64,000 nt of DNA from Methanothrix thermoacetophila PT (lineage in GTDB: Archaea; Halobacteriota; Methanosarcinia; Methanotrichales; Methanotrichaceae). Below, one piece after another: positions 1 to 64,000 of the stretch; within the stretch, counting starts at the first letter, position 1; each line of letters opens with the position of its first letter. A program made the position numbers and the translations under genes. The stretch covers positions 558,001-622,000 of the forward strand of contig NC_008553.1 of the NCBI RefSeq assembly GCF_000014945.1. Reading direction: 5' to 3'. The notes under the pieces are model-generated. The model did not search any database. It saw only the letters and a list, made by a program, of their open reading frames with translations, and was not told where the DNA came from.

Positions 1-14
1 ATGCCAGAGCAAGG

Positions 15-75
15 AGGGCTTCGTTTTCATCCCAACTGCGCCCTTCTCCACTCCCCAAGAGTTAAAGATCTCAGT
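15..75 (+). repeat. Dispersed repeat, copy 1 (partner near 51405-51460)
   Basis: The stretch containing CTTCGTTTTCATCCC, then CTGCGCCC and AAGAGTTAAA, recurs at about 51405-51460, where it follows an IS200/IS605-like end. It is probably a mobile-element remnant. No coding capacity is evident. Confidence 0.55.
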
Positions 76-130
76 AGCACTCCAGCTGCATGCATCTGCA
101 GCTCCCATGTATCAGGCTCAAGCTCTCTGC

Positions 131-694
131 TCAATCTGTGATGGGTGAGAACGTCCTGGGGTCGAGTGAGATCTCAGCCTCACAGAAAGAGCATGCTGTC
201 TCAAGGTATCTGTTCTCCCTTATCGCGCGGTCCACATTCTCCTGAGGCGTGAGGTACTGTGTCATCTCCTCTCCACAGATCGGACACCTGACCCTGAGCC
301 ACTCAAGCCGTGTAAGGGATCTCACAATCCTTATCAGATCTGCCACTGCGTTCGCGAAACCACCTGATGAAAATGTGATGGGCACGACATCCTCTATGAA
401 GAATGGCATCTCCACCCCATCCTCTGCGATCGGAATTATGAGATGGTCTATCGCTTTGGCGAATCCGATCTCCATGTTGACCGTCCGGGAGAATATCGAG
501 TTCGATGTCACGATGGGCACAATGCATTCCGATGATCGTATCCCGAATGATGCCCAGGCGGTCCTGGAGATACCACAAGTGTATCTGAATTGCGATGTGA
601 GAGACTCGATACATATGCGATATAGCGCAGTGCAGAGATCTCCTGCAAGATCTGCATCAGAGTGGCAATGAGAGACATATATTTTTGAGATCAT
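131..694 (-). CDS. TIR-like domain protein with C-terminal zinc ribbon
   Basis: This 187-residue protein begins with a TIR/SEFIR-like fold: strand A reads IYVSHCHSDADLAG, and a later segment, NMEIGFA, matches the loop-plus-glutamate region where the catalytic Glu of TIR NADases lies. Residues about 1-125 are TIR-like. The last 55 residues carry CPICGEE followed by a second CSFCE pair, a plausible zinc ribbon. TIR domains in prokaryotes often act as NAD-cleaving immune effectors or as signalling adaptors. No partner gene is next to it and the upstream 800 bp are gene-free, so a defence role is only an inference. The fold assignment is by motif and could be a divergent relative. Confidence 0.6.
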   Translation of the reverse strand: MISKIYVSHCHSDADLAGDLCTALYRICIESLTSQFRYTCGISRTAWASFGIRSSECIVPIVTSNSIFSRTVNMEIGFAKAIDHLIIPIAEDGVEMPFFIEDVVPITFSSGGFANAVADLIRIVRSLTRLEWLRVRCPICGEEMTQYLTPQENVDRAIRENRYLETACSFCEAEISLDPRTFSPITD

Positions 695-1515
695 GCTTTA
701 TCAAGCCTCGCTCATGAGGGCGTAAACCAGACGCGCTGTATCATCAAGAGCGACCCCCCGCGCCCCATATCCATGTCATTTGAAAGGCCTTCTGCATTCG
801 CAGAGAGACCTGCACCCTCAAACCCCATGTAAGTTTGCTTCCTGCGACATTATATGGCTTATGAGATTTAAGAAGGTGTTTTGCGTTTCGCTCTTATCCA
901 TTTGATGACTTGCCAGAAGGATCAGTGGTCATGCTATGCGTTCGTGTCGAATGAATGTGGTCATCACCAACCACATCGCATGCCCTACGAGTTGTTACGC
1001 AGACATGAGCGTTGCATTTTAATATGCCTAGCTTTGTTGAACCCCATCGACATCGCAAGAAGCATGCGGATTCATTTGAAAGTGACGCCACCTCGAAAGC
1101 CGCCGGCCACTGGCAGTGACATGCTCTTCTGCCATGCATTTGGGTTCCAGTGCCTGATCATATCCCCCCATGGCAGATGGATGTTTTGAGACAAGTCCAG
1201 TGCAGCTTCCACTCTGCCCTGAGGGCAGGCTTCCTGCGATTCAACGTGCTTCAACATGGTCGAAGCCTCTCGATGCAGTCGAGAGCAGCCGAAAACATTC
1301 GAGAGATTCGAATGATTCATTGATCAGGTTCGTCTGGCATGCTTCTACTTACACAGAACCAGTGGCTACCTAGTAGCCTCTTCTCAATAGTCTCTACCCA
1401 TCTGTCCGAGGGTTAATATACAGGCATGTGGCTGAGTAGCATACCATCACTACTGAGAGCTTGTGCCTGCCTGTCTGGCTGGAATACCAACTCATTACTG
1501 CGCCTCGGAGGTATT
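695..1515. other. Gene-free stretch with repeat and aroB' promoter
   Basis: No credible gene is seen; the open frames here lack recognisable domains. The stretch holds one copy of a 125-bp dispersed repeat (about 893-1020), a hairpin with CTCTCGA / TCGAGAG arms near 1272-1290, and a TATA-like GTTAATATAC near 1410 that could serve the DHQ synthase gene. Confidence 0.5.
893..1020 (+). repeat. About 125-bp dispersed repeat, copy A
   Basis: It starts at CTTATCCATTTGATG and continues through CATGCTATGC and GCATGCCCT to TTACGCA. A copy of roughly three-quarters identity lies at 53157-53281 in the same orientation. Neither copy encodes a recognisable protein. The nature of the element is unknown. 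Confidence 0.6.
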
Positions 1516-2604
1516 ATGAAAGAAAAATGGCTTATGGCGCTTGCATCCGAATGGGATGATGTAAAGCCGCTGATAACCACAGCACTCGAATCCGGTTTCG
1601 ACTGTGTGGTCGTGAGCAGAGATCATATCGAGCTTGTGAGGGAGCTCGGCAGCATTAGGATCGCATGCTTCGGTCGCGAGCGTGGATCCGAGGACCTTCT
1701 GATCATGGACACATCTGTGCCCAGAGAGAATCAGATCAAGAGTGTCGAGAAGATCGGCAGGCCCATCGGGGGTTATGTTGAGATACGCTCCAAGGAGGAT
1801 GAGCTCTTCGCCACAGAGCTCGGCAAACATGTTGACTACCTCCTCGTTGTCGGAACTGACTGGAAGGTCATACCTCTGGAGAACATGATCGCAGCGCTCC
1901 AGGGCTATGATTGCAAGATAATAAGCTGTGTGCGCTCCTCAGAGGAGGCAGAGGTCGCCCTCTCCACGCTCGAGCACGGCGCTGATGGCGTGCTTCTTGA
2001 TACCAGAGACCCCTCCGAGATCAAACGCGTACAGGCAGCTGCAGAGCGCCTTGGGATGAGCAGAATAGATTTGAAAACCGCGACCGTTGTCGCTGTCAAG
2101 CCTGTCGGCATGGGCGACAGGGTATGCGTCGATACCTGCAGTCTCATGCGGAGAGGGGAGGGCATGCTTGTGGGCTCGCAGTCGAGAGCGTTCTTCCTTG
2201 TGCAGAGCGAGGCGGAGGAGAGCCCGTATGTTGCAGCCAGGCCATTCCGCGTGAACGCCGGAGCAGTCCATGCGTACATACGGGTTGGAGATAAAACCAG
2301 GTACCTCTCAGAGCTCAAGAGCGGTGATGAGGTCACCATTGTGGATAAGGACGGGATGACGAGGAGTGCGGTCGTCGGCAGGGTCAAGATCGAGCGAAGG
2401 CCGATGATCCTTGTTGAGGCAGAGGTCGATGGCGAGAGGGTGAGCACGCTGCTGCAGAATGCAGAGACGATAAAGCTCGTATCCCATGATGGAACCCCGA
2501 TATCGGTGGCAGAGCTGAAGCCTGGTGATAAGGTTCTCGTGCATGTTGAGACCAGCGCGAGGCACTTCGGCATGAGCATCGAGGAGACGATAATCGAGAG
2601 ATGA
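1516..2604 (+). CDS. aroB': 3-dehydroquinate synthase II (archaeal type)
   Basis: This enzyme makes 3-dehydroquinate from 2-amino-3,7-dideoxy-D-threo-hept-6-ulosonate with NAD+, the archaeal entry to aromatic amino acid synthesis. The 362-residue length and the sequence from MKEKWLMALASEWD through the VDTCSLMRRGEGMLVGSQS segment fit the DHQS II family. The open frame begins 90 nt earlier, but the ATG at 1516 is preceded by GGAGGT, so it is preferred. aroD follows after 38 bp, which indicates a shikimate operon. Confidence 0.93.
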   Translation: MKEKWLMALASEWDDVKPLITTALESGFDCVVVSRDHIELVRELGSIRIACFGRERGSEDLLIMDTSVPRENQIKSVEKIGRPIGGYVEIRSKEDELFATELGKHVDYLLVVGTDWKVIPLENMIAALQGYDCKIISCVRSSEEAEVALSTLEHGADGVLLDTRDPSEIKRVQAAAERLGMSRIDLKTATVVAVKPVGMGDRVCVDTCSLMRRGEGMLVGSQSRAFFLVQSEAEESPYVAARPFRVNAGAVHAYIRVGDKTRYLSELKSGDEVTIVDKDGMTRSAVVGRVKIERRPMILVEAEVDGERVSTLLQNAETIKLVSHDGTPISVAELKPGDKVLVHVETSARHFGMSIEETIIER

Positions 2605-2642
2605 CCCTCCGAGATGCTGTTAATACGGAGGGGGCATGAGAT

Positions 2643-3323
2643 ATGTGCCTAAGAGAGCTTGATCTTAACGGGCTGAGAATCAAAACCCCCGCGATTGTCG
2701 CCTCGCTCGGGGCAGATGCAGAGCGCGTAGCGAGCAGGGCCGAGTCAGAGGGGGCGGACATCATAGAGGTGCGCCTCGATCTTCTCGCGGATCCTGATGT
2801 GATAAGAGACATAAGGTCAACAGTATCGCTGCCGCTGATAGCCACGAACCGCATCGCATCCGAGGGCGGCTCCTTCCGTGGATCGGAGGAGCGGAGGATT
2901 AGTATCCTCCGGGATGCCTCGCGCTTCTCAGATATCATCGACATCGAGCTGATGGCGCCAGGCAGAGACATGCTCCTGAAGAACATCTCATGCCCAGCTC
3001 TGATATCGTACCATGACTTCAGCGGCGTGCCTGACAACCTTAAATCCATCATAGAGGACGCAATGCGTGCAGGCGCCGACTTGGTGAAGATAGCCGTCAC
3101 CCCACACTCCATGCAGGAGGCGCTTGCTATCCTGAGGATCCTTTTGGATGTAGATTGCCCATTATGCATAATAGGCATGGGCGCGGTTGGCAGACATCTG
3201 AGGGCAGTGGCCCCTCTTTATGGATCTCTGCTGACCTATGGATATGTGACAGGTCCCACTGCGCCAGGGCAGATGAGCGTCAGAGAGCTGGACACTGCTC
3301 TCAGGTGCCTGGGCGCGAGATGA
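2643..3323 (+). CDS. aroD: 3-dehydroquinate dehydratase, type I
   Basis: It converts 3-dehydroquinate to 3-dehydroshikimate through a Schiff base. The 226-residue protein shows the type I signatures EVRLD near residue 42, the catalytic His in SYHDF and the Schiff-base Lys in LVKIA, followed by the C-terminal GPTAPGQ segment. It lies just downstream of DHQ synthase II and catalyses the next step, so co-transcription is likely. Confidence 0.93.
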   Translation: MCLRELDLNGLRIKTPAIVASLGADAERVASRAESEGADIIEVRLDLLADPDVIRDIRSTVSLPLIATNRIASEGGSFRGSEERRISILRDASRFSDIIDIELMAPGRDMLLKNISCPALISYHDFSGVPDNLKSIIEDAMRAGADLVKIAVTPHSMQEALAILRILLDVDCPLCIIGMGAVGRHLRAVAPLYGSLLTYGYVTGPTAPGQMSVRELDTALRCLGAR

Positions 3324-3374
3324 TGCTGAAGTGCGATCCACATATCCTCTGAAAAGTGTATATGAAAGGAGGGA

Positions 3375-3423
3375 GCAAAAGTCGTTGGGATGTAGGAGGG
3401 AGGAAAAATGGTACGACTTTTGC
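3375..3423. repeat. 11-bp perfect inverted repeat
   Basis: The arms GCAAAAGTCGT (3375-3385) and ACGACTTTTGC (3413-3423) are separated by 27 nt that include GGAGGGAGG. It could form a stem-loop just beyond aroD. No T-run follows, so it is not a standard terminator. Confidence 0.55.
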
Positions 3424-3477
3424 CACATGCACTTACGTCTATAGTCGAATATAAATCTTTCGGTTGTGTGAGAGGAT

Positions 3478-3566
3478 CTGTCCGGATAAAAGCTGTGGCC
3501 GGAAATCTGGATCTTCCCCTCTTCTGCACATCATCATAAACACCTAATCCTTATTCGGACACGTCC
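3478..3566 (+). repeat. Inverted-end element, subfamily A
   Basis: The left end CTGTCCGGATAA and right end TTATTCGGACACGTCC are near-inverted copies. The interior (GCTGTGGCCGGAAATCTGG, CTTCTGCA, ATAAACAC) is shared with 52654-52742 and 56713-56800. The size and lack of coding capacity fit a MITE-like element. Confidence 0.65.
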
Positions 3567-3731
3567 GCGTGTGGATGTTATCCCCAGGAACTTTCTAAGC
3601 CTGTACCAAAATCTGGATCACGAGCCCGAACTGAATTAGCCTGCTGAACCGGATGCCTCAAGACGGGATAGTTCGTAAGTGTGATTGAGCGATACTGTTT
3701 TCAATACGAGTATACAACCCTCGCTAATTCG

Positions 3732-3780
3732 TGATGGAGTAGCAGGGTGCAAAATCCAATCTTCAGGAGAGGAGGACACA
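3732..3780 (+). repeat. IS200/IS605-end-like repeat, copy 1
   Basis: The consensus around AGCAGGGTGCAAAATCCAAT, then CTTCAGGAGAGGAGG, is shared by at least eight sites in this window. The short CTCC/GGAG-type arms could form a small hairpin. Confidence 0.6.
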
Positions 3781-4327
3781 TTTTCCCAGGACCTCATGAT
3801 TTGTCAGATGGGACTGCAGGGCATCAGTCAGTAGCATACTGCAGAGACACTTCTTGATGAAAAGCAGAGAATCCACCTGATCTCGCCTCTTTTAAACCAA
3901 TGTAAAAGCCCAAGATAAAAAATGTTTGGTATATATCATGAACATCGGCTACAGCGGATTGGATCAGAGCAAAGCGGATATGATCATGGCCAAGCACGCT
4001 ATTACAAGAAGACCTATCCAGCATGGAAATACATTTTTCATTTTATCACAGACCTCCCACAGTACATTGTCTTTTGTACAAAAAGGTATTTAGACTTTTT
4101 GGAAAATGTGTGTGAATCGATTAGATAAAGGTCTCTGAATAACTGAATACCCATCCCTGCGACCAGGCAGTAATTTTCAGAATGAGGTAGAGGTGATTGA
4201 TGGGTGGTTGTACAGAGATTGCCTTTCTGACGATTCTACCCCATGAGCATTACGAAATATCCCGTCTAGAGGCGATCGAGGAACAAGCGAAAACAGTTAA
4301 ATCCGATCCCCTCAACCTTGGATCCGT

Positions 4328-4798
4328 ATGCCTGAGCCTCAGAAGACGCAGGATCTCGTCTCCGTGGAGGTCAGTGGTCTCAGCGCATCACTGCTTATAA
4401 CACACGGCTCGATAAGCATCTGGTTCGGGAGGAGCGCAACCCCCTCGCTGGTATCCCGGGTCATAAGAACCATCGCAAGGATCGACTGCGCTACAGAGCA
4501 CGAGAGGGTGATACTCTGCGACTTCAATGAGATAAGCGATTTTGAGGGCAGGGGGTATGTTCTGACATCGTATGCGCGAAGCGGCGATATGTACAGGGCC
4601 ATATTCGTCGTTCCGTTTTCCAGGGAAGATGCCCTCGATCTCTTCATCGATTCGATCCTCGATGCAATATCAAAGGGAGATATCAGCGTGAGCCTGCGCT
4701 GGCGTGGCGGCCCTGTACGGATGAGGGCTCTCTGCGAGGAGCTCAAAAGGCTGAACTACTTCACGAGATTCATATCAAACTACAGGACAGATGAGTGA
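4328..4798 (+). CDS. Conserved hypothetical protein
   Basis: I do not recognise this family. The 156-residue soluble protein has mixed alpha/beta character with alternating hydrophobic strands (SASLLITHGSISIWF, MYRAIFVVPF) and no membrane segment or metal motif. Its stop codon lies next to the start of the following aminotransferase, so the two are probably translated together. A TATA-like element about 27 nt upstream of the ATG suggests a leaderless mRNA. Confidence 0.75.
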   Translation: MPEPQKTQDLVSVEVSGLSASLLITHGSISIWFGRSATPSLVSRVIRTIARIDCATEHERVILCDFNEISDFEGRGYVLTSYARSGDMYRAIFVVPFSREDALDLFIDSILDAISKGDISVSLRWRGGPVRMRALCEELKRLNYFTRFISNYRTDE

Positions 4799-4800
4799 TT

Positions 4801-5907
4801 ATGATGAGATTTGCAAAGCACATAACGGAGATTGAGAGCTCTGGTATAAGGAAATGTTTTGATGGCGTCGGACCTGGCGCGGTAAACCTGAGCATTGGTC
4901 AGCCAGATTTCGACACGCCCGGGCACATAAAAGAAGCCGCAATCAAAGCGATCGAGCAGGGGATGACGGGATACACACCAAACCTGGGAATACCGGAGCT
5001 GAGAGCTGCGATATGCGAGAAGCTCAGGCGCGAGAATGGACTGACATTCTCTCCGGATCAGATAATGGTGACATCTGGCGCAAGTGAGGCTCTCTTTCTG
5101 GCCATCGCTGCTGTCACATCACCAGGTGATGAGGTGCTGATGCCGGATCCGGGATTCGTTTCATACAGACCGCTGGTCCAAGCTGCCAATGGACGTCCGG
5201 TTGGTGTGCACCTCGATCATGAGTTGAAGCTCTCTGTCGATACGGTCGCGGAGCACATCACGCCAAAGACTAGCGCGATCATAGTGAACTCGCCCGCAAA
5301 CCCAACAGGCGCAGTCCAGTCGGAGAGCGAGATCAGGGGCCTGGCAGAGCTCGCCGATGATAAAGGAATAGCGCTCATCTCTGATGAGGTCTATGAGCAC
5401 TTCATATACGAGGGGGAGCACGTCAGCCCCGCCAGGTACGGTGAGAATGTCATAACAGTGAACGCGGTCTCGAAGACATATGCCATGACAGGATGGAGGC
5501 TCGGCTACCTGGCTGCACCTCCAGAGGCGATCGATGTTATGCTTAAGATCCACCAGTACATCCAGGCATGTGCATCATCCATATCACAGGCAGCTGCGCT
5601 TGCAGCCATAACCGGTCCACAGGATTGCGTGAGGGAGATGAGAGAGAGCTTCCGCAGGCGGAGGGATATGATGATACGCGGTCTTCGAGATCTCGGCTTG
5701 GATCTGGTGGTTCCAAAGGGCGCGTTTTACATTTTCCCCCGGGTCGGGGATGGAGATGAATTCGCGGCCAGGCTGGGTGCAGCAGGTGTCATAACTGTGC
5801 CCGGATCTGCATTCGGAGTGAACGGAAAGCCACATATACGGATATCATACGCCGTGTCCGAGGATAACCTGAGGCTCGCACTGGAGAGGATGAAGGAGGT
5901 GGTCTGA
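4801..5907 (+). CDS. Class I/II pyridoxal-phosphate aminotransferase
   Basis: This is an aspartate/aromatic-type aminotransferase of about 369 residues. Visible family marks are the N-terminal SIGQPDFDTP, the cofactor-binding NSPANPTGA and SDEVYEHF segments, the Schiff-base lysine in SKTYAMTGWRLG, and the C-terminal substrate-carboxylate Arg in PHIRISYA. A GTG at 4795 overlaps the previous stop, and ATGs lie at 4801 and 4804; homologues usually begin near MRFAKHI. The substrate cannot be fixed from sequence; aspartate, or an aromatic amino acid given the nearby shikimate genes, is possible. Confidence 0.88.
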   Translation: MMRFAKHITEIESSGIRKCFDGVGPGAVNLSIGQPDFDTPGHIKEAAIKAIEQGMTGYTPNLGIPELRAAICEKLRRENGLTFSPDQIMVTSGASEALFLAIAAVTSPGDEVLMPDPGFVSYRPLVQAANGRPVGVHLDHELKLSVDTVAEHITPKTSAIIVNSPANPTGAVQSESEIRGLAELADDKGIALISDEVYEHFIYEGEHVSPARYGENVITVNAVSKTYAMTGWRLGYLAAPPEAIDVMLKIHQYIQACASSISQAAALAAITGPQDCVREMRESFRRRRDMMIRGLRDLGLDLVVPKGAFYIFPRVGDGDEFAARLGAAGVITVPGSAFGVNGKPHIRISYAVSEDNLRLALERMKEVV

Positions 5908-5966
5908 CAGGAGCCGCACTCCGCTCGCAGCAGTATCGAGACGGCCTCTGCAGGCTAAATCTGAGG

Positions 5967-6007
5967 ATTGCAGGGCGCAAACTCCAATCTTCAGGAGAGA
6001 AGGTCGC
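5967..6007 (+). repeat. IS200/IS605-end-like repeat, copy 2
   Basis: It contains GCAGGGCGCAAACTCCAATC followed by TTCAGGAGAGAAGG. It is located between the convergent aminotransferase and RHH regulator genes. Confidence 0.6.
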
Positions 6008-6072
6008 GAGCAAAGCAACATCACCTCGCACAGCCGGCAGCTTCGGGCATGGGCTTTGAGCAAGGCTGCCAC

Positions 6073-6615
6073 TCAGTGCAGCAGCTTCACCCTTATCTTC
6101 CCGAAGTCCTCCTTAATCTCAACGGCGAATCCCATCCCCCTGAGGATCTCCTCGACCTCGGTCCTGACGAACTTCTTGCTCAGATCGGAGGAGAGTATCA
6201 ACGTGTATTCGGTATCTGATGTCCTGCTCAGCTTGAAGAGGTTGCACGCCTCGAGTCTTCTGAGAATAACATCTGCGTTGTAGAGCCTGTGTCTGAACTG
6301 CTCCGCGTGAGCCCTGCACACATCCCTGTGCTTCTCCCAGAACGCCTCTGCATCAGGGTGAGAATCGATGAAGCTGAGAAAGAGGAGCCAGTGGTCTATA
6401 TCGAGTATCACGTGTTCTCCTGCCGAGAGCATCTCAGCATGTGTGTACAGCTTTTTATCCTCCACTGTTGCGAATATGCCCCTGTGGCGGCTGTAGAACC
6501 TCAGCGCCTCTCTCATCATCTCGCTCTGAGAGACGCCGAGCTCGTCCCTGAGCTTCCTGAAGAGCCTGGCGGTCTCCTCGTCCATGGATATCGTTATCCT
6601 CTCAGGTGCCTTCAT
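6073..6615 (-). CDS. Ribbon-helix-helix (CopG-type) regulator with C-terminal domain
   Basis: The first ~45 residues (RITISMDEETARLFRKLRDE, then GVSQSEMMREALRFY) are a ribbon-helix-helix DNA-binding domain. The following 135 residues form a separate alpha/beta domain ending in FGKIRVKLLH, of the kind found in a conserved archaeal CopG subgroup. Its ligand is unknown. It ends beside a repeat copy and lies 21 bp downstream of the ThiF-like gene on the same strand, so it may be the last gene of the mcrC-apgM-thiF transcript. Confidence 0.8.
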   Translation of the reverse strand: MKAPERITISMDEETARLFRKLRDELGVSQSEMMREALRFYSRHRGIFATVEDKKLYTHAEMLSAGEHVILDIDHWLLFLSFIDSHPDAEAFWEKHRDVCRAHAEQFRHRLYNADVILRRLEACNLFKLSRTSDTEYTLILSSDLSKKFVRTEVEEILRGMGFAVEIKEDFGKIRVKLLH

Positions 6616-6636
6616 GGTACCTCCAGTCGTGGCATC

Positions 6637-7377
6637 TCATACTTCATTATCCGGCATGCTTCTGCCATTACAATCAGGACAGCCTGCATCTCTTTCAATC
6701 GAGATCTCATCCATCTGAGCACATCTCCCATCCCATATGAGGAGTCTGTTGAGGAGCAGCTCGCCGACGCCTGTGAGCATTTTAATCGCTTCCGTCGCCT
6801 GGATCGAGCCTATGATGCCGCATGTCGCGCCTATGACAGGTGGTGCATCCCGCGGCGGTGGCCTGGGGAATACGCATCTCAGGCACGCGGTTCTTCCTGG
6901 AATTATTGTGGTAACCTGGCCGTCTAAGCCGGAGACGGCACCGTGGACCAAAGGCAGACCATGCTTGAGCGCAGCCGAGTTCAGGATGTACCTGACCTCG
7001 AAGCTGTCCATGGCATCGACTATGAGATCGATGTCATCCACAAGATCATCTATGCTGCTCTCCGATATGCAGATGTCCACACCCTCAACCTCGATCGTGG
7101 GGTTCAGAGAGCGCAGAGTCTCCTCAGCCGAAACCGCCTTGCGGACACCTGGAATGCGATGCAGTATCTGCCGGTTGAGGTTGCTGAGATCGACGATGTC
7201 AGAGTCCACAATTCTTATGCGACCAACACCGGCTGCCGCCAGATAGTATGATGATACAGAACCAAGGCCGCCAGCCCCCGCGATTAGGACTCCTGATCTC
7301 CTCAGGCGCTCCTGCCCCTCTATTCCAAGAAGAGGGATCTGCCTGGAGTACCTGGCCACCTCCGCCTCGGTGAGCAT
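6637..7377 (-). CDS. ThiF/MoeB/HesA family E1-like adenylyltransferase
   Basis: It adenylates the C-terminal glycine of a ubiquitin-fold sulfur carrier (MoaD, ThiS or SAMP type). The protein shows YSRQIPLLG, the nucleotide-binding GAGGLGS, and VDLSNLNRQ with the catalytic Arg. A CLRCVF pair and a C-terminal CPDC pair form the structural zinc site. The frame can start at 7413/7416 across the apgM stop, but ATG 7377 is preceded by GGAGAGG and matches usual N-termini. The partner sulfur carrier is not in the window; the thiolase at 38412 could be a downstream user. Confidence 0.85.
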   Translation of the reverse strand: MLTEAEVARYSRQIPLLGIEGQERLRRSGVLIAGAGGLGSVSSYYLAAAGVGRIRIVDSDIVDLSNLNRQILHRIPGVRKAVSAEETLRSLNPTIEVEGVDICISESSIDDLVDDIDLIVDAMDSFEVRYILNSAALKHGLPLVHGAVSGLDGQVTTIIPGRTACLRCVFPRPPPRDAPPVIGATCGIIGSIQATEAIKMLTGVGELLLNRLLIWDGRCAQMDEISIERDAGCPDCNGRSMPDNEV

Positions 7378-7412
7378 GACCCTCTCCTGTGCACGATTAA
7401 CATGATGTCTCA

Positions 7413-8591
7413 TCAACCTGCGATGAGCAGCCTGATGAGATCGTTCCCCTCGATCATTCCATAACCCCCCTCAGATGCTGAGATCTCGTCGAATGCATCC
7501 ACAGAATCCACACATACCCCAGATCCCGCGATCGCAAACGGCACCGGGTCTGTGGAATGTGTTCTTATCTCTATGGGCGTGGGGTGATCCGGGAGAAGAA
7601 GCACGCGCCACGCCTCTCCAGATCTTTCAAGACCATGGATCATGGGGCCCACGACCCTTTCGTCAAAGAGCTCTATAGCTCTTATTTTCTGTTCCACATC
7701 TCCAGAGTGAGCGGCCTCATCCGGCGCCTCGATGTGAAGATAGACCAGGTCCACTGAGCCGAGAGCTTCGAGCGCTGCCCTGACCTTGCCAGCATAGTTG
7801 GTATCGATCGTGCCCGTTGCCCCGGGAACATCAATCACGCGCCATCCAGCGCAGACGCCCAGCCCTTTGAGGAGATCGACCGCTGAGATCACTGCGCCTT
7901 TCAACCCGTAGATCTCATGGAACCTGGGCATCGACGGCGCCGGCCCCTGGCCCCAGAGCCAGATCATATTCGCGGGCTTCAAACCCATGCTCACACGCCT
8001 GCGGTTTACAGGATGCTCCTCCAGCAGAGGCCTGGCTCTCTCCATGATGTCTATGAGGATATGCGCATCATCCCCTCTGGGAAGATGATCTGATATGGGT
8101 TTGCCCATTATATCATGAGGCGGTGTGCAAACAGCATCCCTGCATACCTTTAAAACCACGATGTTCCTGTAGCTCACCCCAGGATATATCCTGCCGCCTG
8201 GTATAACCTTCTTCAGGGATTCTGCTATCTCAGCGCCCTCCTCAGATGTGATGTGTCCGGCGCTGTAGTCGTCCATGATGCCATCCATCACTGTGACGAA
8301 ATTGCATCTGAACGCGACCTCCTTCTCCCCAAGAGGTATCCGCATCGCAGCAGCCTCTAGAGGGGCCCTCCCTGTGTAATACCTCCTCGGATCATAACCC
8401 ATTATGGAGAGGTTTGCGACATCGCTTCCAGGGGTCATGCCCTCAGGTACTGTCCGGGCGAGGCCGCACCGCCCTATGCGCGCGATGGAATCCATGTTTG
8501 GCTTGCGTGCGACCTGCAGGGGTGTCCTCCCGCCCAGTGCTTCCATCGGCCAGTCGGCCATTCCATCTCCGAGAAGCACAACGTACTTCAC
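7413..8591 (-). CDS. apgM: 2,3-bisphosphoglycerate-independent phosphoglycerate mutase, archaeal type
   Basis: It interconverts 3- and 2-phosphoglycerate in glycolysis/gluconeogenesis. The 392-residue protein begins MKYVVLLGDGMADWP, holds the metal/serine site in TPGSDVANLSIMGYDP, and has the C-terminal metal-binding DHPTPIEIRTHS, all typical of the alkaline-phosphatase-superfamily ApgM. It lies 6 bp downstream of mcrC and overlaps the region upstream of the ThiF-like gene, so the three are probably one transcript. Confidence 0.93.
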   Translation of the reverse strand: MKYVVLLGDGMADWPMEALGGRTPLQVARKPNMDSIARIGRCGLARTVPEGMTPGSDVANLSIMGYDPRRYYTGRAPLEAAAMRIPLGEKEVAFRCNFVTVMDGIMDDYSAGHITSEEGAEIAESLKKVIPGGRIYPGVSYRNIVVLKVCRDAVCTPPHDIMGKPISDHLPRGDDAHILIDIMERARPLLEEHPVNRRRVSMGLKPANMIWLWGQGPAPSMPRFHEIYGLKGAVISAVDLLKGLGVCAGWRVIDVPGATGTIDTNYAGKVRAALEALGSVDLVYLHIEAPDEAAHSGDVEQKIRAIELFDERVVGPMIHGLERSGEAWRVLLLPDHPTPIEIRTHSTDPVPFAIAGSGVCVDSVDAFDEISASEGGYGMIEGNDLIRLLIAG

Positions 8592-8597
8592 GATGAA

Positions 8598-9227
8598 TCA
8601 CTCGCTTCTCTTCGATTCCATCTCAGCGAGGTGTTTGTTCAGGACCTTTGCGAGCGTGTTGAGCTTGCTCCTGCCACATGTCGCGCCTCTTGTAACTCCG
8701 GTGACGATGTCCACAACAGTCCCCATTGTGGCCTGCTTGCTCTTCGGTGGCATGACGACCCGCGTCTTCACACCCTCCTTGGCGAAATCCTCGAAGTCAA
8801 CGGGACACTGTGATACGACGACCGCAGGAATATCCACATACGCGAGGATGTCTCTGGTCTTGTAGATGACATGCGACTTCACGTTGCCGAGATGTATCAC
8901 AGCTATCTTGTGCCTCTGTATCTGCTCGATCTCCTTAGGGGTCAAACCGAACGTGGGGCCGTAGCCCCTCGACGCCTGCGGAAAAGAGTCCGGAACGCCT
9001 GTTCCAGCCTCGAGAACCAGAACGCTCGTCTGTATTCCCTCCCTTCTCAGACCGTAGGTTATCTCACAGACGGGTTTTGTAATATGCCTCCTGCCGGGGG
9101 ACATCGCAATCGCTATAACATCCGGCCTCGCCGCCTCTGAGAGAGTGCCCCTCTGCGCAAGCCCGCCGCCCTTCGCCAGGCCCATGCTCTCCCTGCAGTC
9201 CACGACCTGGGTCTGCCTGCCGATCAT
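8598..9227 (-). CDS. mcrC: Methyl-coenzyme M reductase protein C
   Basis: McrC is not a subunit of the reductase; it is part of the ATP-dependent complex that reductively activates the Ni(I) cofactor F430. The 209-residue sequence shows the family hallmarks [44 protein letters not shown] and a final [10 protein letters not shown]. In many methanogens mcrC sits inside the mcr operon; here it is about 22 kb away and leads the apgM unit. Confidence 0.93.
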
Positions 9228-9538
9228 GCATCAGACTCTGAGCTCAATGCTGATATAGTCTTTGCTTTGTAGGCGTATCGTGGTCTCCTCTTCGCCATGA
9301 AGAGCAAAATTTGGCCCCTGCACCTCTTTGTCACGCTCGGCGGCCGGATGCTATGAACTCGCAGGATGTATTTTTGGCTATCCAGCATTTACATGCCCTT
9401 GTATCAAAGAGCTGAACAATGGAATACCGGCTGCACATAAGCCTGCAAAGCGGGCACTCTGTGGATCTCAGCATGCACACAACCGAGCAACTTGACATTC
9501 TCTCCTGAAGATTGGAGTTTGCGCCCTGCAACTCTCTA
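9228..9538. other. Intergenic stretch between mcrC and DUF460
   Basis: No gene is seen. It holds the start-side promoter region of mcrC (minus strand) and the IS-end-like repeat that abuts the DUF460 stop codon. Confidence 0.45.
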
Positions 9539-9542
9539 TCAC
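9494..9542 (-). repeat. IS200/IS605-end-like repeat, copy 3
   Basis: It is the reverse complement of the family: CTCTCCTGAAGATTGGAGTT then TGCGCCCTGCAACTCTCTATC. Its GATAGAGAG edge lies at the stop codon of the DUF460 gene. Confidence 0.62.
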
Positions 9543-11506
9543 AACATTGATCGCCGCTTGGCCTCGAGCCTCTCCTCCCTGAGCCGCTCAGCCCTGTACT
9601 CCTCAATGATGCTTCTGAGCCGCTCAGCCCTCTTCTCCGCCTCATACGCCCTTCTCTGCTCCGCCCATCTCTCCTTCGCGGCTTTCAGCATCTCAGGATC
9701 AACGAATGATATCCCATCTATCGTCTTTATTGAGAGTTCGTCTGCGCTGAGCACAGGAAGGGACTTCTCCATGAAGTACTCCATCATCCTCTGAGGCATC
9801 TCCTTCAAGACGACCACAGCCTCAACCTCAAGATCTGCGATGAGATCTGCTGTGTTCGGGCCGCCGCCCGAGGGATCCTGGAGCAGTATGAGATCTCCCC
9901 GTCCTATGGACCACTTGCTTCTCGCGGAGAGGATCGCCTCCTTTGAGAAGACTGGAACTGGCTTCAACTTCCTGTATCCTGCCATCGCCTCTATCCGCTC
10001 CGCCTTCCGGATCCTCTTCGCCTCTGATCTGAGTCTCCGCATGCGTTTCCTCTCAGCTCTCAGCAGGTTTCTGAGCCGTTCTATCTCCTTGTCCCTTATC
10101 CGGATCTCGTGGTCGCGTTTCATCTCTCTGTATGCTCTGTCCTGCAGCTTCTCCAGCTGTCCCTTCAACTCCGAGATCTCTTTATCTTTTGAGGAGATCT
10201 CAGCCCTGAGATCCTCCACATACTCCCTGAGGTTTCTGACCTGCTCTGTCAGAAGCCTCAGCTCCTCAGGCCTCGGCGGTGGGATCTGCGGAGGCTCTTC
10301 AGCTGACGCCACAGGCATCTCATCCGACTCCAGAAGCTCAGCCATCGCCTTCTCGATGGAGTAACCCCTCACCACAAGCGCCTTCACCTCGTCCGGATTC
10401 ACATCCCGCGAGACCTTCTTCTCCACCTGGCTGAACTTGTTTCTGTATTTTTTGAATGCGCTCATCGCTGCTGCAAGCGCATCCCTCTCGTGATCGTTCC
10501 TGTAGTCGAAGGGCCTGGCAAGCATGATCTTATCCTCGGCTGCCAGATCTTCACCTGGGGAGTAAAGGACCGCGTTGAATGCCCGCTTTATCTTCTCCAC
10601 GGCCCCAGGGGCTGGAGAAACATCCGTAGCCACTATCAGAGGCCTCCCACGGGCTGCTATCCACTCGATAACATCCGAGGAGGACATAGTTCTGGCAGAG
10701 ATGAGATCGACGAGCTCTCCCCTGAGATTGAGGGCTGCAATCCCAGTTGTGGTCCCGGGATCCATGCCAACAATTAGATAGTCCCTGCGCTGCTGCAGGG
10801 GAACAAACTGTAAACGCTGCCGCGGGATTGGTGCAACCCGTATCTGGACGTCCCCCCTCGAGCTGGAATGCACCGGTACCCTCTCCCTGGGCGCCTCGAC
10901 CATGAACTCGCATCTGATATAACCGCCAAGCCCCTCCACAGCCTTCATCGTAAACTCGAGACCGCTCTCTTTGAGACGCTGTTCGATATCCCTGGAGATG
11001 AGCTTCACGTTTCCGTGGATCTTCCTGGAGTACCTGTTCTGGCTCCACCCACCCCTTCCGGGAGAGCGCCTCCGGCTCACCTTTATCCAAGTCCTGTTCT
11101 CGAAAACGGAGACTGCGCACCCGATGCCCTTTGCGGCAAGGCGTGCACATGCCTCAGCCTCATGCATGGGATTCAATCGATCAAAAGCTATGCCATGCCA
11201 CCTCGCCACCTTCACAAGCGGCTCCGGATGATCCCCGCCAGTCACCTGGACGATTCTTGTGCCTGGCGGGAACAGCCTCATGAGGGCTGTGAGCTCGTTC
11301 CTGTCTGAAGCGAGCTCAAAGATGTTATCCACCGCTATGATATCCGGCTTCTTCTCTCTTATAAATCGGATGAGCTTCTGCCTGCTGACCATCTCATAGC
11401 AGTAGCTGCTCTCCCCCTCTATCACAAACAGCGCATAGCTCGGCTGACTCCTGCTCCTTGGGGAGCCGCTGGCGATATCCACACCGAATATCCTATTCTC
11501 CATCAT
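9539..11506 (-). CDS. DUF460 RNase H-fold protein with coiled coil
   Basis: This is the large archaeal DUF460 family (about 655 residues). Residues 1-100 form one RNase H-like domain, starting NRIFGVDIASGSP. A second begins at IVGMDPGTTTGIAAL near residue 245, with acidic residues placed as in RuvC-type nucleases and a later DYRNDHERDALAAA helix. Residues about 400-500 are a long charged coiled coil, followed by a basic C-terminus. Its substrate is not established; a structure-specific nuclease role is inferred. ATG 11506 or 11503 overlaps the end of rio2, which implies translational coupling. Confidence 0.85.
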   Translation of the reverse strand: MMENRIFGVDIASGSPRSRSQPSYALFVIEGESSYCYEMVSRQKLIRFIREKKPDIIAVDNIFELASDRNELTALMRLFPPGTRIVQVTGGDHPEPLVKVARWHGIAFDRLNPMHEAEACARLAAKGIGCAVSVFENRTWIKVSRRRSPGRGGWSQNRYSRKIHGNVKLISRDIEQRLKESGLEFTMKAVEGLGGYIRCEFMVEAPRERVPVHSSSRGDVQIRVAPIPRQRLQFVPLQQRRDYLIVGMDPGTTTGIAALNLRGELVDLISARTMSSSDVIEWIAARGRPLIVATDVSPAPGAVEKIKRAFNAVLYSPGEDLAAEDKIMLARPFDYRNDHERDALAAAMSAFKKYRNKFSQVEKKVSRDVNPDEVKALVVRGYSIEKAMAELLESDEMPVASAEEPPQIPPPRPEELRLLTEQVRNLREYVEDLRAEISSKDKEISELKGQLEKLQDRAYREMKRDHEIRIRDKEIERLRNLLRAERKRMRRLRSEAKRIRKAERIEAMAGYRKLKPVPVFSKEAILSARSKWSIGRGDLILLQDPSGGGPNTADLIADLEVEAVVVLKEMPQRMMEYFMEKSLPVLSADELSIKTIDGISFVDPEMLKAAKERWAEQRRAYEAEKRAERLRSIIEEYRAERLREERLEAKRRSML

Positions 11507-12413
11507 CAACCTTTATCTTTCGGATGACCTCTTCTGGTTCCAGATCTATTTTATATCTGCGCTTAAAGTATTTCAGTATGTTGGAGATGTCCCTGTTGAG
11601 AAGCTCCTCCGCGCTCTCATGGTCACTCCCGACCGCCTGGGGCCAGTCGATTATGATTATGTCATCCGCCACAATTACGTTGTACTCACTCATGTCTGCG
11701 TGTATCACTCCGAGCCTGTATGCCTTGCCGATCTCCTCCAGGATTCTGTTGAGATAGAATGCGGGATCATCGAGATCGGTCTTCGTGAGAAGCACCCCTG
11801 GAACCCTCTCCATCACAACCGCATGCCTGCTCCGAGCGATAGGCTTAGGAACGGAGACATGTGGGTAGAGCTTCCTCATCACATCAAACTCAGTTCTGGC
11901 CGCAAGAGCTGCAGCATAGATCCATGCAACCTTAGGCCTGTCCCTGAGATAGTCCCTGACCCTTCTCACCCTGGAGAAGCTGGTCCTCCCCTCCCGGTGG
12001 AATTTTATAACCAGCGGAATATCATCGAGGGCCTCGTAGACGACAGACTCCTTGCCAACGCCCAGCCTGTCGCCGAGTGACGCCACGAAGCCTCTCCTGA
12101 CGAGATCGTGAAGCGCGAGAAGATCGTATGCTGCAAACTCGATCTGGTAACCCTCGTATGGAACATTCGTGTGTGCGACGAGCTTTCTGTCTGAGAGCAG
12201 CCTGAGGTAATAATCTGCCTTCGAGGCCGGTATGCCGGAGATGGCTGAGATCTCCTCGATGGGCACCCATTCCCGCCGGCGCATTCCGGCCTCGATGGCT
12301 CTAAGTAGGGTCACATCCTCAGATCTGAGGCTCAGAAACCGCTCTGCCAGCTGTATCACGATGGTATCTTCGTCTTCTCCGGCTAAATCCCTTTGCCTGT
12401 GTATGAGAGCCAT
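11493..12413 (-). CDS. rio2: Rio2 family serine protein kinase
   Basis: Rio2 is an atypical kinase/ATPase needed for 40S/30S ribosome maturation in archaea and eukaryotes. The 306-residue protein has the N-terminal winged helix (residues 1-90), then the ATP site GVGKESVVYEA, the catalytic HADMSEYNV loop and the metal-binding IIIDWPQ motif. It overlaps icd upstream by 31 bp and DUF460 downstream by a few bases, so icd-rio2-DUF460 form one unit. Confidence 0.95.
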   Translation of the reverse strand: MALIHRQRDLAGEDEDTIVIQLAERFLSLRSEDVTLLRAIEAGMRRREWVPIEEISAISGIPASKADYYLRLLSDRKLVAHTNVPYEGYQIEFAAYDLLALHDLVRRGFVASLGDRLGVGKESVVYEALDDIPLVIKFHREGRTSFSRVRRVRDYLRDRPKVAWIYAAALAARTEFDVMRKLYPHVSVPKPIARSRHAVVMERVPGVLLTKTDLDDPAFYLNRILEEIGKAYRLGVIHADMSEYNVIVADDIIIIDWPQAVGSDHESAEELLNRDISNILKYFKRRYKIDLEPEEVIRKIKVDDGE

Positions 12414-13591
12414 CTGCTCTCAAGATCGTCCGAGTTCATCGTCTCTATAACGTAGTCTGCGAACTCCCTGCCTGTTGCCCCTCCAGGCCTGCCGGTCATC
12501 ACCAGTTTCTTCTCGAACTGACCGCAGATGTCCAGAGCCATCTCGAGCTTCCTCGCCTTGTCAATCATCCCGACATGGCGGAGCAGCATGGTCGAGGCGC
12601 GCATGATGCTCGATGGATCCGCGTACTGCGCCCGCCCCTCCTGGACCATCCTAGGTGCTGAGCCGTGGATGGCCTCGAACATGGCGTATCTTTTACCTAT
12701 ATTCGCGCTTCCTGCTGTCCCCACTCCTCCCTGGAACTCAGCTGCCTCATCAGTGAGTATGTCCCCGTAGAGATTCGGGAGAACTATGACCCTGAAATCC
12801 CGTCTCCTCTTCGTATCAACGAGCTTTGCAGCCATTATATCAACAAACCAGTCGTCGAAGGTTATCTCAGGGTACTCTTTCGATATCGCCCTCGCGATCT
12901 CGAGGAACTTCCCATCTGTTGTCTTCACGACATTCGCCTTCGTCACAACAGATACCCTGTTGATATTGTTCCTCCTCGCATAATCAAATGCGAGCCGTAT
13001 TATCCGCTCGGAGCCCTGAGTGGTTATGACCTTGAAGTCCACCGCGAGATCGTCGGTTACATTGAATCCCTTGCTTCCCAGGACGTACTCGCCCTCGGTG
13101 TTCTCCCTGAAGAAAACCCAGTCTATGCCCTCTGAGGGTATGGAGACAGGCCTCACGTTTGCGAAGAGGTCAAGCTCGCGGCGCATCGCCACGTTTGCGC
13201 TCTCCAGGTTGGGCCAGGGGTCGCCTTTCTTCGGGGTTGTGAGCGGCCCCTTGAGTATAACGTGGCACTTCTTCAGGGCATCAAGAGCATCGTCAGGGAG
13301 GGCCTTCATCGCCCTTGCCCTCTCCTCTATGCTGAGCCCCTCTATCTTTCGGAACTCAACATCTCCGCGCTCTAGTTCGTCCCTAAGAAGGCTCTGGAGA
13401 ACCCTTATGGCCTCGCCTGTTATGTAAGGGCCGATTCCATCACCATCGACGTATCCTATGACAAGGGGCTTCAGGCTGCTGTAGTCTATCCAATCGCCGG
13501 CAGCCTTCATCTGCTCCACCCTGGCAAGCTGCTCCTCCAGAAGCCTGCCAAAATGCTCCTTCGCCCTCTCAATGGCCTCTTTCTGGTTCAT
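12383..13591 (-). CDS. icd: Isocitrate dehydrogenase
   Basis: It oxidises isocitrate to 2-oxoglutarate. The 402-residue protein belongs to the isocitrate/isopropylmalate dehydrogenase family. The SANVAMRRELDLFANVRP segment with S-x-N and three arginines matches isocitrate rather than isopropylmalate dehydrogenases, as do GDGIGPYI and FRENTEGEY. The metal-binding LYGDILTDEAA is present. The coenzyme (NADP or NAD) is not decided by what I can see. The frame extends 29 codons upstream, but ATG 13591 (MNQKEAIER) fits the family better. With fumarase nearby it points to a partial citric acid cycle for biosynthesis. Confidence 0.88.
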   Translation of the reverse strand: MNQKEAIERAKEHFGRLLEEQLARVEQMKAAGDWIDYSSLKPLVIGYVDGDGIGPYITGEAIRVLQSLLRDELERGDVEFRKIEGLSIEERARAMKALPDDALDALKKCHVILKGPLTTPKKGDPWPNLESANVAMRRELDLFANVRPVSIPSEGIDWVFFRENTEGEYVLGSKGFNVTDDLAVDFKVITTQGSERIIRLAFDYARRNNINRVSVVTKANVVKTTDGKFLEIARAISKEYPEITFDDWFVDIMAAKLVDTKRRRDFRVIVLPNLYGDILTDEAAEFQGGVGTAGSANIGKRYAMFEAIHGSAPRMVQEGRAQYADPSSIMRASTMLLRHVGMIDKARKLEMALDICGQFEKKLVMTGRPGGATGREFADYVIETMNSDDLESRWLSYTGKGI

Positions 13592-13798
13592 AGCAAAACC
13601 GTAATTATGCGATATCAGATCAAGCTTTTCATCACCGACTATGTGCACGAGAGTGAAGCTGTTACAGAGGGATGGCATCGTGGACCGGAGATGTAAGGAG
13701 ATCTACTTCAGGTCTGCCACCCATGTTCATCTGGGTCCATACCATGAGACCCCAGCCAGCCCAGAAGACCTCTTATAACCGGTGATGAATCTCATTTC

Positions 13799-14530
13799 AT
13801 GCGCGTTGGAGTGATCACCAGAGGCAAGTACGGAGAACGGCTCATAGATACGATATTGAGACACACGGACTTCGATGTGGTGCATGCAGCTGTTCCGGAG
13901 ACGCTCCCTGGCTTCATCGAGGATCCGGATGAGTTTCTCAGGAGCATAGACCTAAATGAGGACGTTTTCAGCTCAGATCTGATTGTCATGTACACACTCC
14001 ATCCGGATCTGACTCCGGCGATAGCGAGAATTGCAGGGGAGCGTGGGGTGAAGGCGCTTCTAATCCCGGGAGGCATCGGAAGGGCTGGCTCGATAGAGGA
14101 GCTGCGCAGCATCTCGGAGAGATACAACGTTTACATAGAGGTGGATGAGATCTGCTGCACCCTCGAGAAGGTCGGGGTGGATGCTGTGGATCAGTTCGCA
14201 GAGCATCTAGGAAGGCCGGAGCTGAGGGTCGAGCTGAACAGCGGCAGGATCGGCAGAGTGGATGTGGTTCGCGGATCCCCATGCGGCAGCACATGGCATG
14301 TCGCACGCGAGCTCATCGGGAAGAGCGTCGCCGAGGCGCCTTCTCTCGCGGGCCTCGCATGCCAGCAGTACCCGTGCAGGGCCGTGCGCGGCACGCCTGG
14401 CGGTATTCACACATCCGGAGATCTGCACAAGAACGCGATGGAGCGCGCTCTGGGCATGCAATCAGAGCTCATCCTTCCAAAACAGTCGAGGCCGATCAGG
14501 ATACGGGGTGGCGTTGTTGAGACGTTGTGA
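13799..14530 (+). CDS. DUF166 family protein
   Basis: This matches the archaeal DUF166 family, whose function is not established (it is sometimes labelled thymidylate synthase-like without strong support). The 243-residue protein starts MRVGVITRGKYGERL, has a GSPCGSTWHVA segment and a C-terminal AGLACQQYPCRA motif with conserved cysteines that could bind metal or a cluster. A TCTTATAACC box centred about 24 nt before the ATG suggests a leaderless transcript. The fumarase genes follow with 4 bp spacing. Confidence 0.8.
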   Translation: MRVGVITRGKYGERLIDTILRHTDFDVVHAAVPETLPGFIEDPDEFLRSIDLNEDVFSSDLIVMYTLHPDLTPAIARIAGERGVKALLIPGGIGRAGSIEELRSISERYNVYIEVDEICCTLEKVGVDAVDQFAEHLGRPELRVELNSGRIGRVDVVRGSPCGSTWHVARELIGKSVAEAPSLAGLACQQYPCRAVRGTPGGIHTSGDLHKNAMERALGMQSELILPKQSRPIRIRGGVVETL

Positions 14531-14534
14531 TGTG

Positions 14535-15347
14535 GTGAAGGCAACTGAAGCGGTTGCATGCAAATCACAGATCTCGCTGCCCGGATGGGTCGTTCGCTTA
14601 ATAGAAAATGCCCTTCGCAGTGAGAGGAGCGAGATAGCCAGGTACCATTTGAATGCAATACTGAACAACATACGGATCGCTGAAGCTGATGCGCGCCCGG
14701 TATGCCAGGACACCGGCCTCCCCGTCTTTCACGTGGAGATCGGGGAGGGATGCTCGTTCGACTTCAACCTGTGGGAGGCGATCGCTGAGGGAGTGACGAT
14801 CGCGACCAGAAAGGGCATGTTGAGATCGAATGTGGTGGATCCGCTGAGCAGGTTGAACACAGGGGACAACACAGGCCCTGGCATGCCGTATCTCATCGTG
14901 GATCATGTCACAGGAGATTCGCTCAGGATAACCGCATTCCCGAAGGGAGCGGGCTCCGAGAACATGAGCTTTTTGGGGATGCTCAATCCCGCAGACGATC
15001 CATTTGAATACATTTTAGAGAACCTCGCGGAGCGGGTATCGAACGCCTGCCCGCCTGTGTTTGTTGGAATAGGGATTGGCGGGACATTCGACCAGGCTGC
15101 GGCTCTCGCGAAGCGTGCGATCATCGGCCTTCCCGGAGAGAGCAAGGAGGAGCTGCTGCTTCTCAAAAGAATCAACGATCTCGGGATTGGTCCTATGGGT
15201 CTTGGAGGTGACACCACCGCTCTTGGCGTGAAGATAGAGAGGGCGTTCTGCCACACCGCATCACTGCCTGTGGCTGTCAACCTCCAGTGCTGGGCGAACA
15301 GAAGGGCGACTGCCAGAGTGACGGAGGATGGATGGAGCATAGAGTGA
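14535..15347 (+). CDS. fumA: Fumarate hydratase, alpha subunit (class I)
   Basis: With the beta subunit it forms an oxygen-sensitive [4Fe-4S] fumarase. The 270-residue sequence has PVCQDTGLPVFHVEIG, NTGDNTGPGMPY and GIGIGGTFDQAA, characteristic of the TtdA/FumA N-terminal half. GTG 14535 (or 14532) right after the DUF166 stop is the best start; no ATG is suitably placed. The 3' end overlaps the beta subunit start by 16 bp. Confidence 0.9.
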   Translation: MKATEAVACKSQISLPGWVVRLIENALRSERSEIARYHLNAILNNIRIAEADARPVCQDTGLPVFHVEIGEGCSFDFNLWEAIAEGVTIATRKGMLRSNVVDPLSRLNTGDNTGPGMPYLIVDHVTGDSLRITAFPKGAGSENMSFLGMLNPADDPFEYILENLAERVSNACPPVFVGIGIGGTFDQAAALAKRAIIGLPGESKEELLLLKRINDLGIGPMGLGGDTTALGVKIERAFCHTASLPVAVNLQCWANRRATARVTEDGWSIE

Positions 15348-15862
15348 GATCCCCTCTCAGTGAGGGAGATGTATCAAAACTCTCTGCCGGCGACATCGTC
15401 TGGCTGAGCGGTGTTATTTATACCGCAAGAGATAAGGCTCACCAGAGGCTCGGAGAGGTGAAATTCGATCTCAGGGGAGGGGTGATATACCACTGCGGGC
15501 CGCTCATAAGAGACACGACTGTTGTATCAGCAGGCCCGACGAGCAGCGTGCGTCTGGCGCGCTATACTCCACAGGTCCTCGATCTCGGGGTGAGATGCAT
15601 CATTGGAAAGGGAGGAATGCCCGGAGCTGCAGAGCTCATGAGAGGGAGGGCTGTATACCTCGCCTATCCCGGTGGATGTGGAGCGGCTGCAGCGAGATCT
15701 CTGAGCGTCCGAGGGGTGTGTCTTTCAGAGCTTGGAATGGCAGAGGCTGTCTGGGAGTTCGAGGCCACTGACCTCGGCCCCATGGTCGTTGCGATAGACT
15801 CCCACGGAAGGGATCTTTACAGAGAGGTGAGAGAATCTGCAAAGAAGCACCTGAAGCGCTGA
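15332..15862 (+). CDS. fumB: Fumarate hydratase, beta subunit (class I)
   Basis: This is the C-terminal partner of the two-subunit class I fumarase. The 176-residue protein from MEHRVRSPL contains GVIYTARDKAHQRL, YHCGPLI and CIIGKGGM, which form the substrate pocket. The ATG at 15332 lies within the end of the alpha gene. Its stop codon at 15860-15862 overlaps the likely CTG start of the next gene. Confidence 0.9.
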   Translation: MEHRVRSPLSEGDVSKLSAGDIVWLSGVIYTARDKAHQRLGEVKFDLRGGVIYHCGPLIRDTTVVSAGPTSSVRLARYTPQVLDLGVRCIIGKGGMPGAAELMRGRAVYLAYPGGCGAAAARSLSVRGVCLSELGMAEAVWEFEATDLGPMVVAIDSHGRDLYREVRESAKKHLKR

Positions 15863-16491
15863 GATCCGCTGCAAAGGATCTGAGGTACCTCCTGAACAGA
15901 GGCTATCCCCCAGGCCCTGCTGTGAGGTTCGTGGCCGATCACTATCGCATTGATAAGGAATACAGAAATATTCTCTCCAGGGCTGTGCTCTCAGATGATG
16001 TTGCTCGCTCCAGGAGACTCAAGGCGATCGGCCTCGAGAATCTCATGGGAGGGGTGCTGCATATCGATGGGTACAACGTGCTTATAACCATTGAGAGCAT
16101 CATCACCGGAGAGGATATCTTCCTATGCGATGATGGTTTTATAAGAGACATGCGCTGTCTTTTCAGGAAATACCGGAGATCCGGGGCCACAGATGAGGCA
16201 GTTCAGCTGATGATCGATGTGATATCGAGGGCCAGGCCATCTGATGTTCTTCTGCTCCTGGACAAGCAGATAAGCAGGTCTGGCGAGCTCGCCTCTGATA
16301 TAGGAGAGGCGTTCTCAGCCGCGGGAATCCCCGGCACAGCGAGGACCGCCAGAGATGTGGACAGAGGTCTGAAGAGTTCATCTGCGGTTGTGGCCACAAG
16401 CGACGGCATCATCATAGATCACGTATCCAGCGCGCTGGATATCCCTGCGCTGATAGCAAGAAGGATGATGGTGAAGCCAATCAGGATATAG
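15859..16491 (+). CDS. DUF434 family protein, probable CTG start
   Basis: The protein resembles the DUF434 family. The conserved N-terminal segment LRYLLNRGYP ... AVRFVADHYRI is encoded in frame upstream of the first usual start (GTG 15922). Between the last in-frame stop near 15769 and 15922 there is no ATG, GTG or TTG. The CTG at 15859 overlaps the fumB stop as cTGA and restores the full N-terminus (about 210 residues), so it is the likely start. The remainder contains repeated short acidic motifs (VLLLLDKQISRSGELA) of a PIN/NYN-like nuclease flavour, but function is unknown. Confidence 0.72.
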   Translation: MRSAAKDLRYLLNRGYPPGPAVRFVADHYRIDKEYRNILSRAVLSDDVARSRRLKAIGLENLMGGVLHIDGYNVLITIESIITGEDIFLCDDGFIRDMRCLFRKYRRSGATDEAVQLMIDVISRARPSDVLLLLDKQISRSGELASDIGEAFSAAGIPGTARTARDVDRGLKSSSAVVATSDGIIIDHVSSALDIPALIARRMMVKPIRI

Positions 16492-16658
16492 TGCTCCAGC
16501 TGTGTGCACACCGTGAATTTGGGGATTTCGGCGATGATCTCCGATCCCACATCACCCTCTGGCCGCAGGCTCGAATCGCTGAATGGCCCTGATAGAGCTG
16601 ATTGCTTAGGGCTCTCAGCCCAGCAGTGCCGATTGTCCTCTATATGTATGCCGCCCAT

Positions 16659-18728
16659 TCATCTCCGCTCTTTCCTGTACATCCACATCGCTCCGAGGAC
16701 CTCCGCAGCCTGCTCTGGCGTGGAGTAAACAGGAATGCCTGCGCGCTCCATTTTTATCGTGTCCTCAATCACGAACTCCTTGGATGCGACGACCGCCAGA
16801 ATGGGCCTTCCTCTGTAGTCGATTGACCTGAGCGTGTCGATATACGCTCCAAGCATCTCGGTCTGTATGATTACTATAAAGCTCCCAACATCCTCGCTCT
16901 TCACTGCGATCTCTATGGTCCTCCTGACCTGATCGGGGGTCTGGTCGAATGTGAAGTCAACTGGGTTCATCCCTGACACGTATTTCGGCAGCACACTGCG
17001 AAGCTCTTCCTTCAGATCGGGGGAAAGCTCGGCGAGCCGCATACCATTCATGACTATGGCATCTGCAGCTGCAACTCCCAGAGATCCGGCATAGGAGATC
17101 ACGAACACCCCGTCGTTGATGGGCAGAGGCTGCTTCGAGAATGCCCTTGCGAGCGCGAACATGTGGTCGTTGTCCCTCGCCCGAATGAGACCAGCCTGCT
17201 TGAATACCGCGCTGTAGATCTGGTCGTTTCCTGCAAGTGATGCTGTGTGCGAGGAGACCGCCTTCTTTCCTGCCTCGGTCCTGCCTGTCTTCAGGACCAC
17301 GATGGGCTTTCTTTTCGAGACCTCCCTGGCGACATCTATGAACCGCCTGCCTCCCTTGACGTCCTCCAGGTACATGCAGACAACGTCTATATTCTCGTCC
17401 ATTCCGATGGCCTCGAGCATGTCGGTCTCGTTGAGATCGAGCTTGTTCCCGATCGTCGCAATGATACCGAAGTCCAGCACCTTCCTCAGACCCCAGAGGT
17501 AGCCCGCTGCATAGACCCCAGCCTGGGCTATGAGCCCCACATTCCCTCTGTTGAGCTCGTCCACGACACCTATCGATTCAACAACTCCGCAGTTCGTGTT
17601 TATGATCCCGGAACAATTCGGCCCCAGCAGTCTGCATCCATGCCTTCTCACTATCGACAGGATCTCCCTCTCTATCCTCTTCCCCTCATCCCCAAGCTCT
17701 GCGAATCCGGCGGACTCGACTACGATGTACTTTACGCCCGCAGCACAGCAGTCCTGCACGACCTGTGGTGTCATGCCTGCAGGTACGAGCACTACCGCGA
17801 CATCCACAGGCTCCGGCACGTCCCTTATGCTCGGATACGCCTTCACGCCCTGTACTTCAGCAGCATTTGGATTGACCGGATAGAGCCTTCCCCTGTAACC
17901 GTGGGTGAGCAGGTTGTAAAACACGTTCCATCCAAGCTTCCCCTTTGTGTTCGATGCCCCAATCACAGCTATGCTCTGCGGGTAGAAGAGGCCCTTCAGA
18001 TCACCTGCGCTCTGAGGATGCATAGCTGCTGGTGAGGGAGAGGAGCTGTCGAGTATGATCCTGGCATCCGCTATTGTGTATCCCATGGGGTAGACGAATA
18101 CAGGGTTGAGGTCCATCTCTTTTATGATTGAATGCTTTTCGACCAGATCCGATACCCTGAGAAGTATGCTCTTGATTGCATCGATATCCCCGGAGATGCC
18201 ACGGTAGCCCCTGAGCAGCGGGTATCCCCTGATCTCCCGGATCATCGACTCGGCATCCTCCTCAGAGATGGGTATTGATCTGAAGCTCACATCCCTGAGT
18301 ATCTCCACGAAGACTCCGCCGAGACCGAACATGAGAACTGGCCCGAATGTTGGATCTCTTGTAACCCCAATGATAACCTCTATCCCCGGGCTGGCCATCC
18401 TCTGGACCGATACGCCTATCATGCCCCTCTCCCGGAAGATCTTCTCCATCTCGTGATACGCAGATCGCACAGCCTCCGCGCCCTGGAGGTTCAGCCTGAC
18501 TCCGCCAGCATCTGATTTATGTATGACCTCTTTAGAAAGAACCTTGAGCACAACAGGATAGCCGAGCTGGTTCGCGATTCTCACAGCATCATCGGCGCTC
18601 GATGCGAGATGAGCGCCGGTCGTCTCCAGCCCCACGTCCATGAGAATGCGCTTGCTCTCATGCTCCATCAGATACGTCCTTCCCTCCTCAAGCGCCTGTG
18701 CGGCTATTTCATCGAAGTTACCGGCCAT
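16659..18728 (-). CDS. acd: ADP-forming acyl/acetyl-CoA synthetase, beta-alpha fusion
   Basis: It interconverts acyl-CoA, ADP and phosphate with acid, ATP and CoA. The 689-residue chain starts with an ATP-grasp domain (residues 1-225, with HKSDAGGV), followed by a CoA-binding Rossmann domain (IAVIGASNTKGKLGW) and a succinyl-CoA-ligase-like domain carrying the phosphohistidine in SSHTASLAG. The beta-then-alpha order is the reverse of the common single-chain Acd. The substrate may be acetate or a branched/aromatic acid; since Methanothrix activates acetate with an AMP-forming enzyme, a different physiological role is likely. Confidence 0.88.
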   Translation of the reverse strand: MAGNFDEIAAQALEEGRTYLMEHESKRILMDVGLETTGAHLASSADDAVRIANQLGYPVVLKVLSKEVIHKSDAGGVRLNLQGAEAVRSAYHEMEKIFRERGMIGVSVQRMASPGIEVIIGVTRDPTFGPVLMFGLGGVFVEILRDVSFRSIPISEEDAESMIREIRGYPLLRGYRGISGDIDAIKSILLRVSDLVEKHSIIKEMDLNPVFVYPMGYTIADARIILDSSSPSPAAMHPQSAGDLKGLFYPQSIAVIGASNTKGKLGWNVFYNLLTHGYRGRLYPVNPNAAEVQGVKAYPSIRDVPEPVDVAVVLVPAGMTPQVVQDCCAAGVKYIVVESAGFAELGDEGKRIEREILSIVRRHGCRLLGPNCSGIINTNCGVVESIGVVDELNRGNVGLIAQAGVYAAGYLWGLRKVLDFGIIATIGNKLDLNETDMLEAIGMDENIDVVCMYLEDVKGGRRFIDVAREVSKRKPIVVLKTGRTEAGKKAVSSHTASLAGNDQIYSAVFKQAGLIRARDNDHMFALARAFSKQPLPINDGVFVISYAGSLGVAAADAIVMNGMRLAELSPDLKEELRSVLPKYVSGMNPVDFTFDQTPDQVRRTIEIAVKSEDVGSFIVIIQTEMLGAYIDTLRSIDYRGRPILAVVASKEFVIEDTIKMERAGIPVYSTPEQAAEVLGAMWMYRKERR

Positions 18729-19376
18729 CTAAGCACCCCCCTTGCCATTTCTGAATGGACGAACACGCCCTGGTGTTGTCAAACATGTATCAACCATCTG
18801 GCGAGCATCTTTCACCAAGATATACATTTTGTGTCAAGATGTGACAGACTGTGCAAAAGATCGTATTCAGATGTTCCACAGATCAAAATCGATGATTGCA
18901 GCATGTTCCAGCTGGTCTGCGCAGAAGTGGCCGAATATCCAGATAGATGGAAAGTAGCTGGAAACGAGATCTTTAGACGACATAATCTACGTAGCTCCAC
19001 GGGAATCGCGCAAACTCATCACCGTGATTCTGGTGTGTTGTCTTGCATAATTTCGAAGAAGTAAGAACATCTGAAATCACAATTCTGTATAAGTTTTTGT
19101 TGATATAAATATGCTTCGGCATATATAGATTGCGTGATTTTTCATTATAATATGCGGCGATCAGGTTAATCTGCTATCCGATTTGGACCAGTGCTCAGAT
19201 TCAGCTCTCAACAGGGCACATCTGCCGGGATCAGCCGTCATTGTCGAGACTGTCTCGAAACTGGCAGCGATCGATGATAGAGGATAGCAGGGCGCAAGCT
19301 CCGGTCTTCAGGTGAGGAGGCCACGCAATGCCAACTGTGTATCGAGGCGTTTGGCTGCTTTGAGATGAGATCGCAA
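18729..19376. other. Gene-free stretch
   Basis: No gene with recognisable features. AT-rich sequence near 19070-19160 may hold promoter elements, and an IS-end-like repeat lies at 19275-19325. Confidence 0.4.
19275..19325 (+). repeat. IS200/IS605-end-like repeat, copy 4
   Basis: GATAGAGGATAGCAGGGCGC is followed by AAGCTCCGGTCTTCAGG and GAGGAGGCCACGC, a diverged member of the family. Confidence 0.55.
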
Positions 19377-19580
19377 TCAATCCACATGCGTTATGCAGGT
19401 CCAGTGATAGTAGCCGAACATCGGCGTTCCTGTGACCTCGTCGAACTCGTCGAGCTCACAGCCGCATATCTGGCATCTCTCCCCTTCAGGGACCTCAATC
19501 TCCGCGTCGTTCCAGATCACTATCACAATTAGAAATATGATCTGTGAGGTTATATTGTTTGCTCCTCGAGCCAAATGCAT
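19377..19580 (-). CDS. Small CxxC protein, uncertain
   Basis: A 67-residue frame with a hydrophobic stretch (SQIIFLIVIVIW) and then a C-terminal half bearing CQICGCELDEFDEVTG and HWTCITHVD, which looks like a treble-clef or zinc-ribbon core. The cysteine spacing makes it more credible than a random frame, but the start is unclear and no family is recognised. Confidence 0.45.
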   Translation of the reverse strand: MHLARGANNITSQIIFLIVIVIWNDAEIEVPEGERCQICGCELDEFDEVTGTPMFGYYHWTCITHVD

Positions 19581-19615
19581 CAGCTGATGGTGAGAGCAAC
19601 TACTCAGCTTAAAAA

Positions 19616-19906
19616 CTAGCCCATCGCATCAGGGGCGTCGATGTACACCTCAGCAAGACCGGGTTTATCTCCATTGGGAATGAGCGTGTATGTCGCATTG
19701 CCTGCAACCACAACCACATATCCATTCGCAGGGGTCGCGTCGAGTCCGTGTGTGACAAGAAGAAACGCAAGATCCAGGGATGTCATGAGAGGATCTTCGT
19801 AGGAGTTCAACAGTCCCATCAGCTCAGAGTCCATGCAAACCGCTGGAGTCAGCAAAACCAACAGAGTAAAGACAAAGATGCCAATATGCCCATGCATACG
19901 CCTCAT
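19616..19906 (-). CDS. Small secreted protein
   Basis: A 96-residue protein with a clear signal peptide (GIFVFTLLVLLTPAVCM), then a mature domain of about 70 residues containing DLAFLLVTHGLDATPANGY and TLIPNGDKPGLAEVYI. It looks like a small extracytoplasmic protein; I do not recognise a characterised family. Its promoter region holds a TATA-like TATATTTAAG at about 19929-19938. Confidence 0.7.
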   Translation of the reverse strand: MRRMHGHIGIFVFTLLVLLTPAVCMDSELMGLLNSYEDPLMTSLDLAFLLVTHGLDATPANGYVVVVAGNATYTLIPNGDKPGLAEVYIDAPDAMG

Positions 19907-20132
19907 CGATCGACGGATCGGACCAGACTATATTTAAGTAGCACAGAAAATAAAATCTGTATCTCAAGACAGTATCAATCGTACGTAATCGCAGTCAGCA
20001 CATGTTTGTGATGAAATACAATATTTGTATGATGAAGTGATATTGATATGAAAAACAATATGATGAAATTTGTGCTTTGCATTAACAAGCCCGATTGTCA
20101 TCCAACACTGCGCGAAGAGGTTTGGGGGAATG

Positions 20133-20573
20133 TCATTTCTCTTCGGCTTTTTCACCTACCTTCTTCTCCCCAATCCTTCTGCTGAGCTGATCGAGCCGCC
20201 TCTTCAGAATCTCAAGCTCCCGTTCCACAAGCGCAATATCATCCCCCGCCGGGATCTTCTGCTCCACTTCCATGGCATCTCGCAGGATGTAGCTGCCACC
20301 CTCGATCCTGATACCCATTCCGTATACCAGGGCTGCAGCCACTTTTCTTCTCGCGCTGACAAGATCGTTCCAAAGGGCTTTTCTGGATACCCCCATGTAA
20401 AGGGCGGCCTCCTCCTGCTCGAGGTCCAGCAGATCCACAAGTCGCAGAGCCTCGAGTTCCTCTAGCGTTAAGACAACAGACGCATTCTCACCGCTCTCAG
20501 GGAGGAAACATCTCACCTCAGGTATCTCCGAGATCCAGCGCTTACCACGCCTTCGACCACGGCAGCGACACAT
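20133..20573 (-). CDS. DUF134 (UPF0251) predicted DNA-binding protein
   Basis: A 146-residue member of the DUF134 family. It starts MCRCRGRRRGKRW, contains RCFLPE and the helix-turn-helix LEQEEAALYMGVSRKALWND, and ends in a coiled coil (VERELEILKRRLDQLSRRIG). In anaerobes such proteins commonly neighbour NifX-type and MinD/ferredoxin genes, as here. The start is fixed by the family N-terminus and by a TATA box (CTTAAATATAAT on the minus strand, about 20593-20604) centred some 25 nt upstream, which suggests a leaderless mRNA. Confidence 0.87.
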   Translation of the reverse strand: MCRCRGRRRGKRWISEIPEVRCFLPESGENASVVLTLEELEALRLVDLLDLEQEEAALYMGVSRKALWNDLVSARRKVAAALVYGMGIRIEGGSYILRDAMEVEQKIPAGDDIALVERELEILKRRLDQLSRRIGEKKVGEKAEEK

Positions 20574-20682
20574 GATTTCGGGTAGGGGAAGATTATATTT
20601 AAGCTTATCAGGGACGTCTAGAGGTTTATGCATTCTGTAAGCTCGGGGTTCCTGTGTTACGCTCCGTATGTGGCTTGGCAGC

Positions 20683-20720
20683 AGATATAAGTATATCATC
20701 GCTTAAGCGCCTTTGGAGGT
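20683..20720 (+). promoter_or_regulatory. Promoter and ribosome-binding site of the mrp gene
   Basis: GATATAAGTA (about 20683-20692) is a TATA-like box, and GGAGGT at 20715-20720 precedes the ATG at 20727. It faces away from the DUF134 promoter, so the two genes are divergently transcribed. Confidence 0.55.
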
Positions 20721-20726
20721 CTTAGA

Positions 20727-21572
20727 ATGGAGAAGGCATGCGAAAAAGATCCGAAGGCAGAGAATGACAGCCCAAGATCTGGAAAGCATAAAGAAAGCGA
20801 TCGCCTGAAGCGAATAAAACACAAGATCGTGATTGGAAGTGGAAAGGGCGGCACCGGCAAGAGCACAGTTTCTGCCAACCTGGCGGTATCCCTCAAGCGT
20901 AGAGGGTACAGCGTTGGCATACTCGATGCAGACATAACAGGGCCGGACATACCAAAGCTTCTCGGGATAGAGGACGAGAAGCTGACCGCGTCCAGTGAGG
21001 GGATCGAGCCTGCTGATGCCAGGGGAATAAAGGTTGTGTCCATGGCGTTGCTGCTAGAGAGCCGGGACTCTGCTGTCGTTTGGAGGGGCCCGGTGAAGAT
21101 GGCCGCACTGAAGCAGTTCGTCTTTGATGTCAACTGGGGCGACCTGGATTTTCTGGTGGTGGATCTGCCGCCAGGAACAAGCGATGAGCCCATCTCTGCG
21201 GTCCAGCTCCTGAGCGGGATGGATGGAGCGATTGTCGTCACCACCCCGCAGGATGTGGCACTGCTTGACACGCGAAAGGCAGTCAACATGTTTCTGATGA
21301 TGGGCGTCCGCGTCCTCGGGATCATAGAGAACATGAGTGGTTTCAGGTGTCCGAACTGCGGCACTGTGGTGAACATATTCAGCAAGGGAGGCGGCGAGAA
21401 GGCTGCCAGAGATCTTGGTGTCGATTTTCTGGGGTACTTGCCAATCGATCCTAGGATAGTAAGCATGTGTGATATGGGGAAGGCATTCGTTGAGAACAGT
21501 GATGCTGGAGGGGCATTTGAGAAAATAGTTGACAAGTTGCTCGAGAAGATATCTGAGAAAAGCTCTGCATGA
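20727..21572 (+). CDS. Mrp/NBP35 family Fe-S carrier ATPase
   Basis: ApbC/Nbp35-type proteins bind and hand over [4Fe-4S] clusters in an ATP-dependent manner. The 281-residue protein has the deviant Walker A GSGKGGTGKST, the LDADITGPDIPKLLG segment, DLPPGTSDE, and the C-terminal cluster-binding CPNCG. A paralogue lies at 55787-56644; unlike that copy, the N-terminus here is charged with a single Cys. It is divergent from the DUF134 regulator and leads into the metal-cluster locus. Confidence 0.92.
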   Translation: MEKACEKDPKAENDSPRSGKHKESDRLKRIKHKIVIGSGKGGTGKSTVSANLAVSLKRRGYSVGILDADITGPDIPKLLGIEDEKLTASSEGIEPADARGIKVVSMALLLESRDSAVVWRGPVKMAALKQFVFDVNWGDLDFLVVDLPPGTSDEPISAVQLLSGMDGAIVVTTPQDVALLDTRKAVNMFLMMGVRVLGIIENMSGFRCPNCGTVVNIFSKGGGEKAARDLGVDFLGYLPIDPRIVSMCDMGKAFVENSDAGGAFEKIVDKLLEKISEKSSA

Positions 21573-21639
21573 TATACAGACAAACAGACAAGCTAAATAT
21601 TTCTGCTGCTCACAGGAAACCTGTCTCAATTGCATAAAT

Positions 21640-22932
21640 TCAGACGAACTCTCTATATTTATTCAAAAGTCCATAAACCTCTCTGATATCCTTTCCCTGT
21701 GATCTGGCCTCGTTGAGGTACGTGTTGTAAAGCGCCTCGGATATTGCTCTGGGTACCGGTTTGCAGTTCTCTCCGTGGAGCATCATCTCGAAGCACCGTG
21801 CCTCTGCCTCGGATAGTCTCAGAGCCCGAAACGCGCCCGAATGCTCGCAGAAGAGCGGGTTATCTGCCGGGGGAGTATTAAGCGCAACCCTGGCGAGAGG
21901 TGTTCCGGGTATTGGCTCTGCTATGCTCACAAACACATCGTCGAGCATTGCCTCCTCCATGAAATCAAGAGTCTGCTCGAAGTCCTCTCTAGATTCGCCA
22001 GGATAGCCGACGATGAAGCTCCCGCCAACCTTTACTCCATGGCTTCTGGCCAGCTCAACAGCTCTAATGTTATCAAGAACAGTCACTCCCTTTCTCATCA
22101 GCTTCAGCATCCGATCGCTCCCGGACTCGATGCCGAAGAAGAGCCACCCTATCGTGTACTCCCTGATCGCCTCCAGGATCTCATCGTCAACCAGATCCAC
22201 CCTCATGTCAGGCACAGACAGGTTTTTCCTTCCCAGAATTCCGGAGAGCTCCTGGAGCATTCTGATGAACGCATCTTTATCGAGAGCGTTCCTGTAGCCA
22301 AAGAGAGATGCTGTTCCGCCACTCACAGCAACCCGCTTCACGCCCATACGCCTGAGCTCCCTCACCTCCTCTACTATATTCTCCAGCGACCTGGATCTTA
22401 TATTGCGTCCGAAGAACCGCGGCACCTGGCAGAACGTGCATCCCCCCAGACAGCCTCTGTGCGTCTCGATGTAGACATTAGCGCCACGAACGCTCTGTTC
22501 TGAGAGATCTGGAGGAAATAACGGCATGGTGTGGTCGATGACCTCCATCCTGAGAGGCTCTGATCTGATGATCTCCTCACCCTCTCTGTAAGCAACGCCC
22601 GGAACCCCTTCAGGCCCGGCCTCGACGAGCCTAGCGATTATGCCCTCGCCCTCGCACATCGCCACCGCATCGACATCCAGCTCGCCAAGGACCATCTCAG
22701 GACAGATGCCAACAGGCCCGCCACAGTAGACCGGTGGTCCTGCCTTCGAGACGAACTCTCTTATCGCAGGATCCAGAAGCTGCAGTGTGGAAAAGAGACT
22801 GAGTATGATCACATCGCCATCATGGCGCAGATCTTTTGATATATTAACGGAATGCCCTCTATCTCTCAGTATGCCTCCAAGAACCATCGAGCCGTATGTG
22901 TAAACCCCTGGGGAGATTATCTGGATCTTCAT
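21640..22932 (-). CDS. Cobalamin-binding radical SAM protein
   Basis: A 430-residue class B radical SAM enzyme. The N-terminal ~130 residues form a B12-binding-like Rossmann domain (VYTYGSMVLGGILRDRGHSV ...), followed by the cluster motif CLGGCTFC (C-x3-C-x2-C), then GGTASLFGYR, FGIESGSDRMLKLMRKG and FIVGYPGESREDF of the SAM barrel. Methanogen-specific families of this architecture include the MCR glutamine C-methyltransferase, so a role in MCR or cofactor methylation is possible but not shown. It could equally serve the surrounding metal-cluster genes. Confidence 0.85.
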   Translation of the reverse strand: MKIQIISPGVYTYGSMVLGGILRDRGHSVNISKDLRHDGDVIILSLFSTLQLLDPAIREFVSKAGPPVYCGGPVGICPEMVLGELDVDAVAMCEGEGIIARLVEAGPEGVPGVAYREGEEIIRSEPLRMEVIDHTMPLFPPDLSEQSVRGANVYIETHRGCLGGCTFCQVPRFFGRNIRSRSLENIVEEVRELRRMGVKRVAVSGGTASLFGYRNALDKDAFIRMLQELSGILGRKNLSVPDMRVDLVDDEILEAIREYTIGWLFFGIESGSDRMLKLMRKGVTVLDNIRAVELARSHGVKVGGSFIVGYPGESREDFEQTLDFMEEAMLDDVFVSIAEPIPGTPLARVALNTPPADNPLFCEHSGAFRALRLSEAEARCFEMMLHGENCKPVPRAISEALYNTYLNEARSQGKDIREVYGLLNKYREFV

Positions 22933-23109
22933 CCCTCAAATCCAGTGGCGGGCTCATTTAAAACCCTTTGGACCTGCATGCGATGCGCCCAAACAATATG
23001 GTGTGGTCTAAAATGGCCAGAAGCCATCAATAGGAGAAGAGACTGCATCAGAGATCGCTGATGCAGTTATAGCATGGAAAAAACAGCCAGTATTTCAGTC
23101 TACAGTACT

Positions 23110-23469
23110 CTAATGCCTGTGCTCTCTGCATGCGTTATCCATGCTGGCCTCGGTGAGAAGCCCGTTCATCCAGTCGTCGATGGCATCCTTAACGGTCCCC
23201 GCTGCGCCAACGAATACCCTGATGCCGAGCTGCTGAAATGCAGAAATGGCCTTCGGCCCCAGGCCGCCGGCGATCACGACCTGCACGCCCTTTCCGTGAA
23301 GCGCATCGACCGGCAGGCCATTTCCTCCCATGTGCGTGCTGTTGTTACCGATTATTTCGATCGCACCGGTCTCGGTATCCACGATGGTAAATGTAGGAGA
23401 GCGACCGAAGTGCTGGGATATGTACTCATCCAGACCGGCTGTGCCCATTGAGGGAACGCATATTCTCAC
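23110..23469 (-). CDS. NifX/NifB-type iron-molybdenum cofactor-binding domain protein
   Basis: A 119-residue single-domain protein of the dinitrogenase FeMo-cofactor family, which includes ORP. It shows the N-terminal MRICVPSMG, the cluster-region SQHFGRSPTF, and VVIAGGLGPKAI with the helix GTVKDAIDDWMNG. The C-terminus contains Cys and His (NACREHRH). It lies 3 bp downstream of a second such gene; the two probably form a pair. Confidence 0.88.
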   Translation of the reverse strand: MRICVPSMGTAGLDEYISQHFGRSPTFTIVDTETGAIEIIGNNSTHMGGNGLPVDALHGKGVQVVIAGGLGPKAISAFQQLGIRVFVGAAGTVKDAIDDWMNGLLTEASMDNACREHRH

Positions 23470-23472
23470 AGA

Positions 23473-23898
23473 TCACCACCTTCTTCCTCTTCCTGCACCC
23501 ATTCCGCCGCCCATTCCACCGGGGCCCATGCCGCGACCCATTCCCCCATGGGGAGGTGCTGTTGGTCCGGATACCTTCGCGAGCTCGCCTCTGCGAAAAC
23601 GCTCAACCGCATCCCTGACCGTACCCCCCTGAGACTGATAGATCTCGATGCCAGCTGAGGATAAAACCTGCATCGCATTCGGCCCGACATTTCCTGTTAT
23701 CAGAACGCTCGCACCGAGCTGGCTCACCAGCTGAGCTGCCTGTATCCCTGCACCACCTGCCGCCCCTGCAGCGGTGTTCTGCATCGAGCTCTCGGACATG
23801 GAATCGAGATCTACAACAACAAAGAACGGGCAACGACCGAACCTCGGATCGACCGGCGCATCAAGCCCTGCTGCCCCGGCAGTCACGCATATCTTCAT
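23473..23898 (-). CDS. NifX/NifB-type cofactor-binding protein with Gly/Met-rich tail
   Basis: A 141-residue paralogue of the next gene: MKICVTAGAAGLDAPVDPRF, then GRCPFFVVVD, VLITGNVGPNAMQVL and GTVRDAVERFRRGEL. The last ~30 residues are Gly/Met/Pro-rich (GGMGRGMGPGGMGGGMG), typical of ORP-like proteins and potentially metal-binding. ATG 23898 is preferred over an earlier frame start because it matches the family N-terminus. Confidence 0.88.
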   Translation of the reverse strand: MKICVTAGAAGLDAPVDPRFGRCPFFVVVDLDSMSESSMQNTAAGAAGGAGIQAAQLVSQLGASVLITGNVGPNAMQVLSSAGIEIYQSQGGTVRDAVERFRRGELAKVSGPTAPPHGGMGRGMGPGGMGGGMGAGRGRRW

Positions 23899-24199
23899 AA
23901 CAAACCCTCTTTTTGGAGTCAATGTGATTTATTACTTAAATATTTCGCATCATGTGCTGTGTTGAATAATGTTTGGAAATCCAATAGCAGAGAGCTAATT
24001 CATATAACATGAGACTTTAGTAAGAATCGATAGCTATTGATCACAAGGCACAGCAGCATCATGGAAAGCCTCCGTCGGGCATCCCATGATGATAATGAAA
24101 CGAGCGGGAATGATTACAGGGTTTTGAGTCGTGCTTGGATCACGGTGAAGGGCAGTGCGGGTATTTATAATGAGAGAGCATGCATCTTTATGGATACAC
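23899..24199. other. Divergent intergenic region
   Basis: It lies between the NifX-type pair (minus) and the MBL gene (plus). TATTACTTAAATATTTCG near 23930-23947 is a good promoter candidate for the NifX pair. No gene is seen. Confidence 0.4.
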
Positions 24200-25054
24200 A
24201 TGGTTGAAGGATTGCAGCTCAAGATTGTGATCGAGAACACCACCAGCCATCACAAACCCGGGCTCCGGGGGCAGCACGGTCTCTCCGTACTGATCGAGGC
24301 AGACCTCGGCTCAGAGAGCATGTGCATTCTCATGGATACTGGAGCATCTTCAGATGTGCTGCTCCACAACATGGATGTGCTTGGCATCGATTCAGATGAT
24401 ATAGATCTGATATTCCTCAGCCACGGGCATTACGATCACACTGGCGGTTTGATGGGTCTGCTGAAACATATGAAACGCCATGTGCCGATCCTGGCTCATC
24501 CCGGGATCTTCGCTCCAAAGCTCAGGTCCGAACCCTTCCTGAGGAGCATAGGCATTCCATTCACACGATGCGAGGCTGAAGGCGCAGGGGCTGTGTTGCT
24601 GCTGTCGAGAACCCCTGTGACGCTTGCCCCGGGTATAATGACGACAGGAGAGGTCGAAAGAAGAACGTCATTCGAGAGGGTCGAGGGGTTCTGGACAATA
24701 GTTGATGGGACCTACCGGGAGGACAGAATTGATGATGATCAGGCCCTAGTAATTAGCATCGAGAATCGCGGTCTGGTCGTGATATCAGGATGCGCGCACT
24801 CCGGGATTGTAAACATCGTCGATCAGGCGAGGAGGCTCACAGACTCAAATGCAATATGCGCGGTGATCGGGGGCTTCCACCTCATGGGATCTGAGGACGA
24901 GCGGATCCGCAGGACCGCTGGGGCTCTGCTCGATCTGGATCCCGAGATCGTGCGGCCAGGCCACTGCACAGGCTCCCGTGCGATCTCACAGTTGCAGGAG
25001 ATCCTGGGGGACCGATGCCGGCCGCTCTTCACAGGGGATGTCATAGAGATATGA
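24200..25054 (+). CDS. MBL-fold metallohydrolase (COG1237-like)
   Basis: A 284-residue metallo-beta-lactamase-fold enzyme. The metal motif is in LSHGHYDHTGG, with further ligands in SGCAHSG and the distal GGFHLMG / PGHCTGSRAI histidines. The N-terminus (LKIVIENTTSHH ... GLSVLIEAD) matches the COG1237 group often annotated as a pterin-related phosphate synthase, but the activity is not settled. Its stop overlaps the start of the radical SAM gene by 4 bp, so the two are coupled. Confidence 0.85.
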   Translation: MVEGLQLKIVIENTTSHHKPGLRGQHGLSVLIEADLGSESMCILMDTGASSDVLLHNMDVLGIDSDDIDLIFLSHGHYDHTGGLMGLLKHMKRHVPILAHPGIFAPKLRSEPFLRSIGIPFTRCEAEGAGAVLLLSRTPVTLAPGIMTTGEVERRTSFERVEGFWTIVDGTYREDRIDDDQALVISIENRGLVVISGCAHSGIVNIVDQARRLTDSNAICAVIGGFHLMGSEDERIRRTAGALLDLDPEIVRPGHCTGSRAISQLQEILGDRCRPLFTGDVIEI

Positions 25055-25986
25055 TCGCTTTCGGGCCGGTACCATCAAGAAGGCTCGGCATGAGCCTTGG
25101 AGTCAACAACATCCCACCGAAAATATGCACATACTCCTGCATATACTGCCAGGTGGGACGCACGCTTGGTCTCAGCGTGGAACGGCGTGGATTCTATCCG
25201 CCGGCTCGGGTGCTGAACGAGGTCGAGAGAAAGATATCAGATGCAGGGGATGTGAGGGTAGATTACATCACATTCGTCCCCGATGGTGAGCCGACCCTCG
25301 ATCTGAATATAGGGAAGGAGATCGATCTCCTCAGAACTCTTGGGCTCAGGGTGGCAGTCATATCCAACGCATCGCTTCTCTGGAGGCCCGATGTGAGAGA
25401 AGATCTCATGAGCGCTGATCTCGTCTCGATCAAGATCGATGCTGCAGATGATGGAATGTGGAGGAGAATCAACAGACCGCATCACTCGCTGAAGCTCAGA
25501 ACGATTCTGGATGGCATCCGCGAGTTTGCAGCCGATTACAGTGGCAGGCTCATAACAGAGAGCATGCTGATCAAGGATATGAACGACTGTGATGAATCGC
25601 TGAGAGGCATCGCGGAGTTCCTCTCAGAGATAAGTCCTGCAACAACGTATCTATCAGCTCCGATCAGACCGCCTGCAGAGAGATGGGTGCTTCCTCCTGT
25701 GGAGGAAAGGCTCAATGCAGCATACCAGATCATGAGCGAGTTCCTGGATCACGTCGAGCTTCTTGTGAGCCCTGAAAGTGATCTGTTTGTATCATCCGGA
25801 GACGTCGGGAGTGATATCCTCAGCATAACAGCAGTGCATCCAATGCGGGAGGTGGCTCTGAGAGATCTCCTAGCTCGCAGAGGGGAGGACTGGATGCTCG
25901 TTGAGAGGCTCCTGAAATCTGGAACCCTCATGGAAACTACCTACAGAGGGGAGAAGTTTTATATTCGAAGGATCGAGTCCTCATAG
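25051..25986 (+). CDS. Radical SAM protein (COG0731-like)
   Basis: A 311-residue radical SAM protein: FGPVPSRRLGMSLGVNNIPP, the cluster motif CTYSCIYCQ (C-x3-C-x2-C), FVPDGEPTLD and SIKIDAADDGMWRRIN. The C-terminal ~70 residues (MREVALRDLLARRGEDWMLV ...) form a winged-helix-like module. COG0731 proteins are related to the tRNA-wyosine enzyme TYW1 but lack its full architecture; this group travels with NifX/MinD-type genes in anaerobes. The substrate is unknown. ATG 25051 overlaps the MBL stop. Confidence 0.85.
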   Translation: MIAFGPVPSRRLGMSLGVNNIPPKICTYSCIYCQVGRTLGLSVERRGFYPPARVLNEVERKISDAGDVRVDYITFVPDGEPTLDLNIGKEIDLLRTLGLRVAVISNASLLWRPDVREDLMSADLVSIKIDAADDGMWRRINRPHHSLKLRTILDGIREFAADYSGRLITESMLIKDMNDCDESLRGIAEFLSEISPATTYLSAPIRPPAERWVLPPVEERLNAAYQIMSEFLDHVELLVSPESDLFVSSGDVGSDILSITAVHPMREVALRDLLARRGEDWMLVERLLKSGTLMETTYRGEKFYIRRIESS

Positions 25987-26007
25987 CGTCTGACGACACA
26001 TTAGATC

Positions 26008-26580
26008 TCAGCTTGACCTCTCCATTCTTGCCTGGCCAGACCATATCAGCCCCTGCGGACTGTACCCGTAGTAGCTGCCCTGAAGATTATCTCCTCTGAT
26101 TGTAAGCATGCACCTGTAAAGCGCAAGATCTTCTGTAAGGAGATCGAGATACACAACACTCCCCACCACCTGTCCGGTGGCATATGCGCTGCGCTGTGCC
26201 GGGGCCAGTGTCCCACGACCGAATACGGCATCTCTGTTATGGAACAGCGTGAGATCTGCTGTGTAACCCTCAGACAGCACAAGATGCCAGCTGCCGTCCA
26301 TTCTGAGCGTTTGAACGCCTGGAACGTATCCGCGGGTGTAACCCCATCTCTGAAGGGTCTCCAGATACTCCCAGGTGTGCTCAATGTCAGGCGGGCGCAT
26401 CAGCACATCAATTCCCAGAGGATCCGGTTTGAGCACCTCTAAAGTGGTCCCATTACCCAGGCTGCTTGTTCTCCTGAGATCGATCACATCCGACTGAGAG
26501 TGAGCGATCAGTGTTATGCATAGGATCGCAAGCCCCCATGCCAGGAGTATCTTCACGTACATACCTCTCACAGCGGTCAT
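26008..26580 (-). CDS. Secreted hypothetical protein
   Basis: A roughly 190-residue protein with an N-terminal signal/anchor (MYVKILLAWGLAILCITLIA) followed by an extracytoplasmic domain rich in Trp/Tyr and beta-strand pattern (GSWHLVLSEGYTADLTLFH, GQVVGSVVYLDLL). No family is recognised. Starts at 26580 or 26562 are both reasonable. It is on the same strand as, and downstream of, the two MinD-type ATPase genes. Confidence 0.65.
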   Translation of the reverse strand: MTAVRGMYVKILLAWGLAILCITLIAHSQSDVIDLRRTSSLGNGTTLEVLKPDPLGIDVLMRPPDIEHTWEYLETLQRWGYTRGYVPGVQTLRMDGSWHLVLSEGYTADLTLFHNRDAVFGRGTLAPAQRSAYATGQVVGSVVYLDLLTEDLALYRCMLTIRGDNLQGSYYGYSPQGLIWSGQARMERSS

Positions 26581-26634
26581 GTTACTGCTGCGGTCGGATA
26601 AAAGCTCAGCTTTCATATGAGACATACACAAGAC

Positions 26635-27495
26635 CTACATGATCTCAGATGTCATCAGACGGCTCCAGATCTGTTTTATCGAGTAAGATGCAGGGGTATT
26701 CAGCTCCACCACAGGAACTCCCCTGACCATAGCATCGATCACGTTCATATCAAAGGGTATCCGACCGACCATCTCGGTCCCCCGCCCATCGCATGCCCGT
26801 TCGATATTCTTTGAGATATCCTCATTGATATCGTACCTGTTTATGCAAACCATCGCACGGATCCGGAAATGCTCCGCGAGATCGAGTATCCTGTCGAGAT
26901 CGTGCACCCCTGAGATCGTGGGCTCTGTGACCACCAGCGCCAGATCTGCCCCAGCGAGGGATGAGATGACCGGACAGCCTATTCCGGGAGACCCATCTAT
27001 GAGCACCATCTCCATCCTGAGAGATTCGGCCAGATTTCTGGCGATCTCTCTGACCATCGTCACCAGCTTTCCAGACGCCTCCTCTGCCGGAAACATCTCT
27101 GCATGAACAAGAGGGCCGTATCTTGTATCAGATATGTACGCGTATCCGGATAGATGCTCAACCATCCTCACCGCATCCGAGCCACATACGAGTGTGCACA
27201 CACCACAGCCCTCACATGCAGACTGATCCACTTCAAAGTTATTTATGGCATCAAAACGGCAGCGCTCGATGCATGCGCCGCATTCGGTGCACCTCTCCTT
27301 GTCTATGAATGCCCTTCTGAGTCCGAAGAACTCGCGTCTCTCTCTTACGACGGGGTTCAGAATTATATGGAGGTCGGGCGCATCCACATCACAGTCTGCG
27401 ATCACAGCCCTTCCAGATGCGCATGCTGCAAAGGATGCGACTATTGAGGTCTTGCCTGTGCCCCCTTTCCCACTGATGACAACTATCTGCTTCAC
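26635..27495 (-). CDS. MinD/ParA-type ATPase with inserted 2x[4Fe-4S] ferredoxin domain (second)
   Basis: A 286-residue P-loop ATPase (SGKGGTGKTSI) in which a ferredoxin module is inserted after the first strand: CTECGACIERC and CEGCGVCTLVC. Later come DGSPGIGCPVISS and the base-recognition region ICINRYDINE. This COG1149 architecture occurs in pairs in anaerobes, including the ORP operons of Desulfovibrio. It overlaps the upstream paralogue by 4 bp, so a heterodimer is likely. Confidence 0.9.
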   Translation of the reverse strand: MKQIVVISGKGGTGKTSIVASFAACASGRAVIADCDVDAPDLHIILNPVVRERREFFGLRRAFIDKERCTECGACIERCRFDAINNFEVDQSACEGCGVCTLVCGSDAVRMVEHLSGYAYISDTRYGPLVHAEMFPAEEASGKLVTMVREIARNLAESLRMEMVLIDGSPGIGCPVISSLAGADLALVVTEPTISGVHDLDRILDLAEHFRIRAMVCINRYDINEDISKNIERACDGRGTEMVGRIPFDMNVIDAMVRGVPVVELNTPASYSIKQIWSRLMTSEIM

Positions 27496-28325
27496 TCGGA
27501 CATCTCCCTGATCCTCTCAGCAAGATTCGTGAACCTCTCCCGCCATTCTCCCAGCATATTCACGAAGATCACACCGCGTGAGTAAAGCTCTGCTATCTCC
27601 CTGCTCATCGGTATCTCCATTAAAACCGGAACATCCCGCTTCTCCAGGTAACTGTAAATCTCACGGGTGCCGATACCGCTCTTGTTGACCAGAACGCCTC
27701 GCGGGATCGAGAGCCTCTCGAGCAGCTTGAGTGCGAGATCGAGATCGTATAGACCAAATGGCGTCGGCTCAGCCACCAGAAGACAGAAGTCTGTATCACG
27801 CACAGACTCAACGACAGAGCATGACGCGCCAGGCGGGCAGTCAACTATGACAGTATCTGCATTTGCGTGCCTCCTGACGTCCCTGATCAGTGGTGTCGGA
27901 CGCGCCTCCCCCGGCTCTAGCTCTCCCCAGACGATCTCGTGATCTTCAGACCTTGCTCTCGAGATCCAGCCTATCCTCCGAAGCACCTCTGAGATCGCCT
28001 TCTCAGGGCAGGATATCATGCACGCGCCGCACCCATGGCAAAGTTCAGGGAAAACCACAGCTCTGGTTGGGATAACTGCAATGGCGTTGAATGCGCAGAC
28101 CTCAGCGCACCTCCCGCAGTGGACGCACAGCTTCTCATCGATCTGGGGCACCGGAACTGTGCACTCTTTTCTATCAAGTAGCTTCATCTCAGGGAAAAAG
28201 AGAAACGCATTCGGCTCCTCGACATCACAGTCGAGAAGCTGGGCTCCCTTCACGGACGCAGTAATACTGGTGGCCACAAGCGTCTTTCCGGTCCCGCCCT
28301 TCCCGCTGGCAACTGATACGATCAA
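27492..28325 (-). CDS. MinD/ParA-type ATPase with inserted 2x[4Fe-4S] ferredoxin domain (first)
   Basis: A 277-residue paralogue of the downstream gene: Walker A ASGKGGTGKTLVA, inserted ferredoxin CVHCGRCAEVC and CHGCGACMISCP, then DCPPGASCSVVESV. Electron transfer coupled to ATP hydrolysis is inferred from the architecture. It overlaps its partner by an ATGA-type junction and follows the DUF5320 gene on the same strand. Confidence 0.9.
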   Translation of the reverse strand: MIVSVASGKGGTGKTLVATSITASVKGAQLLDCDVEEPNAFLFFPEMKLLDRKECTVPVPQIDEKLCVHCGRCAEVCAFNAIAVIPTRAVVFPELCHGCGACMISCPEKAISEVLRRIGWISRARSEDHEIVWGELEPGEARPTPLIRDVRRHANADTVIVDCPPGASCSVVESVRDTDFCLLVAEPTPFGLYDLDLALKLLERLSIPRGVLVNKSGIGTREIYSYLEKRDVPVLMEIPMSREIAELYSRGVIFVNMLGEWRERFTNLAERIREMSE

Positions 28326-28383
28326 TCACAGCTCTCCTGACAGACACCAATTGACTCAACAAAGTATAGATAAAACGCTGCGA

Positions 28384-28635
28384 TCATTTGCTAGACCGCA
28401 GCCTCTCAAGCCTCTCCCTGATGGCCTTGAGCTCCTCCTCAAGATCCGCAGCTACATCTTCCAGATAGCGAACCTCCTCATCGGGCGTCGGCTCGCGAAA
28501 GGGAGCGTACGGATAGCCAGCCATTCCAAAGCCCCTCCAGAACCACCTGGCACGGCACCACGGGTTCCAGAAACCAGGTGCTCTGTAGCCTCTGCCAGGC
28601 AGCCACCAAGGTCCTGTGCAATCTCCCCAGGGCAT
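28384..28635 (-). CDS. DUF5320-type small protein
   Basis: An 83-residue protein with an aromatic/Gly/Pro-rich N-terminal half (GPWWLPGRGYRAPGF ...) and a C-terminal coiled coil (VRYLEDVAADLEEELKAIRE). This is the DUF5320 pattern, regularly found beside NifX- and MinD-type genes in anaerobic prokaryotes. It is probably the first gene of the MinD pair transcript. Its function is unknown. Confidence 0.8.
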   Translation of the reverse strand: MPWGDCTGPWWLPGRGYRAPGFWNPWCRARWFWRGFGMAGYPYAPFREPTPDEEVRYLEDVAADLEEELKAIRERLERLRSSK

Positions 28636-28718
28636 ATCCTCTCACCTCCATGCAGTTATTACTACCTTATGAGACTAAGTACTTAAAACTTTCTAATGCA
28701 CTGCAGCTCTGCAGAATG

Positions 28719-28768
28719 TGATAGAAAGCAGCAGGGCACAAACTCTAATCTTCGGAGAGGAGGTCACA
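28719..28768 (+). repeat. IS200/IS605-end-like repeat, copy 5
   Basis: GTGATAGAAAGCAGCAGGGC then AACTCTAATCTTCGG and AGAGGAGGTCAC; it lies between DUF5320 and the CDF transporter. Confidence 0.6.
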
Positions 28769-28809
28769 TATTCAACAGCCAGCCTCCGCTTGTAAGCAGA
28801 ACTGCTGAA

Positions 28810-30018
28810 TCACGCCAGCTGCTGGCCTCTTAGAAGATCATCGATCAGTTCCTTCAGAGAGTCTGTTTGGATCTGGAGGGTCTCAACCCCAGCCTCTGCG
28901 AAGGCATAACCAGGACCTCTGCCCCTCAGGCTTTCCTTTGTCAGCACGATATCAGGCTTGTGTTTGAGGAGAAGCTCTGCCACCTTTATCCCCTTCCCTT
29001 TCTCCAGACCCAGATACGGGTTCGCAACGATCTCCTGTCGTTTTACCTTTCGCTCCACATTATCGATATCCAAAATAGCGAAATATGGCGACTCTCCGAA
29101 GTGCGTCCCCACATCTCCAGCTGGATCTGCAAGAGGGACAGCATACCGCACGAAACTCCTCGCCATGGGCTCGTAGTGGATTATGATGCGATCCACCGCA
29201 GGTACCTCTCTCTTGATGCTCTCCTCGATGCGGGTTGCAGAAGCATGTGCTCTCTGCAGATCTCTCAATCTAAAAACCAGGTTCGCCTCCACGAAGAGGT
29301 AGCGCCCTGAGTTCCTTGCAACCACCTCCTTTACAGAGACCACCTCCGGGGCCTCCTCGATGATCGAACGTATCCTCTCCAGTGTTTCCCGATCGACAGA
29401 GGCATCGAGCAGGACGCGCATGCCACTTTCCAGGATATCCCAGCCAGCCCTTATGACGAAGAGAGCAATCACCACAGCAGCGACTCTGTCCAGCTGAACT
29501 CCGGCCATCTGCCCCAGAAACGCTATGAGGACAATTGATGACGTGAGGACATCAGCCTGGTGCTGGGCGCCATCTGCGATCATGCTTGGAGAGCCGAACC
29601 TCTCTCCAATTCGAATCTGGTACCGACCGAAGATGAACGGGATTGGAACAAGCGCCATCACCGCGAGCAGCTGCCATCCGCTGTATGTGAGGAAGATCTG
29701 CTCACCCCTTAAAGCAGCCATGACGATCTCGTAAGCGCTCAGGAAGAGCAGAATCGATATTGCGACAGAGACCACGTTCTCAACCTTGTAGAGACCGTAG
29801 GGAAAGTTCTCGCTCTTTCTGGTGGAGATCACCAGTCCGACAATCAGCGCCAGAGATGCAAGGACGTCAACCATGGAATGGATGGCATCTGCACGAAGCG
29901 ATAGGCTTCCCGAGAGCTCTGAGAGCACAAGCTTCGCGCCAACAAGGAATATGTTCAGAAGCAGAGAGTAAATGGCGGTCCTCTGCACTGGATCGTCGGG
30001 CATCCTCACTCCAGTCAT
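28810..30018 (-). CDS. Cation diffusion facilitator fused to a NifX-type domain
   Basis: Residues about 10-200 form a CDF metal exporter (membrane segments starting LLNIFLVGAKLVLSELSGS; metal-site HSMVD, and GAQHQADV on a later helix). Residues 205-290 are the cytoplasmic CDF domain. The last ~110 residues (DVGTHFGESPYFAILDIDN through PDIVLTKESLRGRGPGYAF) are a dinitrogenase cofactor-type domain like those of 23110-23898. The fusion ties metal export to metal-cluster binding. The metal is unknown (Fe, Zn, Mn, Mo or Ni possible). Confidence 0.9.
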   Translation of the reverse strand: MTGVRMPDDPVQRTAIYSLLLNIFLVGAKLVLSELSGSLSLRADAIHSMVDVLASLALIVGLVISTRKSENFPYGLYKVENVVSVAISILLFLSAYEIVMAALRGEQIFLTYSGWQLLAVMALVPIPFIFGRYQIRIGERFGSPSMIADGAQHQADVLTSSIVLIAFLGQMAGVQLDRVAAVVIALFVIRAGWDILESGMRVLLDASVDRETLERIRSIIEEAPEVVSVKEVVARNSGRYLFVEANLVFRLRDLQRAHASATRIEESIKREVPAVDRIIIHYEPMARSFVRYAVPLADPAGDVGTHFGESPYFAILDIDNVERKVKRQEIVANPYLGLEKGKGIKVAELLLKHKPDIVLTKESLRGRGPGYAFAEAGVETLQIQTDSLKELIDDLLRGQQLA

Positions 30019-30070
30019 TCTCTCAGCATATCCTGTAATCCCATTGGTATTATATCTTCACACAAAACCA

Positions 30071-30829
30071 TCAGGGAACCTCCATCAGCACAAGGCCGAT
30101 CATCATAACAGCAAATCCTGCGATGATACCGAGGTTTGTGAGATGCTCGCTTCCGTATCTGTTTGCTATTGGGATCAGCTCGTCGATGCAGATGAATACC
30201 ATGATCCCAGAGACCAGGGCGAGCGCCGCTGATAGGATCCACTGATTCAGAAAAGGGTAGAGCAACAGAAGGGCCAGAACGGCGCCCAGCGGCTCGGTCA
30301 TTCCTGCTGCAAAAGAAATCAGGCAGGACCTTCCCCTCTTATTCGTTGCACAGTAGAACGGCACGCTGCATGCAATCCCCTCTGGAATGTTGTGAATTGC
30401 GATTGCCAGCGCAATGGGCACACCCAGATGAATGTCTGAGAGAGAGACGAGCGCCACGGCCATCCCCTCAGGCAGGTTGTGAATGGCTATCCCTATGGCT
30501 GACATTATGCTGCTTCTGTAAAGTGTGCTGCAGTGTGCATCTGCCTGCCCGTTGATGTGGATGTGAGGTACTGCATGATCGAGGATGTACATCAGAAGAA
30601 CACCTGTGATGAAGAAGAGGTTGGAATATGCCAGGCCTGCTACCTCACGGGAGCCGCAGAAGAGGTCCACGAACGCAACGTAGATCATGACCCCTGAAGC
30701 GAAGCCGAGGCTCAGGGAGAGGTAGCGCATGTCTGGTCTGGGCACGATGTAGGAGATCAGGCTGCCTATGCCGGTAGCGCTGCCTGCAAGCAGTGTGAGA
30801 AGAAGTGCTGCAGCAAGATTCTCTGACAC
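30071..30829 (-). CDS. ZIP family metal transporter
   Basis: A 252-residue ZupT-like importer with about eight membrane segments. The metal-binding helices carry HNLPEG and HNIPEG, the family signature, and a His-rich loop HIHINGQADAHC lies between helices 3 and 4. It is adjacent to the CDF-NifX gene in the same direction, so an importer and an exporter of divalent metals sit side by side. Confidence 0.9.
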   Translation of the reverse strand: MSENLAAALLLTLLAGSATGIGSLISYIVPRPDMRYLSLSLGFASGVMIYVAFVDLFCGSREVAGLAYSNLFFITGVLLMYILDHAVPHIHINGQADAHCSTLYRSSIMSAIGIAIHNLPEGMAVALVSLSDIHLGVPIALAIAIHNIPEGIACSVPFYCATNKRGRSCLISFAAGMTEPLGAVLALLLLYPFLNQWILSAALALVSGIMVFICIDELIPIANRYGSEHLTNLGIIAGFAVMMIGLVLMEVP

Positions 30830-30858
30830 TCAGAAAAAACTTTGAGATGCGATGAAAT

Positions 30859-30885
30859 AAAAAAGTTTGTAGGCCTCTGGCCTAC
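30859..30885 (-). terminator. Terminator of the mcr operon
   Basis: GTAGGCC (30869-30875) and GGCCTAC (30879-30885) form a 7-bp perfect stem with a 3-nt loop, followed on the minus strand by a run of six T. The stem includes the TAG stop codon of mcrA, so termination is tightly placed behind the operon. Confidence 0.8.
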
Positions 30886-32561
30886 ACAGCTGGCATGACG
30901 AGGGATCTCTCGCCGGCAGCGCGGAACTCGCGCGCACCGCCCTTGCCGAAGCAGAGCCTGATGTCGGTCCAGTCGAAGACCAGCGCGGGGTTGGCGAAGG
31001 TCACCTTGATCAGCGGGTTGCATGCGAAGGCGTCGCCGCGGCCTGCGTGAGCAGCGCTTGAGATGCCTGCATACTCGCCCTGGTGGCCGACGTTCATCGC
31101 GTAGTTCGGATAGTTGGCGCCCCTCAGCTCGAGCGGGTTGCCCTCGTCCGACTGGTACGAGAAGACGTTGGTTGGGCCGCACTGATCCTGCAGGTCGTAG
31201 CCGAAGAATCCGAGCCTGCCATGTGCCTCCTTATGCAGCAGCTGCGAGAGGTACCAGCCAGCAAGGCCTGCCTGGCTGTTGCCAGTCGCTATGGCACAGG
31301 TGATGCCTGAGGCGGCTGCTGTGACTCCTGCCCTCTGGGATCCGCCGAAGTGATCCTCAAGCAGGGTCGGGAACGACTCGTACTGCTCAAGCGCATAGAG
31401 GGTGACCTCTGTGGCCAGATCCTTGACGACCTCCAGGTTGGCCGGCGCCTTGGCGAATCCACCGTACTTCTCCACGGCATAGTCAACGCCATAGTAGGAG
31501 AAGTCATCCAGGACATCGTTGGTGTACGCTGCTGTGGCGTACTGTGTGAATCCGACGCCTCCGGACATGTAGCTGCCCAGCCAGATCTGATCGTAGAGCA
31601 TCGTGCCTGCAGCGACCACGTTCAGTGAGACCTGTGTCGGATCCCAGGGCTTGACCCTCGATGTCTGGACCATGTCAGCCATGAAGCCGAAGCTCAGGCC
31701 GCCCGGGTTGTTGGGACCGCGAGCGCGGCGTGCAGGCAGCATGTCAGACATCTGGAGAACAGCGGCGTGCTTCGCAGCATACGCCAGATCCGCGACTGCA
31801 GCCTCACCGGCGCACATGTTGTACGCATCGATGAACGTCATCGAGAGCTGCATCGCGCTCCACCTTGAGGTCGTTCCACCATCGCAGCTCCTGACAACGA
31901 TCGTGGGGATGTGGATTGCCTGCCAGGTGGTCTTGCCGATGGCAGCCTTGAGCTGCTCCGCCTGGTCTGCCGGGAAGAGCTTGTTGATATCTATGAGGTA
32001 CTGCGGATCGATCTCGTCAGCGAGGTCATCATCTCCAGTGAAGACCCTGACGTTGCAGTCCTCCACCAACCCTGGATGTGTCTCAACCATGTGCTCCTGG
32101 ACCACGGCTGCGCCGGGCATCGCGTGGTTGAGGATCTCCAGGTAGTTGTTGATCGTCTCAGGTGTGACCTCCTTGCCCAGGCGCTTCTCAAGCACCTCAT
32201 GGGCCATATCGAGGCCTACCACGACGGTCCTGCGAATATCGTCCCACATCTGCTGCATCGCAGGGTTGTTGACGAAGTGCAGGTCGTCGCCCTCAACTAT
32301 ATACTCTGTGTTGGACAGCTTGTAGGGGACCAGCTGCCTCTGTCCCAGCGGAACTCCGCCGCAGTGCAGGTATGGGTTGTAGAATGATATGCCACGCTTC
32401 CCCTCCAGCTTCTTGGAGTACTCCATGAACTCTCTCTTACGAGCGCTCTGCTCGGGACCGAGCCTCTTGTACTCGGTCTTCTGGCTCGAGAGATCGAAGT
32501 CCTTTCCGAACTTCTTGGTCAGAGCCCTGACGAATAGCTTTTTGGTATGAAGTTTTGCCAT
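30882..32561 (-). CDS. mcrA: Methyl-coenzyme M reductase, alpha subunit
   Basis: McrA carries most of the F430 active site that releases methane from methyl-CoM and CoB. The 559-residue sequence has [11 protein letters not shown] (the usual 5-methyl-Arg site), [25 protein letters not shown] (Gln methylation site in other species) and [12 protein letters not shown] (thioglycine and methyl-Cys region). AGGAGG precedes the ATG at 32561. It is the last gene of mcrBDGA. Confidence 0.98.
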
Positions 32562-32574
32562 TTATCTCGCCTCC

Positions 32575-33342
32575 TCACTCCGGCCTGAAGCCCCACTTTG
32601 TCCTGTACTCCCACATGTGGTGCAGGGCCTCCAGCGCCTCGTCGAACTTTCTGGCGCCCACTTTACCACCAAAGGATACGTTGTCGTACCTGAAGATCGT
32701 CGTCCGCTTCTTGAGCTCATCCTCGCTCATCGGCTTGCCGACATTGATCTTCTTGTCCAGCGGTATGCCTACCTGGTCCTTGACATAGTAGACGTTGCCA
32801 TCGGCGCCCAGCTCGGTCCTGGCCAGCATATCGAACATCAGGCCGTTCTCCTCAAGCCTCAGGGAGTGGCCGTGGACCGTGCAGCCCCTCATGGAGCACC
32901 TGGCGACGTCTGTCATCTCAGAGTCCATAAGCTTCTTGGTGTACGCCTCGATATCTCTCTCACGGGCCTCTATGATCTGCCTGCCTGAGAGGGTGCCTGG
33001 ATCCGCGCCTCTGCAGTTGATAGCCGCCCAGTAGGACCTCCAGTAGGGAATCGACGGGGCGAAGTACATCGAGTCAGCAAACTGAGAATACCTGACGCGA
33101 TCTCCTGCCGCAGCGCCCGGTGTGGGCTCGACGAGCTGCCTTATCGGACAGTCAGGCTCACCCATCTCCTTCAGTGGCGGATGGGTGCTCGGGTAGTCGG
33201 CACCTGGGGCCCTGTGGCCCATAATAGCGACTACATCTGCCTCGGGAATATCTCTGAGCTTCTCGAGGTTTCCGGACATGTGCTTCCTTCTGTTGGCGCC
33301 AACAGAGGTGTTGCCGGGATAGTATTGGGGTGTGTATGCCAT
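32575..33342 (-). CDS. mcrG: Methyl-coenzyme M reductase, gamma subunit
   Basis: Third subunit of the MCR (alpha-beta-gamma)2 complex, 255 residues from MAYTPQYYPGNT. It shows IMGHRAPGADYPSTHPPL, RGCTVHGHSLRL and the C-terminal HMWEYRTKWGF expected of McrG. The start lies directly beside the mcrD stop, and mcrA follows after 13 bp with its own SD sequence. Confidence 0.97.
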   Translation of the reverse strand: MAYTPQYYPGNTSVGANRRKHMSGNLEKLRDIPEADVVAIMGHRAPGADYPSTHPPLKEMGEPDCPIRQLVEPTPGAAAGDRVRYSQFADSMYFAPSIPYWRSYWAAINCRGADPGTLSGRQIIEARERDIEAYTKKLMDSEMTDVARCSMRGCTVHGHSLRLEENGLMFDMLARTELGADGNVYYVKDQVGIPLDKKINVGKPMSEDELKKRTTIFRYDNVSFGGKVGARKFDEALEALHHMWEYRTKWGFRPE

Positions 33343-33343
33343 A

Positions 33344-33856
33344 TTATCTCTCCTCCTTCTCGTCACTATCCTTTTCAGACAGAATGGCCAGAGCAGATTC
33401 CTTCTTGGCTCGCGGATCGACCAGTCCGAGAATACGCTTGTCTGCATCCTTCCCGTATTTCGCATAATCGGAGATTGTGGAGATATCACGGAAGAACTTG
33501 CCCCTCTTTATCTGGAAGCTGAAGGGCAGCGCTCGCTCACACGCTGCCTCGATTCCAGGAAGGAACTCCTCGCCCTCCAGCTCCAGTCGGATCCTGCCGA
33601 CCTTCACCCTGAGCTCCAGGACCTCACCCCCCACCTCCACGAGAAGATTTCTGTGCTCCTCTATGGGCAGGCCCTTGCCGGGGCCGTATGTCACCGTCCT
33701 CGGGAGGTTGGGGCCCTGAATCATCATGCGGACGATTCCTCCGCTCTTGTAGAGCTCATTCAGGAGCTTCTGGGTGGTCTCCGGCGAGAGAAACCTGCTG
33801 GGGAAGATCTCCACCTGGACTGGCTCCGAATCCGTGTCTGATTTAATAGTGACCAT
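33344..33856 (-). CDS. mcrD: Methyl-coenzyme M reductase operon protein D
   Basis: McrD is an accessory protein that associates with MCR during assembly or activation and is not part of the purified active enzyme. The 170-residue sequence has VQVEIFPSRFLSPETTQKLL, GPNLPRTVTYGPGKGLP and a charged tail. It is placed between mcrB and mcrG, as in other methanogens whose operon lacks mcrC. Confidence 0.95.
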   Translation of the reverse strand: MVTIKSDTDSEPVQVEIFPSRFLSPETTQKLLNELYKSGGIVRMMIQGPNLPRTVTYGPGKGLPIEEHRNLLVEVGGEVLELRVKVGRIRLELEGEEFLPGIEAACERALPFSFQIKRGKFFRDISTISDYAKYGKDADKRILGLVDPRAKKESALAILSEKDSDEKEER

Positions 33857-33870
33857 GTGTTTCGCCTATC

Positions 33871-35175
33871 TTAGATTGCCTCCGCCACCGATACAATCGG
33901 CTCACGGAACTCCTTTATCTCTCCGTAGATGGCCCCGACGAGGCCGGATGTCATCTCGGGTGTGAACATCTGTGTGCCGGCATCAAGAGCCACAGCTGCA
34001 GCAACGCATGGTATGGCCATGCCTCTGGAGTGCCTGGTCACGATGTGGTTGCCGTTGAACACACCGGGACCGCCGCCGCCGTAGATCGAGTGGCTGAAGA
34101 ACGAGAAGCCGACTGCAGTACCCATCACCCTGCCGAAGTCACATCCAGGCAGAGCGGTCTCCTTCTCAACGAGGTCGTTGTAGTACAGCAGCGTCGAGGA
34201 GACAGCCTGGGCACCCCTCAGAGCACCGCAGTTGACCATTGTGGCTGCGAGAACGCCAGCTGCATTGTACGCATTCCACATGGAAACGTCATTTGCCTCG
34301 TACATCACATATCCGGAGGGGAACTTCTTGCCGGGCTTTATGACCTTGTCCTCAAGCGCCCTCTCGACGACGCTGTGGACGACCGTGCCTATTGTGCCGG
34401 TCTTGCCGTTCTTCTTGACGAGATCATATACCATGTTGTTCGCGTTCAGACCCTGGAATGCAAGCGCGAGAAGCTGGTGCCTCTCGAAGATGCCGATCGC
34501 ATTGCCCATCTCGAACTCGCCCATCTGCTCAAGTATCGCGGCGAGGGATGCGGCATTCATGGCGTTTCTCTTTGTGATGGCAGCGATGTGGTTCGCCATG
34601 ACGTTCCTGTATGCGAAGCCCAGACCCTCATCGTTCTGGGGTATGTTGAGAACAGATGCGACGTTTCCGCCGTTCATGCCGACGGTCTGCGGGTACTCGC
34701 CCCACACTGCAGCATGGATCATCGGAGCATCGAAGAGACCTGCCTTGAAGTGCTGGATTATCGCCTCAACAGTGGCAGCTGCGGCAGCCGTCATTCCGAC
34801 CACGAACTCAGAGGCGATCTCCGCCCTGGCCGAGGGGATCTGGACGAGAAGCTGCTTGCCTCCGCCGAGTACCTGCACATTTGTATCGTCGCCGGGTGTA
34901 ACCTGGAGAAGGGCCTTTATCTTCTCAGCAAGGGCAGATGCATTTGCAACAATATCGTAGTTCAGCTCGCGGCCCTTGATCTGCCTTCTGCCGCCGCCGA
35001 CACGCCCTGTCTTCAGAGCATTTTCAATTCCTGCCAGGTTTACTGCAACAGTCCGCCTCGTCAGTTTCGCAAGCTTTTGGATAGCTGCGTTCCTGAGTGG
35101 GCTGATGGCGCTGAGGTCAACGTCACTCTTTAAAAGAACCCCACGGTCACTATATATGTCTATCTTGTCAGACAC
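33871..35175 (-). CDS. mcrB: Methyl-coenzyme M reductase, beta subunit
   Basis: Beta subunit of MCR, 434 residues, beginning [20 protein letters not shown] and containing [20 protein letters not shown] and [20 protein letters not shown], which contribute to the CoB and F430 pockets. The start is a GTG at 35175, fixed by AAGGAGG 9 nt upstream. It is first in mcrBDGA. Confidence 0.97.
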
Positions 35176-35184
35176 GTTCCTTAT

Positions 35185-35321
35185 CCTCCTTTACCTTCTA
35201 GCAGAAAGGCGCAATGGATACCGTCCCCTGGAGCGATGATACGACACCAAGCCGTATCCAGGTCCGGCCATATCATTACAACCTCCCGCCGCTAATACAA
35301 TCGATGCATGTCTACTTAAAT
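35185..35321 (-). promoter_or_regulatory. mcr operon promoter and leader
   Basis: The SD AAGGAGG is at 35185-35191. TTTAAGTA (35314-35321 on the minus strand) is the nearest good TATA box and would start transcription near 35292, giving a leader of about 115 nt. Further AT-rich boxes (TTTATAAATTC near 35376-35387) could be alternative promoters. Confidence 0.5.
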
Positions 35322-35639
35322 GTTTTGATTGAGATTACAAATTAAGTATAAATTATTTTAATAAGATCACGAAGTGAATTTATAAATAGCAAAATTTTTT
35401 AAAAAATGCCACGTATTTTAATAACTAGCAGTGCCGAGAATCATACTGATATACAAAATTCGCATTGCGAATCGCAGGAACAAAACCACACGATTTTTAT
35501 GTGATATAGTTTTCTGCGCGACATCTCAAAAGAGACCATATCATTCAATATATTATATAATCAATGCTCAACCCTCTCTGCTTAGTAAATGTAAAACCCA
35601 CATGTCAGCTACTCCGGCCAGGCAGGAGCTTGTCCTTGG

Positions 35640-35940
35640 CGTTATGCAGAGAATCCAGCGTGCTCCTACGACTCTCGACGGAGTCGAGAATCGTAAAGGC
35701 TGCGGCGCGTTCAGTAGCCACTTGACAGAGGCAACAGGCAGGTTGACGCCAGCTTGCAAAACCGGGCTCTTACGAGCGGCGACCCCGTAGACACACCTAG
35801 ACTCAGATGCAGGTTTCAGCTTCCGCATTGCTGCGGATTCGGAGTGCTCTGATGTCTCTCACCATCCCTGCTCGAAACCGTTTCTCCATAACGGGGTCTA
35901 TTGTCAGGTCTGATGGCATGGCATTTCAGGAGATAATCAT
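35640..35940 (+). ncRNA. HEARO/IscB omega-RNA-like structured RNA, without its nuclease gene
   Basis: GC-rich sequence with several good stems: TCTCGAC/GTCGAGA (35673-35689, extended by ACGA/TCGT), TCCGCA-TTGC-TGCGGA (35822-35837), and nested CCATC/GATGG (35862-35916) around CCGTT/AACGG (35878-35894). The order of segments (GGCTGCGGCGCG, GTAGCCAC, GACGCCAGC, ACGAGCGGCGACCCC, GGATTCGGAGTGC, GGGGTCTATTGTCAGGTC) resembles, from memory, the HEARO RNA that precedes iscB HNH-endonuclease genes. An ATG sits at its 3' end (35939) but is followed at once by TGA. No iscB follows, so it is probably a relic or non-autonomous element. The identification needs a covariance-model search. Confidence 0.5.
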
Positions 35941-35954
35941 GTGAAGATATGGCT

Positions 35955-36030
35955 ACCATGTGGAGTACACTCCTCCCTCTAAAGAGCGGGGTCTCCGCTA
36001 TCCATACGCCCCAGGTGATTCTATCACTAT
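35955..36030. mobile_element. Possible right end of the IscB-type element
   Basis: Just after the RNA-like region, ATGTGGAGTACACTCC is followed by CTCTAAAGAG and the hairpin AGCGG-GGTCT-CCGCT. Subterminal hairpins of this kind are typical of IS200/IS605-related ends. The exact boundary is not resolved. Confidence 0.35.
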
Positions 36031-36161
36031 AATCGAATGTTATTACATTGTGAGACTTGAACCCGAAAAGGTGTATCAAAAACAGAACATGGTCTCGAAT
36101 AGCCGAATGACTCCGGAACCAAGACCCACTGACAAATGAGTCCGGGCAAACTGAGCGCTCT

Positions 36162-37253
36162 TCATGTGATGTCCTGAGCCGGGCACTCGGATTTGAATCC
36201 ACTGAAATCGCCGGAGCGTCTCATCGCCCTCCATATTTCAGGGAGTGGTGTATCCAGAACGTTCCCGTAAACCCTGCTGAGATACGGACACCCCCTGATC
36301 CCACCATCCACACCCACATGAAGCCAGCGTCTGCCTGCCATGCAGCCCAGCATCTCGCCCTCGAAGTACGTGCTTGCAAATACCCTTGGACCGTCCTGGG
36401 AGGCGTTCATCTTTCTGTAGAAACGTATGATCTTCTCCCTGTCGATACGGGTCAGGCGCTCATCCTCACTCCTTGGTATCGCCTCCCACACAGATAGCTC
36501 GTGTACCCCGAGCTCTCTGGCAAGCTCGTACAGCTCCGGAAGCGTATTGACCCTTTCTGAGTTCACATGGGTTGACATCGTTACGAGCAGGCCTGCCTTC
36601 AGCCCCATCCTAATGGCATTCACAGCCCTCTCATAAGCTCCCACAACACCGCGGATCTGATCATGGATCCTGGGATCGGCGCTGTAAATCCCTATGATGA
36701 GGTTGTAAAGACCTGCCTCCCTCAACGCATCAGCAATCTCAGGGGTCATCTCAAGCCCGGGGGTGAATAGATTGACCACAGCTTTCTCCTTATCCACATA
36801 TTTTACAAGCTCGATGATGTCAGGCCTGAGCAGAGGATCGCCCTCTGTGAATGTGATTATACATGCGCCCATATCCAGAGCCTGGTCTATGACGTTCCTG
36901 ATCGCATCTGAGGAGAGCTCATCCTCAGCCTCCTGGAGCGTGCAGTGCTCACAGCTGCACCCGCATCTGCGTGTCACCTCTATGCTCACAGTCTGGGGGA
37001 CCTCACGACCTATCGCTATCCGGGCCTCATTCATGATGAGCCGCCTGAATGGCCCGCTCGGTATCGGCGGGAGCCATGTTGATGGTATTATCGCATCGCT
37101 CCTCACGAGCGCAGGTTTCTCCTCCGCCAGCCTCTCATTTATCTTCTTCAGTATCGGTTGGACCATAAGCGAGAGGGCCCCATGCGCCTCGATCCTCCGC
37201 GCCTCATCGATGAAGTCGACCGTAAGGGCGGCGGTCTTTAGTAGCTGAGTCAT
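36162..37253 (-). CDS. Radical SAM/SPASM-type protein, possibly 3'-truncated
   Basis: A 363-residue protein: an N-terminal helical segment, then the SAM barrel with CGCSCEHC (C-x3-C-x2-C), ITFTEGDPLLRPDI and IGIYSADPRIHDQIRG, and a C-terminal cysteine set (EMLGCMAGRRWLH ... GIRGCPYLSRVYG ... ECPAQD) of a SPASM or twitch domain. The reading frame ends four residues after the last Cys, right beside the HEARO-like element, and homologous SPASM regions usually run on. The substrate is unknown; proximity to mcr suggests but does not show a link. Confidence 0.8.
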   Translation of the reverse strand: MTQLLKTAALTVDFIDEARRIEAHGALSLMVQPILKKINERLAEEKPALVRSDAIIPSTWLPPIPSGPFRRLIMNEARIAIGREVPQTVSIEVTRRCGCSCEHCTLQEAEDELSSDAIRNVIDQALDMGACIITFTEGDPLLRPDIIELVKYVDKEKAVVNLFTPGLEMTPEIADALREAGLYNLIIGIYSADPRIHDQIRGVVGAYERAVNAIRMGLKAGLLVTMSTHVNSERVNTLPELYELARELGVHELSVWEAIPRSEDERLTRIDREKIIRFYRKMNASQDGPRVFASTYFEGEMLGCMAGRRWLHVGVDGGIRGCPYLSRVYGNVLDTPLPEIWRAMRRSGDFSGFKSECPAQDIT

Positions 37254-37378
37254 TGATGCGTAATAGCCTCCACGTCAGTTATAGCTTTATCGCTCTCCAA
37301 AGAGAGTTCCTGCAGCTTTCCAGGCTTATCCCAATCTTAGATTACAAGGGCACTTTATTTTTCCGGCGCATGGAGCCC

Positions 37379-37434
37379 TGATAGAGAGTAGCAGTGTGCA
37401 AACTCCGGTCTTCAGGACGGAGAGGAAGCCACGC
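37379..37434 (+). repeat. IS200/IS605-end-like repeat, copy 6
   Basis: TGATAGAGAGTAGCAGTGTG then CAAACTCCGGTCTTCAGG and AGAGGAAGCCACGC. A 13-bp tandem duplication (CATATGTGGTTCT) lies just downstream near 37457-37482. Confidence 0.55.
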
Positions 37435-37578
37435 ACGCACCTGAGAGAGTTTAATTCATATGTGGTTCTCATATGTGGTTCTCCTCATGCCTGCTGCAGA
37501 CCACACCAGATAGATATAAGTAAAAGCACCCATGGTTTTTGTGCATTATCTGTCTCGATCATCAGGATGGATTATAAG

Positions 37579-38388
37579 ATGAGTCTGAATAAAGGAGATA
37601 TTATAAAGCTAGAATATACGGGGATCGTGGACGGCAGTGTGTTCACATCCACCAGTGCCGATGTCGCAAAGGAGAACGGCATATACGACGAGAATGTAAC
37701 CTACGGCCCCAGGATCGTGATACTGGGAGCAGGCCAGATAGTTCCCGGGCTCGAGGAGGAGCTCATTGGAAAGGAGCCTGGGCAATCAGGATCTGTTGAG
37801 CTGCCGCCTGAGAAGGCATACGGCGTTCGTGATCCGGAGAAGATCGAAACCGTGATGCTCAACAGATTCAAGGATGAGAAGCCGTATCCGGGGATGCGCG
37901 TCTCTGTCGATGGTAAAATAGGGACCGTTACGAGGATTGTAGGGAGAAAGGCAACGATCGACTTCAACCACCCATTCGCAGATAAGACCGTGCGATTCGA
38001 TTACAAGATACTGGAGCGCATAGAGGATAGAGAGGAGAAGCTCAGAGCGATGATCAAGATCTTCAGCGACATCGAGCTCGAATCCAGGATAACAGACGAC
38101 GTGGCTGAGATAACAGTCCCGTGGGAGATCTCCTACTTCAAGGACTGGCTCATGATAAGGCGCTGGCTTGCAGATATGGCCCTGCGGACGCTGGGGCTGA
38201 AGGAGGTCAGGTTCGTTGAGAGGCACACGCCAGAGGACAGGCTCCGTGCTGAGCTGATATCGCCTCCCGAGAAGCATCCGGAGGGGAGTGAGAGCACAGA
38301 TTCGGACGATACTGAGAAAACAGCGCAGAAGAGCGGAGGGGAGGGTTCAGGCGAGGGCTCTGGAGGCGAGAGCCAGCCCGGAGCATAG
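37579..38388 (+). CDS. FKBP-type peptidyl-prolyl cis-trans isomerase (long archaeal form)
   Basis: It speeds proline isomerisation and acts as a folding helper. The protein (about 269 residues) has the FKBP core with IF insertion (LNKGDIIKLEYTG, GAGQIVPGLEEELIG, VELPPEKAYGVRDP, IDFNHPFADKTVRFDYKI), an archaeal C-terminal domain (residues about 150-230) and a low-complexity Glu/Ser/Gly tail. Starts at 37567 and 37579 are both possible. The thiolase gene follows after 23 bp. Confidence 0.9.
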   Translation: MSLNKGDIIKLEYTGIVDGSVFTSTSADVAKENGIYDENVTYGPRIVILGAGQIVPGLEEELIGKEPGQSGSVELPPEKAYGVRDPEKIETVMLNRFKDEKPYPGMRVSVDGKIGTVTRIVGRKATIDFNHPFADKTVRFDYKILERIEDREEKLRAMIKIFSDIELESRITDDVAEITVPWEISYFKDWLMIRRWLADMALRTLGLKEVRFVERHTPEDRLRAELISPPEKHPEGSESTDSDDTEKTAQKSGGEGSGEGSGGESQPGA

Positions 38389-38411
38389 AAGTCTATCCTG
38401 CCTGAAGAAGT

Positions 38412-39392
38412 ATGGTTCCATGCAGCAGGTGCGGCAGGCCCTCGGTGATACACCAGCGCTACTCAGGCCTCAACCTGTGCGCTGAGCACTTCGAGGAGGA
38501 TGTGCAGAGAAAGATCCGCGAGACGCTCCGCACCTACCGGATATTCTCCAGAGGAGGACGGGTGGCTGTCGCCCTCAGCGGTGGGAAGGATAGCTCTGTT
38601 CTCCTCTACACGCTCAAGCGGATATTTTCTCACCGCAGGGATATCGAGCTCATCGCCTTGATGGTCGATGAGGGCATAAGCGGATACAGAGAGGATACGC
38701 TGCAAAATGCCGCTGCGCTCGCGGATCGGCTCGATGTACCGCACATCACCCTCAGCTTCAGAGAGGAGTTCGGCATAACAATTGATGAGATTGCGGAAAG
38801 GGATCTCCACCAGGCTCCATGCACTTACTGCGGCGTCATGAGAAAGCACCTGCTGAACAAGAGAGCCAGAGAGCTCAACGCGATCGCGCTTGCCACAGGC
38901 CACAACCTCGACGACGAGGCCCAGACGATCCTTCTGAACTACCTGAGGGGTGATGTCGACAGGCTCTTCAGACTCCTACCGAAGCGCCCAAAGGAGGGGC
39001 TGGTATACAGGATAAAACCGCTCCGGAGGATTCCGGAGCGCGAGGTCGCGATATACGCAATGATTCATGGGATATTTCCTCGCGGTCACGGCTCCTGTCC
39101 GAATGTGCCCAGGGCAATGCGTCTCGAGGTCAAGAACATCTTAAATGAGATAGAGGCGAGACATCCAGGCACAAAGTACTCGATCCTGAGGGGATTCGAC
39201 AAGATACGCGAACTTGCGCCGGATATTCATGTGGATCTGCACAGATGCGAGAGGTGCGGCGAGCCTGCTGGGGGCAGTGTGTGCAAGACATGCCAGCTGC
39301 TTGAGGGATTCAGAGCAAAGCCTTTAAGTCATAAAAGCAAGAACTCATGCCCCGATGTTCGCCTCGGTAGCTCAGCTGGTCAGAGCGAGTGA
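38412..39392 (+). CDS. Ncs6/TtuA-type tRNA 2-thiolation ATPase
   Basis: A PP-loop enzyme that activates tRNA uridine for sulfur insertion. The 326-residue protein has an N-terminal zinc finger (CSRCGRPSV ... LCAEH), the ATP motif SGGKDSS, the Fe-S/catalytic CTYCGVMR with a second cysteine at GSCPN, the ATGHNLDDEAQT segment, and a C-terminal zinc finger (CERCGEPAGGSVCKTC). Its last ~11 codons read into the adjacent tRNA-Thr gene. Sulfur could come through the ThiF-like E1 at 6637-7377 and a SAMP-type carrier not in the window. Confidence 0.9.
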   Translation: MVPCSRCGRPSVIHQRYSGLNLCAEHFEEDVQRKIRETLRTYRIFSRGGRVAVALSGGKDSSVLLYTLKRIFSHRRDIELIALMVDEGISGYREDTLQNAAALADRLDVPHITLSFREEFGITIDEIAERDLHQAPCTYCGVMRKHLLNKRARELNAIALATGHNLDDEAQTILLNYLRGDVDRLFRLLPKRPKEGLVYRIKPLRRIPEREVAIYAMIHGIFPRGHGSCPNVPRAMRLEVKNILNEIEARHPGTKYSILRGFDKIRELAPDIHVDLHRCERCGEPAGGSVCKTCQLLEGFRAKPLSHKSKNSCPDVRLGSSAGQSE

Positions 39393-39434
39393 CTTGTAAT
39401 CACTAGGTCGCGTGTTCGAATCACGCCCGGGGCT
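39361..39434 (+). tRNA. tRNA-Thr (anticodon TGT)
   Basis: The cloverleaf reads clearly: acceptor GCCTCGG/CCGGGGC with one G-T pair, D-stem GCTC/GAGC, anticodon stem AGTGA/TCACT with loop CTTGTAA, T-arm GCGTG-TTCGAAT-CACGC, discriminator T. CCA is not encoded. It overlaps the 3' end of the thiolase gene by 32 bp, and its TATA-like TTTAAGTCATAAAAG (about 39323-39337) lies within that gene. Confidence 0.95.
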
Positions 39435-39451
39435 TCTCTGTGGGGGTTATC

Positions 39452-39829
39452 ATGCAGAGATTGATGATGCTGGTGATTGTGGCATCTCTTGTGCTCTCAC
39501 CTGCCCTCTCAATACCGAAGGTCGTGGAGAAGGACATCTCTAAGAGCGAACTCGAGGAGCTTGAGGAGCTCTTCTCTGGCAGTCAGGTGGGGCAAAATGC
39601 GACAGAGGCAGCACCTAGCGCGGAGATTCCAGAGTATTCGGACTATGTTTCCACAGACGAGACCTCAATAAACATGATCTACAGCCCGCCATACATCAGC
39701 GATCTTGTTAACAACACGCTGTTCTCGGAGCTCTCGATGTTAATGAACGTGAGCATCTCGCCTCCCTATATTTCGCTCAACATGAGTGTGCCCAGAACAG
39801 CTTACAAAATACGCCACGTGATAAGCTGA
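39452..39829 (+). CDS. Small secreted protein
   Basis: A 125-residue protein with a signal peptide (MQRLMMLVIVASLVLSPALS), an acidic Glu-rich segment and a repeated IYSPPYISDL / SISPPYISLN motif. No known family. It follows tRNA-Thr by 17 bp. Confidence 0.65.
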   Translation: MQRLMMLVIVASLVLSPALSIPKVVEKDISKSELEELEELFSGSQVGQNATEAAPSAEIPEYSDYVSTDETSINMIYSPPYISDLVNNTLFSELSMLMNVSISPPYISLNMSVPRTAYKIRHVIS

Positions 39830-40030
39830 GGCGCTGCTGGCCATCCACCTCAGAAGTACCGGCTGTGGCCAATGCGGTGGTGGCGAATGAACGTCTCATG
39901 AGGATGTCTCATGACTGCAGGCTGCTGCAGAAGCAAGAGCGGTTGCATTTCCAAGATGGTCTTCCAGCGATGCCTGCTGATGGAAGCAGCCGCGATGCGC
40001 CCGTGGAGATCGGGAAGGCGCGGTCTGCCC

Positions 40031-40150
40031 TCAGCCGCGTCTCCTTCTTCTCTTGATGTCGAGGCGTGCTTTGCATCTCGGACATGCCTTCGGCTTGCTT
40101 ACCCTCGCCACCCACTGGTATCCACATTTAGTGCACTTCATCTGTTTCAT
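40031..40150 (-). CDS. 39-residue zinc-ribbon protein
   Basis: A short gene starting MKQMKCTKCGYQWVARVSKP and ending with a basic tail (DIKRRRRRG). The two CxxC knuckles (CTKC, CPRC) with a Trp between them are the pattern of small archaeal zinc ribbons, probably nucleic-acid-associated given the Lys/Arg-rich tail. AT-rich sequence upstream (40160-40290) can serve as a promoter. Confidence 0.75.
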   Translation of the reverse strand: MKQMKCTKCGYQWVARVSKPKACPRCKARLDIKRRRRRG

Positions 40151-40293
40151 ATGTACATGGTTGTAATAAGAGTATTAATAACTTTCCATTGATGATAATA
40201 TTTTGGTGCCATAACCCCACAACCACAGTTTTTGACTTTTGTTTCACATACTGCATGAAATGGAAGATTACATGATATTAATATAAATAAATA

Positions 40294-41481
40294 TTATCTA
40301 TTATCCGCCAATGTGGATACATGTGCCCTGGGCAGAATGATAACCTCTATCTCGATGCCGAACTCCTCCGCATAGGATCTGATCCTGCGCTCTGCATGCT
40401 CCACCATGCCGCCGGATGTTATGATCAGAGAGCTCTTGCCTGCTATCGCCTTGAGAACGCACTTGTCCACGACTCCATAAGAGAAATCAAGCTCCAGAAG
40501 CTCCTCGCTGGCGATCATCTTCGCCTTTGTCCCCATCGCGCCGATGTATCTCACGGCGCCAGAGGATAGGATATCGCGAATTCTTGAGGGCGGCGTGGCA
40601 GATATATCGCATATGTATATCCTGCCAGGCTTTCTCCCCGATCTCCCAGCAGCGGATTCTATAAGGTGCATCAGATCCACAATGTTTCTGGGCATCTCGT
40701 CCACCGGCACCAGGATCCCCCTCCCGAGCATCTCCCTGTAGATCTCCAGTACCGCGGGAAGCTTCAGGCGCGCCTTTCTGACCACATCTGGATCAGCAAA
40801 AACCCTCTCAGGCGTGCCGGTGCGCACGACATTCCCACCATCCATGAGCACGACCTCATCAGCCCAGCGGTACGCAAGCTCCACGTCATGGGTGGAGATA
40901 ACCACTGTCTTCCCGTAGAGGTTGAGCTCATCGAGCATCTCCATGATCTCCTCAGATGTCGCTGGATCAAGGTTGCTTGTAGGCTCATCCAGAACCAGAA
41001 CCTCGGGCTCCATCACCAGGATCCCTGCTATAGCAACCCTCTTCTTCTCCCCGCCGCTGAGGTGATGCGGAGGGCGGTTCCGGTGCTCATCCAGACCCAC
41101 ATAGCTCAGTGCATATCCGACATATCTCTCGATCTTCTCCCTAGGATACCCCAGGTTCAGGGGGCCGAACGCGATATCCTGCTCAACCGTTGGGGCGAAG
41201 AGCTGATCATCTGAGTTCTGAAAGACCACGCCAACACTCTTCCTGATATCCCTGAGAGAGCGAGAATCATACCGCATCGGCTCGCCCTTGAACAGGACTG
41301 TTCCGGATGATGGCCTCAGGGTACCGTTAAGCATCAGGAGCAGCGTGGATTTCCCAGCGCCGTTGGGTCCAACGAGAGCGACCTTGCTGCCGCTCTCTAT
41401 GGAGAGCGTCACGTTCCTGAGAGCTGCATGCCCATCGCCGTAGATGTAGCACACATCCCTGAGCCCAAGTATCTCGCTCAC
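40294..41481 (-). CDS. cbiO: ECF cobalt/nickel transporter ATPase with C-terminal extension
   Basis: ATPase of a CbiMNQO-type energy-coupling-factor importer. Residues 1-235 are the ABC domain: GPNGAGKST, a Q-loop in FQNSDDQLFAP, signature LSGGEKKRVAIA, VLDEPTSNLDP. The remaining ~130 residues (from about 265, including RIYICDISATPPSRIRD and IITSGGMVEHAERRI) are a separate alpha/beta domain beyond the normal 275-residue length. It overlaps cbiQ by 4 bp. The metal is likely Co (for corrinoids) or Ni (for F430, CODH). Confidence 0.9.
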   Translation of the reverse strand: MSEILGLRDVCYIYGDGHAALRNVTLSIESGSKVALVGPNGAGKSTLLLMLNGTLRPSSGTVLFKGEPMRYDSRSLRDIRKSVGVVFQNSDDQLFAPTVEQDIAFGPLNLGYPREKIERYVGYALSYVGLDEHRNRPPHHLSGGEKKRVAIAGILVMEPEVLVLDEPTSNLDPATSEEIMEMLDELNLYGKTVVISTHDVELAYRWADEVVLMDGGNVVRTGTPERVFADPDVVRKARLKLPAVLEIYREMLGRGILVPVDEMPRNIVDLMHLIESAAGRSGRKPGRIYICDISATPPSRIRDILSSGAVRYIGAMGTKAKMIASEELLELDFSYGVVDKCVLKAIAGKSSLIITSGGMVEHAERRIRSYAEEFGIEIEVIILPRAHVSTLADNR

Positions 41482-42242
41482 GCTAATCCACTCCTGATCA
41501 CTGCGAGCAGGAACGCCGTGATCGAGAGAATGTAAATAGCAGACACCACAAGATGGGCTGGCCTCACAGAATGGTCATCTCCCACAGGCATCCTTCCACT
41601 GTAACACCTCGAATCCATGGCCACCATCAGCCTCTCCCCCCTCTCCCAGGCCCTTATGAAGAGAACGCTGGCGAGCATCGCGAATGAGCTGATAGAGCCT
41701 CTGATGCTCGTGTAGCCCATCCTCATCTCCTGAGCGCTGTGCACCAACATCGCCTCCTCAAGAAGAACGAAGATATAGCGGTATATGAGCATAGACAGCT
41801 CCACAAGCGTCTCCGGCAATCCCATGGATCTCAGAATGGAGAAGATCTCAGTCATAGGGGTTGTGAGAGCGATGAAGAAGAGAGAGGATGTGCCACCGAT
41901 CGTTCTCGATACCAGAAGCATGCCGAGCCACAACCCCTCCCGGCTGAGGCTTAGCGCGCCGAGGCTCATAATCTCCTCCCCAGGGCTCAGGAGCGCGACT
42001 ACCGACGCGCTCAGGAGCGCAAAGGAGAGGGGTATTGCAATGATCCCGATGTACAGCCTCCAGGGGATCCTGGCCAGGAGGATCACAGCAGCGCTCAGGC
42101 ATGCAGAGACTGCTAGGGGCACAGCAGGCGTCGGGGATGCGATGCATGCCATTATGGAGAATGCGCCTATCGCGAGCTTGAGCTTCGGGCTTACATCTCT
42201 CAGCCCGTTATCATGCGCATGATCGTCCAGGAGCCTGTGCAT
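41478..42242 (-). CDS. cbiQ: ECF cobalt/nickel transporter permease CbiQ
   Basis: The transmembrane coupling subunit (T component), 254 residues with five or six membrane segments. The coupling-helix region (EMRMGYTSIRG and AWERGERLMVAMDSRCYSG) matches CbiQ proteins that contact the ATPase. It is translationally coupled to cbiO and lies 3 bp from cbiN. Confidence 0.92.
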   Translation of the reverse strand: MHRLLDDHAHDNGLRDVSPKLKLAIGAFSIMACIASPTPAVPLAVSACLSAAVILLARIPWRLYIGIIAIPLSFALLSASVVALLSPGEEIMSLGALSLSREGLWLGMLLVSRTIGGTSSLFFIALTTPMTEIFSILRSMGLPETLVELSMLIYRYIFVLLEEAMLVHSAQEMRMGYTSIRGSISSFAMLASVLFIRAWERGERLMVAMDSRCYSGRMPVGDDHSVRPAHLVVSAIYILSITAFLLAVIRSGLA

Positions 42243-42245
42243 ACC

Positions 42246-42530
42246 CTAGTTTCCTTCTCCAGCTTTCCTTCTGTAATACCCCAGGAAGTACCCTATGATC
42301 AAACCGCCAATGGCAGCCTGGAGGCTGAAGAAGAGGCTCTCGATCTCGCTACTTGGCGGCTCCCAGAGGGGCTGGAGCCAGGGTGTGTAGCTACCGCCCG
42401 TTATCTCCTCTATAACACCCTCAGCCTTCGCGTCCGCGCCCTCCCATTCGTGAAGGCCGCTCTGGCTTGTCCAGAGAAACGCCACGAAGAATACCAGAAT
42501 CGATGCCAGTGCTATGACCTCTCCCTTCAT
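42246..42530 (-). CDS. cbiN: Cobalt/nickel transporter small subunit CbiN
   Basis: A 94-residue protein with two membrane helices (VIALASILVFFVAFLW and AAIGGLIIGYFLGYY) separated by an extracytoplasmic loop with GLHEWEGADAKAE, the CbiN pattern. It overlaps cbiM by 4 bp and is needed with CbiM for substrate capture. Confidence 0.88.
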   Translation of the reverse strand: MKGEVIALASILVFFVAFLWTSQSGLHEWEGADAKAEGVIEEITGGSYTPWLQPLWEPPSSEIESLFFSLQAAIGGLIIGYFLGYYRRKAGEGN

Positions 42531-43216
42531 GTCGCACCCCCCTGCAGCCTCAAGAGATCGGGTTTTGAGATAACATTGAGTCTTATCAGAACATCACTCC
42601 TCGCCTGGAGTATGTATTTGAACATGAGAGCCGAGATCACACCCTCTATACCAGCCAGCGGCACCTGCGTTATCGCGAAAACCGCGGCAAACGCCTTCAG
42701 TGAGAGAAGAACTCCCCCATCAGCAGCTGGAAACGCAAGCGCGAGCTGCAGTGATGTCACGAGGTATGTCGCGAGATCCGCCAGTGCTGCTGCCAGGAAG
42801 ACAGCGAAGTACAGGTTGAACCTCTGCGTCGCTCTGTAGATCAGATACCCCACCACAGGCCCGGCAATCCCCATGGAGAAGACGTTCGCCCCGAGCGTGC
42901 TCAGACCTCCATGCGCCAGAAAAAGCGCCTGGTACAGGAGAACGATTGTGGAGAGGACGGACGTTATCCAAGGTCCAAACAGTATGGCGCCTATGCCTGT
43001 GCCTGTGGGATGCGAGCAGCTCCCTGTGACAGAGGGGAGCTTCAGGGACGAGAGCACAAATATAAAGGCGCCCGCTACCGCCAGAAGCGGCAGGGTCTCG
43101 CGCTGCTCACGCGCCATTCTGCTTATCCTGCTCACTCCATATGCCACGAAAGGAAGCGATGCCGCAAACCATATCTCCCACCAGGGATGCGGGAGAAACC
43201 CCTCCATGATGTGCAT
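42527..43216 (-). CDS. cbiM: Cobalt/nickel transporter substrate-binding membrane protein CbiM
   Basis: The S component, 229 residues starting MHIMEGFLPHPWW; the N-terminal Met-His segment forms the metal site in CbiM/NikM. Later segments include GSCSHPTGTGIGAILFGP. The start is fixed by MHIMEG and by a TTTATATATC box (about 43236-43245) centred some 25 nt upstream, indicating a leaderless transcript. It is first in cbiMNQO. Confidence 0.93.
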   Translation of the reverse strand: MHIMEGFLPHPWWEIWFAASLPFVAYGVSRISRMAREQRETLPLLAVAGAFIFVLSSLKLPSVTGSCSHPTGTGIGAILFGPWITSVLSTIVLLYQALFLAHGGLSTLGANVFSMGIAGPVVGYLIYRATQRFNLYFAVFLAAALADLATYLVTSLQLALAFPAADGGVLLSLKAFAAVFAITQVPLAGIEGVISALMFKYILQARSDVLIRLNVISKPDLLRLQGGAT

Positions 43217-43235
43217 GCGCCCAGATCCGTGGGTC

Positions 43236-43245
43236 AGATATATAA
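43236..43245 (-). promoter_or_regulatory. TATA box of cbiMNQO
   Basis: TTTATATATC on the minus strand, centred about 25 nt before the cbiM ATG. Confidence 0.6.
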
Positions 43246-43555
43246 AGATTACTTGAGTATTTATCAAAAAAGTTTAACTCATCCGACGACCCCGGCGTTG
43301 CGATGCAATCGCTGCTTTGGAGATTTCGTAACAAAATTGATATAAGTTGTATGAGTTCTGAATACTGATAAGCAGAATTTATCCGAATAAGCGAGAAATA
43401 ATTGTGACAAACAAGAGCTGTAAGGCACATACTTTTGACTCCCGTCGATTATTTGGATAGGTCTGGCAAGCAGAGCAAAAGGTTCTTATACTTGTACGTC
43501 AGACACATGGATGCGCAAAAACTCTGTGGAGTTTTTCGCTTAGGATGGATGAAAG

Positions 43556-43780
43556 TTGTTTAGACGTGATGAAGGATTTTCACATGGTGCTGCACCTTCT
43601 GCCCCTGTGGCGGTTGGCACCGAGTACAACGTGAAGATAGAGGATATAGCCCGTGAAGGGGACGGTATTGCAAGGGTTGAGGGCTTCGTTATCTTTGTCC
43701 CGGATACAAAGGTCGGGGATCAGGTAAGGATTCAGGTCGACCGTGTGATGCGCCGCTTCGCGATCGGCCATCTGGTCTGA
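43556..43780 (+). CDS. TRAM domain protein
   Basis: A 74-residue protein consisting of a short N-terminus (MFRRDEGFS) and a TRAM beta-barrel (EYNVKIEDIAREGDGIARVE, FVIFVPDTKVGD, RIQVDRVMRRFAIGHLV). Small TRAM proteins in methanogens bind RNA and act as RNA chaperones. The start is a TTG at 43556; the nearest ATG in the vicinity is out of frame. AGGATGG at 43542-43548 can act as SD. Confidence 0.88.
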   Translation: MFRRDEGFSHGAAPSAPVAVGTEYNVKIEDIAREGDGIARVEGFVIFVPDTKVGDQVRIQVDRVMRRFAIGHLV

Positions 43781-44181
43781 AGACCATTAGCTTTTGCACA
43801 AGGTGTTTGCTGGTTCTGCGAACCACGCAACCTTTGTTTTTTGGTTACGCATTCGGATCATTGATATGAAAGCTTGTGATCTCGCATAATTCCAGATCTA
43901 TCATGTCGATGAATGCCGATTCCTGAGATCCAGTTCAATGATAGAGTGTACACCCTGTTTTTGAGCTGGCTCATCTCCGCGAATTATTCGGAGATCCAGA
44001 TTGAGCAGAGTTTTTCAGAATTGTTGGACTTTTTCATCAGGCGAATAGGCCTTACAGAAAAATAGCCGCTCTGCAATTTGAAAGAGCCTGGTTCATATCC
44101 AGTGCCACTTTCGTGCAAACCAGTACATCACCTGCCTATTTGGATTTTCCAGTTTGGCTGTCTGGACTATGACCGCGTATG
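43781..44181. other. Gene-free stretch
   Basis: Nothing recognisable apart from a weak inverted repeat around 43990-44030 (CGCGAATTATTCGGAG). Confidence 0.35.
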
Positions 44182-44853
44182 TCAACCGCGAGGGGCCAGA
44201 TGATGCCAACCTCGTCTCATTTCATCCGGAACCATCTCGAGGATTATGCTGTAGCTGCCCCTCGCGCTTCCCGCATTGATCCTCATGCTCCCCTTGCCGA
44301 GCTGTAGATCATCGTCGATCGTGAGACTGATGTTGCCAACAACCTCACCACCATCTGCTTCATCCCCAACTCTCGCATCTCTGAACCTGATTCTGGCCAG
44401 CTCCGCATCTATAGTTGTTATATTTTCAGATCGCATAAGAGCGATTCCCCTCAGCTGGTATACATCCTGCGCTAACCTGAGGACACCTCTGTACGTGATG
44501 TTGCCCCTGTTTATTTCTGCCTGTATCTCCTCAAGGCTCATGTTCGATGAGAGCAGCTCCCTCACTTTTGCCGGGTCCACCTCCCTCATGCCCTCGATCC
44601 ATATGCTCAGCACTGAGGACGCATTTTCGCGGAGGGCAATCCCGCGATAATGAAGCATCGGGATCACACAGCCCTCCTGCATGCACACCCCATGCCGCAC
44701 CGTTTCCGGACCCTGCGGTGGTTCCGGTGGAGGCATATCCGGAGGCACATCCGGACTCAAATGCATCAAATGCACACCTGTGAAGGGGATGCCAGAGGAT
44801 GAACTTATAACAACAAATCCCACGATCAGGGCTACTGCTATTTTATGCATCAA
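44182..44853 (-). CDS. Secreted hypothetical protein
   Basis: A 223-residue exported protein: signal peptide (IAVALIVGFVVISSSSGIP), a Pro-rich linker (SPDVPPDMPPPEPPQGPET), then a domain with a Leu/Glu helical motif (LLSSNMSLEEIQAEINRGNI) and a C-terminal beta-rich segment. The MSLEEIQAEI motif resembles the NMTLAEIREL repeats of the neighbouring gene, so the two may be distant relatives. Function unknown. Confidence 0.68.
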   Translation of the reverse strand: MMHKIAVALIVGFVVISSSSGIPFTGVHLMHLSPDVPPDMPPPEPPQGPETVRHGVCMQEGCVIPMLHYRGIALRENASSVLSIWIEGMREVDPAKVRELLSSNMSLEEIQAEINRGNITYRGVLRLAQDVYQLRGIALMRSENITTIDAELARIRFRDARVGDEADGGEVVGNISLTIDDDLQLGKGSMRINAGSARGSYSIILEMVPDEMRRGWHHLAPRG

Positions 44854-45003
44854 TCACACCACGCCCAGATGCTCTGGCTGATATGCACAATCTACTGCAG
44901 GTGCCTGGATAAATATGCACTGGAAGATGCAGGACATAAAGGTTACCAGGAGTGCTGGCCTCATTAAGGCCAGCAGATCCTGCAAGGGAACCCCATATCA
45001 TAG

Positions 45004-45690
45004 TCATCTATGCATCTTTCCGTAACCAGGTCCCCCCATCGGACCCTGGGCTCCGCCCATGGGCCAGTAGGGACATTCCGTATAGCCCTTCCCTCTCATC
45101 TCCGCGAGCGTCGTGTTCTCCATCTCTGCAAGCCTCTTCTCTTTAAGCTCTCTTATCTCCGCGAGCGTCATGTTCTCCAGCTCAGCTCTCTTGCTCTCTC
45201 TGAGCTCTCTTATCTCCGCAAGCGTCATGTTCTCGAGATCCTCTTGTGTGATGTCATCCATCAGAAGCCACATGCCGCCCAGTCCCTTCATACAGATATC
45301 AGCATCACAGGGCCCCACCCCTCTGAGACCCTGGGCTCCGCCCATGGGCCAGTAGGGACATTCCGTATAGCCCTTCCCTCTCATCTCCGCGAGCGTCGTG
45401 TTCTCCATCTCTGCAAGCCTCTTCTCTTTAAGCGCTCTTATCTCCGCGAGCGTCATGTTCTCCAGCTCAGCTCTCTTGCTCTCTCTGAGCTCTCTTATCT
45501 CCGCAAGCGTCATGTTCTCGAGATCCTCTTGTGTGATGTCATCCATCAGAAGCCACACGCCGCCCGGCCTCATCTCAGGACCCCATCCACGATCATCGAA
45601 CCTGCCACGCACGCCATCATGCATGGACATCGCTGGCACAGCAAGAAGTGCTGTAAGCACCAGCACACCCATAATCTTCAATCTTGACAC
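45004..45690 (-). CDS. Secreted protein with two near-identical 95-residue repeats
   Basis: A 228-residue protein with a signal peptide (IMGVLVLTALLAVPAMSM). It contains two nearly identical copies of a module: WLLMDDITQEDLENMTLAEI, then further (N)MTLAEIREL/(N)TTLAEMRG 16-residue helical sub-repeats, ending in GYTECPYWPMGGAQG. The DNA duplication has a 285-bp period and few differences, so it is recent or homogenised. Function unknown; an envelope-associated metal-binding or stress role is only a guess. Its promoter carries the GAACGTAC motif discussed below. Confidence 0.75.
   Translation of the reverse strand: MSRLKIMGVLVLTALLAVPAMSMHDGVRGRFDDRGWGPEMRPGGVWLLMDDITQEDLENMTLAEIRELRESKRAELENMTLAEIRALKEKRLAEMENTTLAEMRGKGYTECPYWPMGGAQGLRGVGPCDADICMKGLGGMWLLMDDITQEDLENMTLAEIRELRESKRAELENMTLAEIRELKEKRLAEMENTTLAEMRGKGYTECPYWPMGGAQGPMGGPGYGKMHR
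45042..45560. repeat. 285-bp tandem duplication inside the secreted protein gene
   Basis: Segment 45042-45275 recurs at 45327-45560 with only a few substitutions, starting from GACCCTGGGCTCCGCCCATG. It maintains frame (95 codons). Confidence 0.9.
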
Positions 45691-45733
45691 GTCATCACCT
45701 CGTCCTCTTGGACATGATCAGCTCTGGCCGAAC

Positions 45734-45764
45734 GATATAAAAGAGGCATGCAGAACGAACGTAC
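45734..45764 (-). promoter_or_regulatory. Promoter with GAACGTAC motif
   Basis: The TATA box CTTTTATATC (minus strand, 45734-45743) is preceded by CGAACGTAC (45756-45764, plus-strand reading) inside an inverted repeat GCATG/CATGC (45746-45768). The motif lies where an archaeal activator would bind, just upstream of TATA. The same motif occurs twice before the ABC operon at 49983-50002. Confidence 0.45.
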
Positions 45765-45794
45765 ATGCAGAGGACTAATTTATGGTAAAACCGT

Positions 45795-46862
45795 TCAGGA
45801 TCGTTCTTTCCTGGAAACAAACCACTCTGCTATCTCTATGACATTCGTTCTACCCCATTCCCTCTTCTTTATCAGTTTTCTCCTCTCCAGAGAGTTCAGA
45901 ATGCCACTCAAAGACGACTTCGGGATGCCAGTCTCGTATCGCAGATCCGCCTGGGTCATGCGTCCGCTCTTTCTCAGGAGCGTCTCTATTACAGTCCTCT
46001 CCCGGTTTGTCAGCGTCTCTATAACCGCAGCCATCTCTCTCGTAATTTCTATTGGCTCTGATCCCGGAATGAATGGAGTTCTGGGGGACTCTTCCGCATG
46101 CTGATCAATATCCTGCGCCCCCTCATGCATATCCTCCCCGCAAACGCTGTCAGAGTGGAGCGATTCATCTGATTCTCTCCCTGGAGCATCCTGACGGCCG
46201 ATCTCCTGTGGCTCCGATCGCGAGGTCATCCTGCTATGCATCCCCACCCTTCTTCTCAGAATCCAGAAGGCACTGAGACATGCAATCAGTACCAGAGACG
46301 CGGCCATCGCAAAATACGTCTGGCTCTTCTTTGCTGGTTGCATGGACGCATTTACAGATGAGACATTGGAAGATGTCAAGAGCGGCTGTCTGTATTCAAC
46401 AACCACAGAAGGATCCATGAGATCGTATCCCTGAAGATCTACAGCCAGCGACTGGTTTGTTGATGATACAAGATAACTAAGGCCCTCTGAAGGGTTTATG
46501 CTGCTAAGCATCGCATCTCCTGGAAGGAAGAGCACCATACTGTACCGCTCGTATGAACCATAAGAGTGGATCTGGAGGGTCCATGCATCTCCTGCCTTAG
46601 ATGTGAGGGTGTTTGTCAGGGCATAGAGCTGAGATGTGGAGTTGTCGTAGCTGTATTGGGATGATGTCAGGAATGATAGCCCCTCAAGGCTGTCCGCGTA
46701 TCCGGTTATGAGAGCCTTTCCAGTCCAGTCAAGGTAAACGTTCAGAACGAGAGAGCGGTTATCATCAGCAGATATAGCAGCAGGGCTCATTACAAGCGAA
46801 AAGAGGATGCATAGCCAGAGGGCTTTCGCAGCTCTGATTGACAGCCTGGGCGTTCGATTCAT
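45795..46862 (-). CDS. Membrane-anchored winged-helix transcription regulator
   Basis: A 355-residue protein with an N-terminal signal/anchor (LWLCILFSLVMSPAAIS, residues 15-31), an extracytoplasmic domain (33-180), one membrane helix (YFAMAASLVLIACLSAFWI, about 183-201), an acidic linker, and a C-terminal MarR-like winged helix (ETLTNRERTVIETLLRKSGR ... GIPKSSLSGILNSLERRKLI, 282-350). It looks like a one-component sensor that binds DNA from the membrane. It lies between the duplicated secreted protein and the ABC operon, the two units sharing the GAACGTAC motif. Target genes are inferred, not shown. Confidence 0.8.
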   Translation of the reverse strand: MNRTPRLSIRAAKALWLCILFSLVMSPAAISADDNRSLVLNVYLDWTGKALITGYADSLEGLSFLTSSQYSYDNSTSQLYALTNTLTSKAGDAWTLQIHSYGSYERYSMVLFLPGDAMLSSINPSEGLSYLVSSTNQSLAVDLQGYDLMDPSVVVEYRQPLLTSSNVSSVNASMQPAKKSQTYFAMAASLVLIACLSAFWILRRRVGMHSRMTSRSEPQEIGRQDAPGRESDESLHSDSVCGEDMHEGAQDIDQHAEESPRTPFIPGSEPIEITREMAAVIETLTNRERTVIETLLRKSGRMTQADLRYETGIPKSSLSGILNSLERRKLIKKREWGRTNVIEIAEWFVSRKERS

Positions 46863-47137
46863 ACGACATTCACATGCGCTAATCTTCTTGGTGATCTTCT
46901 TGGTCTAATTGCTTCGATGTATAGAAATGGTTTTCGATGTCAGGAGCGGAGTTATACTCACACGAAGTATGTTTAATTTTACATATAATATTATGCCTTT
47001 GGCATTCCTCATCAAGATGTACAATATGGCTTAATCACCGTGAAGGTGTTTAAATACCATTTACAGGCTCTGATATCGCCTCATCGGCCATTTTCATCAT
47101 TTCGGCACACGTTTTCTTCCGATCGGTGTTTCTGAGA
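46863..47137. other. AT-rich intergenic region
   Basis: Promoter region of the regulator; several TATA-like stretches (TTTACATATAATATTATG, about 46978-46995). No gene. Confidence 0.4.
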
Positions 47138-48346
47138 TCATTCGCTTCTCAGCGCCTCGATCGGGTCCAGCATGGCGGCCTTGTTCGCGGGATAAACTCC
47201 TGCTATTATTGTAGATATTGCTCCGAAAAGCAGCCCTATGAGCATCGACTGTATCTTTATTGCGGACGGCAGACCTGCAAGCGATCCTATCGCAAATGAC
47301 AGGATGATGCCAAGCACTATCCCGATTATGCTGCTGACCACCCCCAGCAGACCGGCCTCCAAGAGGTACTGGATGCGGATATCCTGCGTCGTTGCGCCGA
47401 GGGCCTTCATGACCCCTATCTCGCGAATCCTCTCCTTCACTGTGAGCATCATCACATTTGCGATGCCTATACCGCCAACGACGAGCGATATCGCGCCTAT
47501 TCCAGCAAGCGCGTACTTGATCATGCTCAGTATGCTCATCAGTGATGTTAGCATATCCCTCGCTGTCGTTGCGTCATACGCCTCGTCCTTGTGATACCTC
47601 TCCAGATCGAGCTTAATCCGGTCAACCACCTCATCAACAGTCTCAGGATCATCAACTGTGACCTGGAAAGTTCCATAGTAGTAGTTCTCCCTTCCGAGAA
47701 GCTCCTTCATGGCCTTGTGTGTGACATACATCTGTGTATTGATATTACCAGCCCTCATTCCGGAGGACTCCTCCTCTCTGAGAACTCCAACAACCTTTAA
47801 GTCCATGTAGTTATCCTCGTAGTATATTCTGATCCTGTTTCCTGGAGAGATCCTCATTCTGAATATCCCATCGGCGACACCACTGCCTATCACGATCGAT
47901 GTGTAGTCTGACTCTGTGAGAAATCTCCCCTGAGAGATCTTAGATTTGAGATCATGCTCCTTCTCCGGATCGACACCTATCAGAGTGGCGGAAGCGTTTG
48001 TATTCCTGAAGCTGACTATCACGCCTGTGGATGTCTGCGGCGCCACATTTCTCACTCCAGGTATGTTCTCCAGGAGTTTTGTGTCCTTATCTGTGAATTT
48101 GGCTGGCTCCTCCGGGCTTCTGGTTGGGGGTCCACCAAAGGTGAACCTCCCTGGAGACACATGTATGACGTCGAGATCCAGCGCGCTGAACTGTGATGAT
48201 ACTCCTGAGTACAGTCCCTCGCCGACGGATAGCATGACCACTATGGCCATGACTCCTATTATTATTCCAAGGCTGGACATCATAGTCTTGAAGCGATCAG
48301 CCTTGAACCCTATCGATATGAGATCCAGGAGATCGTAAAGCTTCAT
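47138..48346 (-). CDS. MacB/FtsX-type ABC transporter permease
   Basis: A 402-residue permease: first helix SLGIIIGVMAIVVMLSVGEG, a large extracytoplasmic MacB_PCD domain (about 45-270), and three C-terminal helices with the conserved VKERIREIGVMKALGAT. Such proteins work by mechanotransmission on envelope lipoproteins or peptides rather than by classic import. It is encoded with a NEW3-like protein and an ATPase in one operon, ATPase first. Confidence 0.92.
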   Translation of the reverse strand: MKLYDLLDLISIGFKADRFKTMMSSLGIIIGVMAIVVMLSVGEGLYSGVSSQFSALDLDVIHVSPGRFTFGGPPTRSPEEPAKFTDKDTKLLENIPGVRNVAPQTSTGVIVSFRNTNASATLIGVDPEKEHDLKSKISQGRFLTESDYTSIVIGSGVADGIFRMRISPGNRIRIYYEDNYMDLKVVGVLREEESSGMRAGNINTQMYVTHKAMKELLGRENYYYGTFQVTVDDPETVDEVVDRIKLDLERYHKDEAYDATTARDMLTSLMSILSMIKYALAGIGAISLVVGGIGIANVMMLTVKERIREIGVMKALGATTQDIRIQYLLEAGLLGVVSSIIGIVLGIILSFAIGSLAGLPSAIKIQSMLIGLLFGAISTIIAGVYPANKAAMLDPIEALRSE

Positions 48347-48359
48347 GTTAGAGCTCCGG

Positions 48360-49220
48360 CTACTGAACCTTCAGTCTCTTTCGCCTGTAGATGTAAGCAG
48401 CAGGTATCAGAAGCAAAACTGCTATGCCGGCGAACAGAAGGTTGTTCCGTTTGGGCTCCACTCGAGGTGGAGAGTACCGTGTTTCGTATACCTCAGACTC
48501 ATGCCAGGTCTCGCCGTTCTTGAACCGCGCCACAAAGCTCAGGTTTGTGGGCGCATTAAGCTCTGTCTGCCCTATGGGATCCACTTTGAAGCTTATCGTG
48601 AAGACCTCATCAGGGTCCATGGTGCCTATGTAATACTCCTCTGGTGAGAACCTGACGCCCCTCGCAGAAGGGATTATTGTAACAGCATTCACAGTGTTCT
48701 CACGCGGGTTGGCAACGTTGAGATTGATGCTGCCCATGGTAGTGTCCTCTGCCCGCGTCAGGGTGACGGCTGCTGGATCGACCTTCACAGGTATCGTTCT
48801 GTGGATTGTTATACTATCATAACCGCCCTGCACCTCGAAGTCAAGAAGATGTGTGCCTCTAGTGGCGTTCTCAGAGGCCCTGATCTTGTAGTAGATCGTG
48901 ATCCTGTCAGTGGGGCCGATCATCCCGAGGTTATGGTAATCCTCTGTGAGAACATCGATCATATCAGTGCCTTTGAGCTTTGTGGCATTGAGCGGCGTCG
49001 AGATGAGCGCGCTGTGCGCTGTGGTCCCTGCTACAGACTCCCCGCCAGCGCCGTACTCAGCAGCACCGTTCTCCAGCTCTATGGCGATTATCGCCTCATC
49101 TCCCGGCATTAGAACTGCCGGATCCACAGTCGATTGTATGTTCACCGGCATGTGATATATGTAAGCGCATGCGACTGATATGATGAGCAGCAATGATTTA
49201 ATCCACAATAGAGATCTCAT
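48360..49220 (-). CDS. Extracytoplasmic NEW3/CARDB-like protein of the ABC system
   Basis: A 286-residue protein with an N-terminal signal (SLLLIISVACAYIY), two or three Ig-like beta domains of the NEW3/CARDB type (MPGDEAIIAIELENGA, GTHLLDFEVQGGYDSI, NVANPRENTVNAV), and a C-terminal membrane anchor (LLFAGIAVLLLIPAAYIYRR). It probably serves as the external partner of the MacB-like permease. Its start overlaps the ATPase stop by 4 bp. Confidence 0.8.
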   Translation of the reverse strand: MRSLLWIKSLLLIISVACAYIYHMPVNIQSTVDPAVLMPGDEAIIAIELENGAAEYGAGGESVAGTTAHSALISTPLNATKLKGTDMIDVLTEDYHNLGMIGPTDRITIYYKIRASENATRGTHLLDFEVQGGYDSITIHRTIPVKVDPAAVTLTRAEDTTMGSINLNVANPRENTVNAVTIIPSARGVRFSPEEYYIGTMDPDEVFTISFKVDPIGQTELNAPTNLSFVARFKNGETWHESEVYETRYSPPRVEPKRNNLLFAGIAVLLLIPAAYIYRRKRLKVQ

Positions 49221-49933
49221 GATGATTCCTCCATCGATGACTGATCTAGTATTCTGCCGTCCCTCATTCCGATGACACGGTTGCAGTACTTTGTTATCTC
49301 AGGGTTGTGTGTGACCATTATGATCGTCCGGCCTTCTCTGTTCAGACCGCTCAGAATATCCATTACCTCCTCTGTGCTTTTGAGATCAAGATTCCCTGTG
49401 GGCTCGTCCGCGATTATGATCTCAGGGTTGTTTGCAAGCGCCCGTGCTATCGCGACCCTCTGCCTTTCTCCTCCGGAGATGTTGAGCGGGCTGAAATCTG
49501 CCCTGTGCGCCACGCCAACGGACTTCAGCAGCTCAAGCGCTCTGTCTCTCCGCTCATCACGTGGCATGCCTTTGAGCATCATCGGCAGCTCGACATTCTT
49601 GAGCACGGATATCCGCCCGATGAGATTGAAGGCCTGGAATATGAAGCCTATTCTGTCTCTTCTTATCATCGCGAGCTCCTCCTCTGAAGCCCTGCTCACA
49701 TCCCGATCGAGAAGAATGTAGGTGCCTGCAGTTGGTCTGTCAAGACATCCGATGATGTTCATAAGCGTGGATTTCCCGCTGCCCGACGGCCCCATCAGCG
49801 CCAGGAAATCTCCCGAGTCTATGCTAAGGTTGATTCCCTTCAGCACGGGGAGCTCCACATCGCCTGTGATGTATGTCTTTCTTATGTCGCTGAGCGATAT
49901 CACCCTCAATCCAGCACCACCACGGATTTCCAC
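49217..49933 (-). CDS. LolD/MacB-type ABC transporter ATPase
   Basis: A 228- or 238-residue ATPase: Walker A MGPSGSGKST, Q-loop FQAFNLIGRISVLKN, signature NISGGERQRVAIARAL, Walker B IIIADEPTGNLD. The start is a GTG at 49933, or GTG 49903 if the family N-terminus ISLSDIRKTY is taken as the guide. A TATA-like TTTATCTA (49963-49970, minus) lies upstream, followed further up by the GAACGTAC repeats. Confidence 0.93.
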   Translation of the reverse strand: MEIRGGAGLRVISLSDIRKTYITGDVELPVLKGINLSIDSGDFLALMGPSGSGKSTLMNIIGCLDRPTAGTYILLDRDVSRASEEELAMIRRDRIGFIFQAFNLIGRISVLKNVELPMMLKGMPRDERRDRALELLKSVGVAHRADFSPLNISGGERQRVAIARALANNPEIIIADEPTGNLDLKSTEEVMDILSGLNREGRTIIMVTHNPEITKYCNRVIGMRDGRILDQSSMEESS

Positions 49934-49962
49934 GGGAACTGTTCAGGAGATCTGCAGAACGA

Positions 49963-50002
49963 TAGATAAAGTGTACACCGATCGAACGTACTATGAACGT
50001 AC
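49963..50002 (-). promoter_or_regulatory. ABC operon promoter with two GAACGTAC repeats
   Basis: CGAACGTAC (49983-49991) and GAACGTAC (49995-50002) are 11 bp apart, about one helical turn, and flanked by GATC on both sides. They lie some 15 bp upstream of the TATA-like TTTATCTA. Together with the single site at 45756-45764 they suggest a common DNA-binding regulator. Confidence 0.45.
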
Positions 50003-50101
50003 AGATCGTTCCGTTTCGCAGTAACGACCATCTGCGAGCTCCCGCGTAAAACACGCCATATGGAGAGGCATGAAGGTCTGAAATAGAACAGTGCAGCTTC
50101 A

Positions 50102-50142
50102 AAATAGCATGGCGCAAACTCCAATCTTAGATGGTGAGGTTG
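50102..50142 (+). repeat. IS200/IS605-end-like repeat, copy 7 (diverged)
   Basis: AATAGCATGGCGCAAACTCC then AATCTTAGATGGTGAGG; the GGAGAGGAGG part is changed. Confidence 0.5.
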
Positions 50143-50608
50143 TCTCAAAATTCCCAGGCATATTGATTTATGTAGATTGTATTTCCGCGCAGGATCGATG
50201 CAGATCTGCATCGTGCTTAAATAGTTTCGAGACAAATTCGGTAACAACGTATGCAAAAGGCTATCGAAAATCGCCATTAAGAGCGTGCGGTTCTATCGCA
50301 GTTTGCAATAAAAATCCAGATCATATACCTCCCGCCCCCATGTGATCTGCAGCGTCCCCAGAAAAAGTTCATGAGACATCCTGCTGAGGGCGGTCGATTC
50401 CATGTGTTCCATTCGGCGGTGCGATGCCACAACGTACCTTCGCGCAAAGGCAGATGTACGGTCGCGAATCAGATCTGCACGCAAAACCGGCTTCAGTGAA
50501 GAATATGGCCTGCCGATACCGAATTTATTTCGGGTTATTTTTAGGTGTTTTTATAAACAATATGATGATATGATAATAATATTAAATACATGAGAATCTT
50601 AGAAAAGG

Positions 50609-50656
50609 TTTAAATCTTAATTAAGAGAAGATGTTTTGACTAAAAGGCAAGGAGGT
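50609..50656 (+). promoter_or_regulatory. Promoter and strong SD of the secreted lamin-tail-like gene
   Basis: TATA box TTTAAAT at 50609-50615 and AAGGAGGT at 50649-50656, five bases before the ATG. The combination suggests high expression. Confidence 0.6.
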
Positions 50657-50661
50657 ATTGC

Positions 50662-51105
50662 ATGAAGATCGTAGCATGTACGCTTATGCTTGCTTTGGTT
50701 CTGTTCCTGGGAGCGGCATATGCGGAGGATACTGCAGAGAACGTCACTGCAGAGAATGTAACCGCTGAGGAGGCCATTGCAGAGAACGTCACTGCAGAGG
50801 CTGCGCCACTGTACATCGCTGACGTCAACATCGAGGAGGGCTATGTGGAGATCGCCAACGATGGCAATGCATCCCAGAGCCTGGAGAACTACACGCTCAA
50901 GATAGATGAGAACGAGCCGGTAACACTGGGTGCGATCGAGGTCCAGCCGGCCAGCTCCGTAAAGCTCTTCCTGGGCGCTGGCGAGAACACCGAGACAGAG
51001 ATATACCTGAACACAACGATCGAGTTCGCCGAGACCGGTACAGTCTCTCTCATGGATCCAGAGGGCAACGAAGTCTCCACATTCGCATACCCAGTGACTG
51101 AGTAA
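50662..51105 (+). CDS. Secreted lamin-tail-domain-like protein
   Basis: A 147-residue exported acidic protein: signal peptide (LMLALVLFLGAAYA), a short TAENVTAENVTAEEA repeat, then a ~100-residue beta-sandwich with the LTD pattern (LYIADVNIEEGYVEIANDGN, ENYTLKI, VKLFLGAGEN, GTVSLMDPEGNEV). Several NxT/S sites could be glycosylated. LTD domains are often found in envelope proteins; its strong ribosome-binding site suggests an abundant surface protein. The domain call is by pattern. Confidence 0.75.
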   Translation: MKIVACTLMLALVLFLGAAYAEDTAENVTAENVTAEEAIAENVTAEAAPLYIADVNIEEGYVEIANDGNASQSLENYTLKIDENEPVTLGAIEVQPASSVKLFLGAGENTETEIYLNTTIEFAETGTVSLMDPEGNEVSTFAYPVTE

Positions 51106-51150
51106 AGGCAGTGCAGGATTATCTTTTTTATTTTGCTATTCATTTTTGAA

Positions 51151-51237
51151 ACCTGTCCGAATAAAGATTGAGTGTCTTCTCCATCCAAAAGGTGTAAGCC
51201 GCAGATCTCTGATCTCATCTCTTATCCGGACAGATCC
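51151..51237 (+). repeat. Inverted-end element, subfamily B
   Basis: ACCTGTCCGAATAAAGATTG at the left and CTTATCCGGACAGATCC at the right are near-inverted. The interior has CTTCTCCATCCAAAAGG and CAGATCTCTG, as in 56805-57092. Confidence 0.65.
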
Positions 51238-51256
51238 CATTTTTGCTTTCATTAAT

Positions 51257-51306
51257 GTGATAGAAAGCAGCAGGGCGCAAACTCCAATCTTCAGGAGAGG
51301 AGGTCA
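51257..51306 (+). repeat. IS200/IS605-end-like repeat, copy 8
   Basis: The best-preserved copy: TGATAGAAAGCAGCAGGGCG, CAAACTCCAATCTTCAGG, AGAGGAGGTCAC. It leads into a hairpin region described in the next entry. Confidence 0.68.
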
Positions 51307-51460
51307 CTCTGTTCGTGTGTGTGAACTGCCCCACCCTGAAGGGCAGGGCTTCCCACTTCATAGCCAACACCTATCTATCATTTATCGTTGAGCGTACCAG
51401 AGGCAGGAAGAACTTCGTTTTCATCCCCACTGCGCCCACTTCTCTCCAAAGAGTTAAATA
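51307..51460 (+). mobile_element. Remnant resembling the terminal region of an IS200/IS605 (tnpB-type) element
   Basis: Following copy 8, GAACTGCCCCACCCTGAAGG with GGCAGGGCTTCCC forms the hairpin commonly seen after tnpB-type genes in archaea and bacteria. It is followed by the dispersed segment CTTCGTTTTCATCCCC ... AAGAGTTAAA shared with the first 75 bases of the window. No tnpA or tnpB coding sequence is left. Confidence 0.5.
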
Positions 51461-51491
51461 CCTGATCGGATAGCTTGCCTAAGGGATTTTT

Positions 51492-52286
51492 TTGAAATGC
51501 AGAGGTCTCCTGCTATCGTCAGCATATGCAGTGTACGAGAGATTGCTCAAGCAACAGCTCGCAAGGGGTCCAAGAGTGGAACACGTCGCAGTTATCCAAG
51601 ATGGGAACAGACGATATGCGAACCGACACAACATGCCCGTGTCGAACGGCCACAGGCTCGGCGCGAAGACGACGGAGAAGATATCAGACTGGTGCCTGGA
51701 GCTTGGAATAAAACACCTGACGGTCTATGCATTCTCAACAGAGAACTTCAGCAGGAGCGAGCCAGAGAAGAGATACATCTTCAACCTGATCACGGAGAAG
51801 CTCCTTGAGCTGTGCAGCTCGGAGAAGATACACAAAAACAGGGTTCGCGTCAGAGCCATTGGCCGGATCGATATGCTACCTGAGTATTTGCAGAACGCCA
51901 TAAAAGAGGTCGAGGCTGCGACTGAGGGATACAGCCAGATGTATCTCAACGTGGCGCTCGCATATGGAGGGCAGTACGAGCTGATCGACGCCACCAGGGC
52001 CATGGCAAGAGACCTGCGTGCCGGTGTGATCAGAATCAGCGATCTAGATGAGGATCTTGTAGGCAGGTACCTGTATCCTACCACAGAAACACCCGTGCCG
52101 AAGGTCGATCTCATAATAAGAACGGGTGGAGAGATCAGGACGTCCAACTTCCTTCCCTGGCAGGCAAATGGAAGCGAGTGTGCTGCATACTTCTGTGCGC
52201 CATACTGGCCTGAGTTCAGAAAGATAGACTTTCTCAGAGCCATCAGGACAGCCCAGTCGTACGCCTTCAGATCAACAGGCTTATAA
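51492..52286 (+). CDS. uppS: Z-type polyprenyl diphosphate synthase (UppS family)
   Basis: A cis-prenyltransferase that makes the long-chain polyprenyl (dolichyl-type) carrier for cell-surface glycan assembly. The 264-residue protein has VAVIQDGNRRYANRHN (the DGN-x-R-x-A motif), LTVYAFSTENFSRSEPE, LNVALAYGGQYEL, and the C-terminal VDLIIRTGGEIRTSNFLPWQ ... EFRKIDFLRAI. The start appears to be TTG 51492; GTG 51531 is an alternative. tRNA-Arg follows by 28 bp. Confidence 0.93.
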   Translation: MKCRGLLLSSAYAVYERLLKQQLARGPRVEHVAVIQDGNRRYANRHNMPVSNGHRLGAKTTEKISDWCLELGIKHLTVYAFSTENFSRSEPEKRYIFNLITEKLLELCSSEKIHKNRVRVRAIGRIDMLPEYLQNAIKEVEAATEGYSQMYLNVALAYGGQYELIDATRAMARDLRAGVIRISDLDEDLVGRYLYPTTETPVPKVDLIIRTGGEIRTSNFLPWQANGSECAAYFCAPYWPEFRKIDFLRAIRTAQSYAFRSTGL

Positions 52287-52314
52287 CCAGGAAGGATTTC
52301 ATGACTCACTCGTT

Positions 52315-52400
52315 GTCCCGATGGGGTAGCGGATATCCCGGAGGCCTGCGGAGATCGTCGCAGACAGCCTTCAACCCGGGTTCGAATCCCGGTCGGGACG
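52315..52400 (+). tRNA. tRNA-Arg (anticodon GCG) with 14-nt intron
   Basis: Acceptor GTCCCGA/TCGGGAC with discriminator G, T-arm CCGGG-TTCGAAT-CCCGG, anticodon stem GAGGC/GCCTT. The loop is CTGCGG + A after removal of a 14-nt intron at 52352-52365. A canonical bulge-helix-bulge supports this: the 4-bp helix CTGC/GCAG is flanked by 3-nt bulges GGA and ACA, each cut after the second base. The anticodon reads GCG. Confidence 0.88.
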
Positions 52401-52550
52401 TTTGAATTTTGGTGCTGCAGCCTGCCCGATGCGGAATCCGCTGGGTGGGCGTCTCTTTACAGAGATGCTCGTTCTCGAACCACACTCCGTCGGAGTTACC
52501 TGCACTCCGGTATTCACCAACCACAAGTTCGGGGATTGCAGCTTCTCGGG

Positions 52551-52637
52551 CCTCTCCGAATAACAGCCGAATTCAGAAATCTGTAGCTTGCTGCGTTTGG
52601 ATGGTGGGGATGTCTAACCCTTATTCGGGCAGGTTCC
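52551..52637 (-). repeat. Inverted-end element, subfamily B (reverse)
   Basis: CCTCTCCGAATAACAGCC at one end and CTTATTCGGGCAGGTTCC at the other. The interior CTGTAGCTTGCTGCGTTTGG is the reverse complement of the subfamily B core. Confidence 0.6.
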
Positions 52638-52653
52638 ATCTCTCCTCGGATGA

Positions 52654-52742
52654 ACGTGTCCGAATAAGGATTGTGTGTTTATGATGTGCAGAAGAGGGGG
52701 ATGATCCAGATTTCTGGCTACAGCTCTTATCCGGACAGGTCC
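52654..52742 (-). repeat. Inverted-end element, subfamily A (reverse)
   Basis: ACGTGTCCGAATAAGGATTG to CTTATCCGGACAGGTCC. Its interior (GTTTATGATGTGCAGAAG, GATCCAGATTTCTGGC) is the reverse complement of 3478-3566. It lies 16 bp from the subfamily B copy. Confidence 0.65.
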
Positions 52743-52791
52743 CTCGGATAAGGATAAATCCAACAATATTCATCCAGCATATGGTGGTCTG

Positions 52792-53142
52792 ATGTTTCCA
52801 GGACTTGGTGGACGGGGAATGAGCCCCAAGAAGATGAAGGGCATGCTGAAAAGCATGGGCATAAACATCGACGAGATCGAGGGCGTCGAGGAGGTCGTCA
52901 TACGAACCTCAGATAGAGAGATAGTAATCAAGAATGCATCTGTGGCGGTAATGGAGGCGCAGGGCAACAGGAGCTATCAGATATCCGGAGATGTCACAGA
53001 GCTTCCCAGAGTCTCACCCTCGGATGTCGAGCTTGTCGCATCTCAGACAGGAGCAAGCCCTGAGGAGGCCAGGGCTGCGCTGATGGATTGCGGGGGCGAC
53101 CTTGCTGAGGCGATAATAAAGCTGAGCTCGAAGACCTCGTGA
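52792..53142 (+). CDS. nac: Nascent polypeptide-associated complex (NAC) protein
   Basis: The archaeal homodimeric NAC binds nascent chains at the ribosome exit. The 116-residue protein has a short basic N-terminus (SPKKMKGMLKSMGINIDE), the NAC beta-barrel (EEVVIRTSDREIVIKNASV, YQISGDVTE) and a C-terminal UBA domain (VELVASQTGASPEEARAAL). Confidence 0.95.
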   Translation: MFPGLGGRGMSPKKMKGMLKSMGINIDEIEGVEEVVIRTSDREIVIKNASVAVMEAQGNRSYQISGDVTELPRVSPSDVELVASQTGASPEEARAALMDCGGDLAEAIIKLSSKTS

Positions 53143-53156
53143 AGATGTAAACGTGA

Positions 53157-53281
53157 TTCTTATCCATTTGATGGGCTGCCAAAAGAAGGAGTGTTCATGC
53201 TATGCTTCGCGGCGACTGTGAATGTATGCCTCCACAACCACATTGCATGCCCTGCAAGCTGCTACGCACATAAGAGTGACG
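53157..53281 (+). repeat. About 125-bp dispersed repeat, copy B
   Basis: It matches 893-1020 from CTTATCCATTTGATG through CATGCTATGC, ACAACCACAT, GCATGCCCT to CTACGCA. It lies between NAC and the convergent hypothetical gene. Confidence 0.6.
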
Positions 53282-53295
53282 TGATCGTCCGACAA

Positions 53296-54009
53296 TTACG
53301 GATCGTAGATGACCGGTATGCCATGCGATGCAGCGATCTTATCGACAGCATCCTTTAATCCGAGATGCCTCATGGCACTCCTGCTTGCCTCAACTAGGAT
53401 GACGAGATCGCTATCGTGAAGAGCTCTGCCGATCCGTGAGGCCTTGCTCCCCAGCCTCGGATCCGGCCTTCTCACCAGAATTACATGCGCATCACCCATC
53501 ACAAATGTGCCATCCTCAGACATATGCCCCAGCTGGATCGTAACTTTGTCAGAATCCTGTGATAGCTCGAAAGCGATAGGGTAGTTCGCGAACTCATTGT
53601 GGTCGTAAATTTTTCTGTCCCGCAGGGCGTATCTCAGCTCCTCCATAAGCCTCTTCGCCAGATCGACAAGCTCCATCTGGGCCTTTCTTGAGAAGTCTCT
53701 GCACTTCGCTATGGAGAGAAACGTCAGATGATGGAGCGGCTGGCCTTTCTTATGACAGTATGCGTGCGTATCGATGACATCGTAATCATCCTCCAGTGGG
53801 AAGAAGCATGGCGCATAGCTGTCGCAGTTTTTGCATTTGAGTTCTATCACCTTGGCCTTGTCCAGAAATGGCGCCAGACCTTCAAGTATCTCAAGCATAT
53901 CTATGATCTGAGCGCTGGAGTTGTTCGTGCTCTGCAACCCTCTGACTATGAACATGAGCTCATCTGCCTCACGGCCAGATTCCTTTGACTTCTGAACCGA
54001 CTCACTCAT
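53296..54009 (-). CDS. Conserved hypothetical protein with cysteine pairs
   Basis: A 237-residue soluble protein I do not recognise. It has a helical N-terminus (IIDMLEILEGLAPFLDKAK), a CKNCDSYAPCFFP cysteine cluster with a later HAYCHKKGQ that might bind metal, and a C-terminal alpha/beta half (VILVRRPDPRLGSKASRIG ... AASHGIPVIYDP) resembling a small nucleotide- or nuclease-like fold. It is divergent from scpB, with a 140-bp shared promoter region. Confidence 0.72.
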   Translation of the reverse strand: MSESVQKSKESGREADELMFIVRGLQSTNNSSAQIIDMLEILEGLAPFLDKAKVIELKCKNCDSYAPCFFPLEDDYDVIDTHAYCHKKGQPLHHLTFLSIAKCRDFSRKAQMELVDLAKRLMEELRYALRDRKIYDHNEFANYPIAFELSQDSDKVTIQLGHMSEDGTFVMGDAHVILVRRPDPRLGSKASRIGRALHDSDLVILVEASRSAMRHLGLKDAVDKIAASHGIPVIYDP

Positions 54010-54149
54010 TCTAAAGGCATGAGTGCTGGAGCGAATTTAAATATATCTCAAGCCCAGAGAGCATGTCTTTTGATTTCCCAAAGTATGTTGGATAGAGATT
54101 ATAAGATGACAGAACATCACTGCTCACAGGAGGTCTCAGAACGACGAAG

Positions 54150-55181
54150 GTGGATGCGAAAGCTCTTGTGGAGGCGATGCTATTTGCAGCGGGCCGGCCT
54201 CTCTCTGTGGAGGAGATATCAGGCCTCTCGGGACTCGACGCCAAGGATGTGCTCGATGCCGCGAATTCCCTCTTGAGGGAGTATGCATCACGCGGTGGTG
54301 GCATCGAGGTGAGAGCTGTCGAGGGATCTTTTGTGATGCAGGTCAGAGGAGATCTCGCCCAGTCAGTGGCAATGGTCGCGCCGAGGGAGCTCGATTCCTC
54401 AGTGATACGCACGCTTGCTGTTATCGCATACAGACAGCCAATAATGCAGAGCGAGCTGGCACGGATCCGTGGGAACAAATGCTACGAGCATGTCAGGCTC
54501 CTGGAGCGGATGGGTCTGATAAGTGCGAGCAAGAAGGGCAGAACCAGGGAGCTGAGGACGACAAGGGGGTTTGCGGAGTACTTCGGCCTGCAGTCGGCGA
54601 GCCCCGAGTTCTTGAGGGGGATTATCGCCGGGAAGCGTGAGATTATTGGAATCACCCCGATATACGAGAGCCTGGCCAGACGCCTTGGCATCGATTACGT
54701 GATTGTAAACCCATACAGGCCTGAAGATGGTGATATTGCCAAGCTCAGGGAGGTCCATCTCCTTATAGCGTCCCCAGGATATGCAGAGAAAATAAGAAAG
54801 CACTACTCAGGGGAGATCATCGAGATCGGCACGTCGACGTTCTCGAAGCTGAAGGAGGGTGTGGAGAAACTGATGCTTATGCGGAGAGACGTTCCGGGTG
54901 CAGAGGCTCTGATCAGAGAGGTTGATGCCGCTTTAAAGGATTACAGGGAGAGGGCAAAAGGCCTGGGTCCGGTGAAACCCCTGACGCCGATTGCAAGCGA
55001 GATCGCGCTGGACATGCATCTGGATGTAGAAGAACGCGGTGTGACTGCTGCAGCCGATTACACAGGCGAGAACGCTGAGATCATAATACCCACGCACCAG
55101 GAGGGCCATATAGATATAATCGAAAGGATAAGACAGAGATACGACGCAATGCTTGATGGGCTCAGAGAGCGGCATAGGTGA
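54150..55181 (+). CDS. scpB: SMC-ScpA-ScpB complex subunit ScpB, with C-terminal extension
   Basis: ScpB dimers bind the kleisin ScpA of the SMC complex in chromosome compaction and segregation. Residues 1-175 are the twin winged-helix ScpB core (ALVEAMLFAAGRPLSVEEIS, ALVIAYRQP-like AVIAYRQPIMQSELARIRG, RTRELRTTRGFAEYFGL). The following 165 residues are an added domain (GIIAGKREIIGITPIYESLA ... TSTFSKLKEGVEKLMLMRRD) not seen in the usual 180-200-residue ScpB. The start is GTG 54150. No scpA or smc gene is beside it. Confidence 0.88.
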   Translation: MDAKALVEAMLFAAGRPLSVEEISGLSGLDAKDVLDAANSLLREYASRGGGIEVRAVEGSFVMQVRGDLAQSVAMVAPRELDSSVIRTLAVIAYRQPIMQSELARIRGNKCYEHVRLLERMGLISASKKGRTRELRTTRGFAEYFGLQSASPEFLRGIIAGKREIIGITPIYESLARRLGIDYVIVNPYRPEDGDIAKLREVHLLIASPGYAEKIRKHYSGEIIEIGTSTFSKLKEGVEKLMLMRRDVPGAEALIREVDAALKDYRERAKGLGPVKPLTPIASEIALDMHLDVEERGVTAAADYTGENAEIIIPTHQEGHIDIIERIRQRYDAMLDGLRERHR

Positions 55182-55323
55182 AGCCTAAGGTTTTGAGACG
55201 AGCGTGCTTCTCACAGCGTTTGCTGATACGTGTGGTCGTTCTGCTCACGAAAAAGTCGAGTTCAACCGAGATCTACGGTAACTGCGAAGATGTGCTTTAA
55301 TGGTGGCCAGGAGTACCTGAATT

Positions 55324-55833
55324 CTAGGGTACAGGATGCAAATCATATTCAGAGGCTGGACCACGCTGCTTTTCCCTTGCGATCCAGAAGCACTGCTCGC
55401 ACAGCGCGAACGGTCGTCTCTCGACCTCTTCCTCATTCATTGCGGGCTGCATTAGGCAGCGCTCGATGCAGTGATCCAGCCCGAGAATGTGCCCTATCTC
55501 GTGCATGACCACGTTCATCCAGGCGCCTCTTGATAAACCAAAGGTCGTGGTGATGGCGCATCGCCCAGCCGCACATCCGAATATCGAACCCACGCCAGCG
55601 AGATATATCTCGCCATCAACCACCAAGATGGCTGGATGTGCTCCGAATTTTCTTAAAAGCATGCTCAGGAGTACCACGGCGTCAGTCCTGCCCTGCAGAT
55701 CTTCCTGCGGATTCGAGAACTCCATGGAGAGGCCGAGATTCTGAAAGGACATCTCAAACAGAGAGCTGAGCATCTCCCTCTCCGAATCATCCCCGCTGAA
55801 GAGTACCCTCACGATCATCTGTATCAAGCGCAC
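55324..55833 (-). CDS. amzA: Archaemetzincin (zinc metalloprotease)
   Basis: The motif HEIGHILGLDHC with the following CLMQPAM and CEQC matches the archaemetzincin consensus (HExxHxxGxxHC-x4-CxM-x(n)-CxxC), with three zinc ligands and a second structural zinc. The 169-residue size fits the compact family. The start is at 55833 or 55818, inside the end of the upstream mrp gene (overlap 30-47 bp), so the two are co-translated. Confidence 0.92.
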   Translation of the reverse strand: MRLIQMIVRVLFSGDDSEREMLSSLFEMSFQNLGLSMEFSNPQEDLQGRTDAVVLLSMLLRKFGAHPAILVVDGEIYLAGVGSIFGCAAGRCAITTTFGLSRGAWMNVVMHEIGHILGLDHCIERCLMQPAMNEEEVERRPFALCEQCFWIAREKQRGPASEYDLHPVP

Positions 55834-56644
55834 GTGTTATCTTGAAAGCTATCGCCTCCATCGACCTGAGCCCTGGTGAGCTCACCTCAATACCATCAAG
55901 ATACCTGTACAGCATGCTCAGCTCCGGATCAACAGGAACTGAACCCAGAAAATCCACATCCATATCCCTGGCATGGACTTCTCCATTTCCCGATCCGAAT
56001 GCCTCCACCCTCTTCCCACAGTGAGGGCATACAAGACCGCTCATGTTCTCGACCATACCGATTATGCGCACATTCATCTTCCTGAACATGTCGATTGATT
56101 TCAGAGTATCGATGATGGCGACATCTTGCGGTGTTGTGACGACCACGACACCATCCAGATCGGGTATCAGCTGGACGAGGCTTATGGGCTCGTCGCTCGT
56201 TCCGGGCGGCAGATCCACGATCAGATAATCGAGATCACCCCAGCAGACATCCGAGAGGAACTGTTTTATGGCCGCCATCTTCATAGGGCCGCGCCATACG
56301 ACCGATGTTCCGGATGTCGGGAGTATCAGAGCCATTGACACGACCTTGATGTTGCCAACAGTTGCAGGATGTATACCATCAGGCCCCACTGTAAGACGCT
56401 CGTCCTCTATTCCAAGCAGCTTGGGTATGTTCGGTCCTGTTATATCCGCATCAAGCAGGCCGACGCTGTAACCCCTCTTTGCCAGCCAGATCGCGAGATA
56501 CGCTGCCACTGTGCTTTTGCCCACACCGCCCTTGCCGCTTCCCACAAGCATCTTTCTTTTTATCCGTCTCATGCGGTTCTCTTCATCTGTACAGGATCCA
56601 CGCGCATCACACCTGTCACAGGCCATATCACATCTATCTTGCAT
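55787..56644 (-). CDS. Mrp/NBP35 family Fe-S carrier ATPase with N-terminal cysteine cluster
   Basis: Paralogue of 20727-21572. The 285-residue protein has an N-terminal Cys cluster (CDMACDRCDARGSC, C-x3-C-x2-C-x5-C) as in eukaryotic Nbp35, Walker A GSGKGGVGKST, DLPPGTSDE, and the C-terminal CPHC. The N-terminal cluster marks it as the Nbp35-like copy, while the other lacks it. It overlaps the archaemetzincin gene. Confidence 0.92.
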   Translation of the reverse strand: MQDRCDMACDRCDARGSCTDEENRMRRIKRKMLVGSGKGGVGKSTVAAYLAIWLAKRGYSVGLLDADITGPNIPKLLGIEDERLTVGPDGIHPATVGNIKVVSMALILPTSGTSVVWRGPMKMAAIKQFLSDVCWGDLDYLIVDLPPGTSDEPISLVQLIPDLDGVVVVTTPQDVAIIDTLKSIDMFRKMNVRIIGMVENMSGLVCPHCGKRVEAFGSGNGEVHARDMDVDFLGSVPVDPELSMLYRYLDGIEVSSPGLRSMEAIAFKITRALDTDDREGTLQRG

Positions 56645-56712
56645 GTCTCAGCCCTCTAAGCAGTTCGAATACAGATGGTTTCCAAATAAATCCCTTTGGA
56701 TTATCTGCGTGA

Positions 56713-56800
56713 ACGTGTCCGGATAATAGCTGTGGCCGAAAATCTGGATCTTCCCATCTTCTGCATATTATAAACACATAATCCTTATTCAGATACGTCC
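56713..56800 (+). repeat. Inverted-end element, subfamily A
   Basis: ACGTGTCCGGATAATAGCTG through GGCCGAAAATCTGGATC and ATAAACACATAATCC to CTTATTCAGATACGTCC, a match to 3478-3566. Confidence 0.65.
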
Positions 56801-56804
56801 ATCT

Positions 56805-57092
56805 GTGTGAACGTGTCCGAATAATGATTGAGCGTCTTCTCCATCCAAAAGGAGCAAGCCACAGATTTCTGAATTCATCTCTTATTGGGACAGGTCCTCT
56901 GTGTGAATGTGTCCGAATGAAGATTGAGTACCTCCTCCATCCAAAAGGAGCAAGCCACAGATTTCTGAATTCATCTCTTATTGGGACAGGTCCTCTGTGT
57001 GAACGTGTCCGAATGAAGATTGAGTACCTCCTCCATCCAAAAGGAGCAAGCCACAGATTTCTGAATTCATCTCTTATTGGGACAGGTCCTCT
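56805..57092 (+). repeat. 96-bp tandem array (three units) of the subfamily B element
   Basis: Units begin at 56805, 56901 and 56997 with TGTGTGAACGTGTCCGAAT (one base variant) and end GGGACAGGTCCTC. They are almost identical, with core CTCCATCCAAAAGGAGCAAG. A partial fourth unit starts at 57093 and diverges after about 23 bp. Because 96 is a multiple of three, an open frame of 32-residue repeats runs across, but it has no gene-like start signal and is probably not coding. Confidence 0.9.
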
Positions 57093-57380
57093 GTGTGAAC
57101 GTGTCCGAATGAAGATAAAAACCAGAAATCCGGAGCTTACTGCCCCTGGATGCTGTTTATGAGGCAGAATCGGCAGAGTGGTGAGATCTGTACAGATAGC
57201 ATCAATTGCATCTAACCCATATGCAAGTTTGCTGATCCGCTAAATCACAGGAATGAGTCTCATTCCAGGATATGTTTTGCCTGCCAGCCATCCAATCCTC
57301 GTTGAAGACTTTCGGATACAAATGCCTGCGCGGAGATCCCGACAGATTCTTATATTTCCTATAAGAGTCTCCGAAGATGA
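57093..57380. other. End of array and topA promoter
   Basis: The fourth, degenerate element unit (57093-57150), then unremarkable sequence. TTATATTTCC near 57352-57361 is a TATA-like box about 25 nt before the topA ATG. Confidence 0.45.
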
Positions 57381-59615
57381 ATGCACCTCATCATTGCTGA
57401 GAAGCACGATGCTGCGAAGAGAATATCCGAGATTCTTGCAGGTAAGAAACCGACTGTTACAAAGGTTTCCGGCATCGATACATTTCGTTTTGATGACCGT
57501 GTTGTTATAGGCCTCAGCGGCCATATTGTGGGCCTGGATTATCCTGAGTGCTACAACAACTGGCATAAGGTCGATTACAGGGATCTCATCAGGGCGGAGA
57601 TCGTATCGAGACCGACGCAGGAGAGGATAGTCTCAGCTCTCAGAAAGCTCGGCAGAGAGGCAGACCGCGTAACGATCGCCACAGACTATGATAGAGAGGG
57701 AGAGCTCATAGGTGTTGAGGCCCTCTGCATACTGCAGGAGGTCAATCCATCCATAAAAGCGGACAGGGTGCGGTTCAGCGCCATAACAAAAAGCGAGATT
57801 CTGAGGGCATTCGCCCAGCCGGAAGAGGTCGACTTCAATCTTGCCGCATCCGGCGAGGCGAGGCAGATCATAGACCTCGTGTGGGGCGCTGCACTGACGA
57901 GATTCATATCGATAACATCAGGTCGGCTCGGGAAGGAGTTCCTCTCTGTGGGCAGGGTTCAGTCGCCGACGCTGGCGCTGATCGTGGATCGCGAGAAGGA
58001 GATCGAGTCGTTCCAGCCGAAACCCTACTGGGAGATATATGCAGATCTCGAGAAGGGTATCAGAGTAAGGCATTCAAAATCCAGGATCTGGACCAGGGAC
58101 GAGGTCGACCGCATATTGAATTCTCTGAGCGATGTGGCACGCGTCAGATCGATATCCAAAGGGGAGCGGAGGGATAGGCCGCCAACGCCCTTCGATACCA
58201 CCAGCTTCATCAGTGCGGCCAGCAGCATCGGCTTCACAGCGGCAAACGCGATGAGGATTGCAGAGTCCCTCTACACGAATGGCTACATCAGCTATCCAAG
58301 GACAGATAACACAGTGTACCCACCATCGATCGATCTGAGATCGCTGCTCGAGATGCTCTCATCAGGACCTTTCCGTGAGGATGCACTGGAGCTGATGAAG
58401 GGCAGCATCACACCTACAAAAGGAAAACGCTCGACAACGGACCATCCCCCGATATACCCGACGTCTGTAGCTGATAAAGATGACCTCAAAGAGGATCAGT
58501 GGAAGATATACGAGCTTGTTGTAAGGCGGTTCTTCGCGACACTCTCTGGAGAGTGCGTCTGGGAGACCACAAGCATCAGCTTTGATATCGGGGATGAGGT
58601 ATTCAGGGCGAACGGCTCCAGGATTCTGGACTTGGGATGGAGAAGGTACTATCCATACAGCAGGGCCGAGGAGAACGTTCTTCCTCCTCTCCGGGAGGGA
58701 GAGGGGCTGAAGGTCCTCAGCCATGAGGTGCTGTCTAAAGAGACCCAGCCGCCTGCCAGGTTCGGGCAGGGACGTCTCGTCAAGCTCATGGACGAGCTGG
58801 GCCTGGGTACAAAGTCGACCAGGCATGATATAATCAGCAAGCTCTATGCGAGGGCCTATATCCATGGCAATCCGATAAGACCGACGAAGACTGCGTACGC
58901 TGTTGTCGACACGCTCCAGCGCCATGCCCCTGCGATCACGAAGCCTGAGATGACAAGGACTCTCGAGAACGACATGCTCAAGATCGCAGAGCGGAAGATC
59001 ACAAAGGGCGAGGTCATCGAGGAGTCGAGGCAGATGCTAGAAGCTGTATTCGATGAGCTTCTCGCCCACAGGAAAGAGATAGAAGATTCGCTGAGGGAGG
59101 GACTTCGTGTCGACAGGATCGTGGGAAAGTGCAGGCTGTGCGGCTCCGATCTGATTATAAGACGTGGCAGACGAGGTGCCAGGTTTGTGGGGTGTTCCGG
59201 GTATCCTGAGTGCAGGTTCACGCTCCCCCTCCCCAGGGGTGGCATGATCGTTGTCACGGAGCGGAGATGCGAGACGCACGACATGAATCACATCAGAATC
59301 ATAAATCGTGGGAAGAGGCCATGGGATCTCGGATGTCCATACTGCAACTTCAACAACTGGCAGGCGAAAAAGGGATCAAAAACGCAGCGGATGCCCGAGC
59401 TTGATGATATCTCGGGGATAGGTCCGAAGAGCAGGGAACGCCTCGAAAGCGCGGGAATAAAAACGCTGGAGGCGCTTGTCTCCACAGACCCTGCCAGCAT
59501 CTCAGAGTCGACTGGCATCAGCATCAAAAAGATCATCTCGTGGCAGGAGTCGGCCAGGAGCATCATCCACAAAGGAGAGCAGGGCGGCGAGGTGCCCGGA
59601 TCATCCACGTGCTGA
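57381..59615 (+). CDS. topA: DNA topoisomerase I, type IA
   Basis: It relaxes negative supercoils through a 5'-phosphotyrosine. The 744-residue protein has the TOPRIM domain (LIIAEKHDAAKRI ... ATDYDREGE), the decatenation/linker segments, catalytic Tyr in GYISYPRTDNTVYP near residue 300, GLGTKSTRHDII, a C-terminal zinc finger (CRLCGSDLIIRRGRRG ... CSGYPECRF, and a CPYC) and a final helix-hairpin-helix (LDDISGIGPKSRERLESAGI). A leaderless start at 57381 is supported by the TATA spacing. Confidence 0.95.
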   Translation: MHLIIAEKHDAAKRISEILAGKKPTVTKVSGIDTFRFDDRVVIGLSGHIVGLDYPECYNNWHKVDYRDLIRAEIVSRPTQERIVSALRKLGREADRVTIATDYDREGELIGVEALCILQEVNPSIKADRVRFSAITKSEILRAFAQPEEVDFNLAASGEARQIIDLVWGAALTRFISITSGRLGKEFLSVGRVQSPTLALIVDREKEIESFQPKPYWEIYADLEKGIRVRHSKSRIWTRDEVDRILNSLSDVARVRSISKGERRDRPPTPFDTTSFISAASSIGFTAANAMRIAESLYTNGYISYPRTDNTVYPPSIDLRSLLEMLSSGPFREDALELMKGSITPTKGKRSTTDHPPIYPTSVADKDDLKEDQWKIYELVVRRFFATLSGECVWETTSISFDIGDEVFRANGSRILDLGWRRYYPYSRAEENVLPPLREGEGLKVLSHEVLSKETQPPARFGQGRLVKLMDELGLGTKSTRHDIISKLYARAYIHGNPIRPTKTAYAVVDTLQRHAPAITKPEMTRTLENDMLKIAERKITKGEVIEESRQMLEAVFDELLAHRKEIEDSLREGLRVDRIVGKCRLCGSDLIIRRGRRGARFVGCSGYPECRFTLPLPRGGMIVVTERRCETHDMNHIRIINRGKRPWDLGCPYCNFNNWQAKKGSKTQRMPELDDISGIGPKSRERLESAGIKTLEALVSTDPASISESTGISIKKIISWQESARSIIHKGEQGGEVPGSSTC

Positions 59616-59777
59616 CGAGCTGTGGTGGATCATGGGATCGATTTGCTGGAAGATTCTACTGGATTCGATAGACCAGCGTACGGAATGCAATTGAGTGCTG
59701 TGGGCCACAACGGGCGCACGGCCCAGCAGTGACAGGGCGTGACCGCATTAAAAACCTGCTTCAATATGGAGTGGACA

Positions 59778-59852
59778 TGGGCCTGGCCGGATTTGAACCG
59801 GCGACCACTCGGTTATGAGCCGAGCGCTCTAACCGGACTAAGCTACAGGCCC
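59778..59852 (-). tRNA. tRNA with anticodon CAT (Met elongator or Ile2)
   Basis: Acceptor GGGCCTG/CAGGCCC, discriminator A, D-arm, anticodon stem CTCGG/CCGAG with loop CTCATAA, T-arm GCCGG-TTCAAAT-CCGGC. It is not the initiator, which would have the typical AGCGG acceptor and GGG/CCC anticodon stem. CAT may be read as Met, or as Ile when the wobble C is modified to agmatidine; I cannot decide between them. Confidence 0.92.
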
Positions 59853-59945
59853 GCAAGACCACAGGAACCCGATTTTGCGCAACCACTGGCGTTATGCCTA
59901 CTTTTCACTCCTGTATTTATAGCTTGTGTTATGCATCTCGGGTGT

Positions 59946-60024
59946 GTCCAGATGAGAGATGAATTCAGAGATCTGTGGCTTGCTCCTTTTGGATGGAGAA
60001 GACGCTCAATCATTATTCTAACAG
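59946..60024 (-). repeat. Inverted-end element, subfamily B (reverse)
   Basis: GTCCAGATGAGAGATGAATT through CTGTGGCTTGCTCCTTTTGG and CGCTCAATCATTATTC to AACAGG, the reverse complement of the 96-bp units. Confidence 0.62.
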
Positions 60025-60108
60025 GTTCTGCATCCTGTCCTCCCGGCTCTGCGCAGGTTCTGCCTCCCCGGGAAGACGCTCAATCATTATTCTAACAGGT
60101 TCTGCATC
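59998..60108. repeat. 37-bp direct duplication
   Basis: GAAGACGCTCAATCATTATT with CTAACAGGTTCTGCATC occurs at 59998-60034 and again at 60072-60108, 74 bp apart. The duplicated segment is the end of the inverted-end element. Confidence 0.85.
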
Positions 60109-60260
60109 TCGATCATAATATGTGTGATGAAGAATAATTCATTGAAATCCGCACATTCTTAGCGCTCTGCCTGAGATGCTTCAGCCACAAATGGTGTGGA
60201 TTGAGGCAGACAACAGAAACAGGCGCGGAGATCGCATTTACAGCATGGTACGCATGGATT

Positions 60261-61574
60261 TCATCCAGCACCGCCGACGACCGCCTCATCTATCAGGATG
60301 TGCGGCGCGCCATCGCCCACAGGCACAACCTGACCACCCTTTCCGCATCCTCCGCTGTTGAACCTGAGGTCGTCTGCGACCGCTCTGACGCCCTTCAGAA
60401 TGCTCAGGGTCTGGCCCGAGAGTGAGACATCCCTTATGAGCTCTGAGATCTCTCCTTTCCTCACAAGATAGCCTCTCCTGGCATTGAACTGGAAGATCCC
60501 CTCAGCGGTGTTGACCTGGCCGCCACGGCTTCCTATGAGGTAAACTCCATCTCTCATCTCCTCAAAGATCTCTTCCAGACTCCAGTCGCCATTGGCCAGG
60601 TATGTGTTTGACATCCTCACTATCGGGCGGTTGTATCCCTGAGCCCTTGCATTCCTCGGACTCCCCCCAAGTCTTCCGGCAGTCTCTCTTGTATGGAGAT
60701 AAGATCTCAGTATCCCGTTCTCAACGAGAACTGTTTCTCTCGCTGCAGATCCCTCGTCATCGAAGGGATAATGGCCGTAATGCATGAGAGATGGATCGTC
60801 TTTAACAGTTACAAGCTCAGAGCCTATCTGCTCTCCGACCCTCCCCTGGAGTATCGATCCACCCTCGAGAACTATGTCTCCCTCTGCGGCATGCCCCACA
60901 GCCTCGTGTATGAATACACCGCCCAGCTCCTGGTCCAGCACGACCGGGAACCTCCCGCCTTCAGGGACCCTCGCGTCCAGCAGATCGAGGGCTGTTCTGG
61001 CTGCCCTGCGCGCCAGTTCAAACGGATCCTCCCGCTCGATCAGCTCCAGCCCACAGACACCAGCTCTTATCTCGCTGCTCGACTGGAGGAGGCCGGACCG
61101 CATGGCGACGGCGCTTATCCCGAAGCCAGTCCTGGTCACGGAGCTTCTCAGCGATGCTCCATCTGAGCTGCTGTACTCTGTCTCAGTGAGAATATCTGTG
61201 TAGAACACACGCGTGCTCGAGATCCCGGGGAGCCTTGCTGCCCTCTCTATCTCCCTGACAAGATCAACCTTCTCCTCCAGGGAGACCGATGATGGATCCT
61301 TCTTCACCGGCACCCTGCAGCTGAGACCCCTCTCGCTCTCAGCCAGATTAAGTATCTCACGGCCACCGATTGCCCTGGCGATCCCACAGGCCCTCTCGAT
61401 GCTCCTCTCAAGGTCTTCAATGCTGTCGCTCCTCACGAAGCCCCATGCGCCATCCACGAGAGCTCTGACCGCCACGCCCTGGAATATGCTCTCCGAGATC
61501 TCCTCGACCTTCGAGTTGTCAACGACTATGCTTATCCTCCGGCCCCTCACGATCCTGGTATCGAAGAACTCCAT
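60261..61574 (-). CDS. tldD: TldD-type metalloprotease/modulator
   Basis: TldD with TldE forms a metalloprotease that trims unfolded or modified peptides. The 437-residue protein has the zinc motif HEAVGH in GGVFIHEAVGHAAEGD, the C-terminal IGSRGGQVNTAEGIFQFNA, and a cysteine ligand in FNSGGCGKGGQ. The start ATG 61574 follows the lonB stop by a few bases. A tldE partner is not seen in the window; it may lie elsewhere. Confidence 0.92.
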   Translation of the reverse strand: MEFFDTRIVRGRRISIVVDNSKVEEISESIFQGVAVRALVDGAWGFVRSDSIEDLERSIERACGIARAIGGREILNLAESERGLSCRVPVKKDPSSVSLEEKVDLVREIERAARLPGISSTRVFYTDILTETEYSSSDGASLRSSVTRTGFGISAVAMRSGLLQSSSEIRAGVCGLELIEREDPFELARRAARTALDLLDARVPEGGRFPVVLDQELGGVFIHEAVGHAAEGDIVLEGGSILQGRVGEQIGSELVTVKDDPSLMHYGHYPFDDEGSAARETVLVENGILRSYLHTRETAGRLGGSPRNARAQGYNRPIVRMSNTYLANGDWSLEEIFEEMRDGVYLIGSRGGQVNTAEGIFQFNARRGYLVRKGEISELIRDVSLSGQTLSILKGVRAVADDLRFNSGGCGKGGQVVPVGDGAPHILIDEAVVGGAG

Positions 61575-61582
61575 GGAGATCA

Positions 61583-63490
61583 CTAGAGTATGCTCATCGC
61601 TGGACTTGGAATGCCATCCGGTATTGAGATACCTATCTTCTTCTCTGTTGCGAATCTCCTGAGCTTCTCGAGGAGCTTGGACCTCTGCCCGGCAAGACTG
61701 TACTCAAAGACCTCGCTGATATTGGACACGGGTATGATCTCTATCTTGTCCCGTATGGATTCATCCACCAGCACGTCGCCCATGTTGGATTTTGGTATGA
61801 GCACGGTCTTTATCCCGGCCTGGGCAGCCGCCTCTATCTTCTGTGTTACCCCTCCGACGGGTAGCACATCTCCTCTGACTGAGAGGGAGCCCGTCATCGC
61901 GACGCTCTGCTTTACTGGTATTCCCTCAAGCGCAGAGACTACCGCTGTGGCTATCGATATCGACGCGCTATCCCCCTCAACGCCCTCGTATGTGCCGATG
62001 AACTGGATATGGACATCCTTTGTTGTTATGTCCTCTCCCTGGAGCTTCTTGATCAGAGCTGAGACGTTTGTCACGGCCTCCTTCGCGATCTCCTGAAGCC
62101 GGCCGGTCGCAATCACCCGCCCCTCCTCCTTGGACTGGGCAGGAGTGACCTCTGCCATTATGGGCAGGACGATGCCGGAATCGCCAATGACAGCAAGCCC
62201 GTTCACCCTCCCCACCTCATCGCCAGAGCTCTTGTACATGCTGTACTCCTTTCGCCTCTCGAGATATCTGTCAGCCATCTGCTGCTCCAGCGATCTCGCC
62301 ATCTTTTTGGCCTCTATGACATGCCTGGCCTCGGTCAGTGGAGCGCCCTCAGATCTCGCGATATCGCCGGCGACACGTATAAGACCTCCGAGGTCCCTGA
62401 GCATCAGCGTCAGATGGCCCTTCCTGCCGGAACGCCTCTTCGCCTCTCTGATTATCTCGGCCACAGCATCCCTGGTGAAGTGCGGGATCTTGCCGTCACG
62501 CACAACCTCCTGGGCCACGAACCTTATCAGCTTGTCCCTGTTCTCCACAGTGTCCTCCATGGTGTCCCTCATGTAGACCTCATAGCCGTAGCCCTTTATG
62601 CGGGACCTGAGCGCCGGGTGCATTCCCTGAACCGCGTCCAAGTTCCCCGCGACGACCATTATGAAGCTGCATGGCACAGGTTCAGTCCTCACGAGCGCTC
62701 CTGAGGACCTCTCGCTCTGACCTGTTATCGGATACATGCCCTCCTGAAGGGCTGTGAGAAGGCTCTGCTGCGACTCCAGCCGGAGCGTGTTGATCTCATC
62801 TATGAATAGCACACCCTTGTGAGCCCTGTGTATGGCGCCGCACTCAACCCTCTCATGGCTAGGGGTCTCGAGGCCGCCAGACTGGAAAGGATCATGCCTG
62901 ACATCACCGAGCAGAGCTCCGGCGTGTGCACCTGTTGCATCAACGAATGGAGCTGTCTTCTTGCCGCTGTTGTCGACAAGAAGTTTCGGAATGAACACAT
63001 CCTCTTTTGGTATGAGATACCTCATTGAGAGAAATATCAGTGCTGCTGCGATTATCCCGAAGAGAAGCTGGCCTGTATAGTAGGCGTAGACTATCAGCCC
63101 CATGACGATGAGCATGAAGAACATGTTCCTCGTCTGGACCTTCTTCCTGGCCTCCATCTTGTGTGCATCCACGATCTGCCTGCCCCGACCTGCGGGCACG
63201 ACCCTGATGCGTGGGTTGTTGTTGTCCTCCGGATTGTGATACACCAGGATATCCTGCAGCTCCTCCACAGGAAGGAGCTCGCTCATGGCCTTTCCCAGCA
63301 TTGACTTGCCTGTACCGGGCGAGCCTATGAGCATCACGTGGCGGCGCTGATGTGCCGCCTTCTTGATCACCTCCACCGCCTCCTCCTGACCTATGACCTG
63401 GTCTATGAGGCTCTCGGGGACGGTGATGCTGCTTGTATCCTCAAACTGAATACTGCCAAGCAACTCGTTCGGTTCTTCCATACTCAACAT
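61583..63490 (-). CDS. lonB: Membrane-anchored ATP-dependent protease LonB
   Basis: The archaeal Lon degrades misfolded and regulatory proteins at the membrane. The 635-residue protein has Walker A GSPGTGKS (56-63), two membrane helices inserted in the AAA+ domain (about 121-157), Walker B GVLFIDEIN, and the Ser-Lys protease domain with EGDSASISIATA (catalytic Ser) and VGGVTQKIEAA (catalytic Lys). Starts at 63490 and 63481 are both possible. tldD follows directly. Confidence 0.96.
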   Translation of the reverse strand: MLSMEEPNELLGSIQFEDTSSITVPESLIDQVIGQEEAVEVIKKAAHQRRHVMLIGSPGTGKSMLGKAMSELLPVEELQDILVYHNPEDNNNPRIRVVPAGRGRQIVDAHKMEARKKVQTRNMFFMLIVMGLIVYAYYTGQLLFGIIAAALIFLSMRYLIPKEDVFIPKLLVDNSGKKTAPFVDATGAHAGALLGDVRHDPFQSGGLETPSHERVECGAIHRAHKGVLFIDEINTLRLESQQSLLTALQEGMYPITGQSERSSGALVRTEPVPCSFIMVVAGNLDAVQGMHPALRSRIKGYGYEVYMRDTMEDTVENRDKLIRFVAQEVVRDGKIPHFTRDAVAEIIREAKRRSGRKGHLTLMLRDLGGLIRVAGDIARSEGAPLTEARHVIEAKKMARSLEQQMADRYLERRKEYSMYKSSGDEVGRVNGLAVIGDSGIVLPIMAEVTPAQSKEEGRVIATGRLQEIAKEAVTNVSALIKKLQGEDITTKDVHIQFIGTYEGVEGDSASISIATAVVSALEGIPVKQSVAMTGSLSVRGDVLPVGGVTQKIEAAAQAGIKTVLIPKSNMGDVLVDESIRDKIEIIPVSNISEVFEYSLAGQRSKLLEKLRRFATEKKIGISIPDGIPSPAMSIL

Positions 63491-63599
63491 CTGCCCTCTT
63501 AATCAGATCGTTATCCTTCTGATCTATATATTTGATGCTTACCTCACGCGAACATCTCTGTACCGGCCCGCGAATTGTGAAGTCAGAATTTTGTGCATA

Positions 63600-63645
63600 T
63601 CCGTCGGCCGGGCCAAAGGGCTCGATTCGCTGAGCTACATCCCAT
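63600..63645 (-). pseudogene. Possible tRNA 5'-half fragment
   Basis: On the minus strand GGGATGTAGCTCAGCGAATC followed by GAGC gives a tRNA-like acceptor start and D-arm (GCTC/GAGC at 63620-63635). The sequence then fails to give an anticodon or T-arm. It could be a truncated tRNA or attachment-site remnant; it could also be chance. Confidence 0.35.
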
Positions 63646-63763
63646 GGTGCACAACCGAGCCGATCACTCGATCCCAGATAGCCTGGAGAGGTGCCAGCTC
63701 AGGTTATTGAAAGCACGCCATTGTGATCCCGGAGGGGCGGCTGGATGAGAGGCCCTGTACAGA

Positions 63764-63837
63764 TAAGATCAGAAGTCAGAAATCTGGGCCTTACTTATTT
63801 TGGATGTTGGATAGACTTAATCCTTATCCGGAGACAA
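63764..63837 (-). repeat. Inverted-end element, subfamily B (degenerate, reverse)
   Basis: AGATAAGATCAGAAGTCAGA through AATCTGGGCCTTACTTATTT and GGATGTTGGATAGAC to CTTATCCGGAGACA, a worn copy. Confidence 0.5.
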
Positions 63838-63893
63838 CCGAATGATGTAAAGTTAATATAATATGTAGTGGTGTGTGTTTATGGTGAGAGGCA

Positions 63894-64000
63894 ATGGTGA
63901 TTGGAGTAACAATGGTCAAGGTAGTGCCTGGACAGGAGAAGCCGGTCTATAATGCACTGCGGCAGGTGGATGGTATAAAGAACGTCTATCACGTCTTTGG
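63894..64000 (+). CDS. Lrp/AsnC ligand-binding (RAM) domain protein, cut by window end
   Basis: The first 35 residues (MVIGVTMVKVVPGQEKPVYN ALRQ...) match the start of a stand-alone RAM domain, as in Lrp/AsnC regulators without the DNA-binding helix. The DNA-binding domain is absent at the N-terminus. An AGAGG precedes the ATG, and a TATA-like stretch lies at 63851-63865. The rest is outside the window. Confidence 0.7.
   Translation, partial: MVIGVTMVKVVPGQEKPVYNALRQVDGIKNVYHVF

Follow-up and report, generated by a model that had tools for sequence, protein, structure and literature searches.

Introduction

The PATEs of Haloquadratum walsbyi have IS605-type, IS1341-related ends, and their mobility is unexplained because intact IS200-type transposases are scarce (PMC3119063). 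For ISDra2, an element of the IS200/IS605 group, the right end was described as the source of the guide RNA (reRNA) with the flank as the guide; insertion takes place 3' of TTGAT without duplication (PMC8612924).

Here, a gap beside the mcr operon was investigated in a window of 64 kb, the whole stretch of DNA analysed, from a host genome consisting of a single contig (1,879,471 bases). Judged from translations, the minus-strand genes at 30882-35175 form the operon. The gap reaches from the start of mcrB (35175) to the end of a radical-SAM-like gene and contains the element described below. We conclude with high confidence that this is a degenerate PATE copy, i.e. a non-autonomous element of the IS200/IS605 group that carries no gene and whose ends also occur on an IS1341-type (TnpB-only) transposon in the same archaeal genus. 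The family is new, its kind is already known, and here it is paired with TnpB elements. In the open-licence literature no published report of the element in Methanothrix/Methanosaeta was found. The locus comprises the following features:

30882-32561, minus strand: mcrA (translation)
33871-35175, minus strand: mcrB (translation)
35584-35603, minus strand: would-be guide segment in the flank, ATGTGGGTTTTACATTTACT, if a right-end RNA is made (position only, by analogy with the TnpB reRNA, PMC8612924)
35604-36022, minus strand: entire gene-less element (PATE) in degenerate form, running from its left end (36022) to its right end (35604) (aligned with 15 further copies)
35604-35749, minus strand: right end, omega-RNA-like three-way junction broken by an insert (covariance-model match)
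35612-35628, minus strand: terminal right-end palindrome, 3 nt below consensus length (alignments)
35667-35695: perfect hairpin TACGACTCTCGAC-GGA-GTCGAGAATCGTA, within an insert of about 60 nt unique to this copy (alignment)
35750-35940, minus strand: internal region, found in gene-less copies and not in tnpB elements, without covariation
35962-36022, minus strand: left end with degraded palindrome, CCCCGCTCTTTAGAGGGAGG compared to CCCCGCCCTTCAGGGCGGGG in the consensus (alignment; left end common to the tnpB elements L065 and L068)
36023-36027, minus strand: GTGAT at the former target site, where most other copies have (Y)TCAT (junction comparison)
36162-37253, minus strand: radical-SAM-like gene

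Results and Discussion

A dispersed element, about 370-490 nt long, is represented in the window by one copy, at 35604-36022. Searching the host genome with the block revealed, besides additional end fragments, a second copy (79%) at C1:1382-1624. Such a search, also in relatives, had been proposed in an earlier note on this DNA, and four relatives indeed carry copies: besides the two in the host genome, seven were found in G005, six in G002 (one of them truncated by the contig end) and a single copy in each of G003 and G004. Aligned with their flanks, the copies end abruptly in unrelated surroundings. On the minus strand the element reads TCAT, then AGAACCTCCTGGGG...GGAAACCCCGCCCTTCAGGGCGGGGAGGAG ... 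CAAGCTCCGGTCTTCAGGCCGGAGTAGTTGAC, then flank. The target (Y)TCAT precedes the left end, TCAT being present at nearly all junctions compared, and the right terminus of the copies is TTGAC. Identity of the window copy to the consensus amounts to 71% over nt 3-310 and 82% over nt 312-367. In addition, two tandem right ends with no left end occur in the host genome at L010:3855-4005 (C1:253854-254004).

No long reading frame is kept across the copies, and translated comparison with the tnpB loci matched nothing except the shared ends and one neighbouring copy. The internal region of about 200 nt is common to the gene-less copies, missing from the tnpB elements and not explained by deletion from known ones. 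Among 50 genomes it is confined to the genus, save for a match of 24 nt in a single genome from a different genus. Two roles for it were considered and rejected: as to coding, MRKLKPAFEAR and similar frames do not persist as long open frames from copy to copy, and for a conserved RNA the covariation term is unfavourable. Three elements of about 380 nt in another genus (L120, L121 and L130 in G021) show the same left and right ends around a different internal region and constitute an independent gene-less family.

The partner of the gene-less copies was found in G005, where the two intact tnpB elements L065 and L068 have a left end 94-97% identical over 74-79 nt and a right end identical in 33/33 nt. 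Their tnpB stop codon, TAG, lies inside the shared right end. The encoded protein is a TnpB by Pfam and also matches solved Cas12f/TnpB chains. Both near-terminal palindromes of the element lie in ends that match L065 and L068, those of the window copy being degraded. TnpB genes are carried by genomes of the genus, and additional tnpB elements with similar ends were detected in G001, G021 and G026. A tnpB with matching ends was not found in the host genome.

Across 19 distinct right ends of gene-less and tnpB-bearing elements, a three-way junction is formed in 91.2% of the cells. Its covariation score of 0.168 compares with 0.125 ± 0.011 for shuffled alignments and at most 0.070 for slid versions; since the shuffle control does not remove relatedness, this is moderate support. 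Between gene-less and tnpB-bearing elements stem 2 switches from UUGUC/GACAA to UUGUA/UACAA. A covariance model built from right ends excluding the window copy matched that copy blindly at 35604-35749 on the minus strand with 34.1 bits (E 7.7e-8), a match that draws also on plain sequence similarity; the next best in the window reached 14.4 bits. As for a TnpB omega-RNA (reRNA), the scaffold fold is common with the tnpB element and reaches the element terminus.

These results bear on the earlier note, which had read 35640-36030 as an orphan HEARO (IscB omega-RNA) on the plus strand, left without iscB. Several of its observations could be confirmed. The GC-rich block beside AT-rich DNA is real, with 54-61% G+C at about 35600-35900 and only 21-36% in the neighbouring 35300-35599, and three perfect stems exist where they had been placed:

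35667-35679 and 35683-35695: arms containing the stem TCTCGAC/GTCGAGA
35822-35837: stem TCCGCA-TTGC-TGCGGA
35878-35894: stem CCGTT/AACGG

A hairpin-bearing end after an ATG-TGA was likewise found, at about 35962-36003. The ATG-TGA is present at 35939-35944, but lies in the internal region of the element and no role was seen for it. The interval itself was set 36 nt late, leaving the diagnostic right end at 35604-35640 outside. The folding energy of the 311-nt block cannot be distinguished from that of shuffles on either strand (plus, z = -1.5, 10/100 shuffles folding equally well or better; minus, z = -1.6, 6/100). On structure alone the observation would fall; it is repetition that carries the signal.

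A gene-free, GC-rich hairpin block near a hairpin-bearing end would suit a HEARO, but the Rfam check, which we ran, gave no match even at E<=10 in 35200-36300 and none at gathering score across the whole window. Over all Rfam families, no more than three matches came up at E<=10, each with a low score that falls far short of the family's gathering score. The covariance-model match places the structured, guide-RNA-like end on the minus strand, where plus had been read. From the alignment of copies, the plus-strand stems taken as HEARO signs are internal sequence or copy-specific insert, and the main one, the hairpin at 35667-35695 that had been seen first, is unique to the window copy and not present in others. 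Moreover, the element ends are identical to those of TnpB elements, and on this sequence comparison the orphan HEARO, to which we give practically no credence, is refuted in the main. PF14239 (IscB N-terminal RRXRR) had no match in six genomes; control genomes gave none either, so this is not proof of absence. Given the lack of a HEARO match and the existence of intact TnpB elements with these ends, we assign the family to TnpB (IS200/IS605, IS1341-type) and not to IscB/HEARO, and the call is corrected to a TnpB-related one. The idea of a guide-type RNA end without its nuclease survives in part: the element end resembles that type and the nuclease gene is absent, but the nuclease belongs to the TnpB family. 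The 'decayed element' that had been offered as one reading is supported, the window copy being the degenerate remains of a mobile element.

Empty sites were obtained from sister copies. At G2C11 the joined flanks align gap-free to five other species, with TCAT kept and no duplication; G5C4 and G5C15a are likewise empty in other genomes, again retaining TCAT and free of duplication. A search for an empty site of the window copy found none. Junctions and sister-copy empty sites thus reveal neither terminal inverted repeats nor target duplication, as in PATEs. By analogy with ISDra2 (PMC8612924), exact insertion 3' of a short motif is what peel-and-paste would be expected to leave. Transposition of the copies would have proceeded through single-stranded circles, with a Y1 transposase (TnpA) provided in trans. 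Y1 TnpA (PF01797) is absent from the host genome (G000) and from G005, hence the source of mobility was not seen; the Haloquadratum PATEs had posed this problem too (PMC3119063). The only one found in six genomes of the genus, L081 (G001:C69:41569-41931), is a candidate for mobilisation in trans. A transcript of the right end together with the adjoining flank could act as guide RNA for the cognate TnpB. Since the DNA after TCAT at an empty site is the flank past the right end when the site is filled, such an RNA would match its own empty site, and the cognate TnpB would cut the empty (Y)TCAT-flank sequence and so restore the element.

Two insertions are common to two species. L040:3847-4213 and L048:3081-3447 represent one insertion with both flanks common to G005 and G002, inherited vertically; the element is 83.7% identical compared to 85.6 and 98.0% for the flanks (right flank 98.0%). 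For the other insertion the element is 88.4% identical, the flanks 92.7 and 94.8%. Both elements diverge at least as much as their flanks, which gives no sign of selection keeping them. Host function by way of retained orthologous copies was accordingly rejected, the element being conserved no better than its flanks.

The placement of the copies relative to genes was analysed as well. At nine left-end junctions TCAT is the reverse complement of the start codon context ATGA of the neighbouring gene (L038:4000, L041:4401, L042:3777 and 6261, L043:4506, L047:2990 and 12937, L049:2353, L123:2608). Read outward, the left end is AGGAGGTTCT, then ATGA, with AGGAGG a few nt upstream of the start. In six of the nine abutting genes Pfam recognises a domain (ribbon-helix-helix, FAD oxidoreductase, RimK-type ATP-grasp, nickel insertion, diphthamide synthase, MFS), which begins at residues 1-6 in four of them; a seventh gene is conserved in five species, and the beginnings of two more resemble signal peptides. 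For L043:10867-11673, a possible tenth case, Pfam gave no match, and the end of a converging frame next to it makes it doubtful.

The nine stand among roughly 30 confident junctions (9/18 for G005 and G002 combined). ATGA begins 13 of the called genes in the window, compared to 134 TCAT sites outside called genes, which gives a null of about 9%. The binomial tail for 9/30 is 0.0008 at this null, 0.03 at 15% and 0.10 at 19%. The excess is suggestive, was noticed after the fact and is partly due to selection against gene disruption. Weak left-end matches of the first 16-48 nt before MNRRDAA, MNLSRAARSLG, MSTTEYSM and similar genes were left out of the count and may be plain AGGAGG+ATGA matches. 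Left-end-like first 44-48 nt also precede the same gene (MNRRDAA...) in three species (L167, L171, L173), either an ancient insertion common to the three or a coincidental match to AGGAGG+ATGA. That the family docks on start codons, the Shine-Dalgarno-like AGGAGG before a rebuilt ATG replacing the leader and keeping translation while the right end serves as guide RNA in trans to TnpB, seems to us a doubtful though not negligible proposition. If it is true in larger sets, the placement of a built-in ribosome-binding motif at start codons would be of interest.

Copies directly preceding start codons, together with the sequence conservation of the internal region within the genus, could also point towards a host leader RNA or sRNA family, dispersed by chance, with each copy serving its adjacent gene. 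The exact empty sites, the unrelated neighbouring genes, the divergence of the two-species insertions, the internal region without covariation support and the position of the window copy away from any start codon make this explanation very improbable compared to the PATE.

As a PATE, the window copy is decayed. In addition to the target GTGAT and the shortened palindrome, its right terminus is CTGAC, compared to TTGAC elsewhere, and the insert of about 60 nt falls in stem 2 of the right-end fold. The core TCGACTCCGTCGA of the hairpin at 35667-35695 recurs in the same genome at L008 (C1:1556200-1556500), a second palindrome-bearing repeat; the hairpin may represent a further small mobile repeat that has inserted into element ends. 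Could the same element still be an active, trans-acting omega-RNA source for the TnpB of the host? Its right end gives 34.1 bits even now, and an intact-looking TnpB of 407 aa is encoded in the host genome. The host-genome TnpBs are, however, of another subfamily, with a best identity to the cognate TnpB of just 29.6%, and the right end of the intact-looking one is different and terminates in TTCAC. Taken with the altered target and terminus, the shortened palindrome and the interrupted stem, this leaves such activity only a slight chance, and use in trans by this copy is unlikely. The window copy is without the sequences needed for both TnpA mobilisation and the TnpB-guide step; most likely it is an inert fossil, lying between mcrB and the radical-SAM gene.

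Comparison with Known Systems

A PATE family is documented in a methanogen genus together with intact TnpB elements that match it and with exact empty sites, providing a natural set for testing guide-RNA use in trans by gene-less elements. In common with HEARO/IscB omega-RNA it has a guide-RNA-type scaffold at the end of a mobile element; it differs in the missing HEARO score, in that no iscB was seen, in the partner nuclease and in the opposite strand. Similar to ISDra2 (PMC8612924), insertion occurs 3' of a short motif without duplication and both ends bear subterminal palindromes, whereas ISDra2 has the motif TTGAT and both tnpA and tnpB, the present element (Y)TCAT and neither gene. L065 and L068 agree with it in the left end (94-97%), the right end (33/33 nt), the target motif and the right-end fold, but carry intact tnpB, lack the internal region of about 200 nt and differ in the sequence of right-end stem 2. 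Like the Haloquadratum walsbyi PATEs (PMC3119063), the element is gene-free, has near-terminal palindromes, no terminal inverted repeats and no target duplication, and its ends are related to IS605-type/IS1341 transposons. In contrast to them it belongs to another genus and has another sequence, with an internal region of about 200 nt, the target (Y)TCAT and AGGAGG in the left end.
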